Assembly: GCA_030682835.1 (NCBI GenBank)
Contig: JAUXNG010000012.1
Span: forward strand, 44,184-108,183
Direction of reading: 5' to 3'
Length of the DNA stretch: 64,000 nucleotides
Source of the DNA: Hydrogenophaga sp.
GTDB taxonomy: Bacteria > Pseudomonadota > Gammaproteobacteria > Burkholderiales > Burkholderiaceae_C
In this document: piece after piece, positions 1 to 64,000 of the stretch
Layout: every line of letters begins with the position of its first letter
Numbering within the stretch: the first letter of the stretch is position 1
Program-made: the position numbers and the translations under genes
The notes under the pieces: generated by a model
Databases searched by the model: none
What the model was told of the DNA's origin: nothing
Seen by the model: the letters and a program-made list of their open reading frames with translations, nothing else

Positions 1-579
1 GGCCGCGACTTTTCCCCCACCGAGCAGCGCGTGATCACGCGCCTGGTCGACGTGGTGGCCACGGAATACAAGAAGGCCTGGGCGGGTGTGTACCCGCTGG
101 AACTGTCCTACCAGCGCTCGGAGATGCAGCCCCAGTTCGCCACCGTGGCGACGCCCAGCGAGATTGTGGTGTCCACCAGCTTCATGCTGGAAATCGGCGA
201 CATCACTGGTGCGCTGCACATCTGCATTCCCTACGCCACGCTGGAGCCGATCCGCGACGTGCTGTATTCGTCGGTACAGGGCGATGCGATCGAAGTCGAC
301 CGGCGCTGGGTGCGGCTGCTGAGCCACGAAATCCAGGCCGCCGAGCTGACGCTGGTGGCCGAACTGGCCAAGACCGACGCCACCGTGGAGCAACTGCTCT
401 CCATGCAGGTGGGCGACTTTCTCGAACTCGAACGCTCCCCCACCGTGCAGGCCAAGGTGGAAGGGGTTCCGCTCTTTGAATGCCAATACGGCACCCACAA
501 GGGCAAATACGCGCTGCGGATCGACCGCAAGCTGCGTGGCGCCGACATGAACTGGCTGGGAGATTCCTATGGCAACTGA
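1..579 (+). CDS. fliM: Flagellar motor switch protein FliM, C-terminal part (truncated by window start)
   Basis: Frame open from base 1; RDFSPTEQRVITRLVD...YKKAW...LELSYQRSEMQPQFA is FliM-like; overlaps fliN start. Confidence 0.93.
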   Translation, partial: GRDFSPTEQRVITRLVDVVATEYKKAWAGVYPLELSYQRSEMQPQFATVATPSEIVVSTSFMLEIGDITGALHICIPYATLEPIRDVLYSSVQGDAIEVDRRWVRLLSHEIQAAELTLVAELAKTDATVEQLLSMQVGDFLELERSPTVQAKVEGVPLFECQYGTHKGKYALRIDRKLRGADMNWLGDSYGN

Positions 580-991
580 CGACAACGACATCAACGACTC
601 TGTGGCCGACGACTGGGCGCAGGCACTCGAAGAACAGGCCGGCGCCAGTGGCGGCGGGGCCGATGCGGCGCCCGAATTCGAGCCGGTGAGCACACCCGCC
701 GCAGCCACCACGGGCAGCAACCCGATCCAGGACATCCAGATGGTGCTGGACATCCCGGTGCAGCTGTCGGTGGAGCTGGGCCGCACCAAGGTGCCGATCA
801 AATACATCCTGCAGCTGGCGCAGGGCTCGGTGGTGGAGCTGGACGCCCTGGCCGGCGAGCCGATGGACGTGCTGGTCAACGGCTACCTGATCGCGCAGGG
901 CGAGGTGGTGGTGGTGAACGACAAGTTCGGCATCCGCCTGACGGACATCGTGACGCCGTCGGAGCGGATGCGCAGAGTCAGCAAAAGCTGA
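569..991 (+). CDS. fliN: Flagellar motor switch protein FliN
   Basis: C-terminal SpoA domain IQMVLDIPVQLSVELGRTKVPIKYILQLAQGSVVELD...EVVVVNDKFGIRLTDIV. Confidence 0.95.
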   Translation: MATDDNDINDSVADDWAQALEEQAGASGGGADAAPEFEPVSTPAAATTGSNPIQDIQMVLDIPVQLSVELGRTKVPIKYILQLAQGSVVELDALAGEPMDVLVNGYLIAQGEVVVVNDKFGIRLTDIVTPSERMRRVSKS

Positions 992-1002
992 CTCTGCTAT
1001 TC

Positions 1003-1086
1003 GGAACACCCCCCGCGTCGCCTTCGGCGCCACCCCCCTCCAGGGGGGCGACACCTGAGGCCCGGCAAAGCCGGTTCCTCGGTGTC
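1003..1086. repeat. REP-like palindromic element copy A (fliN-fliO gap)
   Basis: CCCCCCTCCAGGGGGGCG and CCCGGCAAAGCCGG palindromes; related to elements at 2321 and 2717. Confidence 0.7.
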
Positions 1087-1146
1087 TCTGGCTGAATTCC
1101 CTGCGCTCCGACCGCACCCATTCTTTTCCTATTCGCTCCTACTTCC

Positions 1147-1527
1147 ATGTTGCAAAGCGCGCTTCCTGCTCTGGGTCTGCTGCTCCTGATGGTGCTGCTG
1201 GCGTTCGCGCTGCAGCGCTGGAAAAAGCACCTGCCGGGCATTGGTCACCAGGGTGGCCCGGCCATGCGGGTGATGAACTCGGTGGCGCTGGGGCCGCAGC
1301 AGCGGCTCGTCACGGTGCAGCTGGGTGAAGGGGCCGATGCGACTTGCCTGGTGCTCGGCGTGGCGCCGGGCAGCATCACCCATCTGCACAGCCTGCCGAT
1401 GCCCGCCGAGGTCAGCGTGCCCGGCACCTCGGGCGCACCTGGCGCCACCCCCGCCGGCGCCTTTGCCAGCCGCCTGGCCCAGCTCATGAACCCCTCTTCC
1501 GTCAAAGGCCCCCATGCCCCGCGCTGA
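1147..1527 (+). CDS. fliO: Flagellar biosynthetic protein FliO
   Basis: Short protein with N-terminal [46 protein letters not shown]; position before fliP. Confidence 0.88.
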
Positions 1528-2320
1528 TGCACCCTGGCGCCAGGGCGCCGTGCTGGCCCTGCTCCTGCTGCTGGCCGGCACCGCGCTGGCACAGACCGCG
1601 CCTAGCCTGCCGCTGACACCGCCCTCGCCTGCCGTGGCGTCCACCGGTGCAGCGCTTCCGCTGGTGATCGGTCAGGGCCCGGGTGGCAACACCTACTCGG
1701 TGCCCATCCAGACCCTGCTGTTCTTCACGGCGCTGTCCTTCCTGCCAGCCGTGCTGCTGCTCATGACGGGCTTCACCCGCATCGTCATCGTGCTGTCGCT
1801 GCTGCGCCAGGCGCTGGGCACCCAGTCTGCCCCGCCCAACCAGGTGGTGGTGGGTCTGGCGCTGTTCCTCACGCTGTTCGTGATGGGGCCCACGCTCGAC
1901 AAGGTCTACCAGGACGCCTACGCGCCCTACACGGCGAACCAGATCAGTTTTGAAGAGGCGCTGTCGCGCGGCGAGCAGCCCATGCGCGCCTTCATGCTCA
2001 AGCAGACCCGGCAGTCCGACTTCGAACTGTTCGCCAAGCTGGCCAAGCTGCCCGACGACGTGACCGCCGAGACCGCGCCGTTCCGCGTGATCGTGCCGGC
2101 CTTCGTCACCAGCGAGCTCAAGACCGCGTTCCAGATCGGCTTCATGATCTTCATCCCCTTCCTGGTGATCGACATGGTGGTGGCCAGCGTGCTGATGTCG
2201 CTGGGCATGATGATGCTGTCGCCCGTGCTCGTGGCCCTGCCCTTCAAGCTCATGCTGTTCGTGCTGGCCGACGGCTGGAACATCCTCATTGGCTCGCTCG
2301 CCGCCAGCTTCGCTGTATGA
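1514..2320 (+). CDS. fliP: Flagellar biosynthetic protein FliP
   Basis: [61 protein letters not shown]. Confidence 0.97.
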
Positions 2321-2402
2321 CGGCCCCCACGCTCCGCCGCTGCGCGGGTCGCTGCCCCCCCGGGGGGCTGATCCGGCTTGGGGCGGCCCGGCGCCGGATC
2401 GT
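2321..2402. repeat. REP-like palindromic element copy B (fliP-fliQ gap)
   Basis: CCCCCCCGGGGGG core plus GGCCCGGCGCCGG, in intergenic space. Confidence 0.6.
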
Positions 2403-2446
2403 CTTCCGCCCGGCAACTGTTCTCGCCATTCACAAGGACTTTTGAG

Positions 2447-2716
2447 ATGGACCCACAAGCCGCCCTCACCATGGGCCAGAACGCCCTCTTCATGCTGCTC
2501 ATGGTGGCTGCGCCGGTGCTGGCCACCGTGCTGGGCGTGGGCCTGATCGTGAGCCTGTTCCAGGCCATCACGCAGATCCAGGAAGCCACGCTGGCCTTTG
2601 TGCCCAAGCTGATCGCGGCGATTGCAGTGTTCGCCATCGCCGGGCCCTGGATGATGAGCACCATGGTGGACTTCATCCGCAGCACGATCCTGTCCATCCC
2701 CCAGTATGCGGTTTGA
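2447..2716 (+). CDS. fliQ: Flagellar biosynthetic protein FliQ
   Basis: MDPQAALTMGQNALFMLLMVAAPVLATVLGVGLIVSLFQAITQIQEATLAFVPK. Confidence 0.96.
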   Translation: MDPQAALTMGQNALFMLLMVAAPVLATVLGVGLIVSLFQAITQIQEATLAFVPKLIAAIAVFAIAGPWMMSTMVDFIRSTILSIPQYAV

Positions 2717-2795
2717 CCCCCCCTGCGCCGCTTCGCGGCTTCCCCCCGGGGGGACGGCACTGGCGGCCCGGCAAAGCCGGTTCCGCGGTGCCCTA
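2717..2795. repeat. REP-like palindromic element copy C (fliQ-fliR gap)
   Basis: CCCCCCGGGGGG core and GGCCCGGCAAAGCCGGTTCCGCGGTG, shared with copy A. Confidence 0.7.
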
Positions 2796-2840
2796 GGACG
2801 GCTCCCCCTCTTCTGCGCGCGCTTGCGTACGGCTTGAGTC

Positions 2841-3608
2841 ATGCCCACCTTCAGCGAAGCCGACATCATGGCGCTGGTGTCGCCGGTGTTCTGGCCGTTC
2901 CTGCGGGTGCTGGCGGTGTTTTCGAGTGCGCCGATTTTTTCGGCGCGGTCGGTGCCGGTGCGCACCCGCGTGGCGCTGGCGATGCTGGTGGCGCTGTGCG
3001 CGCAGGCCGGTCTGCCCGATCAGCCGATGGTGGCGCTGACCGATCCGCAGGCTTTTTCGGTGGTGCTTCAGCAGGTGGTGATCGGCGTGGCAATCGGGCT
3101 GGCGGTGCGCATCGTGTTCGCGTCGGTGGAACTGGCTGGCGAGGTGATCGGCCTGCAGATGGGCCTGAACTTCGCGGGCTTCTTTGATCCGTCGACCAAT
3201 TCGCAGTCCAGCACCGTGGGCCGCTTTTTCGGCAACACCACCATGCTGCTGTTCGTGGTGCTCAACGGCCACCTCATGCTGCTGCAGGCGGTGATCGCCA
3301 GCTTCGAGACCTTCCCCATTGGCGGCAACGCGTTCGAGTCGATCAACCGGCTGCAGCTGCACCAGTTGGGCGCCATCGTGTTCCGCTATGGCCTGTGGAT
3401 CGCGCTGCCCATGATCGGCATGCTGTTGTTCATCAACATCGTGCTGGGCTTCATTTCTCGCATCGCCCCGCAGATGAACGCGTTTGCCATCGGTTTCCCG
3501 CTGACGCTCTCGGCCGGCCTGCTGGGCATGGCCTTCACCCTTCCCATGCTCGACGCGCCGGTGATCGCGCTCATGAAGCTGGCCACCAGCCTGTTCACAG
3601 GCGGCTGA
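2841..3608 (+). CDS. fliR: Flagellar biosynthetic protein FliR
   Basis: Multi-TM protein; FWPFLRVLAVFSSAPIFSARSVPVRTRVALAMLVALC, FliR-like, after fliQ. Confidence 0.95.
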   Translation: MPTFSEADIMALVSPVFWPFLRVLAVFSSAPIFSARSVPVRTRVALAMLVALCAQAGLPDQPMVALTDPQAFSVVLQQVVIGVAIGLAVRIVFASVELAGEVIGLQMGLNFAGFFDPSTNSQSSTVGRFFGNTTMLLFVVLNGHLMLLQAVIASFETFPIGGNAFESINRLQLHQLGAIVFRYGLWIALPMIGMLLFINIVLGFISRIAPQMNAFAIGFPLTLSAGLLGMAFTLPMLDAPVIALMKLATSLFTGG

Positions 3609-3641
3609 GGCCGGGCGCCGGGTGCGCAGGTATCTGGCGCC

Positions 3642-4271
3642 TTACACCAGCCCGTTGCGGATGGCGTAGACCGTGAGTTCGGCGTTGTTGCCCAGGTGCA
3701 GCTTTTCCAGCACGCGCGCGCGGTAGACGCTCACCGTCTTGGGGCTGAGCATGAGATCTTCGGCGATCTCGGAGAGCTTGCGGCCCGAGGCGATCTTCTG
3801 CAGCGTCTGCAGCTCGCGCTCGGACAGGCTGGCGTGCAGTTCCTCGCTCTCCGGTGCGTTGAGGTTGTCCACCAGCATCTGCGCCACCTCGGCGGTGACG
3901 TACTTGCGGCCCTGCATCACGGTGCGGATGGCGTTCACCAGCTCGGCCGGGTCGCCGGCCTTGTTCACATAACCGCGCGCACCGGCCCGCAGGCAGCGGA
4001 TGGCGTACTGGTCTTCCGGGTACATCGAGACCACCAGCGTCTTCACCGGCGAGCCCTCTTCGCGCAGCGCACCGAGCACCTCCAGGCCGCCACGGCCGGG
4101 CATGTTCAGGTCGAGCAGGAGCACGTCGCAGGTGTTCTTGCGCAGCTGCTCGCGCAGTTCGGGGTAGTTGCCCGCTTCGCCCACGACCTGGATGTCCACC
4201 GCCTCGGAAATGGTGTCGCGCACCCCGCGACGCACCACGGCGTGGTCATCACACAAAATCACCTTGATCAT
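3642..4271 (-). CDS. NarL/FixJ-family response regulator (REC + LuxR HTH)
   Basis: MIKVILCDDHAVVRRGV...LLLDLNMPGRGGLEVL; C-terminal LSERELQTLQKIASGRKLSEIAEDLMLSPKTVSVYRARVLEKL. Confidence 0.95.
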   Translation of the reverse strand: MIKVILCDDHAVVRRGVRDTISEAVDIQVVGEAGNYPELREQLRKNTCDVLLLDLNMPGRGGLEVLGALREEGSPVKTLVVSMYPEDQYAIRCLRAGARGYVNKAGDPAELVNAIRTVMQGRKYVTAEVAQMLVDNLNAPESEELHASLSERELQTLQKIASGRKLSEIAEDLMLSPKTVSVYRARVLEKLHLGNNAELTVYAIRNGLV

Positions 4272-5397
4272 CTTTTTCCTCCTGTTCCATCATCGCACCG
4301 TCTGACCCGATGCCCGCCCCCAGGGGGACCGACAGAATCACCGAGGTACCGCGCGGCGAGGAACTGATGTCCAGCCAGCCACCTACCTTGGCGGCGCGCT
4401 CGCGCAGGCCGAGCAGGCCGAACGACTTGGCCTTGCGCAGCGATTCAGCGTCCAGGCCCCGGCCGTTGTCGTTCACTTCCAGCGTGAGCACGCCTTCCTG
4501 GTCGCTCAGGTCGATGTCGACCGCGCTGGCCCGGGCGTGCTTGGCGACGTTGGTGAGGGATTCCTGCGCCGTGCGGTAGGCCACCAGCTGCACATCATGC
4601 GGCACGTCGATGGTTTCGGCCGAATACCGGACGGCCACCGGCAGGCCGTTGCGCCGCTCGAAACTGGACGCCAGCCACTGCACCGCGGCCACCAGGCCCT
4701 GGTCCAGAATCGGCGGGCGCAGGTTCATCATGATGCGCTGGCTGGCCTCCAGCGCGTGCTGCAGCATCTCCATGGCAGAGCCCACATGCTGCTGCACCTC
4801 GCCGCTGTCCACGTGGCGGCCCACCCAGGCCAGGTCGAGCTTCACCGCCGCCAGGGCACCGCCAATGTCGTCGTGGATCTCACGGGCGATGCTGGCACGC
4901 TCCTGCTCGATGCTGATCTGCAGGTGCTCGGCCAGCTCGGCCAGGCGCTGCCGCGATTCGGCCAGCTCGGCGTCTGCCCGGGCCTTGGCGTTGCGCGTGT
5001 CGGCCATTTCCAGCGCCCGCTGGATCACATGCGACAGCCGGTGCATGCTGTCCTTGAGCAGGTAGTCGCTCACGCCCTGGAGCATGGCCTCGACCGCCGC
5101 GGCCTCGCCGATGGCGCCCGACAGGATCACAAACGGCAGGTCGGGCCGTGCCTCGCGTGCGACCTGCCAGGCGTCCAGCCCGGTGAAGCCGGGCAGGTGG
5201 TAATCGGCCAGCACGATGTCGTACCGGCCTTCGGTCAGCTCCTGGGTGAAGTCTTCCATGGTGTCCACCAGCACCAGTTCGCAGAGCATCTGGCTGCGCT
5301 GCAGGGCGAACTTCACCAGGGCGTGGTCGACCCGGGAATCCTCCAGGTGGAGGATGCGGATCCCTGTCCGCTGTTCTGTCTCGGGGTTTCCGCTCAT
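4249..5397 (-). CDS. Response-regulator receiver fused to HisKA_3-type histidine kinase
   Basis: N-terminal REC (ILHLEDSRVDHALV..VLADYHLPGFTGLDAW), ERASIAREIHDDIGGALAAVKLDL kinase motif, NDNGRG ATPase; overlaps the regulator gene. Confidence 0.92.
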   Translation of the reverse strand: MSGNPETEQRTGIRILHLEDSRVDHALVKFALQRSQMLCELVLVDTMEDFTQELTEGRYDIVLADYHLPGFTGLDAWQVAREARPDLPFVILSGAIGEAAAVEAMLQGVSDYLLKDSMHRLSHVIQRALEMADTRNAKARADAELAESRQRLAELAEHLQISIEQERASIAREIHDDIGGALAAVKLDLAWVGRHVDSGEVQQHVGSAMEMLQHALEASQRIMMNLRPPILDQGLVAAVQWLASSFERRNGLPVAVRYSAETIDVPHDVQLVAYRTAQESLTNVAKHARASAVDIDLSDQEGVLTLEVNDNGRGLDAESLRKAKSFGLLGLRERAAKVGGWLDISSSPRGTSVILSVPLGAGIGSDGAMMEQEEKDDQGDFV

Positions 5398-5465
5398 GGT
5401 GTGAGGTATTTGGCACCACTTCCGGGGCGTGTGGGCGCCAACGGCAAGCGGACATGAAAAGAAGC

Positions 5466-5492
5466 TGAATTCGGGCGGTTATCTGCCGATAC
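5466..5492 (+). promoter_or_regulatory. Putative sigma28 (FliA) promoter of chemotaxis operon
   Basis: TGAA-N15-GCCGATAC; close to TAAA-N15-GCCGATAA consensus, about 84 bp upstream of the first chemotaxis ORF. Confidence 0.65.
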
Positions 5493-5575
5493 AGCAGGTC
5501 GAGACCTTTGAAAATTGTACTGTCCGCCTGCCCAAGATGCCCTGCCCAGCACAGCCCCCCACAAGCCAGGAACCC

Positions 5576-6010
5576 ATGATGATGCCGCAGCCCGCTCCCT
5601 CGGTCACCCTGCCCGTGAATCTGGTCGCCGATCTGCAGGATTCGCTGCTGATGGCCATGACCGACCTGCAGCGGCTGGAAGGTCTGCTCGATCACGCCAC
5701 GTCCAACCTGCTCGAGCGCTTCGGTTCGGTGAACGAAGCGCTGAGCAACCTGCAGGAACAGCCGGGCGAAAACCTGGTGCCGATCCGCCTCAGCCTGCAC
5801 CAGGCCGTGACCGAGCTCCAGTTCCACGACATGGCCACCCAGCTCATCGTGCACACCGGCAAGGTGCTGCAGGGCTGCGCCTGGCGCCTGGCCGACGAAG
5901 CCATGGAGCGGGAGGAAGACGAGATCCCCTTCTGCATGGACCCCATGCCCGAACGCCCCAGTCCCGTCACACAAAGTGAGATGGACGCCGGTTCCATCGA
6001 GCTGTTCTGA
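5576..6010 (+). CDS. Short CheZ-like protein (putative CheY phosphatase)
   Basis: 144-aa helical protein directly upstream of cheY; ELQFHDMATQLI resembles the CheZ active-site helix (QDFQDLTGQVI), conserving D-x3-Q; C-terminal peptide GSIELF; RBS CCAGGA. Confidence 0.6.
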   Translation: MMMPQPAPSVTLPVNLVADLQDSLLMAMTDLQRLEGLLDHATSNLLERFGSVNEALSNLQEQPGENLVPIRLSLHQAVTELQFHDMATQLIVHTGKVLQGCAWRLADEAMEREEDEIPFCMDPMPERPSPVTQSEMDAGSIELF

Positions 6011-6068
6011 CCGCCCGCTCAAGACGCCCCCTTAATTGTCGATATCTGTTGAAAACACGGAGTACCCC

Positions 6069-6431
6069 ATGCAATCGATTCTTGCCGTAGACGACTCGGC
6101 CTCCATGCGAAAAATGGTGTCGTTCACCCTGACGGGCGCGGGCTTTCACGTCGTGGAAGCGGTGGACGGTCAGGACGCTTTCGAAAAAGCCCAGATCCAC
6201 GCCATCGATCTGGTGCTGACCGACCAGAACATGCCCCGCCTCGACGGCCTGGGCCTGACCAAGAAGCTGCGCGAGCACCCCAAGTTCAAGAACACCCCCA
6301 TCCTGATCCTGACCACCGAGTCGAGCGACCAGATGAAGGCGGCAGGCCGCAGCGCCGGTGCCACGGGGTGGCTGGTCAAACCTTTTGATCCGGGTCGTCT
6401 GATCGAAGTCATCCAGAAGGTCATCCGCTGA
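6069..6431 (+). CDS. cheY: Chemotaxis response regulator CheY
   Basis: MQSILAVDDSASMRKMVSFTLTGAGFHVVEAVDGQDA..LVLTDQNMPRLDGLGL; single REC domain. Confidence 0.95.
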   Translation: MQSILAVDDSASMRKMVSFTLTGAGFHVVEAVDGQDAFEKAQIHAIDLVLTDQNMPRLDGLGLTKKLREHPKFKNTPILILTTESSDQMKAAGRSAGATGWLVKPFDPGRLIEVIQKVIR

Positions 6432-6485
6432 ACCGTTAGCCGCTGATCGCCTGGGCACACGCCCCGGCCAGCCAAGGAGTCCCCC

Positions 6486-8636
6486 ATGGGTGAAATGATG
6501 AATGAAGGCCAGAACCTCGGCGACAACATCGACCTGAGCCAGTTCTACCAGATCTTCTTTGAAGAGGCTGGCGAGAACCTGGACCAGATGGAACAGATGC
6601 TGCTGCAGCTCGACCTGGAACAGGCCGACGACGAAGAACTGAACGCGATCTTCCGTTGCGCGCACTCCATCAAGGGCGGCGCCGCCACCTTCGGTTTTGC
6701 CGACGTGGCCGAGCTCACGCACCAGATGGAGTCGTTGCTGGACAAGCTGCGCCGCCACGAGCTGCAGCCCACGTCGGACATGGTCGACGTGCTGCTGGAG
6801 TCGTCGGACGCGCTGCGCCTGCTGCTTGCCCGCCACCAGGGCAAGAGCGTGGAACCACCGGCCACCGCAGCACTGGTGACGCGCATCAGCACGCTGGCCG
6901 AAGGCGGCCCGCTGAGCACGCAGGCCGTGGCACCCACCACGCTGGCCCAGGCCGCCGCACCCGCCGCTGCGAGCGCACCGGCACCGCGTACCCAGAAGGC
7001 CGGCCGATCGCTCGAAATCCACATCGGCCCGATGGACAACCCGGCGCAGGCAGATGGCATCGCCGAGCTGTTCCGTGACATCCCGGGCCTGGGCGAGCTG
7101 CAGGTGCTGCCCTGTGACCAGAGCGACAAGCGCATCTTCGGCGTGCAGACCACGTCGAGCGACACCGACCTGATGGACCTGTTCACCTTCCACGTGAGCA
7201 AGGAGATCATCCACATCGTCGACCTGTCGGTCGCCGAGGCTCCGCCCGTGGTGGCCGCACCCCCCGCCAAGCCCCGCGCCGTCGAAGGCCAGGACTTCGG
7301 CTTTTTCGACGACGCACCAGGCATGCCAGGCGCCGCCGCCGAGACGGCAGCGGCCGAAACGGCACCGGCGGTCGAGGTGGCTCAGCCGCCCGTGCCTGCC
7401 CCGGTTCCGGTGGCAGCGGCAGCTGCCGCAGCGCCGCGCGCCGAGCAGCGCCCGGCCAACCAGGCCCAGCTGGAGTCGAGCACGCTGCGCGTGTCGGTGA
7501 GCAAGGTCGACCAGCTGATCAACCTGGTGGGCGAACTCGTCATCACCCAGGCCATGCTGGCGCAGAAGAGCCGCGAGCTCGACAGCGCCGCCAACCAGCC
7601 CCTGCTCTCGGGCCTGGCCGACCTGGACCGCAACACCCGCGACCTGCAGGAAGCGGTGATGTCGATCCGCATGATTCCCATGTCGGTCGTGTTCAACCGC
7701 TTCCCGCGCATGCTGCGCGACCTGGCCAGCAAACTGGGCAAGAAGGTCGAGCTGATCACGCACGGCGAGGCCACCGAGCTGGACAAGGGCCTGATCGAGA
7801 AGATCACCGATCCGCTGACCCACCTGATCCGCAACAGCTGCGACCACGGCATCGAAATGCCCGACGAGCGCCGCGCCAAGGGCAAGACCGAGCACGGCAC
7901 CATCACGCTGTCGGCCACGCACCAGGGCGGCTCGATCCTGATCGAGGTGCGCGACGACGGCAAGGGCCTGTCGCGCGAGAAGCTGCTGAGCAAGGCCCGG
8001 GAAAAGGGCATCGACGCCCCCGACTCCATGAGCGACAGCGAGGTCTGGAACCTGATCTTCGCTCCGGGCTTCTCCACCGCCGCCGAGGTCACCGACGTGT
8101 CGGGCCGCGGCGTGGGCATGGACGTGGTCAAGCGCAACATCACCTCGCTGGGTGGCACGGTCGAGATCGACTCGGCCGAAGGCTACGGCATGCGCGTCTC
8201 GGTGCGCCTGCCGCTGACGCTGGCCATCATGGACGGCATGACGGTGCGCGTGAGCGACGAGGTCTACATCCTGCCGCTGTCCAGCGTGATCGAATCGTTC
8301 CAGATCAAGCCGGGCGACATCAACACGGTGGCCCAGGGCGCGCAGCTGGTGAAGGTGCGCGAGGAATTCATGCCGGTGATCGAACTGGAGCGCGTGTTCG
8401 ACGTGCCACGCTTCGAATACAACCCCAGCAGCCCCATCATGGTCGTGGTGGAAGCCGAGGGCGCGCGTGTGGCGCTGATGGTCGACGAGCTGCTCGGGCA
8501 GCAGCAGGTCGTCATCAAGAACCTGGAGTCCAACTACCGCAAGGTGCCCAACATCTCGGGCGCCACCATCCTGGGCGACGGCAAGGTGGCCCTGATCCTG
8601 GACACCTCGGGGCTGATCCGGCGCTCACGCCACTGA
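6486..8636 (+). CDS. cheA: Chemotaxis histidine kinase CheA
   Basis: Hpt motif IFRCAHSIKGGAATFGF; dimerisation, NSCDHGIE ATPase and CheW-like C-terminal domains. Confidence 0.98.
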   Translation: MGEMMNEGQNLGDNIDLSQFYQIFFEEAGENLDQMEQMLLQLDLEQADDEELNAIFRCAHSIKGGAATFGFADVAELTHQMESLLDKLRRHELQPTSDMVDVLLESSDALRLLLARHQGKSVEPPATAALVTRISTLAEGGPLSTQAVAPTTLAQAAAPAAASAPAPRTQKAGRSLEIHIGPMDNPAQADGIAELFRDIPGLGELQVLPCDQSDKRIFGVQTTSSDTDLMDLFTFHVSKEIIHIVDLSVAEAPPVVAAPPAKPRAVEGQDFGFFDDAPGMPGAAAETAAAETAPAVEVAQPPVPAPVPVAAAAAAAPRAEQRPANQAQLESSTLRVSVSKVDQLINLVGELVITQAMLAQKSRELDSAANQPLLSGLADLDRNTRDLQEAVMSIRMIPMSVVFNRFPRMLRDLASKLGKKVELITHGEATELDKGLIEKITDPLTHLIRNSCDHGIEMPDERRAKGKTEHGTITLSATHQGGSILIEVRDDGKGLSREKLLSKAREKGIDAPDSMSDSEVWNLIFAPGFSTAAEVTDVSGRGVGMDVVKRNITSLGGTVEIDSAEGYGMRVSVRLPLTLAIMDGMTVRVSDEVYILPLSSVIESFQIKPGDINTVAQGAQLVKVREEFMPVIELERVFDVPRFEYNPSSPIMVVVEAEGARVALMVDELLGQQQVVIKNLESNYRKVPNISGATILGDGKVALILDTSGLIRRSRH

Positions 8637-8670
8637 ACGCAGATACCCCGGCCCTTCCATCGGACACAAG

Positions 8671-9552
8671 ATGCTGCTTCAGAACCGCCCCCCGCGCACC
8701 CCGGTAGCCGCCCCTGCCTTCGCCGAGGCAGAGGACGGCCCGCTGAGTCAGGGCCGTGAGTTCATCTGGAACGACGCGGACTTCACGCGCATCAAGAGCC
8801 TGATCTACAAGAAGGCCGGCATCAGCCTGCACGATGGCAAGCACGCCATGGTGTACAGCCGGGTCTCGCGCCGCCTGCGTGAAACCGGCCACGACAGCTT
8901 CCGCAGCTACCTCGACTGGCTCGAGCAGCACGACGGGGCCGAGTGGCAGGAGTTCATCAACGCGCTCACCACCAACCTCACCGCGTTCTTCCGCGAGCAG
9001 CACCACTTCACCATCCTGGACGAGCTGCTGCGCAGGGAACGCACGCGCGACTGGCGCATCTGGTGCTCGGCGGCGTCGACCGGCGAGGAACCCTATTCCA
9101 TCGCCATGACCGCCACCGAGGCGCTCGGCGCGGGGGGTTCGTTCCACATCGTCAACAGCGACATCGACACCAAGGTGCTGGCCACCGCCGCCCAGGGCGT
9201 CTACAAGGCCGACGGGGTGAAGGGACTGAGCCAGGAACGCCTGCAACGCTTCTTCATGCGCGGCAAGGGCAGCAACGCCGGCCTCATGCGCGTGAAGCCC
9301 GAGCTGCAGAAACACATGGCCTTCCAGGCCGTGAACCTGATCCACGACCTGCCGTTCCGCGAGCCGTTTGACGCCGTGTTCTGCCGCAACGTGATGATCT
9401 ATTTCGACGCCCCCACCCAGCGCCAGGTGCTGGAGCGCATCCACCGCGTGATGAAGCCCGGCGGCATGCTGTTCGTCGGCCATGCCGAAAACTTCAGCGA
9501 CGCCCGCAACCTGTTCGTTCTTCGCGGAAAGACGGTCTATGAACGCGTTTGA
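8671..9552 (+). CDS. cheR: Chemotaxis protein methyltransferase CheR
   Basis: NLTAFFREQHHFTILDELL; WCSAASTGEEPYSIAM SAM site; FDAVFCRNVMIYFD. Confidence 0.97.
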   Translation: MLLQNRPPRTPVAAPAFAEAEDGPLSQGREFIWNDADFTRIKSLIYKKAGISLHDGKHAMVYSRVSRRLRETGHDSFRSYLDWLEQHDGAEWQEFINALTTNLTAFFREQHHFTILDELLRRERTRDWRIWCSAASTGEEPYSIAMTATEALGAGGSFHIVNSDIDTKVLATAAQGVYKADGVKGLSQERLQRFFMRGKGSNAGLMRVKPELQKHMAFQAVNLIHDLPFREPFDAVFCRNVMIYFDAPTQRQVLERIHRVMKPGGMLFVGHAENFSDARNLFVLRGKTVYERV

Positions 9553-10207
9553 ATCCAGCCTCACCGCGAGCCGCTTTCCGAGCGCCCGCCGCACGTCGCA
9601 CATCGACGCCCTGAAAGCGCGCCCCCGCAAGCCGGGCGAGGCATCCTTTTTCTACCACGACCACCATTTCAAGCACGACTCGGTGAAGGTGCTGCCCGGC
9701 GAGTACTACGTCACCAACGAAGACATGATGGTGATGACGGTGCTGGGATCCTGCATCGCCGCCTGCCTGTGGGACCCCAAGGTCCGCGTCGGCGGCATGA
9801 ACCATTTCATGCTGCCCGAAGGTGGCGCCGACACCTCGGGGCGCTACGGTTCGTATGCGATGGAATTGCTGATCAACGAGATGATGAAGCTCGGCGCCCG
9901 GCGCGAGAGCATGCAGGCCAAGGTGTTTGGTGGTGGCCAGGTGATGCACACCTTCACCACCATGAACGTGGGCGAGCGCAACACCCAGTTCGTGCTGGAC
10001 TACCTCCAGACCGAGCGCATTGCCGTGATTTCCAAGGACGTGCTGGACATCCACCCGCGCAAGGTCTGCTACTTCCCCGTCACGGGCAAGGCGATGGTCA
10101 AGCGCCTGGCCCACTCGCACCCGGAAACGCTCGAAACCCAGGAACGCCGCGGCAACGCAGCCGCCGTCGCCAGCAGCACCTCGGGTGGCTCGGTCGACCT
10201 GTTTTGA
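9539..10207 (+). CDS. cheD: Chemoreceptor glutamine deamidase CheD
   Basis: VMTVLGSCIAACLWDPKVRVGGMNHFMLPEG catalytic Cys/His motif; KVFGGGQVM; C-terminus GGSVDLF; overlaps cheR end. Confidence 0.95.
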   Translation: MNAFESSLTASRFPSARRTSHIDALKARPRKPGEASFFYHDHHFKHDSVKVLPGEYYVTNEDMMVMTVLGSCIAACLWDPKVRVGGMNHFMLPEGGADTSGRYGSYAMELLINEMMKLGARRESMQAKVFGGGQVMHTFTTMNVGERNTQFVLDYLQTERIAVISKDVLDIHPRKVCYFPVTGKAMVKRLAHSHPETLETQERRGNAAAVASSTSGGSVDLF

Positions 10208-10259
10208 TCACTGGGAAGACCGGCGGATGGCCGGTCAGCGCGTCTGAAGGAGGATGAAA

Positions 10260-11354
10260 ATGTCAAAAATAAAAGTGGTGGTGGTGGACGACTCGGCGCT
10301 GGTGCGCAGCCTGCTCACCGAAATCATCAACCGCCAGCGCGACATGTGCTGCGTCGGCGCGGCCAGCGACCCGCTGGTGGCGCGCGAGATGATCCGCGAA
10401 CTCAACCCCGACGTGATCACGCTCGACGTGGAAATGCCCCGCATGGACGGACTGGAGTTCCTTTCGCGCCTGATGCGGCTGCGGCCGATGCCGGTGGTGA
10501 TGGTCTCCACTCTGACCGAACAGGGCGCCGAGATCACGCTGCGCGCACTGGAAATGGGCGCAGTGGACTTCGTGGCCAAGCCGCGCATCGGCATCAGCAG
10601 CGGCCTGAACGAACTCTCGGGTGACATCGTCGACAAGATCCGTGTGGCGGCCAGCGCCCATGTGAGCCGGCACCCAGGGCCGGCGGCCAGCACCGCGCAG
10701 ACGACCACCACACCGAGCACGCCCGCCGCGCCGCGCGCCCCGCTGCCCCGACTGTCGACCGAAAAAATCATCTGCATTGGCGCCTCGACCGGGGGCACCG
10801 AAGCGATCCGCGAGGTGCTCATGGAGATGCCGGCCGACGCGCCTGCCATCGTCATCACCCAGCACATGCCACCAGGCTTCACCACCAGTTTTGCCGCGCG
10901 GCTGAACTCGCTGTGCCGCATCCGGGTGGAAGAGGCGCGCGACGGCCAGCGCATCCTGCCCGGCCATGCCTACATCGCCCCGGGCGGGCGCCACCTGCGC
11001 ATCGACCGCAGCGGCTCCAACTACGTGGCCGTGGTCGAGGACACCGAACCGGTGAACCGCCACCGGCCTTCGGTGGAGGTGCTGTTTCGTTCCGCCGCGC
11101 GCGTGCTGGGCCCCAATGCGCTGGGCGTGATGCTCACCGGCATGGGTGCCGACGGTGCCCAGGCCATGCGCGAGATGAAAGACGCCGGCAGCTACAACTA
11201 TGTGCAGGACGAGGCCACCTGCGTGGTCTTCGGCATGCCGCGCATGGCCATCCAGAGCGGCGCGGCGCATGAAGTGCTGCCACTCAACCAGATCGCCAAC
11301 GCCCTGCTGACCCGCCTGGCCACCAGCCCGTCGGGCGTGCGCCACCGCATCTGA
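10260..11354 (+). CDS. cheB: Chemotaxis protein-glutamate methylesterase CheB
   Basis: REC + methylesterase: [56 protein letters not shown] upstream of second ATG. Confidence 0.97.
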
Positions 11355-11413
11355 GTCTTTTCGCGGCACAGGTTTCTTTCCCTTACATTTCAACCTTCTA
11401 TCCGGAGTTTTCC

Positions 11414-11922
11414 ATGAATCCACGCCGCGCCTTCACTGCCGCCCTGCTGCTGAGCAGCTGCGTCTTTGCCGCTCCCGTCGCTCTGGCCCTTGAGGCACCC
11501 AAAGAGCGGCCCATCCTCACCGTGTCCGGCAAGATCGGCGTGAAGAACGCCGGTGAAACCGCCCGCTTCGACATGAAGATGATCGAAGCCCTGCCCCAGC
11601 ACAGCTTCACCACCCGCACCCCCTGGTTCGACAAGCCGGTGAAGTTCACCGGCCCGCTGCTGTCCGACGTGATGGCGGCTGTCAAGGCGAGCGGCACCAC
11701 GATCAGCGCCGTGGCCATCAACGACTACAAGATCACCATTCCCCTGGCGGACACCGCCAAACACAAGGTGATCGTGGCCCGTCTGCTCGACGACCAGCCC
11801 ATGGCCGTTCGCGACAAGGGGCCGCTGTTCGTGGTGTACCCGTTTGACAGTTCGGCCGAGCTGCGCAGCTCCACCTACTACGAACGCTCCATCTGGCAAC
11901 TCAAGGCACTGGAAGTTCAGTG

Positions 11923-11923
<1 letters not shown>
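11414..11923 (+). CDS. Secreted oxidoreductase molybdopterin-binding-fold protein
   Basis: Signal peptide; PILTVSGKI..FDMKMIEALPQHSF..TPWFDKPVKFTGPLLSDVM; coupled to downstream kinase (TGATG). Confidence 0.7.
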
Positions 11924-14220
<2,297 letters not shown>

Positions 14221-14266
14221 TCCGTTGGGGTTGTCGCCGGCATGCTCGGTTCCATGGCCCCAAGCA

Positions 14267-14292
14267 AAACGCCGCCCTGGCGGGCGGCGTTT
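14267..14292. terminator. Bidirectional intrinsic terminator
   Basis: AAACGCCGCCC-TGGC-GGGCGGCGTTT perfect 11-bp stem between convergent genes. Confidence 0.75.
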
Positions 14293-14348
14293 GTCCGTCA
14301 GGTACGGATGACCTGGAGGCTATCCCAACGGCCTATCAGGCCAAGGCA

Positions 14349-15083
14349 TCAGACCCGCTCACTGATGATGCTGCCGGCCTCGATCGGCGCCCGGCTGCCG
14401 TTGCCATTCTCGTCATAAGCCACCACGTCTTCCACGGCCAGGATGTCGGCGGGGGCTTCAACCGCCGCAGTGGTCTCGTCCGACGGCGGCATCACCGGCC
14501 ACGGCAGGGGTTCCAGCGGCGTCTGTGTGACGGCCGGCGGCAACAGCGGCCTGCGGTTCATCTGTGCCGCGGCGACTGCGGACAGATCGGGTGAGGTGTC
14601 GCTCTGGGTGCCTGGCACCTCGGCCGGGGCGCCGGCCAACTGGTCCAGGGCGCGCTCGACCACGGCCGCACTCGCCTGCCACACCGTGGTCAGTACCGCC
14701 TGCAGCTGCTGCTTCTGGGTGGCCGCCTCGGCCTGTTCTTCTGCCTGCTGTGCCGCTGCCAGCTCGGCCTGCTGCTGGTTTTTAAGCTGTGCTGCCGCCA
14801 CGGCGGCCTCCGGCCCGGTGCGGCTGTCGGCGCCGGCAGGCCCGTAGCTTCGAGGCAGCAGGGGTGCGGGTTCAGGGGTCGCATCGGCCTCTGCCGGCGC
14901 GGCACGGGTGGTGGGCGCCCGTGGCGCGGTGCCCTGGCCGTCTCGGCCAGCGCCGAACCCGGTTTGCGGATCGCGTCCGCTCTCGCGCACCGGCTGCACC
15001 GCCGTGACCGGCGAAACGGGCGCCACCGACGGGCCAGCCGGGGCGGGCCAGGACACGACGTGGCTGGTCGAAATGTTGATCAT
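14349..15083 (-). CDS. Hypothetical Ala/Gln/Pro-rich protein with coiled-coil segment
   Basis: MINISTSHVVSWPAPAGPSVAPVSPV...; AQLKNQQQAELAAAQQAEEQAEAATQKQQLQAVL; no family recognised. Confidence 0.65.
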   Translation of the reverse strand: MINISTSHVVSWPAPAGPSVAPVSPVTAVQPVRESGRDPQTGFGAGRDGQGTAPRAPTTRAAPAEADATPEPAPLLPRSYGPAGADSRTGPEAAVAAAQLKNQQQAELAAAQQAEEQAEAATQKQQLQAVLTTVWQASAAVVERALDQLAGAPAEVPGTQSDTSPDLSAVAAAQMNRRPLLPPAVTQTPLEPLPWPVMPPSDETTAAVEAPADILAVEDVVAYDENGNGSRAPIEAGSIISERV

Positions 15084-15202
15084 GAAGTACCCCTTGGCAC
15101 GCACCGGCACGAAACAGTTCCGGTGTTCTTGCCACTGCTTCGGCAGCCGGGGGCTGAACTTGAGGGCTGGCGTACGAAAGTTGACACCAACACCCAGCAG
15201 GA

Positions 15203-15742
15203 TCACTCAGCGGTGAATTCGCGCTCGTGCATCCAGGCGGCGTGTTTGGGCGCGCGCCGGGTCTGGTTCCACTCGTTGAGCATGTCCCACTTCACGGCGT
15301 CGAGCTTCTGCATCATCTCGGGAGAGGCGGTGTTGGCCGCCAGTTCCAGACGGTGGCCGTTGGGATCGAAGAAATAGATCGACTTGAAGATGGTGTGGTC
15401 GGTGATGCCGATCACCGGCACGCCGGCGGCTTCCAGACGGGTCTTGGTCGCTTCCAGTTCCTCCACCGAGTCCACTTCAAGCGCGATGTGCTGCACCCAC
15501 TCGGGGGTGTTGGGGTCGCGGCTCATCTCGGGTGCGTTGGGCAACTCGAAAAAGGCCAGGATGTTGCCACCGCCTGCGTCCATGAAGAGGTGCATATACG
15601 GGTCGGGTGCCTTGGTGGAAGGCACCTGGTCTTCGGCGATGGCGAGCACGAAGTTCATGTTCAGGTGCTTCTGGTACCACTCGACGGTTTCTTTTGCGTC
15701 CTTGCAGCGGTAGGCCACGTGGTGGATCTTGCGGATGGGCAT
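15203..15742 (-). CDS. VOC-family (glyoxalase/extradiol dioxygenase-like) protein
   Basis: MPIRKIHHVAYRCKDAKETVEWYQKHLNM...FFDPNGHRLELAA. Confidence 0.88.
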   Translation of the reverse strand: MPIRKIHHVAYRCKDAKETVEWYQKHLNMNFVLAIAEDQVPSTKAPDPYMHLFMDAGGGNILAFFELPNAPEMSRDPNTPEWVQHIALEVDSVEELEATKTRLEAAGVPVIGITDHTIFKSIYFFDPNGHRLELAANTASPEMMQKLDAVKWDMLNEWNQTRRAPKHAAWMHEREFTAE

Positions 15743-15767
15743 GGTGTTCTCCTCGGGGTGATGGGTT

Positions 15768-15992
15768 TCAGACGCCTGCTCGCGCGGCGGCCAGCGCTTG
15801 CTTCAGCACGGCAATGTCGCCGACCTGGTTGGCCAGCAGCAGGATCAGCTTGGCGTTGAGCAGCTGGCTCTGCTCGTCGCTCAGGTCGCGATGGGTGTCG
15901 ATCAGCGCTTCGTAGAAATCGTCGCCGGGCGTGAAGTCGCGGAAGTAGCGCTGGCCAGGTTCGGCCAGGTTGGGCTGCAGTTGCAGGGGCAT
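15768..15992 (-). CDS. DUF2783-type small protein
   Basis: DDFYEALIDTHRDLSDEQSQLLNAKLILLLANQVGDIAVLKQALAAARA; directly downstream of FAD monooxygenase. Confidence 0.75.
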   Translation of the reverse strand: MPLQLQPNLAEPGQRYFRDFTPGDDFYEALIDTHRDLSDEQSQLLNAKLILLLANQVGDIAVLKQALAAARAGV

Positions 15993-16023
15993 GGGTGTCT
16001 CCTTCAGGCGGTTCGGTGGGCGA

Positions 16024-17727
16024 TCAGGCGGCCAGGCGCTCGGCCAGCGGCTGCGGTGCCTGGGCGGTGGCGCGGTGCAGCGCGGCCTGCACGGCAGCGG
16101 CGTCAAAGGCGCGCCAGCGGGCAGCCACATGCTGATCGGGGCGGATCAGGTAGCAGGTACCGGGGCGCGCGTCCAGGCGCTGGGCCACCAGACCGTCGCG
16201 GTCGTGCAGCGTCAGTGCACCGGGCACAGAGGCACCGGCGTGGGCCGTCACCAGCACCGTCTCCACCGGAATCGCGGCACCCGCGAGTGCGGCGGCCTGG
16301 CTGCGCAGCGACGGCAAAGCCGCATCGACCTGGGCCGCACTGTCGGCGAAAGCGAGCAGCACGAAACGGTTGCCGAGCTGGTCGAGCAGCCACCCGTCGG
16401 CGCCGCTCACGGCCACCGGCGCATCGTCCAGCGGGGCACCCGGCACCATGTCGCCGGCGAAGGCGTCAACGTCGGGCGTGTTCAGTGCCGAGTGCACCAG
16501 AAAGGCGGGCACCGAAAGGCGACCCGAGTTCACCAGCTTGCGGGCAAAGGGCTGCGTGCGGGCCAGCTCCAGCGCCGCGTTGCGGAACAGCTTGCTCACC
16601 GCACTCTTGGGCGTGATGAAGTCGGTGGATCGCGTGGAGTTGCGGATGTTCTCGTCGGCCGCGTAGACGCGGTCGGCGTCGTAGGTGTCCAGCAGGCCGT
16701 CGGGCGCCAGACCCTTGATGACCAGAGCCAGCTTCCACATCAGGTCGTCGGTGTCCTGGAACCCGGAATTGGCACCGCGTGCGCCAAAGGGCGACACCTG
16801 GTGCGCCGCGTCGCCGGCAAACAGCAGATGGCCGTGGCGGAAGTTCTTCATGCGGCGGCACTGGAAGGTGTAGATGCTGGCCCACTCCAGCGTGCACTCG
16901 CGGTCATCGCCCAGCATGGCCTTGATGCGCGGCATGATGTTTTCGGGCTTCTTCTCTTCTTCGGGGTCGGCGTCCCAGCCGAGCTGGAAGTCGATGCGCC
17001 AGACGTTGTCGCTCTGCTTGTGCAGCAGCACGCTCTGGTTGGGGTGGAACGGCGGGTCGAACCAGAACCAGCGTTCGGCGGGGTAGTCGGCCTTCATCAC
17101 CACGTCGGCGATCAGGAAACGGTCTTTGAAGACGTGGCCTTCGATGTCCAGCCCCAGCTGGCGGCGCACGTTGCTGCGCGCACCGTCGGCCACCACGAGC
17201 CAGTCGGCCTCGATGTCGAAGGCGCCGTCGGGCGTTTCCAGGCTCACGCGGGCGCCGTTGTCGAGCGGCGTGACCGCGGCCACCTTGTACTTCCAGCGCA
17301 GATCCACGCCCAGCTCGGTGGCGCGTTTGACCAGTGCCTCTTCCAGGTGGTACTGCTGCAGGTTGATCATGCCGGGGCGCTTGTGGCCGGCATCGGGCAC
17401 GAGGTTGAAGCGGTAGACCTCTTCTTCCTTCATGAAGGTGCGGCCCACGTTCCAGCTCACGCCCTTCTCCACCACCGGATCGCCCACGCCCAGGCGGTCG
17501 AGGATTTCCAGCGCGCGCTTGGCGTAACAGACGGCGCGCGAGCCGAAGGACACGCTGTCGTCTTCGTCGAACAGCAGCACCTCCAGCCCTTGCAACCGGG
17601 CGTCGATGGCCGCGGCCAGGCCCACCGGACCGGCGCCAATGATGACCAGCGGCCGGCGCTGCGGGGCGCCCTGCATCAGATCGGCCGGGGGCTGATAGGG
17701 AAAGGTGGGGTAGGTGTAAGTGGCCAT
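16024..17727 (-). CDS. FAD-dependent aromatic monooxygenase (MhpA-like family)
   Basis: RRPLVIIGAGPVGLAAAIDARLQG FAD motif; GHLLFAGDAAHQVSPFGARGANSGFQDTDDLMWKLAL. Confidence 0.92.
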   Translation of the reverse strand: MATYTYPTFPYQPPADLMQGAPQRRPLVIIGAGPVGLAAAIDARLQGLEVLLFDEDDSVSFGSRAVCYAKRALEILDRLGVGDPVVEKGVSWNVGRTFMKEEEVYRFNLVPDAGHKRPGMINLQQYHLEEALVKRATELGVDLRWKYKVAAVTPLDNGARVSLETPDGAFDIEADWLVVADGARSNVRRQLGLDIEGHVFKDRFLIADVVMKADYPAERWFWFDPPFHPNQSVLLHKQSDNVWRIDFQLGWDADPEEEKKPENIMPRIKAMLGDDRECTLEWASIYTFQCRRMKNFRHGHLLFAGDAAHQVSPFGARGANSGFQDTDDLMWKLALVIKGLAPDGLLDTYDADRVYAADENIRNSTRSTDFITPKSAVSKLFRNAALELARTQPFARKLVNSGRLSVPAFLVHSALNTPDVDAFAGDMVPGAPLDDAPVAVSGADGWLLDQLGNRFVLLAFADSAAQVDAALPSLRSQAAALAGAAIPVETVLVTAHAGASVPGALTLHDRDGLVAQRLDARPGTCYLIRPDQHVAARWRAFDAAAVQAALHRATAQAPQPLAERLAA

Positions 17728-17827
17728 GGCTGAGGTGCTCCTGCGTGGTCGGCAACTGCGCGGCTATGGCGCGGCTGCGGCGGTGGGGTCAGGCGCCGAC
17801 TATAGCCAATAATTTCACATCCGTAAA

Positions 17828-17845
17828 TACGTTTCGCTAAACGTA
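17828..17845. promoter_or_regulatory. Inverted repeat upstream of monooxygenase operon
   Basis: TACGTTT-CGCT-AAACGTA, perfect 7-bp arms about 100 bp upstream of the start codon. Confidence 0.5.
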
Positions 17846-17965
17846 ATTTGCAGATGCACGCGTGCTCTCCTCGGACGTGGCTGCGCCGCGAACGGACGCG
17901 ACCAGGCCGGACCTGACATGGCCCGGCTTGAAAACAGGAAAAAAATTGGGGCGAAGCCCCCCGCG

Positions 17966-18412
17966 TCAGCTCTCTTCCGCGGGCACGCGTGGCTTGACGA
18001 GGGTGACCGGCACAGGGGAAGCCTGCACCAGTTCCTGCGAGACAGAACCCAGCATGGACGCGCGCATGCCGCCGCCGTGCGTGCTCATGATCACGGCCTG
18101 GCAACCGTGCCGCTCCAGGATCTCGACCAGCAGATGGGCCGGGTCGCCGGTGGCCATGTCCTGCTCCACCGCCAGACCGGCGGCGTTGAGCAGGGTCACG
18201 GCGGGGCGCATGAGGTCGCGGCTGGCTTCCTCGTTCACGCGCTGCAGCACGGCGGGGTCGTGCGCGGTCACCAGTTCGTACAGGTTGGCCGCTTCCTGCA
18301 CATTGGCCACCACGAAACGGGCCTTGAGCCCCGAGCCCACCAGGTGCAGGGCGTGGTGCACCGCCGCCATGGAAAATTCGGAGCCGTCGGTGGGGATGAG
18401 GATCTTGATCAT
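17966..18412 (-). CDS. Universal stress protein (UspA family)
   Basis: MIKILIPTDGSEFSMAAVHHAL...QAVIMSTHGGGMRASMLGSVSQELVQASPVPVTLV. Confidence 0.93.
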   Translation of the reverse strand: MIKILIPTDGSEFSMAAVHHALHLVGSGLKARFVVANVQEAANLYELVTAHDPAVLQRVNEEASRDLMRPAVTLLNAAGLAVEQDMATGDPAHLLVEILERHGCQAVIMSTHGGGMRASMLGSVSQELVQASPVPVTLVKPRVPAEES

Positions 18413-18431
18413 GGTGGGTCCTTGTGTCGGG

Positions 18432-18863
18432 TCAGAAAGGGCGGTCGTTGAGCACGCACCAGTAAAGCTCGATGTGCTCGGCCACTTCGATGAACTTGGT
18501 GAAACTGACCGGCTTCTCGATGTAGGAGTTCACGCCCAGGTCGTAGGCGGTTTTGAGGTCACGGTCTTCGCGTGACGAGGTGAGCATCACGACCGGAATG
18601 CGCCGGTACAGCGGGTGGTCCTTGAGTTGCTGCAGCACCTCCAGCCCGTTGATCTTGGGCATGTTGATGTCCAGCAGGATCACGGCCGGCAGGGGTTCGC
18701 CCGCATCCCAGCGGGGCAGGAAAGCCAAGGCCTCTTCACCGTCTCGTGCGATCTGGATGGTGTTGGAAAACTTCTTCTTGCTGAAGGCTCGCAAGGTGAG
18801 GTCCAGGTCCATCGGGTTGTCTTCAACCAGCAGGATGGGGGGGAGGGAAACGATGGGTTTCAT
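18432..18863 (-). CDS. Single-domain response regulator (Rcp1-like)
   Basis: PPILLVEDNPMDLDLTLRAF...AVILLDINMPKINGLEVLQQL; 4-bp overlap with kinase. Confidence 0.93.
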   Translation of the reverse strand: MKPIVSLPPILLVEDNPMDLDLTLRAFSKKKFSNTIQIARDGEEALAFLPRWDAGEPLPAVILLDINMPKINGLEVLQQLKDHPLYRRIPVVMLTSSREDRDLKTAYDLGVNSYIEKPVSFTKFIEVAEHIELYWCVLNDRPF

Positions 18864-21508
18864 GCCGGAAACTCCAGATAGAAGGTGGCGCCCTTGCCGG
18901 GCGTGCTTTCGGCCCACACCCGGCCACCCATGCGCTGGACCGCCTTGGTCACCAGCGCCAGGCCAACACCGGTGCCGGGATACTCTTCCGCCCGGTGCAG
19001 GCGCTGGAAGATGCCAAAGATGCGGTCGTGGTAATTCATGTCAAATCCGACCCCATTGTCGCGCACCCAGAGCGTGTGGTGGCCCTCTGCGGTTCGTGCG
19101 CCGATCTGCAGCATGGGCTGCGGGCTGGCGCTGCTGAACTTGATGGCGTTGCCGATCAGGTTGCGCAGCGCCAGTGCCAGCGCGTCGCGGTCGACCCGCA
19201 GCGTGATGGCTTCCAGCTGCCGATCGACCGCCGTGCCGTGACGCTCCAGATCGGCGCTGAAACCCTCCAGCACCAGTTCCACCAAGGGCGGCACGTCCAC
19301 CGCTTCATGGCCCATGCTGCGGCGCTCCAGGTGCGAGTAGTCGAGCAGGTCGGAAATGAGCTGGCTCATCAGCAGCACCCCGCGCCGGATGCGGTCCACA
19401 AACGATCGGCCGGCGTCGTCCAGCTGGGGGCCATAGTCTTCCTGCAGCAGCTGGCTGTAGCCATCGATGCCGCGCAGCGGCGCACGCAGGTCGTGCGAGA
19501 CGGTGTAGGTGAAGGCCTCCAGCTCGTGGTTGGCATCGCTGAGCTGGCGGGTGCGCTCCTGCACCCGCTGCTCCAGGGCCTCGTTGGTGCGCTTCAGGGC
19601 TTCTTCGGCCTCCTTCTCGGTGGTGACGTCCTGCACCGTGCCGGTGTAGTGGGGCGGCAGCCCTCCTGCGCGCTCGTGCCGCTGCGAGGTGGCACGAAGC
19701 CAGCGCACCGGGCCGCGTGCCGGATCGGTGCGGTAGTCGATGGCGGGCATGCGCTCACCCGCCATCATGTCGGTCAGGGCCACGCGAACCTGGTCGCGGT
19801 CTTCCGGGTGCAGGAGCTCCACGTATTCCTTGAACGCGGGCACCCCCTCGATGGGTTCGAGACCCAGGTTGCGGAACATCTGCTCCGACCACCAGCCCCG
19901 CAGGCTGGCCGGATCGTAGCTCCAGCTCCCGAGGCCGGCCATGGCCTCGGCCCGCTCCAGCCGTTCGTTCTGCTCACGCAACGCAGCGTCGGCCAGCACC
20001 CGCTCGGTGACGTCCTGCACGGTGGTGAACAGGTGTCTGAGCGAGCCATCGGCGTGGTGGACCGAGCGCACATGGATGGCGGTGTGCACCGTGCTGCCGT
20101 CCGCGCGCCGGAAGGTCTTTTCCATCTGGTAGCTGTCGCGCCGCCCGGCCACGAGATCCTCAAACAGCACCAGGTTGCGCTGAAGATCGGGCTCAGGTGT
20201 CATCTCGGCCCAGGTTTTCTGCAGCAGGGTGTCGCGCGAGTAGCCCAGGATCTCGCACAGGCGGTCATTCACCTGCAGCCAGCGCTTGTTCGCGGGTGAG
20301 GAAATCGCCATGCCGATGAAGGGCATTTCGTAGAACATGCGCACCAGGTCGGCCTGCTCGCGCGCCGCCGCCTGTGCCTCTTTACGGGCCGTGATGTCGA
20401 CCAGTATGCCGGTGATGCCCAGCACCGCGCCATCCTCCCCGCGCGTCAGGGCGGTGCGGTCGTCGACCCAGATCCAGCGCCCGTCGGCGCAGCGCAGCCG
20501 GTATTCCTGCTGGTACTCATCCGGGCCGTTGGCGAAATAGCCCGCCACCTCGTCGTGCACACGCTGGGCGTCGTCCGCGTGGATCAGCTCGCTGTAATCC
20601 CAGCGGCCTGCGAGCCAGTCTTCCTTCTGGTAGCCCCACTGCGACACCGCTTCGTTGACGAAGGCCACTGGCCACCCGGGCTCGTTGCGCCACTCGATGA
20701 CCACCACGGGCGAGCGGTTGACCACGTCGTTCAGATGCCGGATCTCGGTCTGGTCGGCCTGCAACTGGCCAGCCATCTGGTCGATCTCGGCGCCGATCAG
20801 GGCCAGTTCGTCGCGTCCCTCCAGGCCGCTGCGCGCATGCAGGCGCCCACGACCGATGGCGGCCAGCGTGAGACCCAGCTGCCGGGCGCGTCGGAACCAG
20901 ATCAGGTGCAACAGCACGGCCAGCACGGCCGCCGCGCCCAGCAGCAGCATCGCCTCGCGCAACACCTCCTTGCGCACCACCACCATGTGCTGGGCCAGGG
21001 GCAAGGCCATGTCTTCGCTGACCACGAGCCAGCGCCCGTCCTGCACCGGCACAAAAGCGGCGAGACGGTCTGCGCCGGGGAGAGCATGGACCTCGATCAC
21101 ACGAACGCCACGGGCCTGCGACTGGGCGAGCATCTCGCGCAGAAGGGCGGGCCATTCGCCCGTCAGCTCGGCAAAGGCCCGACCGATGTGCAGGCGGGAC
21201 AACGAAGCCTCCACCCGCCCCTGCGGCGAGATCAGGAAAGCGTGGTCCAGCCCATCGTGCAGGGCCAGGCTGCCCACCAGCCGGTGCAGCAGCTGGGCAT
21301 CGCCGGCGGCCGTCTCCAGGTCGAGCCGGGTCTGCTCCACGGTCAGGCGTTCGCGCAGCACGCGCACTTCCTGCTCGGCCACGCGTGCGGCCACCGAGCC
21401 CACCTGCAGGCGGTAGTTGAGGGCGGCGCCGCCCAGGGCGAGCACCACCATGAGCAGCGGCACAAGCCAGCGCCCCGGCACGCGTGTGAGCAGGCCCACC
21501 CCGCTCAT
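18860..21508 (-). CDS. Membrane PAS-domain sensor histidine kinase
   Basis: Two TMs flanking a periplasmic domain, several PAS/PAC domains, FTYTVSHDLRAPLRGIDGYSQLL, HATPase near C-terminus. Confidence 0.95.
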   Translation of the reverse strand: MSGVGLLTRVPGRWLVPLLMVVLALGGAALNYRLQVGSVAARVAEQEVRVLRERLTVEQTRLDLETAAGDAQLLHRLVGSLALHDGLDHAFLISPQGRVEASLSRLHIGRAFAELTGEWPALLREMLAQSQARGVRVIEVHALPGADRLAAFVPVQDGRWLVVSEDMALPLAQHMVVVRKEVLREAMLLLGAAAVLAVLLHLIWFRRARQLGLTLAAIGRGRLHARSGLEGRDELALIGAEIDQMAGQLQADQTEIRHLNDVVNRSPVVVIEWRNEPGWPVAFVNEAVSQWGYQKEDWLAGRWDYSELIHADDAQRVHDEVAGYFANGPDEYQQEYRLRCADGRWIWVDDRTALTRGEDGAVLGITGILVDITARKEAQAAAREQADLVRMFYEMPFIGMAISSPANKRWLQVNDRLCEILGYSRDTLLQKTWAEMTPEPDLQRNLVLFEDLVAGRRDSYQMEKTFRRADGSTVHTAIHVRSVHHADGSLRHLFTTVQDVTERVLADAALREQNERLERAEAMAGLGSWSYDPASLRGWWSEQMFRNLGLEPIEGVPAFKEYVELLHPEDRDQVRVALTDMMAGERMPAIDYRTDPARGPVRWLRATSQRHERAGGLPPHYTGTVQDVTTEKEAEEALKRTNEALEQRVQERTRQLSDANHELEAFTYTVSHDLRAPLRGIDGYSQLLQEDYGPQLDDAGRSFVDRIRRGVLLMSQLISDLLDYSHLERRSMGHEAVDVPPLVELVLEGFSADLERHGTAVDRQLEAITLRVDRDALALALRNLIGNAIKFSSASPQPMLQIGARTAEGHHTLWVRDNGVGFDMNYHDRIFGIFQRLHRAEEYPGTGVGLALVTKAVQRMGGRVWAESTPGKGATFYLEFPA

Positions 21509-22581
21509 GGCGACACCACCGGCGAGCTGCGCGCAGCCGGACCGGCATCGATCAGCCGCGCCCAGTCCACCGGTTGGCGCAGCAGACCCAGCGCCTGCAG
21601 CGTGGCGGCCAGCCGCTCCCCGCTGCGCTGCAGGGGGGCCGGCTCACCCGTGAGTTGCTGCAGGGATTCGGGTGGCGTGAAATAGTGCAGGCCCGCCTGC
21701 GTGAGCAGGTACTGCGCCACCGTCAGGCCGGTGCCCGGCGCCAGCACGGCCGCGGCTCCCGCCGGGTCGCCCAGGTAGGCGGACAGCCCGGCGCTCCAGG
21801 CCTGCAAAAGCGCGTCCACATCCTCGGGGCGCTCGCGCAGGGCGGCCGAGGTGACCACCAGCACATCGACGATCTCGCCCGGCATCTGGCGGGTGTCGAA
21901 CAGGGTCGCATAACCGGCATCGCGCATCTGCGCTGCCAGTGGTTCGTAGGACACGGCGGCCGCCACGCGCCCGGCCTGCAAGGCCGGCAGATGCTGCGAC
22001 GCTTCCAGCGTGACCACGGTGATGTCGTTTTCCTGCAGGCCCATCGAGGCCAGCCAGCGCTGCAACATGAGGCGGTTGAGCGCAGACGCCTCCAGCGCCA
22101 CACGGCTGCCGCGCACGGCAGACGGCTGGTCAAGCCCGCTCAGGCCCATCACCACATCGGCTCCGGCCGACTCGTCGAGCACGGCCACGATGCGCAGGTC
22201 CAGCCCTTCGTCGGCCAGCTCCAGCGCCTGGTCCAGGGTGATGGCCATGGCGTCGAGCAGGCCGTTGCGAAAGTGGCGAAAGCTCTCGGCGTGGGAGGAC
22301 AGCTCGACGATTTTCACGCGGGCGGTATCTGCCAGCCCCCGCTCCCGGGCCAGCACGAGGGGGTCGTAGCCGACCCAGGGGTTGAGCCCCACGGTCAGTG
22401 GGGAGCGCGGAGCTTCCACGCAGGCGCTGAGTCCGGCCAGTGCGGTCACGGCGAACAGGCACACGAACAGACGCTGCAGTGCGGAACGGCCCGCGCTCCA
22501 CCACCCACCCAGCCCGCTCGGGCCACCGGCGCCGCTGTCTGGGCGGCGACCGGCCGCCAGGGCCGATGCCCATGTATCCAT
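21505..22581 (-). CDS. Periplasmic solute-binding lipoprotein (SsuA/NMT1-like)
   Basis: Lipobox LAGLSAC; LTVGLNPWVGYDPLVLARERGL; 4-bp overlap with kinase, no ABC permease/ATPase nearby. Confidence 0.85.
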   Translation of the reverse strand: MDTWASALAAGRRPDSGAGGPSGLGGWWSAGRSALQRLFVCLFAVTALAGLSACVEAPRSPLTVGLNPWVGYDPLVLARERGLADTARVKIVELSSHAESFRHFRNGLLDAMAITLDQALELADEGLDLRIVAVLDESAGADVVMGLSGLDQPSAVRGSRVALEASALNRLMLQRWLASMGLQENDITVVTLEASQHLPALQAGRVAAAVSYEPLAAQMRDAGYATLFDTRQMPGEIVDVLVVTSAALRERPEDVDALLQAWSAGLSAYLGDPAGAAAVLAPGTGLTVAQYLLTQAGLHYFTPPESLQQLTGEPAPLQRSGERLAATLQALGLLRQPVDWARLIDAGPAARSSPVVSP

Positions 22582-22719
22582 TGTTGTGCCCCTGATTGAA
22601 TCAAATCATTTTGTCAGAGGCGTCACAAACTGTTGTGGGTTTTTTACCGAAAGGCAACGCTGGCGTGACCGGTGTGGCACTGCCGTGAGGCCACGACCCG
22701 CCTGGGGGCCGATCCGGGC

Positions 22720-23196
22720 TCAGCGCGAGGGGGGAGCGGCAGGTGGTGGAACAGCCGGGACGGGTGCCGTCACCCCGGGCGCCAGAGGCACAACGGTGTC
22801 CGGCGCCGGTTCGAGCGTTTCGATCGAGCGCAGCAGCCCACCCGCCTCCACCGAGCCCGACAGCTCGCCCTCACCCCGGGCCATGCGCTCGCAGATGCGC
22901 CGCCGTTCGTCCGAAAACGCCTGGCAGCGCTGCACGGCGTTGCGCGCCAGCGCCTCGGGCGACTCGTCCACACGCGGGCTGGCGCCGCGGCGCGACGCGC
23001 GGGCGGCGGCCACTTCGCGCAGGCATTGCGCACGCGCCTCGCCGGCTTCCATGCGCTGGCAGGCGGCGCGTTCGTCAGCCGCCGAACGTACCGCCTCTTC
23101 CCGCGCCTGGGCGTGCACGCCGGGCGGGGCCAGCCAGAACACCGCGGTGATCAGGGCCAGCGCCCCGCCGGGAAACTTGAACGAAGCATATGACAT
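22720..23196 (-). CDS. Hypothetical secreted protein, Cys-containing with Pro-rich tail
   Basis: MSYASFKFPGGALALITAVFWLAPPGVHAQA signal peptide; C-x2-M/C-x2-E motifs. Confidence 0.6.
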   Translation of the reverse strand: MSYASFKFPGGALALITAVFWLAPPGVHAQAREEAVRSAADERAACQRMEAGEARAQCLREVAAARASRRGASPRVDESPEALARNAVQRCQAFSDERRRICERMARGEGELSGSVEAGGLLRSIETLEPAPDTVVPLAPGVTAPVPAVPPPAAPPSR

Positions 23197-23365
23197 GGCA
23201 ACTCCTTGGATGCGGGCCGCAATCCCCGACCCTGGGCATCGCCACCCTATGCCGGGCGCCCTGCCCCGTCTGTGCCCCACAGCACGCTGCGCTGCGTGCG
23301 CCAGCGCACCGACCCGCCACACAAGCCGCGGCGATGCTGGGATCCCGCATTCTGGAAACACACAC

Positions 23366-23578
23366 ATGGCACAAACCGCACGCATCACCGGCAAGGTGGA
23401 ATACCGCGAGGGCGACGGCACGAACATCGCCATACGGCCCGGCCCGGTCGAGGTGACCCTGTCGGAAACCGATGCCACGCTGAGCTGGGTGGACGAAGAG
23501 GTGCACGGCGCCGCGGCCATGCCGCTCACCGACTTCAAACGCTATGTGAAGGAAGGCTGCATCCAGCTGGACAGCTGA
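23366..23578 (+). CDS. Small hypothetical protein (70 aa)
   Basis: MAQTARITGKVEYREGDGTNIAIRPGPVEVTLSETDATLSWVDEEVHGAAAMPLTDFKRYVKEGCIQLDS; coding-like composition. Confidence 0.65.
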   Translation: MAQTARITGKVEYREGDGTNIAIRPGPVEVTLSETDATLSWVDEEVHGAAAMPLTDFKRYVKEGCIQLDS

Positions 23579-23626
23579 GCTCCCGACCGACGCCGACCGC
23601 CTGGCGGTCTGTCCTGAGCCGAGCAC

Positions 23627-24046
23627 TCAGGACTGCAGGGCCTGCTGCACCCGCTGCAGGCGTTCGCGCACCTCGGCCGCCACCTGGTGCACCTCGGGGT
23701 GGGTGGTCATGCCCATCACCGCCACCGGGTCCATGAAGGCCACGGTGATGTCGCCGCCCCTGTCCATGCGCACCACCACGTTGCAGGGCAGCAGCAGGCC
23801 GATGTCGGGTTCGGCGCTCAGCGCGCGGTGCGCCAGCGGCGGATTGCACGCGCCCAGGATGCGGTAGGGCGCCACGTCCAGGCCCAGCTTGGTCTTGAGC
23901 GTGGCCTGCACATCAATCTCGGTCAGCACACCGAATCCCTCGGCCTTGAGCGCCTCCACGGTCTGGCGCAGCACCGTTTCAAAATCGGTGGATGCCGGGC
24001 TGGCGTGAAAGCCGTAGCGGGTGGGCGGCGTGAGGGAATCGGTCAT
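23627..24046 (-). CDS. DUF302-domain protein
   Basis: FETVLRQTVEALKAEGFGVLTEIDVQATLKTKLGLDVAPYRILGACNPPLAHRALSAEPDIGLLLPCNVVV. Confidence 0.9.
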   Translation of the reverse strand: MTDSLTPPTRYGFHASPASTDFETVLRQTVEALKAEGFGVLTEIDVQATLKTKLGLDVAPYRILGACNPPLAHRALSAEPDIGLLLPCNVVVRMDRGGDITVAFMDPVAVMGMTTHPEVHQVAAEVRERLQRVQQALQS

Positions 24047-24150
24047 GGGCGGGCTCCTGTGGGGACGGTTGGAATACCCGCTCCACTATCGGGCCTGCCG
24101 CGACTTCCCTCTGTGCGCTTGCGCACCACCGAGCCGCAGGGCCAGCGCGA

Positions 24151-25404
24151 TCAGCGCCCGTAAGCCAGGCCCGAGGCCACCCCGCCGAACAGGTCGCCCT
24201 CGACCATGGCCACGCCGGGAAACTCTGCCTGCAGCGCGCGCTGGAACGGCCGCAACGCCGAGGAGCCGCCGGTGAGGTAGATGGCATCCACCGCGCTGTC
24301 TGTCAGGCCCGCGGCCTGCACGCATGCGCGGGCACAGGCCACGGTGCGCGCCAGCAGGCTGCCCAGGTGATCGCGCAGGTGGGGGGTGTCCAGCGGCGCG
24401 CGCAGGCCACGCTCCACTTCCGACAGGTCGACCTCGGTGGCGCCGTCGTGCTGCGAGCAGCGGATCTTGGCCTGCTCCACCTCGTGCGCGATGCGGTGGC
24501 CATCGCGGTGCCTGAGTACCTTCATCAGGCGCTCGTGCAGCGCCGTGTCGCGGTAGTTCACGCGCAGCGACTGCGCCTGGCTGATGGCGCGCGGCAGGTA
24601 GAGCCACTGGATCAGGTGCCAGGTCGACAGGTCGAAGAACACGCGGCTCGGCACCTCGCGGTCCTGCGGGCCGATGTGGCGGTAGCCCAGCAGCGGCATC
24701 ACCTGCTCCAGGCTGAGCTTCTGGTCAAAGTCGGTGCCGCCAATGTGCACACCGGTGGTGGCCAGCACGTCGGCGCTGCGCTCGGGCAGCGCCAGGCGGT
24801 CAGGCCCGAGGCGCACCACGGTGAAGTCCGAGGTGCCGCCGCCCAGATCGACCACCAGCACCAGGCTCTCGCGCGTGAGCCGGCGCTCGTAGTCCAGCGC
24901 CGCGGCGATCGGTTCCAGCTGGAACGACACCTCCTCAAACCCCACGGCACGCGCGGCGTCCAGCAGCGACTGCTGGGCCTGCGCGTCGCGCGCCAGGTCG
25001 TCGTCAACGAAGTGCACCGGGCGGCCCATCACCACGCGCCGGGGTGCGGCACCCAGCGCCTGCGTGGCGCGTTCGCGCAGCTCGGCCAGGAAAGTGGCCA
25101 CGATGTCCTGGAAGCTGATCTGCTGGTGGTTCACCACCGTGGTCTCCATCAGCAGCGGGCTGCCCAGCAGGCTCTTGAGCGAGCGCATCAGCCGGCCTTC
25201 GGTGCCGGCCAGGTACTGCGCCACGGCGTCGCGGCCGAAATGGGTGCGGTTGTCTTCGGCGTTGTAGAACACGGCCGTGGGCATGGAGACCGCATCGCCC
25301 TCGAGCGGGATCAGGCGCGAGTCGCCCTGCGGGCCGGCCCAGGCCATGGCGGAGTTGGAGGTGCCGAAATCAATGCCGAGCGTGCCGGCGGGCGAAAGCG
25401 TCAT
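24151..25404 (-). CDS. Hsp70-family (YegD-like) protein
   Basis: LGIDFGTSNSAMAW; LVLVVDLGGGTSDFTVVRLG; IYLTGGSSALRPFQ. Confidence 0.92.
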   Translation of the reverse strand: MTLSPAGTLGIDFGTSNSAMAWAGPQGDSRLIPLEGDAVSMPTAVFYNAEDNRTHFGRDAVAQYLAGTEGRLMRSLKSLLGSPLLMETTVVNHQQISFQDIVATFLAELRERATQALGAAPRRVVMGRPVHFVDDDLARDAQAQQSLLDAARAVGFEEVSFQLEPIAAALDYERRLTRESLVLVVDLGGGTSDFTVVRLGPDRLALPERSADVLATTGVHIGGTDFDQKLSLEQVMPLLGYRHIGPQDREVPSRVFFDLSTWHLIQWLYLPRAISQAQSLRVNYRDTALHERLMKVLRHRDGHRIAHEVEQAKIRCSQHDGATEVDLSEVERGLRAPLDTPHLRDHLGSLLARTVACARACVQAAGLTDSAVDAIYLTGGSSALRPFQRALQAEFPGVAMVEGDLFGGVASGLAYGR

Positions 25405-25509
25405 GAGCGGGGGAAAGCAGAGGAGCCGGGGCGGGTGCCCGGCAGGCGCGCGGCAGCGGGGCCGGCCGGCGGAGGACCGGGGATTCTGCCACCGCCGGGC
25501 TTCGCGAGG

Positions 25510-26364
25510 TCAGCGGCCGGCCAGGCGGTGCGGCAGCGGCGCGCCCTGCCGGGCTGCGCCGGCCCGCTCCATCGACTGCAGCCAGCGCGAAGCGGCCCAC
25601 AGCGCGGCGAACAGGTAGACCACACCCCCCGGAATCCACATCACCAGGCCAGCCAGCTGCTGGTCCCACAGATCGGCCGACTCCGCCGCGTACAGGGGCG
25701 CGGGCGCAAAGGTGAGCAGCGCACCCAGCAGGCCCGTGTGGGTCACGGTGAACACCAGCGCCAGCGCGGCCGGCAGCACCTCGCGGTGGCCGGGGCGCAG
25801 CACCGACCACCAGAACAGCCAGCCGGTGAACAGAAAACTGGCGTGCTCCAGCACATGCCACAGGGGGTCGTGCACGGCCGCCAGGTAGGGCCCGGGCGCG
25901 TGCCAGCCCCAGATGGCCAGCGCATGCAGCAGCGCGCAGGCGGTGGGGCGGCGGCTGAGCTGGTGCAGGCGGCGCCACAGCCCGTCCAGCGCGGGCCCCA
26001 CAGCGGCACGCCAGGCCGGCAGCGGCCGCGCCAGCACCAGCAGCGGGGCCACGCCGATGATGAGCACCATGTGCTGCACCATGTGCCAGGCCGTGCTGCG
26101 TTCAGCCCACGCGTCCAGCGGACCAAAGAGCGCCAGCGCGCCGAGCAGCATCGCGCCGTGAAACAGCCAGGCGCTCCCAGACGAAGCCTGCCCGCGTGGC
26201 GCCTGGCGCCAGCTGCCCAGCGCATAGGCCAGCCAGGAGAGCATCCACGCCAGCGCCGCCAGCCACACCGGCCAGCGCGCCGGATCAACCACACCATCGA
26301 ACAGGCTGTGTGCCCCGGCCAGCACAGGCCAGAGCAGCAACAGGCCGGACAGGGTCAGACGCAC
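25510..26364 (-). CDS. Cytochrome c oxidase assembly protein, CtaG/caa3_CtaG family
   Basis: Multi-TM; TAWHMVQHMVLIIGVAPLLVLARP; HDPLWHVLEHASFLFTGWLFWW. Confidence 0.85.
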   Translation of the reverse strand: MRLTLSGLLLLWPVLAGAHSLFDGVVDPARWPVWLAALAWMLSWLAYALGSWRQAPRGQASSGSAWLFHGAMLLGALALFGPLDAWAERSTAWHMVQHMVLIIGVAPLLVLARPLPAWRAAVGPALDGLWRRLHQLSRRPTACALLHALAIWGWHAPGPYLAAVHDPLWHVLEHASFLFTGWLFWWSVLRPGHREVLPAALALVFTVTHTGLLGALLTFAPAPLYAAESADLWDQQLAGLVMWIPGGVVYLFAALWAASRWLQSMERAGAARQGAPLPHRLAGR

Positions 26365-26720
26365 GGCGGCACGACCAGCAGCGGCAGACCGACCATGAGG
26401 GTGGCCACCACGGCGACCGCATAAAGGGCGGCCGATAGCCGGGCCACAAACCGTTCACGCGGCGGCGCCGAGCCCGATGCCATCGCGCGGTACGCCCGCC
26501 AGGCGACATGCCCGGCCCAGGCAAAAGCCAGCGCCGTGGCGGCGGTGAAGGCCAGGCCGGCGAAGTTGATGCTGTTGAACACCGTGTGCGGGGGCGCCGG
26601 CGGCACCACCACGCAGGCCACCGCCACGCCGCCGTACAGCAGAGAGAACCACAGGAACCAGAGGGTGAGCCCCAGCACCAGGTGCAAGGGGTGCACGGGG
26701 GGCCACAGGCGCGCGTTCAC
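26355..26720 (-). CDS. Small membrane protein of oxidase cluster
   Basis: GTG start overlapping COX stop (GTGA); predicted TM helices; VFNSINFAGLAFTAATALAFAWAG. Confidence 0.65.
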   Translation of the reverse strand: MNARLWPPVHPLHLVLGLTLWFLWFSLLYGGVAVACVVVPPAPPHTVFNSINFAGLAFTAATALAFAWAGHVAWRAYRAMASGSAPPRERFVARLSAALYAVAVVATLMVGLPLLVVPPCV

Positions 26721-29326
26721 CGCGGGGCTCCGAACACCAGTGGCAGCAGCGCCATGACCACCCAGGCCAGCAAGGTGGCGATGGTGCAGAAACGCCACCA
26801 GATCGCCACCACGGCCGGCTCATAAGGCGCGAACTGCCCCACATAGCCCAGGTGCACGCGTGCGGCCTGCAGCCCGGCGAACACGGCGGCCAGACTGGCG
26901 TGCACCACCAGGTAGTACAGGGTGAAGGTGAGCACGGCGTCGTGCGCCTGGCGCGTGGGTTCCAGGGGCAGCGTGACCAGCAGGGCCACCACGCCTGCGC
27001 TTGCCAGGGCACCGAAGCCGGCCGCCAGCCACAGCCGCAGGGCCAGACCGCCGGCCTGCCCCGCGCGCAGTCGGCGCACCCCGCTGCTGATGGACCACTG
27101 CCCGGCCGCCAGCAAGGCCGCCACCGCCGCCAGCGGCCACACGCCCAGCACCGAGGGCGAGGCGGGCGCACCGTCGGGCACCACCGTCCAGAGGTAGAGC
27201 CAGCCAAACAGGAGCGCACCGAACAGGGCCGCATCGGCCAGCACGGCCAGGCCCATGCCCCACAGTCCCGGGCCGTCGAAGGTGCGCGAGTGCAGCAGCA
27301 AACCCTCGGGCAGGTCGTTCGCCTCGCCAGCCGCGGCGGTGGGGTGCGCGCCGTTTTCCCACGACCAGCGCAGCAGCGCCAGCAGCGCCAGGCCGGTGAA
27401 GGCCAAGGCCGGCCAGTAGAACTTGAGCAGCAGCGACAGGCACAGCAGCGCCAGCACCACCCCGCCCACCAGCGGCCACCAGGAGTTGCCGGGCAGGTGG
27501 ATCACCTCGCGCGGGCGCCCGCTCACCGGGTCCACACCCAGGGTTTCGCGCCGCCCATGAGACGCCGAAGGCAGGCCGTGGCGCCCGGCCGCGATGTCGG
27601 CCGGCATGCCCGGGTCGTCCCACAGCGGCTGGCGGGTGTCCAGCCGCGGCAGGCTGGCGAAGTTGTACGAACGCGGGGGCGTGCCGCTGGCCCATTCGAG
27701 CGTGTCGGCGCCCCAGGGGTTGAGCGGGGCGGGCCGGCCGTGGCGCCAGTGCAGCAGCAGGTCGAGCAGCAGCGTGGCGATGCCGAAGGCCATCACGAAA
27801 CTGAACACCGAGGACACCAGGTTGGGCAGGTCCCAGCCCAGCCCGGGGTCGTAGGTGTAGACGCGACGCGGCATGCCCAGCAGCCCGGTCCAGTGCATGA
27901 TGAAAAAGGTTCCGTTGAAGCCGATGAAGGTGAGCCAGAAGCCTGCCTTGGACAGGCGCGGCGAGGGCATGCGCCCGCTGAAGTGCGGCATCCAGTAATA
28001 GATGCCCGCGATCAGCGGGAACAGCATGCCGCCGATCAGCACGTAGTGAAAGTGCGCCACCACGAAGTGCGTGTCGTGCACCTGCCAGTTGAAGGGCACG
28101 AAAGCCAGCATCACGCCGGTGAGGCCACCGATGACGAAGATGGTGAGAAAGCCGGCGATCCACAGCATGGGCACGCTCCACACCGGTTTGCCGCTCCACA
28201 GCGTGGCGATCCAGGCGAACACCTGGATGCCGGTGGGAATGGCCACCAGCATGCTGGCCAGCGAGAAGAAGGCTTGCGAGAGCGCTGGGATGCCGACCGC
28301 AAACATGTGGTGCACCCAGAGGCCGAAGCTGATGAAGCCCACACCGATGATCGACACCACCACCCAGCGGTAGCCCACCAGCGGGCGGCGCGCGAACACC
28401 GGCACCAGCACCGAGACCACCCCCGCAGCAGGCAGGAAGATGATGTAGACCTCGGGGTGGCCGAACAGCCAGAACAGGTGCTGCCACAGGATGGGATCGC
28501 CCCCGCGTGTGGGGTCGAAGAAGGACCAGCCGGCCGCACGCTCCAGCTCCAGCAGCATCGAGCCCAGCACCAGCGGCGGAAAGCCGACGATGATCATGAA
28601 CGAGGTCACCAGCATGGCCCACGCGAACACCGGCAGCTGGTGCAGGCCCATGCCGGCGGCGCGCGCGCGCAGGATGGAGACCGCGATGTCGATGGCCGAG
28701 GCGATGGTGGCGATCTCGATGAAGGTGATGCCCAGCAGCCAGAAGTCCGAGCCCATGCCGGGCGAGTACACGTTGCTGGCCAGCGGGGTGTACATGAACC
28801 AGCCGGCGTCAGGCGCCAGGTCCATCAGCAGGCTGCTGGTGAAGATGAGGCCGCCAAACAGGTAACACCAGTAACCGAATGCACCCAGCCGGGGGAACAC
28901 CAGGTCGCGTGCGCCGAGCATTTTGGGCAGCAGATAGGCCGCCAGCCCCTGCTGCACCGGCACCGCAAACAGAAACATCATCATGCTGCCGTGCATGGTG
29001 AAGGCCTGGTTGTAGGCCTGGGCGCTCATGAAGCCCTGGTTGGGTTGCGCCAGCTGCGCGCGCACCAGCATGGCCAGCAGGCCGGCGATGAGGAAGAACA
29101 CCCCGCCGGTGATCATCATGCGGCGCGCCACGTTGGTGTGGTTCACCACCGAGAGCGCGCGCCAGCCGGTGGGGTTGCCCCACACCTTTTCGAATTCGGC
29201 GTGCAGCTCGGCCGGGTCGCGCGCGGGTGCGCCGCCGACGGGATCGACCGGCTCGCGCACGGGAGTACCTTCACCCGGTGGGCTGCGGTGCGAGCTTGCT
29301 TGGGAACGGCCCGGCACTGCGCTCAT
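26717..29326 (-). CDS. Cytochrome c oxidase subunit I/III fusion
   Basis: COX I motifs WQHLFWLFGHPEVYIIFLPAAG, HDTHFVVAHFHYVL; C-terminal COX III-like seven-TM region. Confidence 0.95.
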   Translation of the reverse strand: MSAVPGRSQASSHRSPPGEGTPVREPVDPVGGAPARDPAELHAEFEKVWGNPTGWRALSVVNHTNVARRMMITGGVFFLIAGLLAMLVRAQLAQPNQGFMSAQAYNQAFTMHGSMMMFLFAVPVQQGLAAYLLPKMLGARDLVFPRLGAFGYWCYLFGGLIFTSSLLMDLAPDAGWFMYTPLASNVYSPGMGSDFWLLGITFIEIATIASAIDIAVSILRARAAGMGLHQLPVFAWAMLVTSFMIIVGFPPLVLGSMLLELERAAGWSFFDPTRGGDPILWQHLFWLFGHPEVYIIFLPAAGVVSVLVPVFARRPLVGYRWVVVSIIGVGFISFGLWVHHMFAVGIPALSQAFFSLASMLVAIPTGIQVFAWIATLWSGKPVWSVPMLWIAGFLTIFVIGGLTGVMLAFVPFNWQVHDTHFVVAHFHYVLIGGMLFPLIAGIYYWMPHFSGRMPSPRLSKAGFWLTFIGFNGTFFIMHWTGLLGMPRRVYTYDPGLGWDLPNLVSSVFSFVMAFGIATLLLDLLLHWRHGRPAPLNPWGADTLEWASGTPPRSYNFASLPRLDTRQPLWDDPGMPADIAAGRHGLPSASHGRRETLGVDPVSGRPREVIHLPGNSWWPLVGGVVLALLCLSLLLKFYWPALAFTGLALLALLRWSWENGAHPTAAAGEANDLPEGLLLHSRTFDGPGLWGMGLAVLADAALFGALLFGWLYLWTVVPDGAPASPSVLGVWPLAAVAALLAAGQWSISSGVRRLRAGQAGGLALRLWLAAGFGALASAGVVALLVTLPLEPTRQAHDAVLTFTLYYLVVHASLAAVFAGLQAARVHLGYVGQFAPYEPAVVAIWWRFCTIATLLAWVVMALLPLVFGAPR

Positions 29327-30141
29327 GGACGCTCTCCTGTGTTCTGCGAAATACCCGGCTGGGTCGACGGTGGGGTGACCGCCGCGCTGCTCTGCCCGCG
29401 CGGCTGCGCCGCCAGCCAGGCGTCGAACTCGGGCGCGGGCATGGCGTGCACCACCATCAGCATGTGGGCGTGCTCACGCCCGCAGAACTCGGCGCACTGG
29501 CCGCGGAACACCCCCGGCTGGTCGGCCTGCAATCGCAGAACATTGGTGCGGCCGGGCACGGCGTCGAGCTTGCCGCCCAGGCGCGGCACCCAGAACGAAT
29601 GAATCACGTCTCGGCTGCTGATGTGCAGGTCCACCGGGCGGCCCACCGGCATGCGCAGCTCGTCCTGCAGCTGCACGCCACTGCCCGGGTAATGCAGCGT
29701 CCACGACCACTGCTGGGCCATCACCTCCACGCGTAGCGGCTCCACACCCGCACCGGCGCGCTGGAACGGCAACTGGTGGCGCCCCGCCGGCGAGCCGAAC
29801 ACCAGCAGCGCCGCAATGGCCACCGCCGGGAGCGCAATGCCGCCGCCGATGAGCCAGCGGCGGTCGGCCCGGTCGGTGTCGGGCGCGCCGGTGTGGGTGG
29901 GTGCGCCGGACGGCAAGGCGCCGGGCTGCCCGGGCAGGCCAGGCTCCTCGCCGCGTCGGCTCCGCTGACCGCGCCACATCGCCAGCACCCACAACCCGAC
30001 CACGCCGAGCGTGACGACAACGGCCACCCCGAGCATCCACCACCACACCTGCGCAATGGCCTGCGCCGAGGGGCCGGCGGGGTCCAGCGTTGATTGCACT
30101 CCGCTACAAGCGCCGAGCCACGGCAGGCTTGACACGCCCAC
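29323..30141 (-). CDS. Cytochrome c oxidase subunit II
   Basis: CuA site GVFRGQCAEFCGREHAHMLMVVHAM; HSFWVPRLGGKLD; lipobox-like LPWLGAC; start (GTG) approximate. Confidence 0.88.
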   Translation of the reverse strand: MGVSSLPWLGACSGVQSTLDPAGPSAQAIAQVWWWMLGVAVVVTLGVVGLWVLAMWRGQRSRRGEEPGLPGQPGALPSGAPTHTGAPDTDRADRRWLIGGGIALPAVAIAALLVFGSPAGRHQLPFQRAGAGVEPLRVEVMAQQWSWTLHYPGSGVQLQDELRMPVGRPVDLHISSRDVIHSFWVPRLGGKLDAVPGRTNVLRLQADQPGVFRGQCAEFCGREHAHMLMVVHAMPAPEFDAWLAAQPRGQSSAAVTPPSTQPGISQNTGERP

Positions 30142-30150
30142 AATGCGTGC

Positions 30151-30624
30151 ATGAACACCAAACTGCCCACCGTCGTCGAACCGATCCACAGCCGCGCCGC
30201 CATCGCCGGGCACCCGCTGCATCCCATGATGATCCACTTCCCGGTGGCCGCGCTGATCGGGCTGGTGGGCGCCGACGCGGCCTACCTCTGGGGCGGCGAC
30301 CCGTTCTGGGCGCGTGCCGGCCTGTGGCTGGCAGGGGTTGGCGCGCTCGGCGGCTGGGCCGCCAGCCTGGCTGGCCTGGTGGACCTGCTCACCGTGTCGC
30401 GCATCCGCCGCCTCATCACCGCCTGGGGCCACGCCATCATGGCCGTGATGATGCTGTCCATGGCCACGCTGAACTGGCGCATGCGCCTGGGCGACGACCC
30501 GGGCCTGTACGTGATGCCCTGGGGCCTGGGCATGACGCTGCTCACGGCTTTTTTCATCTCGATCGCCGCCTACCTGGGCGGGCGGCTGGTCTACGAAAAC
30601 GCGGTGGGCGTGAGCACCGACTGA
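30151..30624 (+). CDS. DUF2231-family membrane protein
   Basis: AAIAGHPLHPMMIHFPVAALIGLVGADAAYLWGGDPFWARAGLWLAGVGALGG. Confidence 0.9.
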   Translation: MNTKLPTVVEPIHSRAAIAGHPLHPMMIHFPVAALIGLVGADAAYLWGGDPFWARAGLWLAGVGALGGWAASLAGLVDLLTVSRIRRLITAWGHAIMAVMMLSMATLNWRMRLGDDPGLYVMPWGLGMTLLTAFFISIAAYLGGRLVYENAVGVSTD

Positions 30625-30677
30625 AGCGCTCGCAGGGCCTGCACCGATGCGGGCCCGAAGCACTGCCTCACCCACGT

Positions 30678-30746
30678 CCGTTCGGGCTGGGCCTGTCGAA
30701 GCCCACTCCCATCGCGTGAGCCCTTCGACAGGCTCAGGGCGAACGG
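30678..30746. repeat. Inverted-repeat intergenic element (copy 1)
   Basis: CCGTTCGGGCTGGGCCTGTCGAAG ... CCCTTCGACAGGCTCAGGGCGAACGG. Confidence 0.85.
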
Positions 30747-30806
30747 AGGGATGGAGGGCCCCAGAGTCTGTCGAACGAGGCAAGACACACGCTCGCACAC
30801 CCACAC

Positions 30807-30875
30807 CCGTTCGGGCTGAGCCTGTCGAAGCCCTCTCGCGTCGTGCGAGCCCTTCGACAGGCTCAGGGCGAACGG
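30807..30875. repeat. Inverted-repeat intergenic element (copy 2)
   Basis: CCGTTCGGGCTGAGCCTGTCGAAG ... CCCTTCGACAGGCTCAGGGCGAACGG; same as copy 1. Confidence 0.88.
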
Positions 30876-30905
30876 ACAAGGGATGCGCCAGAGGCGGCAT
30901 GCAGT

Positions 30906-31322
30906 TCATTGCGGCTTCTCCAGCACCAGCCAGGCAATGGCCGCGATCCAGATCACGGTCGTGGCCGCGATGACCCAGGAACTGCCCCGGGTCCAGCGGT
31001 ACTCGCCGCGTTCCACCCGCAGCACCAGCAACCCGCAGGCACCGTGCCCGAGCACCAGCAGGCCCACCACCCCCAGCTTGGCCATCAGCCAGACCGCCAC
31101 AACGTCCTGAAAAACGAAGATGGCAGTCCCGCTGGCAATCGCCACCAGCGCGGCGGGCGTGGTGACCAGGGTGTAGATCAGACGCAGCAGACGGTGCCGT
31201 GTGTCCGTGGGCACGTCACCCGTGGCGGCCGACGCAGAGGCCGCCAGCGCGGCGGGCAGGTACAGCAGCGTCCCGCACCAGAGGATGACGGCCGTGATGT
31301 GCAGCAGCTTGAGCCAGGGCAC
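30906..31322 (-). CDS. CopD/HemJ-like membrane protein
   Basis: MPWLKLLHITAVILWCGTLLYLPAALAA; predicted TM helices. Confidence 0.7.
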   Translation of the reverse strand: MPWLKLLHITAVILWCGTLLYLPAALAASASAATGDVPTDTRHRLLRLIYTLVTTPAALVAIASGTAIFVFQDVVAVWLMAKLGVVGLLVLGHGACGLLVLRVERGEYRWTRGSSWVIAATTVIWIAAIAWLVLEKPQ

Positions 31323-31657
31323 GGTTCAGCCCCGTCCGCACAAGAAAGGCAAGGTGCGGCGACCGAGCGGGGGCAGCCCTCCGGGGACGGGGTGGTCGGG
31401 GCTGGACGAGCAGGTTTCCATGCCAGGGCAGTAGGCCCGGCGGGAGCGGAAAACGTCTGTTCGCCGTCGTACAGATCGCGCTCGACCATGGTCATGGGCA
31501 CACCACCGCGGGCGTGGGCGGTGCGCGTCGGGTTGCCTGGCGACCACTCATCCAGCCGCCCGGTGTGCCTGCCAGATGGGCACGCACCTTGCCAAATCAC
31601 CATGCGGCCTGCCAGAAGCAGGAAACGCATTCTGTGAATCAACGTAAGGAGATATCC

Positions 31658-31957
31658 ATGGCAACGAACAACCAAGGCGGAAACCAGGGCGGCGGGAACC
31701 AGGGTGGCGGTCAGGGCCGCGGCTTTGCCGGCATGGACCCGCAGCGCCAGCGCGAGATCGCATCCGAAGGCGGCAAGGCCGCCCACGCCAGCGGCAACGC
31801 CCATGAATTCACGAGCGAAGAAGCCCGCGCGGCCGGCAGCAAGAGCCACAGTGGCAGAAGCGGTTCATCCGGTGGAGCAAACGGCGGGAATGCTGGCAAC
31901 GCTGGCGCTCAGCAGCAGTCCAAGGGCGGGAGCCAGAGCACCAAGAAAAGCAGCTGA
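31658..31957 (+). CDS. KGG-motif stress-response protein
   Basis: GFAGMDPQRQREIASEGGKAAHASGNAHEFTSEEARAAGSKSHSG; Gly/Asn/Gln-rich; AAGGAG RBS. Confidence 0.85.
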   Translation: MATNNQGGNQGGGNQGGGQGRGFAGMDPQRQREIASEGGKAAHASGNAHEFTSEEARAAGSKSHSGRSGSSGGANGGNAGNAGAQQQSKGGSQSTKKSS

Positions 31958-31985
31958 CCCAGCCTCCCGGAACGACTGATCCTTC

Positions 31986-32021
31986 TCCCCCGACGGCAGC
32001 CGCCATCCGGGGGATTTTTTT
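31986..32021 (+). terminator. Intrinsic terminator of KGG protein gene
   Basis: TCCCCCG-N15-CGGGGGA followed by T-run. Confidence 0.8.
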
Positions 32022-32117
32022 CGCCTGAATGCCTCCCGGCGCTACTCAATCAGGAGCGCACAAGGCATGCTCGACAATGGGATTTACCGCAAGAAGGTCC
32101 CGTTGCAGCGCCCGCTT

Positions 32118-34739
32118 TTACAAGCCAGCCACCAGCGCCTCGCGGGCGGCCTGGGCAATGTGGGCCGCGTCCACCCGGAAGAAGGCCCGCAGGGCGGCAC
32201 GGGTGTCGCTGCGCCCGAAGCCGTCTGTGCCCAGCGTGCGGTAGCGCCGGCCTTCGGGCAGGTAGGCGCGCACGCTCTCGGGCAGGGCGCGCACATAGTC
32301 AGTGGCGGCCACGATGGGGCCCACGCTGGGTGCCAGCAGGCGGCTGAGGTAGGGGGCGCTGCCACTGCCCTCCGTCGCCATGCCGTCACGCGCCAGCTCG
32401 CTCCAGCTGGTGATGCTGTACACGTCAACGCCGATGCCCTCCCCGGCCAGCAGCCCGGCAGCCTGGATGACCTCGGTGAGGATGGCGCCCGAGCCCAGCA
32501 GCGTCACGCGCCGGCCCTCGGCCCGGCCAGCTTCGGGACCATAGGCGCCGAAGTGGTAGCCGCCGCGCAGCACGCAGGCCGCCGCGCCCTCGGGCAGGCT
32601 GGGCTGGGCGTAGTTCTCGTTCATGAGCGTGACGTAATAGAACACGTCTTTCTGCTCCACCAGCATCTCGCGCATGCCGGCGTCCACGATCACGGCCAGT
32701 TCGCCGGCGAAGGCTGGGTCATACGCCTTGCAGTTGGGGATGGTCGCGGCCACCAGGTGGCTGCTGCCGTCCTGGTGCTGCAGGCCCTCGCCGCCCAGCG
32801 TGGTGCGCCCGGAGGTGGCGCCGAGCAGGAAGCCGCGCGCGCGCTGGTCGGCCGCGGCCCAGATGGCGTCGCCCACGCGCTGGAAGCCGAACATGGAGTA
32901 GTAGATGTAGAAAGGCAGCATGGCCAGGCCGTGCACGCTGTAGCTGGTGGCCGCCGCCGTCCAGCTGGCGATGGCGCCCGCCTCGCTGATGCCCTCTTCC
33001 AGGATCTGCCCATCCAGCGCCTCGCGGTAGCTCAGCACCGAGCCGATGTCTTCCGGCGCGTAGCGCTGGCCCACGCTGCTGTAGATGCCGACCTGCTTGA
33101 ACAGGTTGGCCATGCCGAAGGTGCGCGCCTCGTCGGCCACGATGGGGACGATGCGCGGGCCCAGCTCGCTGTCCTTGAGCAGCGTGCCGAGCATGCGCAC
33201 AAAGGCCATGGTGGTGCTCATCTCCTTGCCCTCGGCCTGCAGCGCGAACTGCGCGTAGGCCGTGGCGGGCGGCACCGGCACCACGTCGCAGGCGGTCTCG
33301 CGCCGGGGCATGGCGCCACCGAGTGCGGCGCGGTGCTCGCGCAGGTAGCGCATCTCGGCGCTGTCGTCAGCCGGGCGGATGAAGGCCAGATCCCGGGCCT
33401 GCTCGTCCGAGAGCGGCAGGTTGAAGCGGTTGCGGAATTCGATCAGGTCGCTCTCATCCAGCTTCTTCTGGCTGTGCGTGGTCATCTTGCCCTGGCCCGC
33501 ACTGCCCATGCCGTAGCCCTTCTTGGTCTGCGCCAGGATCACGGTGGGCTGGCCGGTGTGCGCGGCCGCCGCCGCATACGCGGCGTGGATCTTCACCAGG
33601 TCGTGGCCGCCGCGCTTGAGCCGGTCGATCTGCTCGTCGGTCATGCCCTGGGCCAGGCGCGCCAGCTCTTCGTTCTGGCCAAAGAAGTTGTCGCGGTTGA
33701 AGCGGCCGTCCTTGGCCGCGAAGGTCTGCATCTGGCCGTCCACGGTCTGGGCGAAGGCCCGCGCCAGGGCCCCGGTGGTGTCGCGGGCAAACAGGCCGTC
33801 CCAGTCGCTGCCCCAGACCAGCTTGATCACGTTCCAGCCCGCGCCGGCGAACAGCTTTTCCAGCTCGTCAATGATGCGGCCGTTGCCGCGCACCGGGCCG
33901 TCCAGGCGCTGCAGGTTGCAGTTGACGACCCAGACCAGGTTGTCCAGCTTCTCCCGCGCGGCCAGCGTGAGCGCGCTCATGCTCTCGGGCTCGTCCATCT
34001 CGCCGTCGCCGAACACGCCCCAGACCTTGCGCGCGCTGCAATCGAGCAGCTGGCGGTGCGTGAGGTAGCGCATGAAGCGTGCGTGGTAGATCGAGCTGAT
34101 GGGACCGATGCCCATGGAGCCGGTGGGGAACTGCCAGAAGTCGGGCATGAGCCAGGGGTGCGGGTAGCTGGAGAGGCCGCGCGCGCCTGCTTCCGGCGCG
34201 GTGATTTCCTGGCGGTAGTGCAGCAGGTCGGCCTCGCTCAGGCGGCCTTCCAGAAAGGCGCGGGCATACACCCCGGGTGCGCTGTGCGGCTGGAAAAAGA
34301 CGAGGTCGCCGCCGTGCCCTTCGCTGCGCGCATGGAAGAAGTGGTTGAAACCGGTCTCGAACAGGTCGGCCGCGCTCGCGTAGCTGGCGATGTGGCCGCC
34401 CAGCTCGCCATAGGCCTGGTTGGCGCGCACCACCATGGCCAGCGCGTTCCAGCGAATCAGCGAGGCCAGGCGCTCTTCCACTGCCAGGTCGCCGGGGAAG
34501 GCGGGCTGCTGGTCCACGGCGATGGTGTTCACATAGGGCGTGTTCAGCTCGGGCTGCCAGCCCAGTCGCTGCGCGCGGGCCAGTCCGGCCAGTTCGTCCA
34601 GCACCTGGCGCGCCCGCTCGGGGCCTTGCTGCTCGGCCAGCGACAGCAGCGCGTCGCGCCACTCGGCGGTTTCCTGCGGGTCGGGGTCAGCGCCGGGGTG
34701 GGTGTCGGTGAAATGGATCTGCCGGGAAAGGTCGTTCAT
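32118..34739 (-). CDS. Homodimeric 2-oxoacid (pyruvate-type) dehydrogenase E1, AceE/MdeB-like
   Basis: SSYPHPWLMPDFWQFPTGSMGIGPISSIYHARFMRYL; VWGVFGDGEMDEPESMSAL; AaceE-type family signature motifs. Confidence 0.92.
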   Translation of the reverse strand: MNDLSRQIHFTDTHPGADPDPQETAEWRDALLSLAEQQGPERARQVLDELAGLARAQRLGWQPELNTPYVNTIAVDQQPAFPGDLAVEERLASLIRWNALAMVVRANQAYGELGGHIASYASAADLFETGFNHFFHARSEGHGGDLVFFQPHSAPGVYARAFLEGRLSEADLLHYRQEITAPEAGARGLSSYPHPWLMPDFWQFPTGSMGIGPISSIYHARFMRYLTHRQLLDCSARKVWGVFGDGEMDEPESMSALTLAAREKLDNLVWVVNCNLQRLDGPVRGNGRIIDELEKLFAGAGWNVIKLVWGSDWDGLFARDTTGALARAFAQTVDGQMQTFAAKDGRFNRDNFFGQNEELARLAQGMTDEQIDRLKRGGHDLVKIHAAYAAAAAHTGQPTVILAQTKKGYGMGSAGQGKMTTHSQKKLDESDLIEFRNRFNLPLSDEQARDLAFIRPADDSAEMRYLREHRAALGGAMPRRETACDVVPVPPATAYAQFALQAEGKEMSTTMAFVRMLGTLLKDSELGPRIVPIVADEARTFGMANLFKQVGIYSSVGQRYAPEDIGSVLSYREALDGQILEEGISEAGAIASWTAAATSYSVHGLAMLPFYIYYSMFGFQRVGDAIWAAADQRARGFLLGATSGRTTLGGEGLQHQDGSSHLVAATIPNCKAYDPAFAGELAVIVDAGMREMLVEQKDVFYYVTLMNENYAQPSLPEGAAACVLRGGYHFGAYGPEAGRAEGRRVTLLGSGAILTEVIQAAGLLAGEGIGVDVYSITSWSELARDGMATEGSGSAPYLSRLLAPSVGPIVAATDYVRALPESVRAYLPEGRRYRTLGTDGFGRSDTRAALRAFFRVDAAHIAQAAREALVAGL

Positions 34740-34866
34740 GTGCGGGCTCCTGCCAAGGGCCTGACTGTAGGCAGGGGCGGCTGGCAGGTGCTGCCATTTC
34801 AGCGTCTGGTTTCGTGTTCTTACAAAATAAAATGCCGCCTATCTCCACTTTGGCAGCACAGACCGC

Positions 34867-35328
34867 ATGGACGCGACCGACCTCAAGATCCTGGAGATTC
34901 TCCAGACCGACGCCAGCCTGTCCAACGTGGAGCTGGCGCGCCGGGTGCACCTGTCGCCCTCGCCCTGCCTGGCGCGGGTGCGGGCGCTGGAGGCGCGCGG
35001 GCTGATCCGGCAGTACGTGGCGCTGCTCGACGCCCAGCAGCTCGGCCTGCACCTCAATGTGTTCATCTCCATCAGCCTGAAGCAGCAGAACCGAGAGACG
35101 CTGCAGGCCTTCGAGGAACGCATCGTGCTGCGCGACGAGGTGATGGAGTGCTACCTCATGACCGGCGACGCCGACTACCTGCTGCGCGTGGCCGTGCCCG
35201 ACATGCCGGCGCTGGAGCGCTTCATCCTGGAACAGCTCTCGCCCATCGCGCAGGTGGAAAAAATCCGCTCCAGCTTCGCGCTCAAACAGGTGCGCTACAA
35301 GACCGCGCTGCCGCTGCAGAACGCCTGA
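34867..35328 (+). CDS. Lrp/AsnC-family transcriptional regulator
   Basis: [55 protein letters not shown]. Confidence 0.95.
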
Positions 35329-35339
35329 GGGCGTGTGGT

Positions 35340-36905
35340 TCAGGCGGGCTGCGGCGCGGCAGCGGGCAGATCGCGCAGCTTGCGGTGCAGGATCTTGCCG
35401 GTGGCCGTGCGGGGCATCTCGGCCTCCAGAATGAAACGCACCTCGGTCGGGCACTTGAAGCTGGCCAGATGCTGCCTGCACCAGTCGCGCAGCTCCTGCA
35501 GCGTGCTGCTCTGCCCCTCGTGCAGCACCACCACCGCCATCACCGCCTCGCCCCATTTGTCGTGCGGCACGCCAATCACCGCCACGTCCTGCACCTTGGG
35601 GTGCGCGCCGAGCACGCCTTCGACTTCAGACGGGTAGATGTTCTCGCCGCCGCTGATGATCATGTTGCTCTTGCGGTCCACCAGCCAGATGTAGCCATCG
35701 GCGTCGCGCCGGGCCATGTCGCCCACCGAGCACGCGTCGCCGTTGAAGGCCTGCGCGGTCTTCTCGGGGTTCTTCCAGTAGCCGTCGAACACATACGACG
35801 TGCACGAGAACAGTTCGCCCACTTCGCCGTCGGGCACCTCGTTTCCGTTCTCGTCCAGCAGGCGGATCGCGCCACTGCCGGCCCATTCACGGCCCACCGA
35901 ACCGAGCTTGCTCAGCTGTTCGTCGGGCCGCAGCAGCGTGACCCAGCCGGCCTCGGTGGAGCCATACAGCTCGTAGAGCCTGCCGTTCCTGAAATGGTCG
36001 AGGATGGCCAGCTTGGTGTCGCGCCGGGCGGGGGCGGACGAGATCATCAGTTTGCCCACCGAGCCCACGTCGTAGCGCTGCTTCACCTCGGGCGGCAGCG
36101 CCAGCACCATGATGTAGTGCGTGGGCACCAGCGAGGTGAAGGTGACGCGCTCCTGCGCCAGCGTGGCCAGCAGGGCCTCGGGGTCGAAGCTGCGGCGGTC
36201 GTCCACGATGATGCTGCCACCCATGTGGATGAAGGTGGTGCCGAAGTACAGCGAGTTGGCGTGGCACAGCGGCATCACCAGCAGCGCGGTGTCGTCGCGG
36301 GTGAAGCCCATTTCCAGCGCGGTGGCCAGCGCGATCAGCGTGCTGCCGCCGTGGCGGCGGATCACGCCCTTGGGCCGCCCCGTGGTGCCCGAGGTGTACA
36401 TGAGCGCGCACATGTCCTCGGCGCCCACGGGCTCGAACCGGTGGGTGGCGCTGCCGGCCTGCACCACGTCCTCAAAGCGCGTCCAGCCCGCGCCGGCCTG
36501 ATCGGCGATCACCACATACGCGCGCTCGGGCAGGGCCAGATCGGCGCGGATGCCGTCCAGCGCGGCGCAGAACTCCGGCCCGGCGATGAGGGCCGCCACC
36601 TCCGCGTCCTGGAGGATGTAGGCCATTTCCGCCGCACTGAGCCGGAAGTTCACCGGCACCACCACCAGCCCCGCCCGCGCCATGCCCACGTAGATCTCCA
36701 GCCATTCGAGGCTGTTGTAGGCGACCACGCCCACGCGGTCGCCCTTGCGCAGGCCCAGGCCCAGCAGGCCCGCGCCCAGCCGGCTGGCGCGCTCGTGCCA
36801 GTGGGCATAGCTCAGGGAGCGGCGCGAGTCGCGCGCCCCCAGTTTGGCGGGGGTCAGTCGCGCGTGGGTGGCCACGGCGTCGGCGATGGTGGGCAAACGG
36901 GTCAT
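35340..36905 (-). CDS. AMP-binding acyl-CoA synthetase
   Basis: CALMYTSGTTGRPKGVIRRHGG; YELYGSTEAGWVTLL; CPTEVRFILEAEMPRTATGKILHRKLRD. Confidence 0.95.
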   Translation of the reverse strand: MTRLPTIADAVATHARLTPAKLGARDSRRSLSYAHWHERASRLGAGLLGLGLRKGDRVGVVAYNSLEWLEIYVGMARAGLVVVPVNFRLSAAEMAYILQDAEVAALIAGPEFCAALDGIRADLALPERAYVVIADQAGAGWTRFEDVVQAGSATHRFEPVGAEDMCALMYTSGTTGRPKGVIRRHGGSTLIALATALEMGFTRDDTALLVMPLCHANSLYFGTTFIHMGGSIIVDDRRSFDPEALLATLAQERVTFTSLVPTHYIMVLALPPEVKQRYDVGSVGKLMISSAPARRDTKLAILDHFRNGRLYELYGSTEAGWVTLLRPDEQLSKLGSVGREWAGSGAIRLLDENGNEVPDGEVGELFSCTSYVFDGYWKNPEKTAQAFNGDACSVGDMARRDADGYIWLVDRKSNMIISGGENIYPSEVEGVLGAHPKVQDVAVIGVPHDKWGEAVMAVVVLHEGQSSTLQELRDWCRQHLASFKCPTEVRFILEAEMPRTATGKILHRKLRDLPAAAPQPA

Positions 36906-36954
36906 GGGTGTCTCCGGGGCAGGTGCAGATGCGGTGTCTGACGGGCTGTTTATT

Positions 36955-36976
36955 TGAACTCTGAATTCAGAGTTCA
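36955..36976. promoter_or_regulatory. 22-bp perfect palindrome, putative operator
   Basis: TGAACTCTGAATTCAGAGTTCA between divergent ligase and ThDP enzyme genes. Confidence 0.75.
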
Positions 36977-37062
36977 GTTATAGTAACCACAAAAGACCGT
37001 CCCGTGTTCGCGCAGGCGACAGGCTGCAGGCGGCGCCCTTCCACCCGACCAGGAGACACCCG

Positions 37063-38790
37063 ATGGCCCCACCCCCGCTGGGCGAGCACTGCGCCGCCGC
37101 CCTCATCGCCCGCTTCCTCAAGTCCCGCGGCGTGCAACGCGTCTACGGCCTGTGCGGCGGCCACATCATGCCGATCTGGATGCGGCTGGACGCCGAGGGC
37201 ATCCGCATCGTGGACGTGCGCGATGAACGCGCCGCCGTCTACATGGCGCACGCCGAGGCGCAGCTCACCGGCGGCCTGGGCGTGGCCCTGGTCACCGCAG
37301 GCCCCGGCGTCACCAACGCCATGACGGGTATCGCCAACGCCCATGTGGCCCGCGCGCCGGTGCTGGTGGTCTCGGGCCTGCCGCCCACCGCGCAGGAAAA
37401 CCGTGGGGCGCTGCAGGACATCGTGCACACCGAGCTGCTGCGCTCGATCACCCGATACGCCCGCACCGTGCGCCACCCCGACCTGGTGCCGCAGGAACTG
37501 GCCGAAGCGGTCGCCCGCGCCACCGGCGAAGGCGGCGAGCCCGGCCCGGTCTACCTCGACTTCCCGGTGGACACCTTGCGCGCCACGGTGGCGGATGCGG
37601 TGCAGCTGCCTGAACATTTCGCGCCCCGCGCGCCTGCGCGCAGCATGCCGACGCCGCAAAGCGTGCAGGCTGCCGTGGAGCTGCTGTGGTCGGCGAAGCG
37701 CCCGCTGGTCATCACGGGGCGCGGCGCCGTGGGTGCCGGCCCCCAGCTCAATGCCCTGCTCAGCCGCCTGGGAGCAGCCTACCTGGACACCGGTGAGAGC
37801 CGCGGCCTGGTCGGTGACGAGCACCCCTCGGTGGTGGGCGCCATGCGCGGCACGGTGATGGGCCAGGCCGACCTGGTGGTAACCATCGGCCGCAAGCTGG
37901 ACTTCCAGCTGGCCTACGGCTCGCCAGCGGTGTTCGGTGAAGCGAAGTTCCTGCGCCTTGCCGACTGCGCCGCCGAGCTGCGCGACAACCGGCGCGGCGC
38001 GGTGGACCTGCTGGGCGACACCGCGCTGGCGCTGGAGGCCATTCTCGACGCCGCCGGCGACCGCGCCCCGGCCACCGACACGGCCTGGACGCAGGGCCTG
38101 CGCCAGCAGCACCTGCAGCGCTCCGACAAGCTGCTGGCCTCCATGCGCGCGGCGCCGGCCGGCAGCGACGGCCTGATGCACCCCAACCGCGTGCTGGCCG
38201 CGCTGCGCGACGCCCTGCCCACAGATGCGGTGGTGGTGGCCGACGGCGGCGACTTCCTGAGCTTTGCCCGCGTGGGCCTGCCCGCGTCCACCTACCTCGA
38301 CCCCGGCCCGCTGGGCTGTATCGGCGTGGGCACGCCCTTTGGCGTGGCGGCCAGCCTGGTGCGGCCCGACCAGACAGTGGTGGTCGCCACCGGCGACGGC
38401 GCCTTCGGCTTCAACGCCATGGAGATCGACACCGCCGTGCGCCACCAGGCCCCCGTGCTGGTGGTGGTGGCCAACAACGGTTCCTGGGCGATCGAGGTGC
38501 GCGACCAGCAGGAAACCCATGGCCGGGTGGTGGGCACACAACTGCAGTTCGCCGACCACGCCGCCATGGCGCGTGCCTTCGGCATGCACGCCGAACGCGT
38601 GGAAAAACCCGAGGACCTGCCCGGCGCGATCGAACGTGCACTGGCCAACCGCCCCGCCCTGCTGGACGTGCTGGTCACGCCCGAGGCGGCATCGTCGGAC
38701 GCGAAGTCGGGCCTGGCCTGGGTGCCCGACCTGCAGCCGCTGGCGGCCTGGGACGAGGCCGAGCAGCGCTGGCGAGACCACTCCGTCTGA
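37063..38790 (+). CDS. Thiamine diphosphate-dependent enzyme (acetolactate synthase/2-hydroxyacyl-CoA lyase superfamily)
   Basis: VYGLCGGHIMPIW; HAEAQLTGGLGVALVTAGPGVTNAMTGIANAH; ATGDGAFGFNAMEIDTAVRHQAPVLVVVANN ThDP motif. Confidence 0.93.
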   Translation: MAPPPLGEHCAAALIARFLKSRGVQRVYGLCGGHIMPIWMRLDAEGIRIVDVRDERAAVYMAHAEAQLTGGLGVALVTAGPGVTNAMTGIANAHVARAPVLVVSGLPPTAQENRGALQDIVHTELLRSITRYARTVRHPDLVPQELAEAVARATGEGGEPGPVYLDFPVDTLRATVADAVQLPEHFAPRAPARSMPTPQSVQAAVELLWSAKRPLVITGRGAVGAGPQLNALLSRLGAAYLDTGESRGLVGDEHPSVVGAMRGTVMGQADLVVTIGRKLDFQLAYGSPAVFGEAKFLRLADCAAELRDNRRGAVDLLGDTALALEAILDAAGDRAPATDTAWTQGLRQQHLQRSDKLLASMRAAPAGSDGLMHPNRVLAALRDALPTDAVVVADGGDFLSFARVGLPASTYLDPGPLGCIGVGTPFGVAASLVRPDQTVVVATGDGAFGFNAMEIDTAVRHQAPVLVVVANNGSWAIEVRDQQETHGRVVGTQLQFADHAAMARAFGMHAERVEKPEDLPGAIERALANRPALLDVLVTPEAASSDAKSGLAWVPDLQPLAAWDEAEQRWRDHSV

Positions 38791-38824
38791 GCGAGCGCGT
38801 GCGCGCAGGCTAGGATGCAGGCCC

Positions 38825-39493
38825 ATGAAGATGCTCAAGCTGCAACCCACGCTGGTGGACCAGGTCCACAAGGCCATCCTGACCGAGATCGCGGAAGGCA
38901 AGCTGCCCCCGGGCGCGCGCATCATCCAGGAGCAGATCGCGCAGGAACTGGGGGTGTCGCGCCAGCCGGTGCAGCAGGCCCTGACCCTGCTGCGCAACCA
39001 GGGCGTGCTCAGCGACGCGCCCGGGCGCGGCCTGCAGGTGGCGCCGCTCGACCTCGAAGCCGTGCGCCACATGTACGACGTGCGCGCCGTCATCGAGGGC
39101 CTGGCTTTCCGCAAGGCGGCCGAATCGACCGCGCAGCAGGACAAGCACAAGGGCACGGCGCTCATCAAGGCCGGGCGCAAGGCGGTGGCCACCGGCTCGG
39201 TCAGCGCCATGATCGAGGCCGACATGGCCTTCCACGACTTCGTCTATGGCCTGTGCGGCAATCCCATGGTCGGCCCGGCCATGGAAACGCACTGGACCAA
39301 CACCCAGCGCGTGATGGGCGAGGTGCTGATGCGCGACGACAAGCCGCGCGACATCTGGGACCAGCACGAAGCCCTGCTCGCGGCCATTCTGGACGGCGAC
39401 GGCGAGCGAGCGGAGGCGCTGGCACGCCAGCACATCCAGGCCTCGGCCGACTTCATGATCGAGCGGCTGGGGGTGGAAAGCGGCAAAGTCTGA
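38825..39493 (+). CDS. GntR-family (FCD) transcriptional regulator
   Basis: LVDQVHKAILTEIAEGKLPPGARIIQEQIAQELGVSRQPVQQALTLLRNQGVL; FCD-like C-terminal region. Confidence 0.93.
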   Translation: MKMLKLQPTLVDQVHKAILTEIAEGKLPPGARIIQEQIAQELGVSRQPVQQALTLLRNQGVLSDAPGRGLQVAPLDLEAVRHMYDVRAVIEGLAFRKAAESTAQQDKHKGTALIKAGRKAVATGSVSAMIEADMAFHDFVYGLCGNPMVGPAMETHWTNTQRVMGEVLMRDDKPRDIWDQHEALLAAILDGDGERAEALARQHIQASADFMIERLGVESGKV

Positions 39494-39530
39494 TTGCATC
39501 TGGCTGCTGGTGCGGTGGTTAACATCACCC

Positions 39531-40007
39531 ATGCCCGACGACACCCCCGACACCATTCACGAAGACCGCCTCTGGCGCGACGGGCACTGGACGGCCCGCG
39601 TCATCAAGAACGAAGACGACGACGGCTGGGCCGTGGCCATGTTCCTCGACAAGCAGCCCGAACCCGCGCTGGTCGGTCCCTGGACCATGGGGCGCGACAA
39701 GAAGAACCCCAAGCCGCTGGACACCAACGCCTTCAACACGCTGGTGAAGACCGCGAAAGAAGTGATCCGCCGCTCCGAGCAGCAGCGCCACGCAGAGCTG
39801 AACAAGAACGTGAGCATCACGGTGGATGGCCAGCGCCTGCGGGTGGAGCTGTGCATCGTGCCCGACGAGGAAGGCGCCACCGCCACGCTGCGCGCGGTGG
39901 ACGCCTTTGACGAGGAACTGGCCTGCGTGCCCGTGTCACCCGGCTTCAGGCTGAACGTGAGCACGGCCGAGGCCTGGGCTGCCGCCGGCTTTGCACGCCC
40001 CCGCTGA
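39531..40007 (+). CDS. Conserved hypothetical protein
   Basis: MPDDTPDTIHEDRLWRDGHWTARVIKNEDDDGWAVAMFLDKQPEPALVGPWTMGRDKKNPKPLD. Confidence 0.75.
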   Translation: MPDDTPDTIHEDRLWRDGHWTARVIKNEDDDGWAVAMFLDKQPEPALVGPWTMGRDKKNPKPLDTNAFNTLVKTAKEVIRRSEQQRHAELNKNVSITVDGQRLRVELCIVPDEEGATATLRAVDAFDEELACVPVSPGFRLNVSTAEAWAAAGFARPR

Positions 40008-40030
40008 CTTTTTATTCAAGAAAAGACCCC

Positions 40031-40354
40031 ATGATCGATGGACTCATCGCCGGCCGCCTGATGGGTGACGCCTCCCGCCGGGTCGACAAGACCGGTCGCA
40101 CCTATATCGTGGCCCGGGTGCTGGCCCGCAACAAGGCCGATGAAGAATTCATCGTCAACGTGATCGCGTTTGACGATGCCCCCTGCGACGCCTTGCTGGC
40201 TTTGGCCGATGGCGACGCGCTGTGCCTGGCCGGTTCGCTTACGCCCAAGGTGTGGACCGACAAGCAGGGCAACGCCCGCCCCAGCCTGGACATGGTGGTC
40301 ACCCGCGTGCTCACGGCTCGGGACGCGCACCGCAGCGGGAACGAATCCAGCTAG
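40031..40354 (+). CDS. Short SSB-like OB-fold protein
   Basis: MIDGLIAGRLMGDASRRVDKTGRTYIVARVLARNKADEEFIVNVIAFDD...LCLAGSLTPKVWTDKQGNARPSLDMVVTRV; no acidic SSB tail. Confidence 0.75.
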   Translation: MIDGLIAGRLMGDASRRVDKTGRTYIVARVLARNKADEEFIVNVIAFDDAPCDALLALADGDALCLAGSLTPKVWTDKQGNARPSLDMVVTRVLTARDAHRSGNESS

Positions 40355-40399
40355 ACCCGCTCGCATGGGGATGGACCGCCCGACCCGACCGCCTACGCC

Positions 40400-42331
40400 A
40401 TGATTGTTGCCACCGCCGGCCACATCGACCATGGCAAGACGCTGCTGGTGCGCACGCTCACCGGCGTCGATACCGACCGCCTGCCCGAGGAAAAAGCGCG
40501 CGGCATTTCCATCGACCTGGGCTTCGCCTACGGAACACCCGCTGGTGGCCCGCTGGTGGGCTTTGTGGATGTGCCCGGTCATGAGCGCTTTGTGCGCAAC
40601 ATGGTGGCCGGCGTCTGCGGCATCGACTTCGCGCTGCTGGTGGTGGCGGCCGACGACGGCGTGATGCCGCAGACGGTGGAGCACTTGCAGATACTGGATC
40701 TGCTCGGCGTGCGCCGCGGCCTGGCGGTGATGAGCAAGGTGGACCGGGTGGATGCGGCTCGGCGGCGGCAGGTGCGGGCCGACATCGCGGCGCTGGTGGC
40801 TGGCACGGGTCTGGACGGGGTGGACACCGTGGAGGTCTCGCCGGTGACGGGCGAGGGCATCCCCACGGTGGCCGAGCGGCTGCGCGCCGCGGCTGAAGAA
40901 ACGCAGGAGCGCTTCGACCCCGGACGGCACTTCCGTTTTGCGGTGGACCGCGCCTTCACGGTCGAAGGCAGCGGTACGGTCGTTACCGGCACCGTGTTCA
41001 GCGGCGAGGCGGCCGTGGGCGATCGCCTGCTGGTGTCGCCCGGCGGCGTGGCCGCCCGGGTGCGCCGCCTGCACGTGCACGCCAGCGAGGTGGCCCGCGT
41101 GCAGGCCGGGCAGCGCTGCGCGATCAACCTCGCCAACGTGGCGCTGGCCGACGTGGCCCGCGGCGACTGGATCGTGGCCGATGCGGTCCACCGCCCGACC
41201 CTGCGGCTCGATGCCCGGCTGCACCTGCTGCCCGGCGCCCACGCACCCGGGCCAGCGGCGCGCGTGCACCTGCACCACGGCTGCCGCAGCACCCTGGCGC
41301 GCGTGGTGCCGATCCCCGGCCAGACGCTGGCCCCTGGCGCGGCTGCCTGGGTTCACCTGGTGATCGACGAGCCCCTGCCCGCCCTGCACGGCGACCGCTT
41401 CATCCTGCGCGACTCGGCGGCCGAGCGCACGCTGGGCGGGGGGGTGGTGCTGGACCCGTTTGCCACCGGGCGGCGCCGACGCAGCGACCGAGCCGCCACG
41501 CTGGCCACACTGGCAGGGGGAGGTGCAGAAGACGTGCTGCCCGTCCTGCTCGACGCACCCGCCGGGGTGGATCTCGACCGGTTTGAGCAGATGTTCAACC
41601 TCACCGCGCCGGCCGCGCAGGCGCTGCGCGATGCGCTCGGCGTGGTGGTGATCGGCCGCGCCCCGCACATCGGCACCACGCGCGAACGCCACGTTGCGTG
41701 GCAGCAGGCCACGCAGGCCTGCCTGGAGGCATTTCACACACAGCATCCGGCCGTGCACGGCATGCGCGTCAGCGCGCTGCGCGACCAGGTGGCCCCGGCG
41801 TTGCCGGTGCCCAGCTTTGAGGCTTTCCTGCACGGCGGCACCGCCTCGCGTGGCATCACCGTGCGAAACGGCGTGGCGCGGCTGGCCGAGCACGACGTGG
41901 CCGCCAACCCCGGCGACCGCGCACTGTGGGAAGCCGTCTACCCGCTGCTGCGCGGCACCGGCACCGACCTGGCCACGGCGCTGCCGCGACCGCAGGAACT
42001 CGCCCGGGCCGCGCGTGTCGACCTGCGGGCTTTGACCGACCTGCTCTACCGCCGGCGCGCCACCGGCACGGTGCACCGGGTGGGCGCCGACCGCTTCTGC
42101 CTGCGCACGACGCTGGCCAGCCTGGCCTCGACGGCCGCCACCCTGGCGCACGCGTCCCCCGATGGCCGCTTCACCGTGGGGCAGTTCCGCGACGCCATCG
42201 GCACGGGCCGGGGCCTGGCCATCGAGATTCTGGAATACCTGGACAGCGTGGGGGCGACGATGCGCGTGGGCGAAGCGAGGCGCCTGCGCAACGAGCATGT
42301 GGCGCAGCTGCAGGCATCCACGACGCCCTGA
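40400..42331 (+). CDS. selB: Selenocysteine-specific elongation factor SelB
   Basis: [44 protein letters not shown]; winged-helix C-terminus. Confidence 0.95.
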
Positions 42332-42420
42332 GTGCCGTAGCGTGGGCTGTTACTGCCCAAAAGTGCCCCGTCTTCACCCCGCCAGGTGGCATTTGGGAAC
42401 GCGGGTTGCCACCGCGGTGC

Positions 42421-43203
42421 ATGGCCGCGAACGTTTCACACCCCACCCCGCCCGCCCCGCCTGCCGGCCTGCGCCTGCCCGGTCTCTTGCTGGGCCTGGC
42501 CTTTGGCGGTTTCTTCGACGGCATTCTGTTGCACCAGGTCCTGCAGTGGCACCACCTGCTGTCGGGCCTGTCGGGGGGCCGCTGGGGCGATCTGCGGGTC
42601 CAGCTGCTGGCCGACGGCTTGTTCCACGCCCTCATGTATGTCGTGGCGGCGGTGGCGCTGGTGCTGCTGGTCCGGCGGCGCGCCAGCCTGGCCGCGCCGG
42701 GTGCCGGCACCGCGCTGCTGGTGACGTTCGTCACCGGCTTCGCGCTGTGGCATTTGCTGGACGCCGTGCTGTCGCACTGGCTGCTCGGCATCCACCGCAT
42801 CCGCATGGACACCGAGCACCCGCTGGCCTGGGACATCGGCTGGCTACTCGTCTTCGGCCTGCTGCCCTGGCTGCTGGCTCGCTGGTACGCCCGCCGCCCG
42901 CGGGCTGCGCACCCGTCGAATGGCAGCAACGGCACGCTGACCGTGCTGCTGTGCAGCACCGCGCTGGCGGGCACGCTGGCCGCGCGCACACCGCCCGACG
43001 CACCAGCCGTGGTCTTGCTGCAGGACGCCGCGCATGCCAGCGCCCTGCTGGCGTCGCTGCCGCCCGACGTGCGCATCCTCGGCTCGGACGTCCGTGGCAC
43101 GGTCTGGTTTTTCAGCGGCACGCCCCCGACCGCCCAACGCGGTGTCTGGCGGCTGCGCGCGTCGTGGCTGCCGGCGGGTTGCAGCGCGTGGACCCGGGCC
43201 TGA
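42421..43203 (+). CDS. DUF2243-type membrane protein
   Basis: [31 protein letters not shown]; multiple TMs. Confidence 0.85.
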
Positions 43204-43236
43204 TGCCCCGCCCGAGGGGCTGCCAGGCCGCGAGCC

Positions 43237-44379
43237 ATGTCTGACCTCACCACCCGCCTGATTCGCATCGCGCTGGTGGTGTCCCTGCTGGTGCTCGCGG
43301 TGACCGTGATGCGCCTCACCGTGGCGATCAGCGTGCCGGTCGCGCTGGCGGTCTTCACGCTGATGCTGGCCATGCCGCTGCAGCGTGGTCTGGTGTCGCG
43401 CGGCCTGCCCGGCGGGCTGGCCCACCTGCTGACGCTGCTGACTGTGGGCGGCGTGGTGGGCCTGTTTGCGATGCTGCTCTTCTGGCTGGGGCAGGCCGTC
43501 GTGACACAGGCGCCGGAATACGGGCCGCAGCTCGATCGCCTGCTCTCGCAATGGAACCAGCGACTGACCGACTGGCAAGGCAACGTGGCGGGCCGGGAGG
43601 AAGGTTTCGAAGTGCAGGCGGTGATCGACTTCCTGATGAGCTGGGTGCCGAACGTCTTCAGAGGCCTCTACGGCCTGCTGGGCCTGGGCGTGCTCACCAC
43701 CACCTTCTTTGTGCTGGGGCTGCTGGAAACCCGGGGCCTGGCGGAGCGGGTGCGCCGCTCTCTGCGCCCGGCCACCGCCCGGGTGCTGATGGAGTCGATG
43801 CAGGAATGGGCACGTGTGCTGCGGCGCTACGCGCTGGCACGCACCGCCATCAGCGCACTCACCGGGCTGGCCACCTGGGGCTTCACCTGGGCCATCGGCC
43901 TGGACCTGGCGGCCGTCTGGGGCCTGCTGACCTTCCTGCTGAACTTCATCCCCATGCTCGGCTCCTTTGTGGCCGTGGTGCCGCCGGTGCTGGTGGCCTT
44001 TCTTCATCCCGAGCCCTGGGTCGGCTTCACCGCACTGGCCGGGCTGAGCGCCATCCAGCTCTTGATCGGCAACTACATCGATCCCCGGCTGGAAGGCCGC
44101 ATCCTGTCGCTCTCGCCCTTTGTGCTGTTTCTGTCGGTGATTTTCTGGGGTTGGGTCTGGGGCATACCCGGCGCACTGATCGGAATCCCGCTTACCGCCG
44201 GCATCGTCATCTTCTGCCGCCACGGCACGTCCACGCGCTGGATCGCCCGCTTGCTGGAGCACGGCGAAGGGGCTGAGCAGGCGCCTGAACAACGAGCGCC
44301 CGAACACCCGCCAGATACCGGGGTGAAGGGCGAAGCCGCGGCGCTGCGCGGGCCGCACCCACCGGAGTCGAACCCGTGA
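43237..44379 (+). CDS. AI-2E family transporter
   Basis: Multi-[80 protein letters not shown]. Confidence 0.93.
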
Positions 44380-45359
44380 CGGACCTGTCCACCCTCTCGC
44401 CCCTCACCTGGCTGGACGGCCTCATGCTGCTGGTGTTCGCCCTCAGCGTGTGGGATGGCTGGCGGCGCGGGCTGCTCGCGGCCCTGGCCGGACTGGTGGG
44501 GATGCTGGCCAGCCTGGCGCTGGCCTGGGCCGCCGGCCCGCCGCTGGCGCAATGGATCGCGCAGCAGGGCTGGGCCTGGGGGGTGTGGGCGCTGCCTGCG
44601 GCGGTGGTCGTCACCTACCTGCTGGCGCGCATGGTGCTGGGCGCCTGGTTCGGCGGCGCGCTGGCAGCCATGTCGGCACAGACGCACGGCCATGTGGGCA
44701 ATCGGCTGCTGGGCCTGTTGCCGGGTGCGGCCAACGGTGTGATCCAGGCCGTGCTGTTGCTGCTGTTGTGGCAGGCACTGCCCCTGGGCGATGCCCTGGC
44801 GCGCAGCACCCGGGACAGCCTGCTGGCCCGGCCCCTGCAGCCCGCGGCCACGTGGTTGCATGAGCAGCTGTCAGCGGTGTTCGAACCCGCGTGGCAGGAG
44901 GCGATGCAGCGCAACCGCGTGCAGCCGGGATCCAGCGAGTCGCTGCAGCTGCCCTTCAGCGTCCCTGATGCGCCCGCACGCCCAGCGCTGGAGGCGCAGA
45001 TGCTGGAGCTGGTGAACCAGGCGCGGCGCGAGCACGGCCTGAAGGAACTGGCGGCAGACCCCGAGGCCGCCGAGGTGGCGCGCGCCCACTCGCGCGACAT
45101 GCTGGCCCGCGGCTACTTCTCGCACGTGTCGCCGCAGGGCCAGACGCCGTTTGACCGCTTGCGACGCGCTGGCGTTCGCTACCGGGCCGCCGGCGAAAAC
45201 CTCGCGCTGGCGCCGCGGGTCGCCATGGCCCACGAGGGGCTGATGAACTCGCCCGGCCACCGTGCCAACCTGCTGAATCCCGCCTTCGGCCGCGTGGGTA
45301 TCGGCATCGTGGACGCCGGGCGCCACGGTCTGATGGTGACGCAGAAGTTTCGGGATTGA
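44376..45359 (+). CDS. CvpA-like membrane domain fused to CAP/SCP domain
   Basis: N-terminal TMs LTWLDGLMLLVFALSVWDGWRRGLL; C-terminal LELVNQARREHGLKELAADPEAAEVARAHSRDML...GENLA...NSPGHRANLLNPAFGRVGIGI. Confidence 0.9.
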   Translation: MTDLSTLSPLTWLDGLMLLVFALSVWDGWRRGLLAALAGLVGMLASLALAWAAGPPLAQWIAQQGWAWGVWALPAAVVVTYLLARMVLGAWFGGALAAMSAQTHGHVGNRLLGLLPGAANGVIQAVLLLLLWQALPLGDALARSTRDSLLARPLQPAATWLHEQLSAVFEPAWQEAMQRNRVQPGSSESLQLPFSVPDAPARPALEAQMLELVNQARREHGLKELAADPEAAEVARAHSRDMLARGYFSHVSPQGQTPFDRLRRAGVRYRAAGENLALAPRVAMAHEGLMNSPGHRANLLNPAFGRVGIGIVDAGRHGLMVTQKFRD

Positions 45360-45480
45360 GCCCCGCCCCCCACGACAGGCAAGAGGCGCGGCACACAAAT
45401 CCCCCATCAGCAGGCCGGTGTGGGCTGGCGTTCTGGCTCGCCAATGGCGTGCAAATAACACGCCCACTGGCCAGTAACTT

Positions 45481-45576
45481 TGGCGGAAGAGGTGAGAGTC
45501 GAACTCACCGGAGACGCTTCTAACGCCTCCCACCGGAGTTGAAGTCCGGGCGCCCCACCAGGGACGTCGCTCTTCC
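45481..45576 (-). tRNA. selC: tRNA-Sec (anticodon TCA), CCA encoded
   Basis: Minus strand GGAAGAGCGACGTCCCTGGTGGGGCGCCCGGACTTCAACTCCGG...GGTGAGTTCGACTCTCACCTCTTCCGCCA; long variable arm, TTCGACTC T-loop. Confidence 0.96.
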
Positions 45577-45580
45577 TGAA

Positions 45581-47038
45581 TCAGGGGTGTGGGGCCAGCT
45601 CCTTTTTGGAAGCCGGCGCCGCGTCCACGCGCAGCGCCTCCAGCGAGCGCAGCACAGGCGCCACGTCTTCCAGGCAGCGGCAGTCCAGCAGCACGCCACC
45701 CTCTTCCAGGCGGCCGATCACAGGGAGTGGCAGCGCGCGCAAAGCCACCAGCAGGCGCGCCGCCTGGCGGTCGCGCTCGCGGCGTGAGCCGCTGGCTTCG
45801 ATGCGCACCCCCGCGCTCGGCAGGCCAGCCACCGGCAACGCGCCGCTGCCAATGGTGCTGGCGCAATCGACCACCCGCGCGCTCGCCCGGTCGCCCAGCC
45901 GCGCCTGCAGGGCGTCGGCCAGTTCAGCAGCCACGCGGGCAATGTCGGCCCGCGGGCGCGCCAGCAGGCGCAAGGTGGGCAGACGTGCCACCAGCCGCTC
46001 AGGGTCGCCATAGAGGCGCAACACCTCGCCCAGCGCCGCCAGCGTGAGCTTGTCGCAGCGCAGGGCGCGCTTGAGCGGATTGCGGCGCAGCCGCGCGATC
46101 AGATCGGCGCGCCCGGCGACGATGCCGCACTGCGGGCCGCCCAGCAATTTGTCACCACTGAAGCTGACCAGGTCCATGCCTGCGGCCAGCGTTTCACGCA
46201 CGGTGGGCTCGTGCGGCAAGTGCCAGGCGCGCAGATCAACCAGCGTGCCGCTGCCCAGGTCGGCGAACGAAGGCAGGCCGCGGTCACGCGCGAGGTTTGC
46301 CACCTGCTCCATGGGCACCGAGGCCGTGAAGCCGCGGATTTCGTAGTTGCTGGGGTGCACCTTCATCAGCAGCGCGGTGCGTGGGTCAATGGCCTCGGCA
46401 TAGTCGCGCAGGTGGGTGCGGTTGGTGGTGCCCACCTCGTGCAGGCGGGCGCCGGCGCGGGTCATGATGTCGGGCACGCGGAACTGCCCGCCGATCTCGA
46501 CCAGCTCGCCGCGCGAGACGATGACCGAGCGCCGCGTGGCCAGCGTGTTGAGCACCAGCATCACCGCCGCCGCGTTGTTGTTCACCACCAGTGCCGCATC
46601 GGCTCCGGTGAGCTGGCAGACCTGCGCCTGCACATGGGCGTCGCGCTCGCCGCGCGCCCCACCGTCCATATCGAATTCCAGGTTGCAGGGCTCGCGCGCC
46701 ACGCGGGCCATGGCTTCAATGGCTTCTTCGGGCAGCAGGGCGCGTCCCAGGTTGGTGTGCAGCACCGTACCGGTGAGGTTGGCCACCGGGCGCAGCGAGG
46801 GCGCTGCGGCCTGGTCGAGCGCGCGTCCGATGTCGAGCGCCAGCGTGGCGGGCTCGAAGGCCGACGCAGGTGCCGAACCCCACTCGGCACGCAGCACATC
46901 CAGATGCTCACGCAAGGCATCACGTACCGGCACGCGGCCATGCCGTGCCACCACCGAACCGAGCGCCTGGCTCTCCAGCAGTTCGTCCACCGACGCGATA
47001 CGCGGCCGGCTGGCCGAAGGGGCCACGCCGAGACTCAT
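45581..47038 (-). CDS. selA: L-seryl-tRNA(Sec) selenium transferase SelA
   Basis: NLTGTVLHTNLGRALLPEEAIEAM; SFSGDKLLGGPQCGIVAGRADLIARLRRNPLKRALRCDKLTLAAL. Confidence 0.97.
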   Translation of the reverse strand: MSLGVAPSASRPRIASVDELLESQALGSVVARHGRVPVRDALREHLDVLRAEWGSAPASAFEPATLALDIGRALDQAAAPSLRPVANLTGTVLHTNLGRALLPEEAIEAMARVAREPCNLEFDMDGGARGERDAHVQAQVCQLTGADAALVVNNNAAAVMLVLNTLATRRSVIVSRGELVEIGGQFRVPDIMTRAGARLHEVGTTNRTHLRDYAEAIDPRTALLMKVHPSNYEIRGFTASVPMEQVANLARDRGLPSFADLGSGTLVDLRAWHLPHEPTVRETLAAGMDLVSFSGDKLLGGPQCGIVAGRADLIARLRRNPLKRALRCDKLTLAALGEVLRLYGDPERLVARLPTLRLLARPRADIARVAAELADALQARLGDRASARVVDCASTIGSGALPVAGLPSAGVRIEASGSRRERDRQAARLLVALRALPLPVIGRLEEGGVLLDCRCLEDVAPVLRSLEALRVDAAPASKKELAPHP

Positions 47039-47389
47039 CGCAGGCGGGGCCCGTACAAGGCTGCATCGCGCCCTGAACACGGTGCGCACGTGGTGTGTGA
47101 CGTCAAAGAAAGTGGCGGCATTTTTTACGTGAAATCTGACGGAATTACAGCAAGCAGCTTGCCGGAAGGCTTGAGGTGTCGCAGACGCCCTGCGCGAGGC
47201 TCGACAGGGGCAGGCAGCGTGCCCACTGATGAGTTCGGGTGGTGCCTGAACAAAGACACCCACCTGCGCAACGCACGGTGCGGCGATCTCCTGCGGCGCG
47301 AGCCACAGCGGGGCTCGGGCACATGGTTTGCCGGCCTTCCCGGCATTCGGCCGCCCCTACAGGGGTGGCCCACCTCTCAGGAGCGCACC

Positions 47390-50300
47390 ATGACGATGAT
47401 GAAGAAGCCCCTCTCACAGAAGCCAATCTCCCGGCGCGACTTCGGCCGAATGCTGGCCGGCGGTGGAACAGCGGTGGGCGGTCTCGTGGGAGCAGGCATG
47501 AGCCTGGCCCCCGTCACGGCGCGGGCGCAGCAGCTGCGCATTGCCGACGCGAAGGCTACACCCAGCATCTGCCCTTTTTGCGCCGTGGGTTGCGCCACGC
47601 TGATCCACACGGTCGAAGGCCGCGTGGTCAACATCGAAGGCGATGCCCGCAGCCCCATCAGCGAGGGCACGCTCTGCCCCAAGGGTGCTGCCATTTTCCA
47701 GCTGCACGTCAACCCCAACCGGCCCACCCAGGTGCTGCACCGAGCGCCGGGCGCGGCCGACTGGGAGGTGTGGGACCTGGAGCGGGCCATGACACGCGTG
47801 GCCGAACTGACCAAGAAGACGCGCGACGAAACTTTCATTGAACGCTTGGCTGATGGCAAGCAGGTGAACTGCACCACGTCCATCTTTTCGCTGGGTGGCG
47901 CGACGCTGGACAACGAGTGGAACCACATCCACCAGAAACTGATGCGCGGCCTGGGCGTTGTACCCATCGAAAACCAGGCGCGAATATGACATAGCTCCAG
48001 TGTCCCCGGTCTGGGGACCAGGCTCGGTCGCGGCGCGGCCACCATGTATCCGAGGGCGATGGAGGACTCGGACTGCGTGCTCGTCATGGGCTCGAACATG
48101 GCGGAGAACCACCCGGTGGCGTTTCGCTGGCCCATGAAGGCCAAGGTGGATCACGGCGCCAAGCTGATCCATGTGGATCCGCGCTTCACCCGCACCAGCG
48201 CCATGGCCGACATCTACGCGCCCTTGCGCGCCGGTTCGGACATCGCCTTTCTGGGGGGGCTGGTCAACTTCGTGCTGAACAGCCAGCGCTGGAACACCGA
48301 CCCCTTCTTCCGCACCTTCGCCACCACCTACACCAACGCGGCCACGCTCATCAAGCGCGAGTTCCGCGACACCGAGGATCTGGAGGGCGTGTTCTCCGGC
48401 CTGGTGGCCTACACCGGCGACGCACCCGAGTGGCCGTTCAATGGCTTCAAAGGCGAGTACGAGTCGTCGAGCTGGGGTTACGACCGGCCCGGTGACGCCG
48501 GCGGCGGCGACAACTCGGGCGGCGGTCCGCGCGAAACGGCCCGGGAAGACGGCGGCGGGCCACAGGAACAGCGCGCGTCACAGGCTGCGCAGGTGGCCGC
48601 CAGCGGCCCACCGTTTGATGACGTGGTGAAGGCCCTGGCCCAGCCCCCGGCCGATCGCGACGAGAGCCTGCAAGACCCGCGCTGCGTGCTGCAGATCGTG
48701 CGCCGCCACTTCTCGCGCTACACACCCGAGATGGTGGAGCAGGTCACCGGTTGCCCGCGCGACCTGTTCCTGCGCGTGGCACAGACCCTGCTGGACAATT
48801 CGGGCGCTGAACGCACCAGCTCGATTGCCTACGCGGTGGCCTGGACGCAGCACACCTACGGCGTGCAGATCATCAGCTGCGCGGCGCTGCTGCAGCTGCT
48901 GCTGGGCAACGTGGGCCGGCCAGGCGCGGGCATCGTGGCGCTGCGCGGCCATGCGTCCATCCAGGGGTCGACCGACATCCCCACGCTCTACCACTCGATC
49001 CACGGCTACATGTCGGCGCCCTCGGCGCTGGAGCCGCACGCCACGCTGGCACAGTGGTTGGCCAAGGAAACCAAGCCCACGGGCTACTGGGCCAACACAC
49101 CGAAGTTCATGGTGTCTTACCTGAAGTCGATGTATGGCGAAGCCGCCACGCGCGAAAACGACTTTGGCTACCACTGGCACCCCAAGATTTACGGCGACCA
49201 CTCGCACATGCCCATGTTCGTGGCCATGAACCAGGGCCGTGTGAAGGGCATGTTCTGCATCGGCCAGAACCCGGCCACCTCGCTCAACGCCAAGCTGGAG
49301 CGTTCGGGCCTGCGCCAGCTGGAGTGGCTGGTGGTGAAAGACAACTGGCTGCACGAAACCTCGATGTTCTGGAAGACCGCACCCGAGGTGCAGGCCGGCG
49401 AGATCGCCACCGCAGACATCAAGACCGAGGTGTTCTTCTTCCCTTCGGCCCAGGTGGCCGAGTACGACGGCAGCTTCACCAACACCCAGCGCCTGCTGCA
49501 GTGGCACTACAAGGCCGCGGAAGCGCCGGGCGACTGCCGCTCCGACATGTACTTCACCTATGAGCTGGGCAAGCGGCTGAAGCAGCTGTATGCCGGCTCG
49601 TCATTGCCGCGCGACGAAGGCTTCAAGCATCTGATCTGGGACTACGAGGCCGAGGACCCCACCGACCGCGAGCGCGGCGAGCCTTCGTCCCTGAAGATCC
49701 TCAAGGAGATCAACGGCTACTTCAGCGCCAACCCCGCCCGCCACCTGGGCGGGCCGCAGGATCTGTCCGACGACGGCTCCACCAGCTGCGCTTCGTGGAT
49801 CTACTGCGGTGTGTTCCCTTCAGCCAGCGAAAACCGATCGGCCAACCGCGAGGCCGATCCGCCGGGCGTGAAAGGCGCACACCTGGGCTGGGGATTCGCC
49901 TGGCCGTCGAACCGCCGCATCATCTACAACCGCGTGTCGGCCGACCCGCAGGGCCGCCCGTGGAGCGAACGCAAGAAGTACATCTGGTGGGACGAGGCAC
50001 AAGCCAAATGGACCGGGCTGGACGTGCCCGACTTCCCCGAGACCAAGCCGCCGGGCTACCGGCCGCCGCCCGGCGCCACCGGCATGGAGGCGCACTCGGG
50101 CACCGACGCTTTCATCCTCAAGGGCGACGGCAAGGGCTGGCTGTATGTGCCTGAGGGCCTGGTGGACGGCCCGCTGCCCACCCACTACGAACCCGCCGAG
50201 TCGGTGGTCCGCAACCCGCTGTATGCGCAGCAGTCCAGCCCGGTCTTCAAATACTGGGACGTGGCGGGCAACCAGCTGGCGCCGCTGGCAGACCCGAAGT

Positions 50301-50689
50301 ACCCGCACATCATCACCACCTACCGGCTGACCGAACACTACCTCTCGGGTGCGATGAGCCGCTGGAACCCCTGGCTGGCCGAGCTGCAGCCCGAGGTGTT
50401 CGTGGAACTGTCACCCGAACTGGCGCGCGCCAAAGGCATCAGCAACCTCGACCGCGTGCGCATCACGAGCCCGCGTGCGTCGGTGCACGCCAAGGCACTG
50501 GTGACGCGGCGCATGCAGCCGCTGCAGATCGCCGGGCGCACCGTGCACCAGGTCGGCATGCCCTTCCACTGGGGCTGGGAAGGCCTGAGCACCGGTGATG
50601 CCGCCAACGAGCTGACCGCCCTGGTCGGCGACCCCAATGTGAGCATCCACGAAGGCAAGACCTTCGTGTGCGACGTGCAGAAAGCCTGA
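47390..50689 (+). CDS. Formate dehydrogenase alpha subunit, selenoprotein (in-frame UGA/Sec at 47987-47989)
   Basis: TAT motif SRRDFGRML; 4Fe-4S SICPFCAVGCATLIH; NQARI-U-HSSSVPGLG; same frame continues to 50689 (track ORFs 46211..47989 and 48044..50689 are halves); SECIS-like hairpin follows UGA. Confidence 0.96.
48002..48018 (+). promoter_or_regulatory. Bacterial SECIS-like stem-loop
   Basis: GTCCCC-GGTCT-GGGGAC, 12 nt after UGA; GGUC in apical loop as in E. coli SECIS. Confidence 0.85.
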
Positions 50690-50698
50690 GGAACCGCC

Positions 50699-51499
50699 AT
50701 GTCCGAACCCATGGGCTTTTTCACCGACCCGACCGTGTGCATTGGCTGCAAGGCCTGCGAGGTGGCGTGCAAGCAGTGGAACCAGCTGCCCGCGCTCGAC
50801 GACGAACGCCGCACCATGTCGGGCGACAGCTACGACAACACGCGCAAGCTCGACGGCACGCACTGGCGGCACGTGAAGTTCGTCGAGCAGATCGACGAGA
50901 ACCGCCGCGATGGGCGCTGGACCATGCTCAGCGACGTGTGCAAGCACTGCGTGCAGGCGGGCTGCCTGGAGGTCTGCCCGACCGGCGCCATCATCCGCAC
51001 CGAGTTCGACACGGTGGTGATCCAGTCCGACACCTGCAACGGCTGCAAGGCCTGCCTGGGTGCCTGCCCCTTCGGTGTGATCGACATCAACCCGGTGTCC
51101 AACACCGCGCAGAAATGCACCCTGTGCTACGACCGGCTGCAGGTGGGCATGGAGCCGGCCTGCTCACAGGCCTGCCCGACCGATTCCATCACCTTCGGTT
51201 CCATCCGTGAACTGAAAGAGCGCGCCAACCGCCGGGTCGACCAGCTGCACGCGGCCGGCGAGTCGCGGGCCGTGCTCTACGGCGCCGACGACAAGTTCCT
51301 GGGTGGCCTCAACGCCTTCTTCCTGCTGGTGGACAAGCCCGAGGTGTATGGCCTGCCGCCCGATCCCAAGATGCCCACCCGCCACCTGGTGCCGGGCGCG
51401 CTGGCCACCATGCTCGGGGCGCTGGTCGTGGGCCTGGTGAGCCTGTTCAATTTCCGCGAACGCCGCGCCGGCGAGGCCGACGACGCCAGGGGAGACTGA
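50699..51499 (+). CDS. Formate dehydrogenase beta (iron-sulfur) subunit
   Basis: CIGCKACEVACKQWN; CKHCVQAGCLEVCPTGAI; CNGCKACLGACPFG; C-terminal TM. Confidence 0.96.
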   Translation: MSEPMGFFTDPTVCIGCKACEVACKQWNQLPALDDERRTMSGDSYDNTRKLDGTHWRHVKFVEQIDENRRDGRWTMLSDVCKHCVQAGCLEVCPTGAIIRTEFDTVVIQSDTCNGCKACLGACPFGVIDINPVSNTAQKCTLCYDRLQVGMEPACSQACPTDSITFGSIRELKERANRRVDQLHAAGESRAVLYGADDKFLGGLNAFFLLVDKPEVYGLPPDPKMPTRHLVPGALATMLGALVVGLVSLFNFRERRAGEADDARGD

Positions 51500-51501
51500 C
51501 C

Positions 51502-52410
51502 ATGATCGACGCGCCCAGCAGCACCTGGTTCACCGCCTCGCCGCACTGGCACTGGCTGATCGTGCTGTACTTCATGCTGGGCGCACTGGCCGGCGGCACC
51601 TACTTCCTGTCGGCCATGATCGACATGACCGGGCGCAAGAGCGACCGCCGCCTGGCGCAGCTGGGCTACCTGATCACGCTGCCGGTGATGCTGGTGATCG
51701 GCGTGGTGCTGATCGTGGACCTGTCCCGGCCCGACCGCTTCTGGCACCTGCTGATCCAGAACCACACCTGGCGGCCCATGTTCAAGTACTGGGTGCCGAT
51801 GTCGACCGGCTCGTGGGCGGTGCCGCTGTTCAGCTTCTTTGCGCTGCTGTCCTTCGTGTCGGCCTTCGCCGAGCTGAAGCGCCCGCAGTGGCGCTGGGCG
51901 CAGCGGCTGCGCCCGCCGGGCATCGTCGGCCTGCTGGTGGCGGTGCCGGGTGCGCTGCTGGCACTGCACGTGATGGGGTACACCGGCGTCATGCTGTCGG
52001 TGCTGAACCGCCCGGTGTGGTCGGACACACCGCTCTTCGGCCTGCTGTTCATCGTGTCGGCCGTCACCATGGCCGCTGCCCTGCTGGCCCTGGTGGCCAG
52101 CGCCGTGGGCTGGCGCAGCCCCGGCGTGACCGCGCTGCAGCGCATCTGGGTGTGGCTGGCGGGGGTGCAGGTGCTGGTATTCATCGCCCTGTTTGTGTCG
52201 CTTGGCCCCGCGGCCCGCGGCTGGCTCAACATCTGGGGCGTGGTGCTGGCGGTGGGCATTGCCATTGGCATCGTGCTGCCCCTGCTGGCTTCCCGGCGAC
52301 GCGAGCCCCTGGGCATGGGAGGGCTGCCGATGATGGCCGTGCTGGTGCTGGCCGGTGGCTTCCTGGTGCGCACGGCCGTGGTTTTTGTACCCGAGGTGAA
52401 TGCCCCATGA
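51502..52410 (+). CDS. NrfD/PsrC-type membrane subunit of formate dehydrogenase
   Basis: HWHWLIVLYFMLGALAGGTYFLSAMIDMTG; multi-TM. Confidence 0.92.
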   Translation: MIDAPSSTWFTASPHWHWLIVLYFMLGALAGGTYFLSAMIDMTGRKSDRRLAQLGYLITLPVMLVIGVVLIVDLSRPDRFWHLLIQNHTWRPMFKYWVPMSTGSWAVPLFSFFALLSFVSAFAELKRPQWRWAQRLRPPGIVGLLVAVPGALLALHVMGYTGVMLSVLNRPVWSDTPLFGLLFIVSAVTMAAALLALVASAVGWRSPGVTALQRIWVWLAGVQVLVFIALFVSLGPAARGWLNIWGVVLAVGIAIGIVLPLLASRRREPLGMGGLPMMAVLVLAGGFLVRTAVVFVPEVNAP

Positions 52411-52631
52411 AAGCCCTGCCGATCCTGTGCACCGTGCTGCTCGCAGCCTGCACCAGCCCCGAAGCCACCCGCACCCAGGGCGGTGGCCCGGGGGGTGACA
52501 CCGGCAACCGCCCCGCCATCGTGCGCATGCACGAAGGTTCGCGCCCCTACCATCACACCGAGCAGCAGGTGCCCGGCGAAACACCGGCCCTGGACACGGC
52601 GAGCCAGGCACAAGGCTTCGGTCGCCGATGA
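52407..52631 (+). CDS. Small lipoprotein in formate dehydrogenase operon
   Basis: MKALPILCTVLLAACTSPEATRTQ; lipobox LAAC; ATGA overlap with NrfD gene and with fdhE. Confidence 0.7.
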   Translation: MKALPILCTVLLAACTSPEATRTQGGGPGGDTGNRPAIVRMHEGSRPYHHTEQQVPGETPALDTASQAQGFGRR

Positions 52632-53566
52632 GCGCCACCACCGCGCCCCCGAAGCCCGCCGTCAACGCGTTCACCCGGCTCGACGCACTGGCGCAGGCCC
52701 ACCCGGAGTGGGCACCTTGGCTGTGCGTGGTGCGCGTCGTCACGGCCGATCTGCCTGACCCGGCCTGGAACCGAGAGCCACCCGACACGGCAGAGCCCTC
52801 CGCGCTCTCGCCCTGGCTGGCCGGCGCCGTGCTGCGCCCTGACGCACGCGCCGTCGCCAGCCTGTTCGATCGCCTCACCAGCGTGGCGCGCGCGCAGGGC
52901 CTGCACGCGCTGGCGGGCGACGGGAAGACGGTTCGCCAAAGCGAAGCACCGGGCGACGCACTGGCGGTGTTCCTGGCAGCCGTCAATGGAGACGACGCCG
53001 AGCTGAGCCGGCAGGCCACGCGCAGGGGCGCTTCACCCGACGGGTTCCGCGCGCTCGCCCAGCTGCTGCCACTGCCCTACCTGCACGCCTGCGCCCGCCA
53101 CTGGACGGCCAGCAGCCCCAGGCCTGACTGGACGCAGGGCTACTGCCCGGTGTGCGGCGCCTGGCCGTCGTTCGCCGAGGTGCGCGGCATCGAGCGCTCG
53201 CGCCACCTGCGCTGCGGTCGCTGCGCCGCCAGCTGGGCCATGCCGGTGCTCGCCTGCACCTACTGCGCCAGTACCGACCACGAAGCCCTCGGCACGCTGG
53301 TGGTGCTGGACGACAAGAGCTCGCGCTTCTCGCTCGACGTGTGCAAGAGCTGTTCGGGTTTTCTCAAGTCGTGCACCACCTTGCAGGCCACGCCCCCCGA
53401 CGGCATTCTGGTGGCCGACCTCGCCAGCGTGGCCTTTGACCTGGCCGCGGTCGAACGCGGCTACGGGCGTCCCCCGGGTCCCGGCGTGCCGCTGGACGCC
53501 ACCCTGGCGGCCGAGCACCGGCCGGCCGATGCGGCGCCCGAGCGCAAAACCCGCTGGTGGTCATGA
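52628..53566 (+). CDS. fdhE: Formate dehydrogenase accessory protein FdhE
   Basis: YCPVCGAWPSFAEVRGIERSRHLRCGRCAASWAMPVLACTYCAS...LDVCKSCSGFLKSCTT. Confidence 0.93.
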   Translation: MSATTAPPKPAVNAFTRLDALAQAHPEWAPWLCVVRVVTADLPDPAWNREPPDTAEPSALSPWLAGAVLRPDARAVASLFDRLTSVARAQGLHALAGDGKTVRQSEAPGDALAVFLAAVNGDDAELSRQATRRGASPDGFRALAQLLPLPYLHACARHWTASSPRPDWTQGYCPVCGAWPSFAEVRGIERSRHLRCGRCAASWAMPVLACTYCASTDHEALGTLVVLDDKSSRFSLDVCKSCSGFLKSCTTLQATPPDGILVADLASVAFDLAAVERGYGRPPGPGVPLDATLAAEHRPADAAPERKTRWWS

Positions 53567-53907
53567 ACCAAGCCGCCACGGTCCCGCGCCCGGCCAGCGT
53601 CTGCTCGGCGCTGCTGGCCGCACTCGAGGCCTCCGAAGGCCGCAGCCGCTCCCGCAAGCGTGACCAGACCCCCGACTCGATCGGGCTGGCGCTGCGGCGC
53701 GGGCTGCTCGAACAGGCGGTGCGCGACGACCCCGAACCCGACGGCTTCGAGCAGTGGTTGATCGACCACGTCGAGACGAGCGAAACGCCCGGCGCAGTTC
53801 ACGCCATCGCCCGCGCGGTGCTGGAGGACTGGCGACTCGCCTCCCACATGCCTTCGTTTGCCGCGTGGCTGGCGCACGGCGCACCGAGCGACGACGCGAG
53901 AGGCTGA
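53563..53907 (+). CDS. Hypothetical protein coupled to fdhE
   Basis: ATGA overlap with fdhE stop; no family recognised. Confidence 0.6.
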   Translation: MNQAATVPRPASVCSALLAALEASEGRSRSRKRDQTPDSIGLALRRGLLEQAVRDDPEPDGFEQWLIDHVETSETPGAVHAIARAVLEDWRLASHMPSFAAWLAHGAPSDDARG

Positions 53908-54074
53908 ATTCGAGGCGACCGTCGCTGCGGCTGTCGGCACGCACTCAGCCCTTTTGACTTCCTGTTGGCTGTAAAAGCTGCAACCGCAAGGAACAGTTGG
54001 CGCCCTGAGGCCCGCAGGCAGCCAGTTCTTCAGTAAAAGAGGCGTCAAGACCCCAACCCCGCAAGGAGACCCCC

Positions 54075-54578
54075 ATGGCATCAGACGCTGACAAGGTGAG
54101 GCGGCACACGGCATCGGCCGTTCTGCAGCGCATCGACGACCGCACCCGCTCGGCCCTGTGGGAGGCCGCGAATGCCGACACTGCGCAGGTGGACGATCGA
54201 TTGACTGCGCTCGACCACGAATGGGACACCGACCGGGTGCTGGAGACCGAAGCCTCGGCCATGGGCCTGATCGGCCTGGTGCTCGGGGCGTTCGTGAACC
54301 GCAAGCTGCTGCTGGTGCCCGCCGTGGTGGCAGCCAGCGTGCTGATGCACGCGCAGACCGGCCGCTACCCGCTGATGCCACTGTTTCGCCGGCTGGGCGT
54401 GCGCACGGCGCGCGAGATTGCGCGCGAGCGCTACGCCATTAAGGCGCTGCGGGGCGATTTCCAGGACATGGAGACCGATCCACCCCGCCACCGCGGCCCG
54501 CCAGAATCCAGAACCCCGCTGGACAGCGCACCGTCCAGCAACGGCCAGCCTCACGTGGCCCGCACGTTCACCCACTGA
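54075..54578 (+). CDS. Small membrane protein, DUF2892-like, paralogue 1
   Basis: LDHEWDTDRVLETEASAMGLIGLVLGAFVNRKLLLVPAVVAASVLMHA...FRRLGVRTAREIARERYAIKALRGDF. Confidence 0.8.
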   Translation: MASDADKVRRHTASAVLQRIDDRTRSALWEAANADTAQVDDRLTALDHEWDTDRVLETEASAMGLIGLVLGAFVNRKLLLVPAVVAASVLMHAQTGRYPLMPLFRRLGVRTAREIARERYAIKALRGDFQDMETDPPRHRGPPESRTPLDSAPSSNGQPHVARTFTH

Positions 54579-54627
54579 GCGAGGCATTGCCGGTTCGCCG
54601 CCATTACCCTGTCCTGAAAGGCCCACG

Positions 54628-55107
54628 ATGCACATCCTTGACCAGTTGCCCCCCACCAGCCGCCGGGTGGAACTGCAGACGCGACCGGCGCTGAACGAAG
54701 CGATCCTGGAGCAGACCGACCAGACGCTGATGCGCCTGCAGGCCGCGCCCGCACGCGAAATCGAAGCCCATCTGCAGCGGCTGGACCGTGAATGGGACGT
54801 GGAGCGTGCGCTGCAGACCAACGCCCCGGTGCTGTGCCTGGTCGGCCTGGCGCTGGGGGCGGCGGTGGACCGGCGCTTTCTGCTGCTGCCGGCCGCCGTG
54901 TTCGCGTTCTTCGGCCAGCACGCGCTGCAGGGCTGGTGCCCGCCAATCCCGGTGTTCCGCCGCATGGGGTTGCGCACCCTGCGCGAAATCGAGCGCGAGC
55001 GCTACGCGATCAAGGCCCTGCGCGGCGACTTCGACGGCGTGCCGGCCACGGCCAGTGCGACACCGGCCGAGCGCGTGCGCGCCGCCCTGGCCGCCGTGGA
55101 CGCCTGA
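54628..55107 (+). CDS. Small membrane protein, DUF2892-like, paralogue 2
   Basis: LDREWDVERALQTNAPVLCLVGLALGAAVDRRFLLLPAAVFAFFGQHA...FRRMGLRTLREIERERYAIKALRGDF. Confidence 0.8.
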   Translation: MHILDQLPPTSRRVELQTRPALNEAILEQTDQTLMRLQAAPAREIEAHLQRLDREWDVERALQTNAPVLCLVGLALGAAVDRRFLLLPAAVFAFFGQHALQGWCPPIPVFRRMGLRTLREIERERYAIKALRGDFDGVPATASATPAERVRAALAAVDA

Positions 55108-55129
55108 CGGCCCCGCTGCCCAGCGCAGG

Positions 55130-56023
55130 TCAGAAGATCCAGCCGGCCTGCACGTGCTGGCCCGCCCGCAGCATCAGGCCGTCGCCCTGCGTCACGATGG
55201 CGTTCATGCCGAAGGTGACGGCGCCGTTCACGCGTGCGTCCTGCCGGTAGGCCTGCAGCGTGTCACCGACCGCGTGCGAAGTGGTGGCGTGGTCGGGGTC
55301 GATGTCGGGCATGGGGCAGCGCGCGCACGGCTTCACCGGCTCGACCACGGCATCGCCCGCCTCGGTGTGGATGTGCAAGGGACCCACGCGGTCTTCGTCG
55401 TGCGCCTGCACACCGGCCAGCACGATGTTGGCGCGAAAGCGCCGCCCATCCACCGGTGCATGCCCCGCCGCCGCCAGCCGCTGATTGAGCAGATCCAGCG
55501 AAGCGGTGCTGCTCACGAGCAGGCCAAAACCGTCTGCAAACTGGGTGATGGACTCGCGCCCGCCGGTCCACTTCAGGCTGCACAGGCGGCGCGCTTCGGG
55601 GTCGAAGCGTGCCAGGCGCAGGCGCTTGAGCGCAGGCGGGGCGTGCGGACCCAGGAAGTCGCCGAACCACTGTGCAGCCACATCGCCCATGTCATAAGCC
55701 TGCACCACGTCGTCCCACACGCGCACCCGCAAGGGCGCCTCGGCCGCGTCCAGCGCCAGGTGCAGGGCGAGCATGCCCGGCGCGCGCAGCACCAGCTGGC
55801 CCAGCCTGAAGCTGGGCTGGATCAGCGCCATGCGGGGCAGTTCGCGCTGGGTGACGCCTTCGCCCTCGCTGTCCACCACCATCCAGCTGCGGTCATACGC
55901 CAGGCCGGTGCCGGTGAGTTCCACCTCGGGCAACGACACGCCGGCACAGGATTTGACGGGGTAGATCCAGAGCTGGTCGATGGTGGCCTGCACGTCGGCG
56001 GTGGGTGTGGGGGTGGCGCTCAT
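55130..56023 (-). CDS. MOSC domain protein (YcbX-like)
   Basis: IDQLWIYPVKSCAGVSLPEVELTGTGLAYDRSWMVVD; RFRANIVLAGVQAHDED; CARCPMPDIDPD. Confidence 0.93.
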   Translation of the reverse strand: MSATPTPTADVQATIDQLWIYPVKSCAGVSLPEVELTGTGLAYDRSWMVVDSEGEGVTQRELPRMALIQPSFRLGQLVLRAPGMLALHLALDAAEAPLRVRVWDDVVQAYDMGDVAAQWFGDFLGPHAPPALKRLRLARFDPEARRLCSLKWTGGRESITQFADGFGLLVSSTASLDLLNQRLAAAGHAPVDGRRFRANIVLAGVQAHDEDRVGPLHIHTEAGDAVVEPVKPCARCPMPDIDPDHATTSHAVGDTLQAYRQDARVNGAVTFGMNAIVTQGDGLMLRAGQHVQAGWIF

Positions 56024-56135
56024 GCGGATTCCTGAGTGGGGGTCGACGCCCCACGCAGGGGCCTCGCGTGGGGCTGGCGTGGGGTTGGTGGATGGCCCGG
56101 GGCCACGGATTGTGCCCTGCTCCTAAAATCCCGCC

Positions 56136-57305
56136 ATGTCCACCGCTTCGCACCGATCCCCTTCCCACCGGCGTTTCGACGTCACCATCCGCGGCGGTGG
56201 GGTCGTCGGCCAGACGCTCGCGCTCCTGCTGGCACGCGAGCGCCTGCGGGTCGCACTGGTGGGCAAGCCCGCGGGCGCCGCACCCGCCGTGGCCGATGTG
56301 CGGGCCTATGCCCTCAACGCTGCCTCGCGCGACCTGCTGCAGTCGGTGCGCGCCTGGCCGGAGCCGGCCGCCGGCGACGCGGGCCCCCCGGCCATCACCC
56401 CGGTGAGCGCCATGCAGGTGTGGGGCGACAACGGTGGCGAGCTGGGCTTCTCGGCCGCGGCCCTGCCCACCGACGCCCTCACCTGGATCGTCGACGTGCC
56501 CGCTCTCGAACGCCGGCTGACGGACGCCATTGGCTTCCAGGGCGGCATCGAGCACTGCACGGAAGCCCCGCCCGCCGCGCTCACCGTGATCTGCGAGGGC
56601 AAGCGCAGCCGCACCCGCGAAGAGCTGGGCCTGGAATTCGACGTGCGCCCGTATCCCCACAAGGCCGTGGCCGCACGGCTGCGCTGCGAACAACCGCACG
56701 GCGGGGTGGCCCGCCAGTGGTTCCGCGACGGCGAGATCATGGCACTGCTGCCGCTGGAAGGGGCCGACGGGAACTCCGTGGCCCTGGTGTGGTCAGTTCC
56801 TGCGCAACAGGCAGACGACTGGCTGGTGGCCACGCCCGAGGCGCTGGCCCAGGCCGTGATGGCCCGCAGCGGCGAGGCACTCGGTGCCATGCAGCTGCAG
56901 GGGCCGCCCCAGGCCTGGCCGCTGGAAATTTCCCGCGCCCGGCGCTGGATTGTGCGGCACGGCAACGGAGGCGTGGCGCTGGCCGGTGACGCGGCCCACG
57001 CCATGCACCCGCTGGCCGGCCAGGGGCTCAATGTCGGCCTGGTCGACGTGGCCGAGCTGGTGCGCGTGCTGCACGGCCGCGAATACTGGCGCGAGCTGGG
57101 TGACCACCGGCTGCTGCGCCGCTACGAGCGCGCACGGCAGGCCGACGTGAGCGCCATGGGCCTGGTCACCGACGGTCTGTTCGGCCTGTTTGCACACGAC
57201 GACACCCGCATACAGGCCTTGCGCAACTGGGGCATGAAGGGCTTCGAGCGCAGCACGGCGCTAAAGCACTGGGTGATCCGCCAGGCGTCTGGCCTGAACA
57301 GCTGA
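56136..57305 (+). CDS. UbiH/UbiF-family FAD-dependent hydroxylase
   Basis: FDVTIRGGGVVGQTLALLLARERLRVALVG; VALAGDAAHAMHPLAGQGLNVGLVDVAELVRVL. Confidence 0.92.
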   Translation: MSTASHRSPSHRRFDVTIRGGGVVGQTLALLLARERLRVALVGKPAGAAPAVADVRAYALNAASRDLLQSVRAWPEPAAGDAGPPAITPVSAMQVWGDNGGELGFSAAALPTDALTWIVDVPALERRLTDAIGFQGGIEHCTEAPPAALTVICEGKRSRTREELGLEFDVRPYPHKAVAARLRCEQPHGGVARQWFRDGEIMALLPLEGADGNSVALVWSVPAQQADDWLVATPEALAQAVMARSGEALGAMQLQGPPQAWPLEISRARRWIVRHGNGGVALAGDAAHAMHPLAGQGLNVGLVDVAELVRVLHGREYWRELGDHRLLRRYERARQADVSAMGLVTDGLFGLFAHDDTRIQALRNWGMKGFERSTALKHWVIRQASGLNS

Positions 57306-57358
57306 CCGCTGCAGGCTCTTTTTTTCCACCCCCTCACCGCCTGCCCACAGGCCAGCCC

Positions 57359-58072
57359 ATGACATCCATCAAGCCTTTCCTGCTCACCCTGCTCGCCGCC
57401 CTTTCTCTGGGCGCCGCAGCCCAGGAAGCCACCATCCGCAAGAACCTGGCCGAGCGCCTGCCCAATCTACCGAAGATCGATGAGGTGAGCAAGACGCCCA
57501 TGCCCGGCGTCTACGAGGTGCGCGTCAACCACAGCGAGATCTTCTACACCGACGAACAGGGCAACTACCTGATCCAGGGCTCCATGATCGACACGCAGGC
57601 GCGCGTGGACCTGACCGAGCAGCGCATCGAAAAACTCAGCGCCATCGCCTTCAAGGACCTGCCGCTGAAAGACGCGTTCACCATCGTGCGCGGCAACGGC
57701 AAGCGCAAGATGGCCGTGTTCAGCGACCCCAACTGCGGCTTCTGCAAGCGCTTCGAACGCGATCTGATGAAGGTCGACAACGTGACCGTGCACATGTTCC
57801 TCTACCCCGTGCTGGGCGCCGACTCGACCGAAAAGTCGCGCAACGTGTGGTGCGCGAAGGACAAAGCCAAGGCCTACCTCGACTGGATGGTGCGCGACGT
57901 GACGCCACCGGCCGCCAGCTGCGACGCGGCCGCCGTGGCGCGCAACGTGGAGTTCGGCAAGAAGGCCCGCATCACTGGCACCCCGACCATCGTGTTTGCC
58001 GACGGCAGCCGCGTGCCGGGCGCCATCGACAGTGCGCGGGTCGAAAAATTCCTGACCGAAGCCAAACCCTGA
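57359..58072 (+). CDS. dsbC: Thiol:disulfide interchange protein DsbC
   Basis: Signal peptide; KMAVFSDPNCGFCKRFERDL; RITGTPTIVFADGSRVPGAID. Confidence 0.93.
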   Translation: MTSIKPFLLTLLAALSLGAAAQEATIRKNLAERLPNLPKIDEVSKTPMPGVYEVRVNHSEIFYTDEQGNYLIQGSMIDTQARVDLTEQRIEKLSAIAFKDLPLKDAFTIVRGNGKRKMAVFSDPNCGFCKRFERDLMKVDNVTVHMFLYPVLGADSTEKSRNVWCAKDKAKAYLDWMVRDVTPPAASCDAAAVARNVEFGKKARITGTPTIVFADGSRVPGAIDSARVEKFLTEAKP

Positions 58073-58095
58073 TCCGCCCCCTTCCAGCCCCTCCC

Positions 58096-58569
58096 ATGCA
58101 AGCCACTGCCGCCAGCGATGACCCGCAAGACGACGCCCTCATCCACACCCTGGGCTATGCCGGCCTGATCCCGCCGGTGCTGCTGGCCGCCCTGGTGTGG
58201 CTGGTCGACCCCGACCTGCAGGCCTGGGTGGCCCTGGGCATGGCGGCCTATGTGGCGCTGATCGCCTCCTACCTCGGGGGCATCCACTGGGGCATCGGGT
58301 GGATGCCGCGCGGGCCGGCCCTGGCCGGCGTGCCGCATGCCCGGCGTGCACACTTCCTCTGGGGCGTGGCACCCACGCTGCTGGCCTGGCCGGGCCTGCT
58401 GATGCCGCCTTACGCCGGGCTGGTGTGGCTCGGCCTGCTGCTGCTGACCTGCTACGGCGTGGACCGCCGGCTCTACACGCAGGCCGGGCTGCAGCGCTGG
58501 CTGACGCTGCGCTTCCGGCTCTCGGGCGTGGCGGCGCTGAGCTGCTTTCTGGCGGCGGGTGCCCTGTGA
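58096..58569 (+). CDS. DUF3429-type membrane protein
   Basis: LGYAGLIPPVLLAALVWL..AYVALIASYLGGIHWGIGW. Confidence 0.85.
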   Translation: MQATAASDDPQDDALIHTLGYAGLIPPVLLAALVWLVDPDLQAWVALGMAAYVALIASYLGGIHWGIGWMPRGPALAGVPHARRAHFLWGVAPTLLAWPGLLMPPYAGLVWLGLLLLTCYGVDRRLYTQAGLQRWLTLRFRLSGVAALSCFLAAGAL

Positions 58570-60422
58570 GCACGGCCGCCCCCCGCAAGAGCCACCGCGC
58601 ACCGGCCCGCACGCCTGCCAGGGGGCAGCAGGCAGGTGTGCACTTCACCGTGTCGGTGCACAGCACGCATTCCCACCTGTTCGCGGTCACCCTGCGCATC
58701 GAGGCCCCGGCACGCCAGCAGCGCGTGAGCCTGCCGGTGTGGATTCCCGGCAGCTACCTGGTGCGCGAGTTCTCCCAGCACCTGCAGGAACTCACCGCGC
58801 AGCAGGGTGGGCAGCCCGTGGCCCTGCGCCAGCTCGACAAACACCGCTGGCAGATCGACGCCGATCCCGCCCAGCCGCTGGAACTGCGCTATTTTGTGTA
58901 CGCGCTGGACGCGTCCGTGCGCACCGCCTTCCTCGACAGCACGCGCGGCTTCTTCAATGGCACCAGCCTGTGCCTGCGCGTGCACGGCCAGGAAGACCAG
59001 CCGCACACGCTTGATCTGCATCCCGGCCAGACAACCCCCGGCTGGCAGGTGGCCACCGGGCTGGACGCGCTCGATGTCGACGCCGCCGGCTACGGTCTGT
59101 ACCGCGCCGCCGACTACGACGAGCTGGTGGACTGCCCGGTGGAAATGGGCAGCTTCTGGAGCGGCAGCTTCACCGCGGGCGGCGTGCCGCACCGTTTTGT
59201 GGTCAGCGGCGTGGGCGCCTGGTTCGATGGCGAACGCCTGCTCGACGACACCCGGCGCATCTGCGAAGAGCAGATCGCCTTCTGGCACGGCGACGGCTCG
59301 CCGCCCTTCGGGCGCTATGTGTTCATGCTGCACGCCAGTGCCGACGGCTACGGCGGGCTGGAGCACCGCAACTCCACCGCCCTGATCTGCCAGCGCGCCG
59401 ATCTGCCGCGCCTTTCCCGCGCCGGTGCCACGGCCAAACCTGCCGCCCTGAAAGCCACCGACGGCTACACCACGCTCCTGGGCCTGATCAGCCACGAGTA
59501 CTTCCACACCTGGAACGTGAAGCGCCTGCGGCCGGCCGAGTTTGCGCGCTACGACTACGAGCGGGAGAACCACACCGAACTTCTCTGGTTCTTCGAGGGC
59601 TTCACCAGCTACTACGATGACCTGTTCCTGCGCCGCGCCGGGCTGATCGACGATGTCTGCTACCTGCAGCTGGTCGCCAAGACACTCAACCAGGTGCTGC
59701 AGACGCCGGGCCGCCACATCCAGAGCGTGGCTGCCGCCAGTTTCGACGCCTGGATCAAGTACTACCGTGTTAACGAGAACACGCCCAACGCCACGGTGAG
59801 CTACTACACCAAAGGCGCGCTGGTGGCGATGTGCATCGACCTCACGCTGCGCGCGGAGCGACACACCACGCTGGACGACGTCATGCGTGCCCTGTGGCAG
59901 CGCTGCAAGGGCGGCCCCATGCGCGAGGCCGACCTGCTGCGCGAACTCAAGCGGCTGGGCAAGCGCGCTTTTGACGACGAGCTGGCGCGCTGGGTGCACA
60001 GCACCGACGAGCTGCCGACGCGCGACCTGCTCGAATCCCACGGCGTGAAGATCAGCCAGGACAAGGCGCCACTGGCGCAGCAGCTCGGGCTGCGCGTGGC
60101 GGAGTCGGGCGGCGTCACGCTGAAGAACGTGATGCGCGGCGGCGCGGCCGAAGCGGCCGGCATGGCCGCGGGTGACGAATGGCTGGGTGTGGAACTGCCG
60201 GCCGTGCGGGGTGGCTCACCCGCCGAGGCCTGGCGCATCCACAAGCTCGACGAAGTGCCGATGCTGCTGGGCCAGCGCAAGCGGCTCACCGCCCTGGTGT
60301 CGCGCGACAGGCGCCTGCTGCGCTGCGTGCTGGACTGGCCCACCGAGTCGCTCACGGTGCGCCTGGGCGTGGGCGAGGCCGCGCGCCTGCACGGCTGGCT
60401 CACACCGGGCAGCGCGGGATGA
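58566..60422 (+). CDS. M61 family metallopeptidase
   Basis: LLGLISHEYFHTWNVKRLRPAEFARYDYERENHTELLWFFEGFTSYYDDL (HExxH-like + E); C-terminal PDZ; GTGA overlap start. Confidence 0.93.
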   Translation: MSTAAPRKSHRAPARTPARGQQAGVHFTVSVHSTHSHLFAVTLRIEAPARQQRVSLPVWIPGSYLVREFSQHLQELTAQQGGQPVALRQLDKHRWQIDADPAQPLELRYFVYALDASVRTAFLDSTRGFFNGTSLCLRVHGQEDQPHTLDLHPGQTTPGWQVATGLDALDVDAAGYGLYRAADYDELVDCPVEMGSFWSGSFTAGGVPHRFVVSGVGAWFDGERLLDDTRRICEEQIAFWHGDGSPPFGRYVFMLHASADGYGGLEHRNSTALICQRADLPRLSRAGATAKPAALKATDGYTTLLGLISHEYFHTWNVKRLRPAEFARYDYERENHTELLWFFEGFTSYYDDLFLRRAGLIDDVCYLQLVAKTLNQVLQTPGRHIQSVAAASFDAWIKYYRVNENTPNATVSYYTKGALVAMCIDLTLRAERHTTLDDVMRALWQRCKGGPMREADLLRELKRLGKRAFDDELARWVHSTDELPTRDLLESHGVKISQDKAPLAQQLGLRVAESGGVTLKNVMRGGAAEAAGMAAGDEWLGVELPAVRGGSPAEAWRIHKLDEVPMLLGQRKRLTALVSRDRRLLRCVLDWPTESLTVRLGVGEAARLHGWLTPGSAG

Positions 60423-60474
60423 GCCTGCGCTTGCAGGCGTCCAACTCGGGCGGTGTGCGGGCGCGTGCTACGGC

Positions 60475-61770
60475 TCAGCGCGGCCGCAGGTCGACCACGC
60501 GCTTGGCCTTGCCCTGGCTGCGCTCGACGCCGCCTTCAGGCCTCAGTTCCACCGCCACGCTGCTGCCCACGAACACCTTCACCTCGTGCTGCAGCATCTT
60601 GGCCGCGGCCCGCGCTTCGATGCTGTCGGGCGACAGGCCAGGCCGGGTCTCGATGATCACGGTGAGGTTGTCCATGGGCCCTTCGCGGCTGAGCACGCAC
60701 TGGTAGTGCGCGGTCAGTTCGGGCCGCTTCAAGATCAGTTCTTCGATCTGGGTCGGGAACACGTTGACGCCGCGCACGATCATCATGTCGTCGCTGCGGC
60801 CGGTGATCTTCTCCATGCGGCGCATGCTGCGCGCCGTGCCCGGCAGCAGGCGCGTGAGGTCGCGCGTGCGGTAGCGGATGATGGGCAGCGCCTCCTTGGT
60901 GAGGCTGGTGAACACCAGCTCGCCCATCTCGCCGTCGGCCACCGGCTCGCCGGTGTCGGGGTTGATGATCTCGGGGTAAAAGTGGTCTTCCCAGATGGTT
61001 GGGCCGTCCTTGGTTTCCACGCATTCGCTGGCCACGCCGGGACCCATCACTTCTGAGAGGCCATAGATGTCGACCGCATCGATGCCCATGCGTTTCTCGA
61101 TGGCCAGGCGCATGTCGTTCGTCCACGGCTCGGCGCCGAAGATGCCCAGGCGCAGGCTGCTCTGGCGCGGGTCCAGGCCCAGGCGCTCGAACTCGTCGGC
61201 AATGGCCAGCATGTAGCTCGGCGTCACCATGATGATCTGCGGCTTGAAATCCTGGATCAGCTGCACCTGGCGCTCGGTCTGGCCGCCACCAAACGGGATG
61301 ACCGTCAGGCCGAGCTTCTCAGCCCCGTAGTGCGCGCCCAGGCCGCCGGTGAACAGGCCGTACCCATAGCTCACATGCACCGCGTCACCCGGCTTCGCGC
61401 CACCGGCACGGATGGAACGCGCCACCACGGTGGCCCAGGTGTCGATGTCCCTGAGCGTGTACCCCACCACGGTGGGCTTGCCCGTGGTGCCGCTGCTGGC
61501 GTGGATGCGCGCGCACTGCTCGCGCGGCACGGCAAACATGCCGAAGGGGTAGCTGTCGCGCAGGTCGTGCTTGGTGGTGAAGGGAAACTTGGCCAGGTCG
61601 GCCAGGCTGCGGCAGTCGTCCGGGTGCACGCCAGCGGCGTCGAACTTGGCGCGGTAGACCGGCGAGTTCTGGTAGGCGTGGCGCAGCGTGGCCTGCAGGC
61701 GCTTGAGCTGCAGGGAGCGCAGCTCGTCGATGCTGGCTTTTTCGATCGGCTCCAGGGGAAACTGGCTCAT
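60475..61770 (-). CDS. paaK: Phenylacetate-CoA ligase PaaK
   Basis: RIHASSGTTGKPTVVGYTLRDIDTWATVVARSIRAGGAKPGD; IYGLSEVMGPGVASEC. Confidence 0.96.
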   Translation of the reverse strand: MSQFPLEPIEKASIDELRSLQLKRLQATLRHAYQNSPVYRAKFDAAGVHPDDCRSLADLAKFPFTTKHDLRDSYPFGMFAVPREQCARIHASSGTTGKPTVVGYTLRDIDTWATVVARSIRAGGAKPGDAVHVSYGYGLFTGGLGAHYGAEKLGLTVIPFGGGQTERQVQLIQDFKPQIIMVTPSYMLAIADEFERLGLDPRQSSLRLGIFGAEPWTNDMRLAIEKRMGIDAVDIYGLSEVMGPGVASECVETKDGPTIWEDHFYPEIINPDTGEPVADGEMGELVFTSLTKEALPIIRYRTRDLTRLLPGTARSMRRMEKITGRSDDMMIVRGVNVFPTQIEELILKRPELTAHYQCVLSREGPMDNLTVIIETRPGLSPDSIEARAAAKMLQHEVKVFVGSSVAVELRPEGGVERSQGKAKRVVDLRPR

Positions 61771-62210
61771 GCACTCACCTCTTCTTCAAAAACCTGACCG
61801 GGAATCTGTGCGCTCTTGCCGCGGAACATGGCCACGACCTCGCCGCGCTGGTTGCTGACCTTCATGTCGTAGATGCCGTGGCGCCCCTGAAGGGTCTGCT
61901 CGACGCCTTCGCAGGTGAGCACATCGCCCGCGTGCGCGGGTTTGAGAAATTCGATGCTGCAGCCCGCGGCCACGGCATTTTTGTTGTAGCTGTTGCAGGC
62001 GAACGCAAAGGTGGAGTCGGCCAGCGTGAAGATAAAGCCACCGTGGCAAATCTGGTGGCCATTGAGGTGCAGCGGCTGCACGGCCATGCGCAGCACGGCA
62101 CGTCCCGGCTCGACCGACAGCAGCTCGATGCCCATGGTGTCTTTGGTGGCGGTGTCGACCGCGTACATGGTGGTGCCCACGCAGGCCGCTCGTTCGTCTG
62201 GCGTCATCAT
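61767..62210 (-). CDS. paaI: Hydroxyphenylacetyl-CoA thioesterase PaaI
   Basis: MAVQPLHLNGHQICHGGFIFTLADSTFAFACNSYNKNAVAAGCSIEFLKPAHAGD. Confidence 0.95.
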   Translation of the reverse strand: MMTPDERAACVGTTMYAVDTATKDTMGIELLSVEPGRAVLRMAVQPLHLNGHQICHGGFIFTLADSTFAFACNSYNKNAVAAGCSIEFLKPAHAGDVLTCEGVEQTLQGRHGIYDMKVSNQRGEVVAMFRGKSAQIPGQVFEEEVSA

Positions 62211-63019
62211 TCCCCCTTGAACTGCGGTGCGCGCTTCTGGCGGAAGGCCGTCACGCCTTCGATGTAGTCGTGCGTGGCGCCCAGCGCCGACTGCGTGTCG
62301 CGCTCGGCGTCCAGCTGCTGGTTGAGCGTGCGGGTGCTGGCGTCGCGAAGCAGGGCGCGGGTGGCCACCAGCGCCCTGGTGGGCATCACGGCCAGCTTCT
62401 CTGCCATGGCCAGGGCAGCGGCCAGCGGGTCGTCCTGCACGTCCCAGATCATCCCCCACTCCTTGGCATGGGCGGCGGGCAGCTTGTCGCCCGTCAGGGC
62501 CAGCGCCATGGCGCGGGCCAGACCCAGCCGCTCCACCAGGAACCAGCTGCCGCCGGCGTCGGGGATCAGGCCGATTTTGCTGAAAGCCTGGATGAAGCTG
62601 GCGCCGGGCGCGGCGATGGCGATGTCGCAGGTCATGGCCAGCGAGGCCCCCGCACCGGCGGCCACACCGTTCACGGCGGCGATCACCGGCACGCGCAGCG
62701 ACTGGATGCGCCGCGCCGTGGGGTTGAAGGCCTGGTCGATCACCGGGCCCGGGTCGGCACGGCGGATCAGGTCCGGGCCGGGTTCAAAGTCGAACTCGGC
62801 CAGGTCGGCACCGGCGCAGAAACCGCGGCCCGCGCCGGTGAGGACCAGCGCGCGGATGACCGGGTTGGCCTCGGCCCGGTCCAGCGCGTCCCACAGGTCG
62901 CGGTGCATCTGGCGCGTGAAACTGTTGAGCGCCTCGGGGCGATTCAGGGTGACGAGGGCAACGGCGCCGCGCTCTTCATAGAGCACGCTGGCGCCCGTGG
63001 CAGGGGTATGCATGGACAT
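62207..63019 (-). CDS. paaG: 2-(1,2-epoxy-1,2-dihydrophenyl)acetyl-CoA isomerase PaaG
   Basis: Enoyl-CoA hydratase fold; coupled to paaI by 4-bp overlap. Confidence 0.9.
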
Positions 63020-63081
63020 GTGTCTCCTCGGGCCGTCGTGTTGCGGCGCCTGTGTTGGGGTGGGTTGCTCGACAATTTACC

Positions 63082-63107
63082 ATTAACCGACCGCTCAGTC
63101 GGTTAAT
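63082..63107. promoter_or_regulatory. Inverted repeat, putative PaaR/TetR-type operator
   Basis: ATTAACCGAC-CGCTCA-GTCGGTTAAT, perfect 10-bp arms in divergent paa intergenic region. Confidence 0.75.
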
Positions 63108-63155
63108 GTTTTCCCTTGGTTCGCACAGGCATACCGGCGCGCCAGGTGCGGCTAT

Positions 63156-63175
63156 AGTTGACGTGCACGTCAACT
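63156..63175. promoter_or_regulatory. 20-bp perfect palindrome, second operator
   Basis: AGTTGACGTGCACGTCAACT, 23 bp before enoyl-CoA hydratase ATG. Confidence 0.7.
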
Positions 63176-63198
63176 CCAGACCCAACCGAAGGACACCC

Positions 63199-63987
63199 AT
63201 GAGCGAGACCTCCACCCCCGAACTGATCCAGGTGAGCACGCAAGGCCGCGTCGGCATCGTCACGCTGAACCGCCCCAAGCAGCTCAACGCGCTGAACGAC
63301 CAGCTCATGAACGAGCTCGGCGCTGCCCTGAAGGCCTTCGATGCCGACGAAGGCATCGGCTGCATGGTCATCACCGGGAGCGAGAAGGCCTTTGCCGCCG
63401 GTGCCGACATCGGCGCCATGGCCACCTACAGCTTTGCCGATGTGTACAAGGGCGACTACATCACGCGCAACTGGGAAACCATCCGCGGCATCCGCAAGCC
63501 CGTGATCGCGGCCGTGAGCGGCTTCGCCCTGGGTGGCGGCTGTGAACTGGCCATGATGTGCGACTTCATCATCGCCGCCGACAACGCAAAGTTCGGCCAG
63601 CCCGAGATCAAGCTGGGCATCATTCCTGGCGCCGGCGGCACGCAGCGCCTGCCGCGCGCGGTCGGCAAATCCAAGGCCATGGACATGGTGCTCACCGCCC
63701 GCATGATGGACGCCACCGAGGCCGAACGTGCGGGCCTGGTGAGCCGCGTGGTGCCGCTGGAGAAGTTGATGGACGAAGCCCTGGGCGCTGCGCTCATCAT
63801 TTGCGGTTTCTCGCTGCCCAGCGTGATGGCGGCCAAGGAGTCGGTCAACCGCGCGTTCGAGGGCTCGTTGTCCGATGGCGTGATGTTCGAGCGCCGCATC
63901 TTCCACGCGCTGTTCGCCACCGCGGACCAGAAGGAAGGCATGGACGCGTTTGTGAACAAGCGCAAGGCCGAGTTCAAGCACCAGTAA
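63199..63987 (+). CDS. Enoyl-CoA hydratase (PaaF-like)
   Basis: [77 protein letters not shown]. Confidence 0.95.
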
Positions 63988-64000
63988 TGGCGCAGCGCGG

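Follow-up and report, generated by a model that had tools for sequence, protein, structure and literature searches.

A stand-alone McpA-base protein with a CheZ-like DxxxQ motif, encoded directly upstream of the F7-type cheY of Hydrogenophaga

The che locus and gene X

The window, a 64,000-nucleotide stretch of DNA from Hydrogenophaga sp., contains a conserved series of che genes preceded by a gene for a 144-aa protein, here termed X. The features of this locus are listed below, with the evidence for each in brackets.

5576..6010, + strand: gene X, 144-aa stand-alone McpA-base / CheZ-like protein (translation; more than 100 orthologues; no Pfam, NCBIfam or PDB match)
5615..5752, + strand: X helix 1, residues 14-59, motif DLxRLxxLLxxAxxNLxxRF (AlphaFold2 model; HMM match to N-terminal helices of McpA-like receptors)
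5777..5902, + strand: X helix 2, residues 68-109, bearing LQFHDMATQ (AlphaFold2 model; motif invariant in the family)
5828..5830, + strand: X D85, counterpart of the CheZ catalytic Asp, E. coli D143 (100% invariant in 79 non-redundant relatives; hhalign register)
5840..5842, + strand: X Q89, counterpart of the CheZ catalytic Gln, E. coli Q147 (100% invariant; hhalign register)
5957..6007, + strand: X C-terminal tail PSPVTQSEMDAGSIELF, residues 128-144, presumed docking peptide (conservation; short helix 133-137 in a low-confidence part of the model)
6069..6431, + strand: cheY1, F7-type CheY with phospho-site D52, orthologue of C. testosteroni CheY1 (Response_reg E=2.1e-27; 79/79 adjacency; D52/D56 numbering as in PMC6391922)
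6486..8636, + strand: cheA (Hpt, H-kinase_dim, HATPase_c and CheW domains)
8671..9552, + strand: cheR (ORF; place in the conserved che operon order)
9482..10207, + strand: cheD ORF, with a C-terminus GGSVDLF resembling the X tail end AGSIELF (CheD PF03975 E=5e-31; tail scans)
10254..11354, + strand: cheB (ORF; position and conserved order)

The cheY1 gene likely begins at the ATG at 6069, 58 bp past the stop codon of X. The tight linkage of X to one cheY, remarked on in a first-pass annotation of this DNA, extends throughout Comamonadaceae: the same cheY lies directly downstream of X in all loci with enough flanking sequence (79/79), at a median gap of 63 bp to the tblastn match. Of 89 cheY1 orthologues from 200 genomes of the order, 28 directly follow X and 40 a longer gene, in most cases McpA-like (68 in all). 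This total is at least one too low, given that the profile missed the module upstream of cheY1 in locus L313; for about 20 orthologues, no adjoining module was detected. cheY1 is present in 19 of 19 X-positive genomes, and no comparable orthologue was found in 15 X-negative genomes, five of which carry both cheA and cheZ (both counts ignore kinship). Gammaproteobacterial loci judged to be Pseudomonas-like have the order McpA-like gene, cheY, cheA, in which the cheY shares 58-62% identity with that of the window; this arrangement fits the stage 2 F7 gene order, in which mcpA genes have moved to the front (PMC7184735).

The CheY encoded beside X is distinct from that encoded beside canonical CheZ. 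The phospho-acceptor of the window CheY is D52 and that of the CheY adjoining canonical CheZ is D56; in C. testosteroni, the same residues are D52 in CheY1 and D56 in CheY2 (PMC6391922), and cheY1 (CtCNB1_0474) and cheA have consecutive locus tags. These residues match the window cheY to CheY1 and the cheY beside CheZ to CheY2. C. testosteroni CheY2 is the FliM-binding motor regulator; CheY1, which loses its phosphate rapidly by itself, is reported to act as a phosphate sink (PMC6391922, PMC6600141). The CheA of the window (6486-8636) has no match in Pfam to a CheY-binding P2 domain, though the region between its Hpt and dimerization domains is long. Divergent from X, on the - strand at 3642-5397, lie genes for a REC-HisKA_3-HATPase hybrid kinase and a LuxR-type response regulator, a pair retained in most Comamonadaceae loci.

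Conservation of X and its resemblance to CheZ

Orthologues of X number more than 100 in Comamonadaceae, including Hydrogenophaga, Curvibacter, Comamonas, Tepidimonas, Diaphorobacter and others. Translation of 5576-6010 (+) confirms the CheZ-like DxxxQ motif and tail described in the first-pass annotation: ELQFHDMATQLI occupies residues 80-91, within which LQFHDMATQ (residues 81-89) places D85 and Q89 with three residues between them, and the C-terminal end reads ...PVTQSEMDAGSIELF, with the tail given as TQSEMDAGSIELF. The conservation of Asp and Gln in orthologues, named in that annotation as a test that could refute its reading, is complete in all relatives. Among 63 aligned X sequences D85 and Q89 do not vary and the tail is at least 90% conserved, and in 79 non-redundant members only six columns are fully invariant, namely those of Q-F-x-D-x3-Q, one tail Gly and the final Phe. 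Outside the X family, [LM]QFxDxxxQ occurs in three of 5778 ORFs of at least 100 aa (1.33 million residues of fetched loci); two of the three are antisense ORFs overlapping an X gene, and none is a recognized gene. This rarity indicates that the motif of X is more than a chance occurrence.

X has no useful match among Pfam-A, NCBIfam or PDB sequences, and no Pfam match to a CheC/CheX domain with ExxN motifs; hits to Tako8 and Rei in a profile search of the PDB were dismissed as short chance matches. AlphaFold2 (63-sequence alignment) predicts a helical hairpin, with helices at residues 14-59 and 68-109, the DxxxQ motif on the second, and pLDDT of about 80-91 in 10-residue blocks from 11 to 110. 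The tail is disordered in the model apart from a short helix at 133-137. In a Foldseek search of the PDB, this model matched generic helical hairpins, none with an E below 0.001, the two-helix fold being too simple to discriminate.

These features recall CheZ (PF04344; 1kmi_Z), in which a helical hairpin likewise bears FxDxxxQ on helix 2, a tail follows after a linker, and the gene adjoins a cheY. The E. coli motif used for comparison (maqdfqdltgqvi) was verified on chain 1kmi_Z. However, X is shorter than CheZ, has a different tail and a different partner CheY, lacks a significant profile match and coexists with CheZ. PF04344 gives no match to X at E<=10, and the sole match above the cut-off in a genome-wide search is a canonical cheZ about 22 kb upstream of X on the same contig. 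This gene encodes a 204-aa protein (E=4.8e-57) and adjoins its own cheY and flhB. Because a full CheZ is encoded elsewhere in the genome, X is not the CheZ of this organism, and a role as its sole CheZ is ruled out. Canonical CheZ was likewise found in 17 of 19 X-positive genomes of the same genus, the two without it being incomplete (80% and 92%), and in most of the 13 searched genomes of other families with X-like genes (over the whole profile in 11, partial in one, none in one, G201). In one genome (G123, contig C20, 154860-156435, - strand), canonical cheZ, X and cheY1 stand in tandem, indicating that X and CheZ are not alternatives to each other.

Profile comparison places the Asp and Gln of X in register with the CheZ catalytic pair, though the match is weak. 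Aligned by hhalign, the wide X family and canonical CheZ superimpose D on D and Q on Q over 44 columns (E=0.0017, probability 15%), with a score of 26.4 against at most 20.4 in 150 column-shuffled controls and 17.0 in a reversed control. A profile built from Comamonadaceae alone was too shallow (probability 0.8%), and the match improved with the wider family. Sub-threshold PF04344 matches also fall in the corresponding region of two X relatives (L150, E=0.012; L149, E=0.016) and one McpA-type protein (L165, E=0.044). The resemblance of the catalytic helix to that of CheZ thus appears real but weak, and need not imply common descent with CheZ. The expectation that the tail would serve as a CheZ C-terminal peptide fared less well: an acidic/hydrophobic peptide is indeed conserved in X, but the canonical CheZ of this genome ends QQVDDLLASLGF, and TQSEMDAGSIELF is unlike the ...VDDLLxSLGF peptide of CheZ. 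The GS[IV][DE]LF part of the X tail instead recurs in McpA-like receptors and CheD. With no CheZ profile match, a normal CheZ in the same genome and McpA-like chemoreceptors as the nearest homologues of X, the proposal of a minimal or divergent CheZ is not upheld.

Relationship to McpA-like receptors and the shared tail

A wider profile search found family members in 134 of the 400 genomes searched within the order and in 64 of 398 across the phylum. These are short proteins and chemoreceptor-like proteins of ~330-460 aa that end with the same module; an MCP signalling domain is verified or evident in most of the longer ones. Ten proteins of ~330-365 aa from another class of the phylum (L221, L226, L228, L230-L232 and L234-L237) retain both LQFEDxxxQ and the tail; MCPsignal matches L236 but not L221, and no CheY1-like gene was found in the flanks of the ten. 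The long relatives are called McpA-like by domain, tail and gene order.

X is homologous to both helices that flank the signalling hairpin of McpA-like (CttP/PA0180-type) receptors. An HMM of X helix 1 matches the helix preceding the hairpin, which bears the motif LLxxAIxxLxxSF, at up to 32 bits (at most 3.9 bits in shuffled and reversed controls), though the scores of the most distant receptors do not exceed those of the controls. The helix following the hairpin belongs to a conserved C-terminal module, LQFxDxxxQ with a GxxxLF tail, that is common to X and the receptors; in all 28 receptors with a recognized hairpin tip, LQFxD starts exactly 107 residues after the tip motif. Like receptors of this type (CttP/PA0180 of P. 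aeruginosa and VCA1088 of V. cholerae being the named examples, not directly compared), X has both base helices, LQFxDxxxQ and a C-terminal PVxQxxMxxG[SDE][IV][DE]LF, and its gene lies directly upstream of F7 cheY-cheA, as in the stage 2 order (PMC7184735). It differs in having no transmembrane region and no part of the MCP signalling domain: PF00015 has no match in X and is present in L163, L165, L168, L222, L233 and L236, and at 144 aa X is presumably soluble.

As both helices and the tail match McpA-like receptors, and the gene occupies the mcpA-like place upstream of an F7 cheY, X can be described as a 'headless McpA'. By this comparison, it appears to be an McpA-like receptor without the transmembrane part and signalling hairpin, with the two base helices and tail left. 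In a tree of the module, one branch (SH-aLRT 95) has 30 of the 32 stand-alone proteins on the same side, suggesting, within the limits set by short columns and long branches, that the stand-alone forms are mostly of one origin. Because the receptor form is widely distributed, the direction of change is likely from receptor to stand-alone protein. Ortega et al. (2020) reported that the C-terminus of McpA is strikingly conserved, with a role that is important yet unclear, that cheZ occurs with F6 systems only, and that mcpA has been lost from betaproteobacterial F7 clusters (PMC7184735).

The tail also links X to CheD. Three Hydrogenophaga genomes were scanned for ORFs ending [IVM][DE][LF]F; in each of them, X and CheD were the members of this set that belong to recognized chemotaxis genes. 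All 64 Comamonadaceae CheDs examined end [ST][IV][DE]LF. CheDs of another class have similar ends, some with a few extra residues after them. The CheD end of the window (10187-10207) and of related loci, in Comamonadaceae and this other class, conforms to G[SDE][IV][DE]LF, as do those of X and McpA-like receptors. This sequence is apparently an undescribed docking peptide shared by CheD, X and McpA-like receptors, and suggests that the three have a common partner. The P. aeruginosa McpA tail does not bind CheR (PMC7184735), making a CheR-tether role for tails of the McpA type unlikely. A separate resemblance, and no more than that, links TQSEMDA of the X tail to LSQEEVDALL, at the N-terminus of FliM in this genome, and to QQVDDLL, at the C-terminus of CheZ. 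In E. coli, the FliM N-terminus and CheZ C-terminus bind CheY.

Probable function and significance

Two further systems with a DxxxQ motif are comparable to X. The DxxxQ helix of NarX-type HisKA_3 kinases acts on receiver aspartyl phosphate. Such sensor kinases resemble X in carrying an Asp/Gln pair at i and i+4 on a helix, the DxxxQ phosphatase motif, but X has neither a kinase domain nor a conserved His. The second is CheT of S. meliloti, which targets the sink CheY1. CheT has a DxxxQ motif, is active on just one of the two CheYs and also binds CheR (PMC12654446). Like X, CheT of S. meliloti and Agrobacterium is a small protein encoded in a che operon, with DxxxQ and no clear sequence relation to CheZ (PMC12654446). 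The likeness to X is by description, and CheT differs in binding CheR and in having no reported McpA relationship; no CheT candidate was found beside cheD in 18 loci (17 genomes) of another class.

X is most likely a headless McpA that serves as a dedicated CheY1-P phosphatase, to which we assign a probability of roughly 0.6, with CheY1-P dephosphorylation the most economical function suggested by its sequence and gene context. X would derive from the McpA-like chemoreceptor whose gene heads ancestral F7 clusters, having lost the transmembrane part and a signalling hairpin of ~200 residues while retaining the two flanking base helices and the conserved C-terminal tail. The helix pair would form a hairpin as in CheZ, probably dimerizing into a four-helix bundle, and X would use its tail to dock on another chemotaxis protein, most likely the adjacently encoded F7 CheY, CheY1. 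D85 may then orient, and Q89 position, the water that attacks the aspartyl phosphate of CheY1-P. X would thereby be dedicated to the phosphate-sink CheY1, with canonical CheZ probably serving the motor-binding CheY2. Given that C. testosteroni CheY1-P decays fast unaided (PMC6391922), the need for such a phosphatase is not obvious. In a search of open-access literature, neither X nor a phosphatase function of McpA-like receptors was found described.

The main rival casts X as a non-catalytic docking or localization factor that uses its conserved motif and tail to bind CheY1, CheD or some other Che protein and so position it at the array. This is unlikely, yet a serious contender: the tail end is common to CheD and McpA, so that its partner may be other than CheY1; the base of a chemoreceptor is a natural tethering site; and S. 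meliloti CheT also binds CheR (PMC12654446). However, a docking role leaves unexplained an i/i+4 Asp/Gln pair that is invariant in 79/79 members while neighbouring positions vary. An improbable variant of the phosphatase reading directs X to the motor CheY2 or to another receiver, for example that of the divergent REC-HisKA_3/LuxR pair, which is retained beside X in most loci. A review mentions an unpublished, additional CheZ-like gene in C. testosteroni (CtCNB_4786), described as a quencher (PMC6600141). Its tag number does not fall next to that of cheY1 (CtCNB1_0474), though judged by the tag alone it may still be X. Against this variant, CheY2 has its own CheZ, and no partner other than the F7 cheY is conserved both across families and in gammaproteobacteria.

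Descent of X from canonical CheZ, as a highly diverged, shortened orthologue or duplicate, is disfavoured as very improbable. The DxxxQ register, the hairpin and the weak PF04344 matches of relatives are in keeping with it, but both helices and the tail align with McpA-like receptors rather than CheZ, the tail is not the CheZ peptide, and canonical CheZ coexists with X, directly beside it in G123. Histidine phosphotransfer through H84 of an LHD-like motif, hinted at by a weak HisKA_3 match in one relative (L031, E=0.016), is rejected, since position 84 is Q, E or G in most relatives.

The reading of X as a CheY1-P phosphatase extends to the receptors from which it appears to derive. The only invariant residues of the X/McpA-like family are the CheZ-like Asp/Gln pair, the flanking Gln-Phe and two tail residues. 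This reading suggests that the conserved C-terminus of these receptors, hitherto unexplained, acts as a CheZ-type CheY phosphatase. It is tentatively proposed, at somewhat less than even odds, that ancestral F7 systems, thought to lack CheZ, carry their phosphatase in the base of an McpA-like receptor, and that loss of the signalling hairpin in Comamonadaceae and allied families released this base from its receptor, to persist as a 144-aa enzyme acting on the F7 CheY (CheY1). In contrast to the reported loss of mcpA (PMC7184735), full McpA-like genes, or the base alone, still adjoin the F7 cheY in many Burkholderiales. McpA-like receptors would thereby gain a concrete, testable function and the F7 CheY a candidate 'off' switch, and a receptor may shrink to an enzyme by losing its centre.

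Follow-up and report, generated by a model that had tools for sequence, protein, structure and literature searches.

A solute-binding lipoprotein encoded with a membrane PAS histidine kinase in Hydrogenophaga: a predicted binding protein–sensor pair shared by many bacterial phyla

Introduction

Activation of receptors through solute-binding proteins (SBPs) has been called general and widespread, and about 10 SBP–kinase pairs have been characterised (PMC9602780). Ten of 11 characterised pairs are encoded by neighbouring genes, yet the SBPs tested from the vicinity of AgtS and AruS were not bound by these kinases (PMC11113362). In the arsenic oxyanion systems AioX–AioS–AioR, ArxXSR and ArrXSR, an SBP, a membrane kinase and a response regulator occur together, and in LuxP–LuxQ and TorT–TorS a liganded SBP likewise controls a membrane histidine kinase. 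The LuxP- and TorT-type SBPs have been described as differing from AioX in both structure and phylogeny (PMC5908839).

A comparable set of genes lies in a window of 64,000 nucleotides from Hydrogenophaga sp. (contig JAUXNG010000012.1), in which the genes for an SBP, a receptor kinase and a response regulator lie together. A preliminary description had taken these genes for a signalling triad lacking an ABC transporter, in which the SBP probably presents its ligand to the periplasmic domain of the kinase. Here the locus was compared with its relatives across bacteria.

Results

Organization of the operon

The features of the locus are listed in Table 1. All four genes are on the minus strand, with the SBP gene first and a gap of 19 bp between the receiver gene and that of the universal stress protein (USP), and likely form one operon, judging from this layout. 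The successive ATGA overlaps and the USP gene following on the same strand were confirmed as first described. The hairpin past the USP stop matches a terminator consensus only, and three such hairpins were found in the region where 2.1 were expected by shuffling. Neither a permease nor an importer ATPase gene was present near the operon in the window, as had been claimed, and an Rfam search gave no match close to it.

Table 1. Features of the Hydrogenophaga operon (positions in the window)
Feature	Position	Strand	Basis
USP, 148 aa, last operon gene	17966..18412	minus	Pfam Usp 1.3e-23
Stand-alone Rcp1/CheY-like receiver, 143 aa	18432..18863	minus	Pfam Response_reg only; PDB 5ic5 4.5e-38
Membrane PAS histidine kinase, 882 aa	18860..21508	minus	Pfam
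NMT1/SsuA-like solute-binding lipoprotein (SBP), 358 aa, receptor-linked clade	21505..22581	minus	Pfam NMT1_2 E=3.5e-21
ATGA overlap, SBP stop/kinase start, 4 bp	21505..21508	minus	Sequence
ATGA overlap, kinase stop/receiver start, 4 bp	18860..18863	minus	Sequence
Terminator-like hairpin and T-run just past USP stop	17948..17960	minus	Consensus match only
Sensor module: TM1, periplasmic Cache-like domain, TM2; residues 10–203 (~200 residues)	20900..21481	minus	AlphaFold; family conservation
HAMP-like linker, residues 206–251	20756..20893	minus	Pfam HAMP 1.5e-4, just under cut-off
Three PAS domains, ~residues 275–640	19589..20686	minus	Pfam PAS_3, three stretches
HisKA (664–728) and HATPase_c (773–881) kinase core	18866..19519	minus	Pfam, motifs
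SBP lipobox LSAC, residues 51–54, lipidated Cys54	22420..22431	minus	Sequence; conservation
SBP Asp142, aligned with TauA Glu106 (amine-binding hinge residue)	22156..22158	minus	HMM alignment to 6ssy
SBP Asp239, aligned with TauA Asp205 (amine-binding residue)	21865..21867	minus	HMM alignment to 6ssy

Kinase, sensor module and receiver

The kinase core has an intact H box (SHDLRAP from residue 671), N box, G1 box and G2 box, and no phytochrome domain was among its Pfam matches. The sensor module was modelled with high confidence (pLDDT 94.8) in a WalK-like fold, with structural matches to the extracellular domains of WalK and to PctD and TlpB. Between the two TM helices, the AlphaFold model shows the secondary structure typical of Cache (PDC) domains, in which a long N-terminal helix leads into a PAS-like sheet. 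No Pfam model covers the module; with the Pfam Cache models, a single weak match (sCache_3_2, 0.0046) was obtained among 68 members of the sensor family, and none in the window kinase. HAMP was found in 66 of these 68 proteins. Within the family the window kinase is divergent, scoring 24.6 bits with its own sequence left out of the model.

The receiver matched RcpA (2e-23) and Rcp1 (4e-22), in agreement with its initial assignment as an Rcp1-like regulator, and possesses the phospho-acceptor Asp65 together with Thr95 and Lys117. Response_reg was its sole Pfam domain, which bears out the proposed lack of a DNA-binding domain.

A receptor-linked clade of SBPs

The SBP has the NMT1/TauA fold according to Pfam (NMT1_2 and NMT1 exceed their cut-offs, Phosphonate-bd does not), its AlphaFold model (pLDDT 92.4) and Foldseek, in which TauA (6ssy) was the best match (TM 0.84 on target length). 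Its scores were below the NCBIfam cut-offs for SsuA_fam (85.3 vs 163.5 bits), taurine-type (21.6 vs 304.25 bits) and urea-type (85.1 vs 333.9 bits) proteins, and AioX/PhnD was absent from the sequence matches and from the top 50 fold matches.

Relatives were collected by searching with a two-sequence SBP alignment, and 80 loci were kept; because of this query, they are skewed towards SBPs with the query motifs. Neighbouring genes were called by a codon-usage method, and a few neighbours were mis-called. Phylogenetic analysis placed the window SBP in a receptor-linked clade that a well-supported branch (SH-aLRT 99) divides from every sampled transporter-linked SBP. The clade has members in Pseudomonadota, Cyanobacteria, Aquificota, Nitrospinota and Verrucomicrobiota. 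Inside the clade, receptor genes lie downstream of the SBP gene at the loci whose neighbour was readable, and permease/ATPase genes do so at 34 loci outside it.

The lipobox noted in the preliminary description is a feature of the clade, Cys54 being kept in 115 of 118 aligned SBPs and a lipobox-like motif occurring in 108/117, compared with 6/34 transporter-type SBPs. Asp at position +2 of the lipoprotein is rare (2/117), and the window SBP has Val. In E. coli, lipoproteins without Asp at this position are sent to the outer membrane. By that rule, which may not be that of these bacteria, the SBPs would be located away from the kinase, and this counts against a signalling role.

The SBP might instead partner an ABC importer encoded elsewhere, its position by the kinase merely co-regulating uptake with signalling. 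The TauA/SsuA fold fits such a role, NMT1-family SBPs usually serve importers, and SBPs with double duty are known (PMC9602780). However, among the sampled loci importer genes never came immediately after an SBP gene of the clade, against the 34 relatives outside, and the receptor-linked clade is lipid-anchored whereas the transporter relatives mostly are not. Only two NitT/TauT-type permeases were found in the 87 %-complete MAG, each beside an ATPase and its own candidate SBP, and in this assembly the window SBP has no dedicated importer. A remote transporter, which had been named as grounds for rejecting the signalling role, is thus disfavoured, and we consider it very unlikely.

Upstream of some Hydrogenophaga copies of the operon there is a divergently transcribed ABC ATPase gene. 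It was rejected as part of an importer for the SBP: in locus L083 it is paired, according to Pfam, with an FtsX-type permease and is therefore not an importer of the NitT/TauT kind.

Conservation of the SBP–sensor pair

The SBP was present in 51 of the 67 genomes of the genus Hydrogenophaga. In 34 sampled regions, some of them incomplete, it was accompanied by the kinase (33/34), the receiver (27/34) and the USP (26/34), so that the search for a conserved triad advised in the preliminary description found the operon genes kept beside the SBP in most regions. Of 52 sensor matches in the genus, 48 adjoin the SBP, another is divided between the ends of contigs, and the remaining three are without an SBP. 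In an order-level sample of 90 genomes, the SBP occurred in eight, each time next to the sensor, and at the threshold used none of the 90 gave a sensor match away from an SBP. Given its conservation within the genus, the arrangement in the window is not due to chance.

The sensor HMM matched 100 of the 109 receptors called next to family SBPs, and most of the others were mis-called neighbours. There were exceptions in which family SBPs adjoin receptors without the sensor module, namely an MCP (L042) and receptors with a PhnD-like domain of their own (L043, L044 and probably L180), and these count against a general SBP–sensor partnership. The pair recurs in at least eight bacterial phyla, joined to kinase, hybrid kinase or GGDEF-EAL outputs. 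Changes of output type numbered eight on the SBP tree, four on the sensor tree and eight on the joint tree, on which at least three swaps are forced by starred branches; the pair persists throughout. SBP and sensor distances were correlated (r=0.92). The partial correlation remained high between SBP and sensor given the kinase core (0.82), and was close to zero between SBP and kinase core given the sensor (0.04).

These observations bear on a second alternative, in which the Cache-like domain senses a ligand of its own and the SBP acts indirectly, for example by ligand sequestration, without contacting the kinase. Direct binding of small ligands is common among Cache domains. In three Hydrogenophaga genomes the kinase, receiver and USP genes are kept with no SBP of the receptor-linked clade; the kinase can therefore persist without it, which also speaks against SBP-dependent signalling. 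Remote SBPs in two of these genomes (G205 and G216) were rejected as replacements, being located in desaturase-type clusters and belonging to another SBP clade. AgtS and AruS likewise show that an SBP and a kinase encoded close together need not function together (PMC11113362). Against mere neighbourhood, the SBP–sensor pairing holds across phyla and output swaps, and divergence of the SBP follows the sensor domain specifically. An arrangement without contact is accordingly judged distinctly unlikely.

The original proposal that the SBP serves the periplasmic domain of the kinase rather than a transporter gains support from four comparative observations: the SBP clade is receptor-only, it is linked almost exclusively to a single conserved sensor module, SBP and sensor stay together when outputs are swapped, and they co-diverge beyond what the kinase core accounts for. 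SBP-dependent signalling, in which docking of the liganded SBP on the Cache-like domain would set the activity of the kinase, is therefore the probable role of the pair. AioXSR and NspS–MbaA provide precedents for it, and the divergence of the window kinase within its family is a further point against it.

Predicted ligand

TauA Glu106 and Asp205 are amine-binding residues (PMC6906117). The aligned positions of the receptor-linked SBPs are essentially invariant, Asp142 being D in 118/118 and Asp239 in 117/118, whereas SsuA, which is less specific, has Gly in place of TauA Asp205. The nearest transporter relatives of the SBP belong to importers behind guanidine-I riboswitches. No such riboswitch was found in the Hydrogenophaga genome, and an Rfam search of nine other receptor-linked loci gave a single element, a TPP riboswitch on the opposite strand in L039. 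The pocket residues and the guanidine-importer relatives suggest an amine or guanidinium compound as ligand rather than a sulfonate.

The ligands first put forward (sulfonates, thiamine precursors and aromatics) fit these data less well. TauA and SsuA are the closest solved structures, and a gene for a ring-hydroxylase-like FAD enzyme is nearby in the window and in nine other related regions, but most other operon copies lack this gene. Signalling as described with a ligand of these classes is considered unlikely.

A broader reading makes the pair a transferable input cassette for extracellular guanidinium or a small organic cation, of the same stock as the guanidine-importer SBPs and feeding kinases, hybrid kinases and c-di-GMP enzymes in numerous phyla. 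This is tentative and, on balance, rather doubtful; if true, it would provide an extracytoplasmic counterpart to the guanidine riboswitches.

Discussion

We propose that a small ligand in the periplasm, most likely bearing an amine or guanidinium group, is bound by the lipoprotein, and that the lipoprotein docks on the Cache-like domain of the adjoining kinase instead of delivering the ligand to a permease. The signal from ligand-dependent docking would travel by way of TM2, HAMP and the PAS domains and reach the HisKA/HATPase core; the core would phosphorylate the receiver encoded next. The receiver may act through protein contact rather than DNA binding, and the USP is a candidate for its target or for a co-regulated effector. 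Docking itself, the class of ligand, the direction in which the kinase is controlled, the receiver's target and the USP's role are all inferred.

Since the pair recurs in at least eight phyla with different outputs, it probably represents a widespread mode of small-molecule sensing that is uncharacterised in the open-access literature. Matched pairs are numerous in this family, with one lipid-anchored clade, one unclassified sensor domain, several outputs and many phyla, and communication between binding protein and receptor becomes testable by swapping partners across species and outputs. Many SBPs to which automatic annotation would assign an importer function are predicted to act in signalling. 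Should the ligand prove guanidinium-like, cell-surface sensing would be added to the biology of a recently recognised nitrogen compound.

The importer SBPs of the TauA, SsuA and guanidine (NitT/TauT) types share the fold and the conserved acidic pocket positions with the Hydrogenophaga SBP, but have adjacent importer genes, mostly lack a lipobox and fall outside the receptor-linked clade. The receiver is of the Rcp1/RcpA type and lies beside a kinase with an HDLRAPLR-type H box; Rcp1-like regulators pair with phytochrome kinases, whereas this one pairs with an SBP-linked transmembrane PAS kinase. AioX is likewise an SBP dedicated to signalling (PMC5908839). It is, however, a PhnD-like D-cluster protein, in contrast to the NMT1/TauA-like SBP described here, and AioR and ArrR are DNA-binding regulators whereas the Hydrogenophaga receiver stands alone. 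Unlike AioXSR, the present SBP–sensor pair is also wired to GGDEF-EAL outputs. NspS is a polyamine-binding, PotD-like protein, an SBP type unlike the present one. In NspS–MbaA, too, a periplasmic binding protein acts via a membrane receptor, the output being c-di-GMP turnover rather than a kinase, and this logic matches that of the GGDEF-EAL members of the family (PMC9993111).

Organization of the operon

The four minus-strand genes of the operon encode a solute-binding lipoprotein (SBP), a membrane histidine kinase, a receiver and a universal stress protein (USP). The preliminary description of this locus proved accurate as to gene order, strand and the two ATGA overlaps; 19 bp separate the USP and receiver genes. 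Pfam assigned the SBP to NMT1_2 and the kinase three PAS domains, HisKA and HATPase_c; the regulator, said to be without a DNA-binding domain, was indeed a lone receiver, with CheY/Rcp1-type proteins as its closest solved relatives. The catalytic motifs of both kinase and receiver were intact, and phosphotransfer from the kinase to the receiver encoded beside it is very likely. The USP stop was directly followed by a hairpin and T-run, a weak consensus match with three such sites in the region against 2.1 expected. Elsewhere in the window, SelB, tRNA-Sec, SelA and molybdopterin oxidoreductase genes likely constitute a selenocysteine-containing formate dehydrogenase cluster.

Positions of features in the window
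Feature	Position	Strand	Remarks
SBP gene	22581-21505	minus	ATGA overlap with kinase gene
Kinase gene	21508-18860	minus	ATGA overlap with receiver gene
Receiver gene	18863-18432	minus	lone receiver domain (Pfam)
USP gene	18412-17966	minus	19 bp after receiver gene; Usp (Pfam)
FAD enzyme, DUF2783 and glyoxalase-type genes	15203-17727		downstream of operon
SelB	40400-42331
tRNA-Sec	45481-45576
SelA	45581-47038
Molybdopterin oxidoreductase	47390-50689		reading frame starts after a gap

Conservation and the wider SBP family

The SBP was present in 51 of 67 Hydrogenophaga genomes. The proposed search for a conserved gene set was borne out across 34 related regions, some of them truncated, in which the kinase (33/34), receiver (27/34) and USP (26/34) recurred while the flanking genes were mostly not shared, so that SBP, kinase, receiver and USP are taken as the unit. 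In Methyloversatilis (L089) and at locus L177, the kinase was followed instead by a receiver and an RR-GGDEF-EAL gene. The ring-hydroxylase-like FAD enzyme gene downstream of the operon occurred in nine of the 34 regions at 87-91 % identity; the SBP, where present there, was ~50-63 % identical.

The wider family was drawn from 201 family-level genomes, named contigs and further regions. The gene after a receptor-linked SBP encoded a histidine kinase, a hybrid kinase or a GGDEF-EAL protein and in many cases overlapped the SBP gene by 4 bp; lower-scoring SBPs preceded permease and ATPase genes. An automatic tally gave 106 receptor, 34 importer and 20 undecided neighbours, counting loci read rather than independent lineages (some regions duplicate named contigs); the undecided group takes in SBPs lying at the end of a contig and cases in which the neighbour was mis-called. 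Receptor-linked sequences had served to build the SBP HMM, which biases the score gap taken by itself; a tree of 65 SBPs was reconstructed for this reason. All transporter-linked SBPs fell opposite the receptor-linked ones across a branch with SH-aLRT 99; L180, undecided by the script, lay on the receptor side and has a neighbour with GGDEF and EAL-like motifs.

In a separate NMT1-like clade (L187, L190, L192, L193, L237 and L238), the genes downstream of the SBP included a fatty acid desaturase (by Pfam test in L193) and short-chain dehydrogenases, along with EamA-like transporter and creatininase-like genes; no ABC genes were seen beside these SBPs.

A shared sensor module

The N-terminal TM-periplasm-TM regions of the receptors were homologous across different outputs. 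An HMM of 14 such sequences, used without iteration, matched 100 of the 109 called receptors, and ten further matches included the true neighbours in most remaining loci. When left out of the model, the window kinase scored 24.6 bits (E=2.8e-7), the highest among all non-member genes searched, making it a divergent family member. In 68 members, the Pfam matches to this region were limited to HAMP and isolated weak ones, and none of the models covered the domain. In the AlphaFold2 model (pLDDT 94.8), a PAS-like sheet lies between two long helices, and Foldseek matched the model to the sensor domains of WalK, PctD and TlpB.

True exceptions were L042, L043 and L044, with L180 apparently alike by similarity. 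L042 carries a methyl-accepting chemotaxis protein without the module (8078-10039), 139 bp after a family SBP. L043 (7960-10680), L044 (8002-10794) and L180 (1192-3987) carry, after family SBPs, GGDEF-EAL receptors with their own PhnD-like domain (Pfam-tested in L043 and L044, by similarity in L180); here a single receptor may be the target of two binding proteins.

Linkage and evolution of the SBP-sensor pair

The linkage was reciprocal. Among 90 genomes of the order, the SBP was found in eight and the sensor in seven at the thresholds used, and all seven sensors adjoined an SBP; the eighth SBP locus, read directly, held a sensor-bearing hybrid kinase with a 4-bp overlap. Within the genus, 52 genomes had one sensor match each, 48 of them beside the SBP (coordinates compared by eye). 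In G217 the pair was split over contig ends. G205, G216 and G265 (L219, L220 and L221) lacked any SBP of the receptor-linked clade but kept the other three genes of the operon (kinase, receiver, USP), an apparent natural loss that offers a useful test case. Remote SBPs in G205 and G216 were rejected as counterparts of the missing protein, since their gene clusters are of another type.

Output type (kinase or GGDEF) changed eight times on the SBP tree, four on the sensor tree and eight on the joint tree, where well-supported branches forced at least three changes; the pair thus outlasts its output. Distances between SBPs paralleled those between sensors at 59 kinase-type loci (correlation 0.92); the partial correlation was still 0.82 after controlling for the kinase core of these proteins, against 0.04 for SBP and kinase core after controlling for the sensor (0.75 and 0.49, respectively, within the genus). 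Output swaps and co-divergence would favour contact between SBP and sensor, as support rather than proof, since the trees were quick, distances were identity-based and neighbouring genes share history.

A lipobox was present in 108 of 117 receptor-clade SBPs versus six of 34 importer SBPs, in keeping with a signalling partner that is tethered. On the other hand, Asp at +2 was rare (2/117), which by the E. coli rule would predict the outer membrane.

Possible ligands

The predicted SBP model had the TauA/SsuA fold. HMM alignment placed Asp142 on TauA Glu106 and Asp239 on TauA Asp205 (numbering offset of 21, inferred from Gly61, Gly79, Glu106 and Thr132), residues that hold the amine of taurine, the second being absent from SsuA (PMC6906117). 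These positions were Asp in 118/118 and 117/118 receptor-linked SBPs, respectively. Glu164 was near-invariant in receptor-linked SBPs and the nearest importer group, not in more distant importers.

Guanidine-I riboswitches lay just upstream of the SBP in eight of the ten transporter-side loci that were searched, directly preceding NitT/TauT SBP-permease-ATPase genes (L046, L048, L179, L181, L183, L184, L186 and L198), five of which also had guanidine-II riboswitches; guanidine import by ABC systems under guanidine-I riboswitches has been described (PMC12186494). Judging from the aligned acidic residues and these riboswitches, an amine or guanidinium would be our leading guess, held tentatively, as both acidic positions are also conserved in transporter relatives and no guanidine-I riboswitch was found in the window genome. 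At L039, a TPP riboswitch (6701-6806) lay just upstream of the SBP gene on the opposite strand.

Comparison with known systems

No description of this SBP-sensor family was found in the open-access literature, to which the search was limited, one key review lying outside it. A survey counted about ten characterised SBP-kinase pairs (PMC9602780), and in the counter-example of Pseudomonas AgtS/AruS no binding was seen between the kinases and the SBPs encoded near them (PMC11113362). AioXSR follows the same three-gene logic as the window system (PMC5908839); NspS-MbaA works along the same lines with a c-di-GMP enzyme. What sets the receptor-linked family apart from these known systems is the type of its SBP, its sensor domain, the stand-alone form of its receiver and the range of its outputs.
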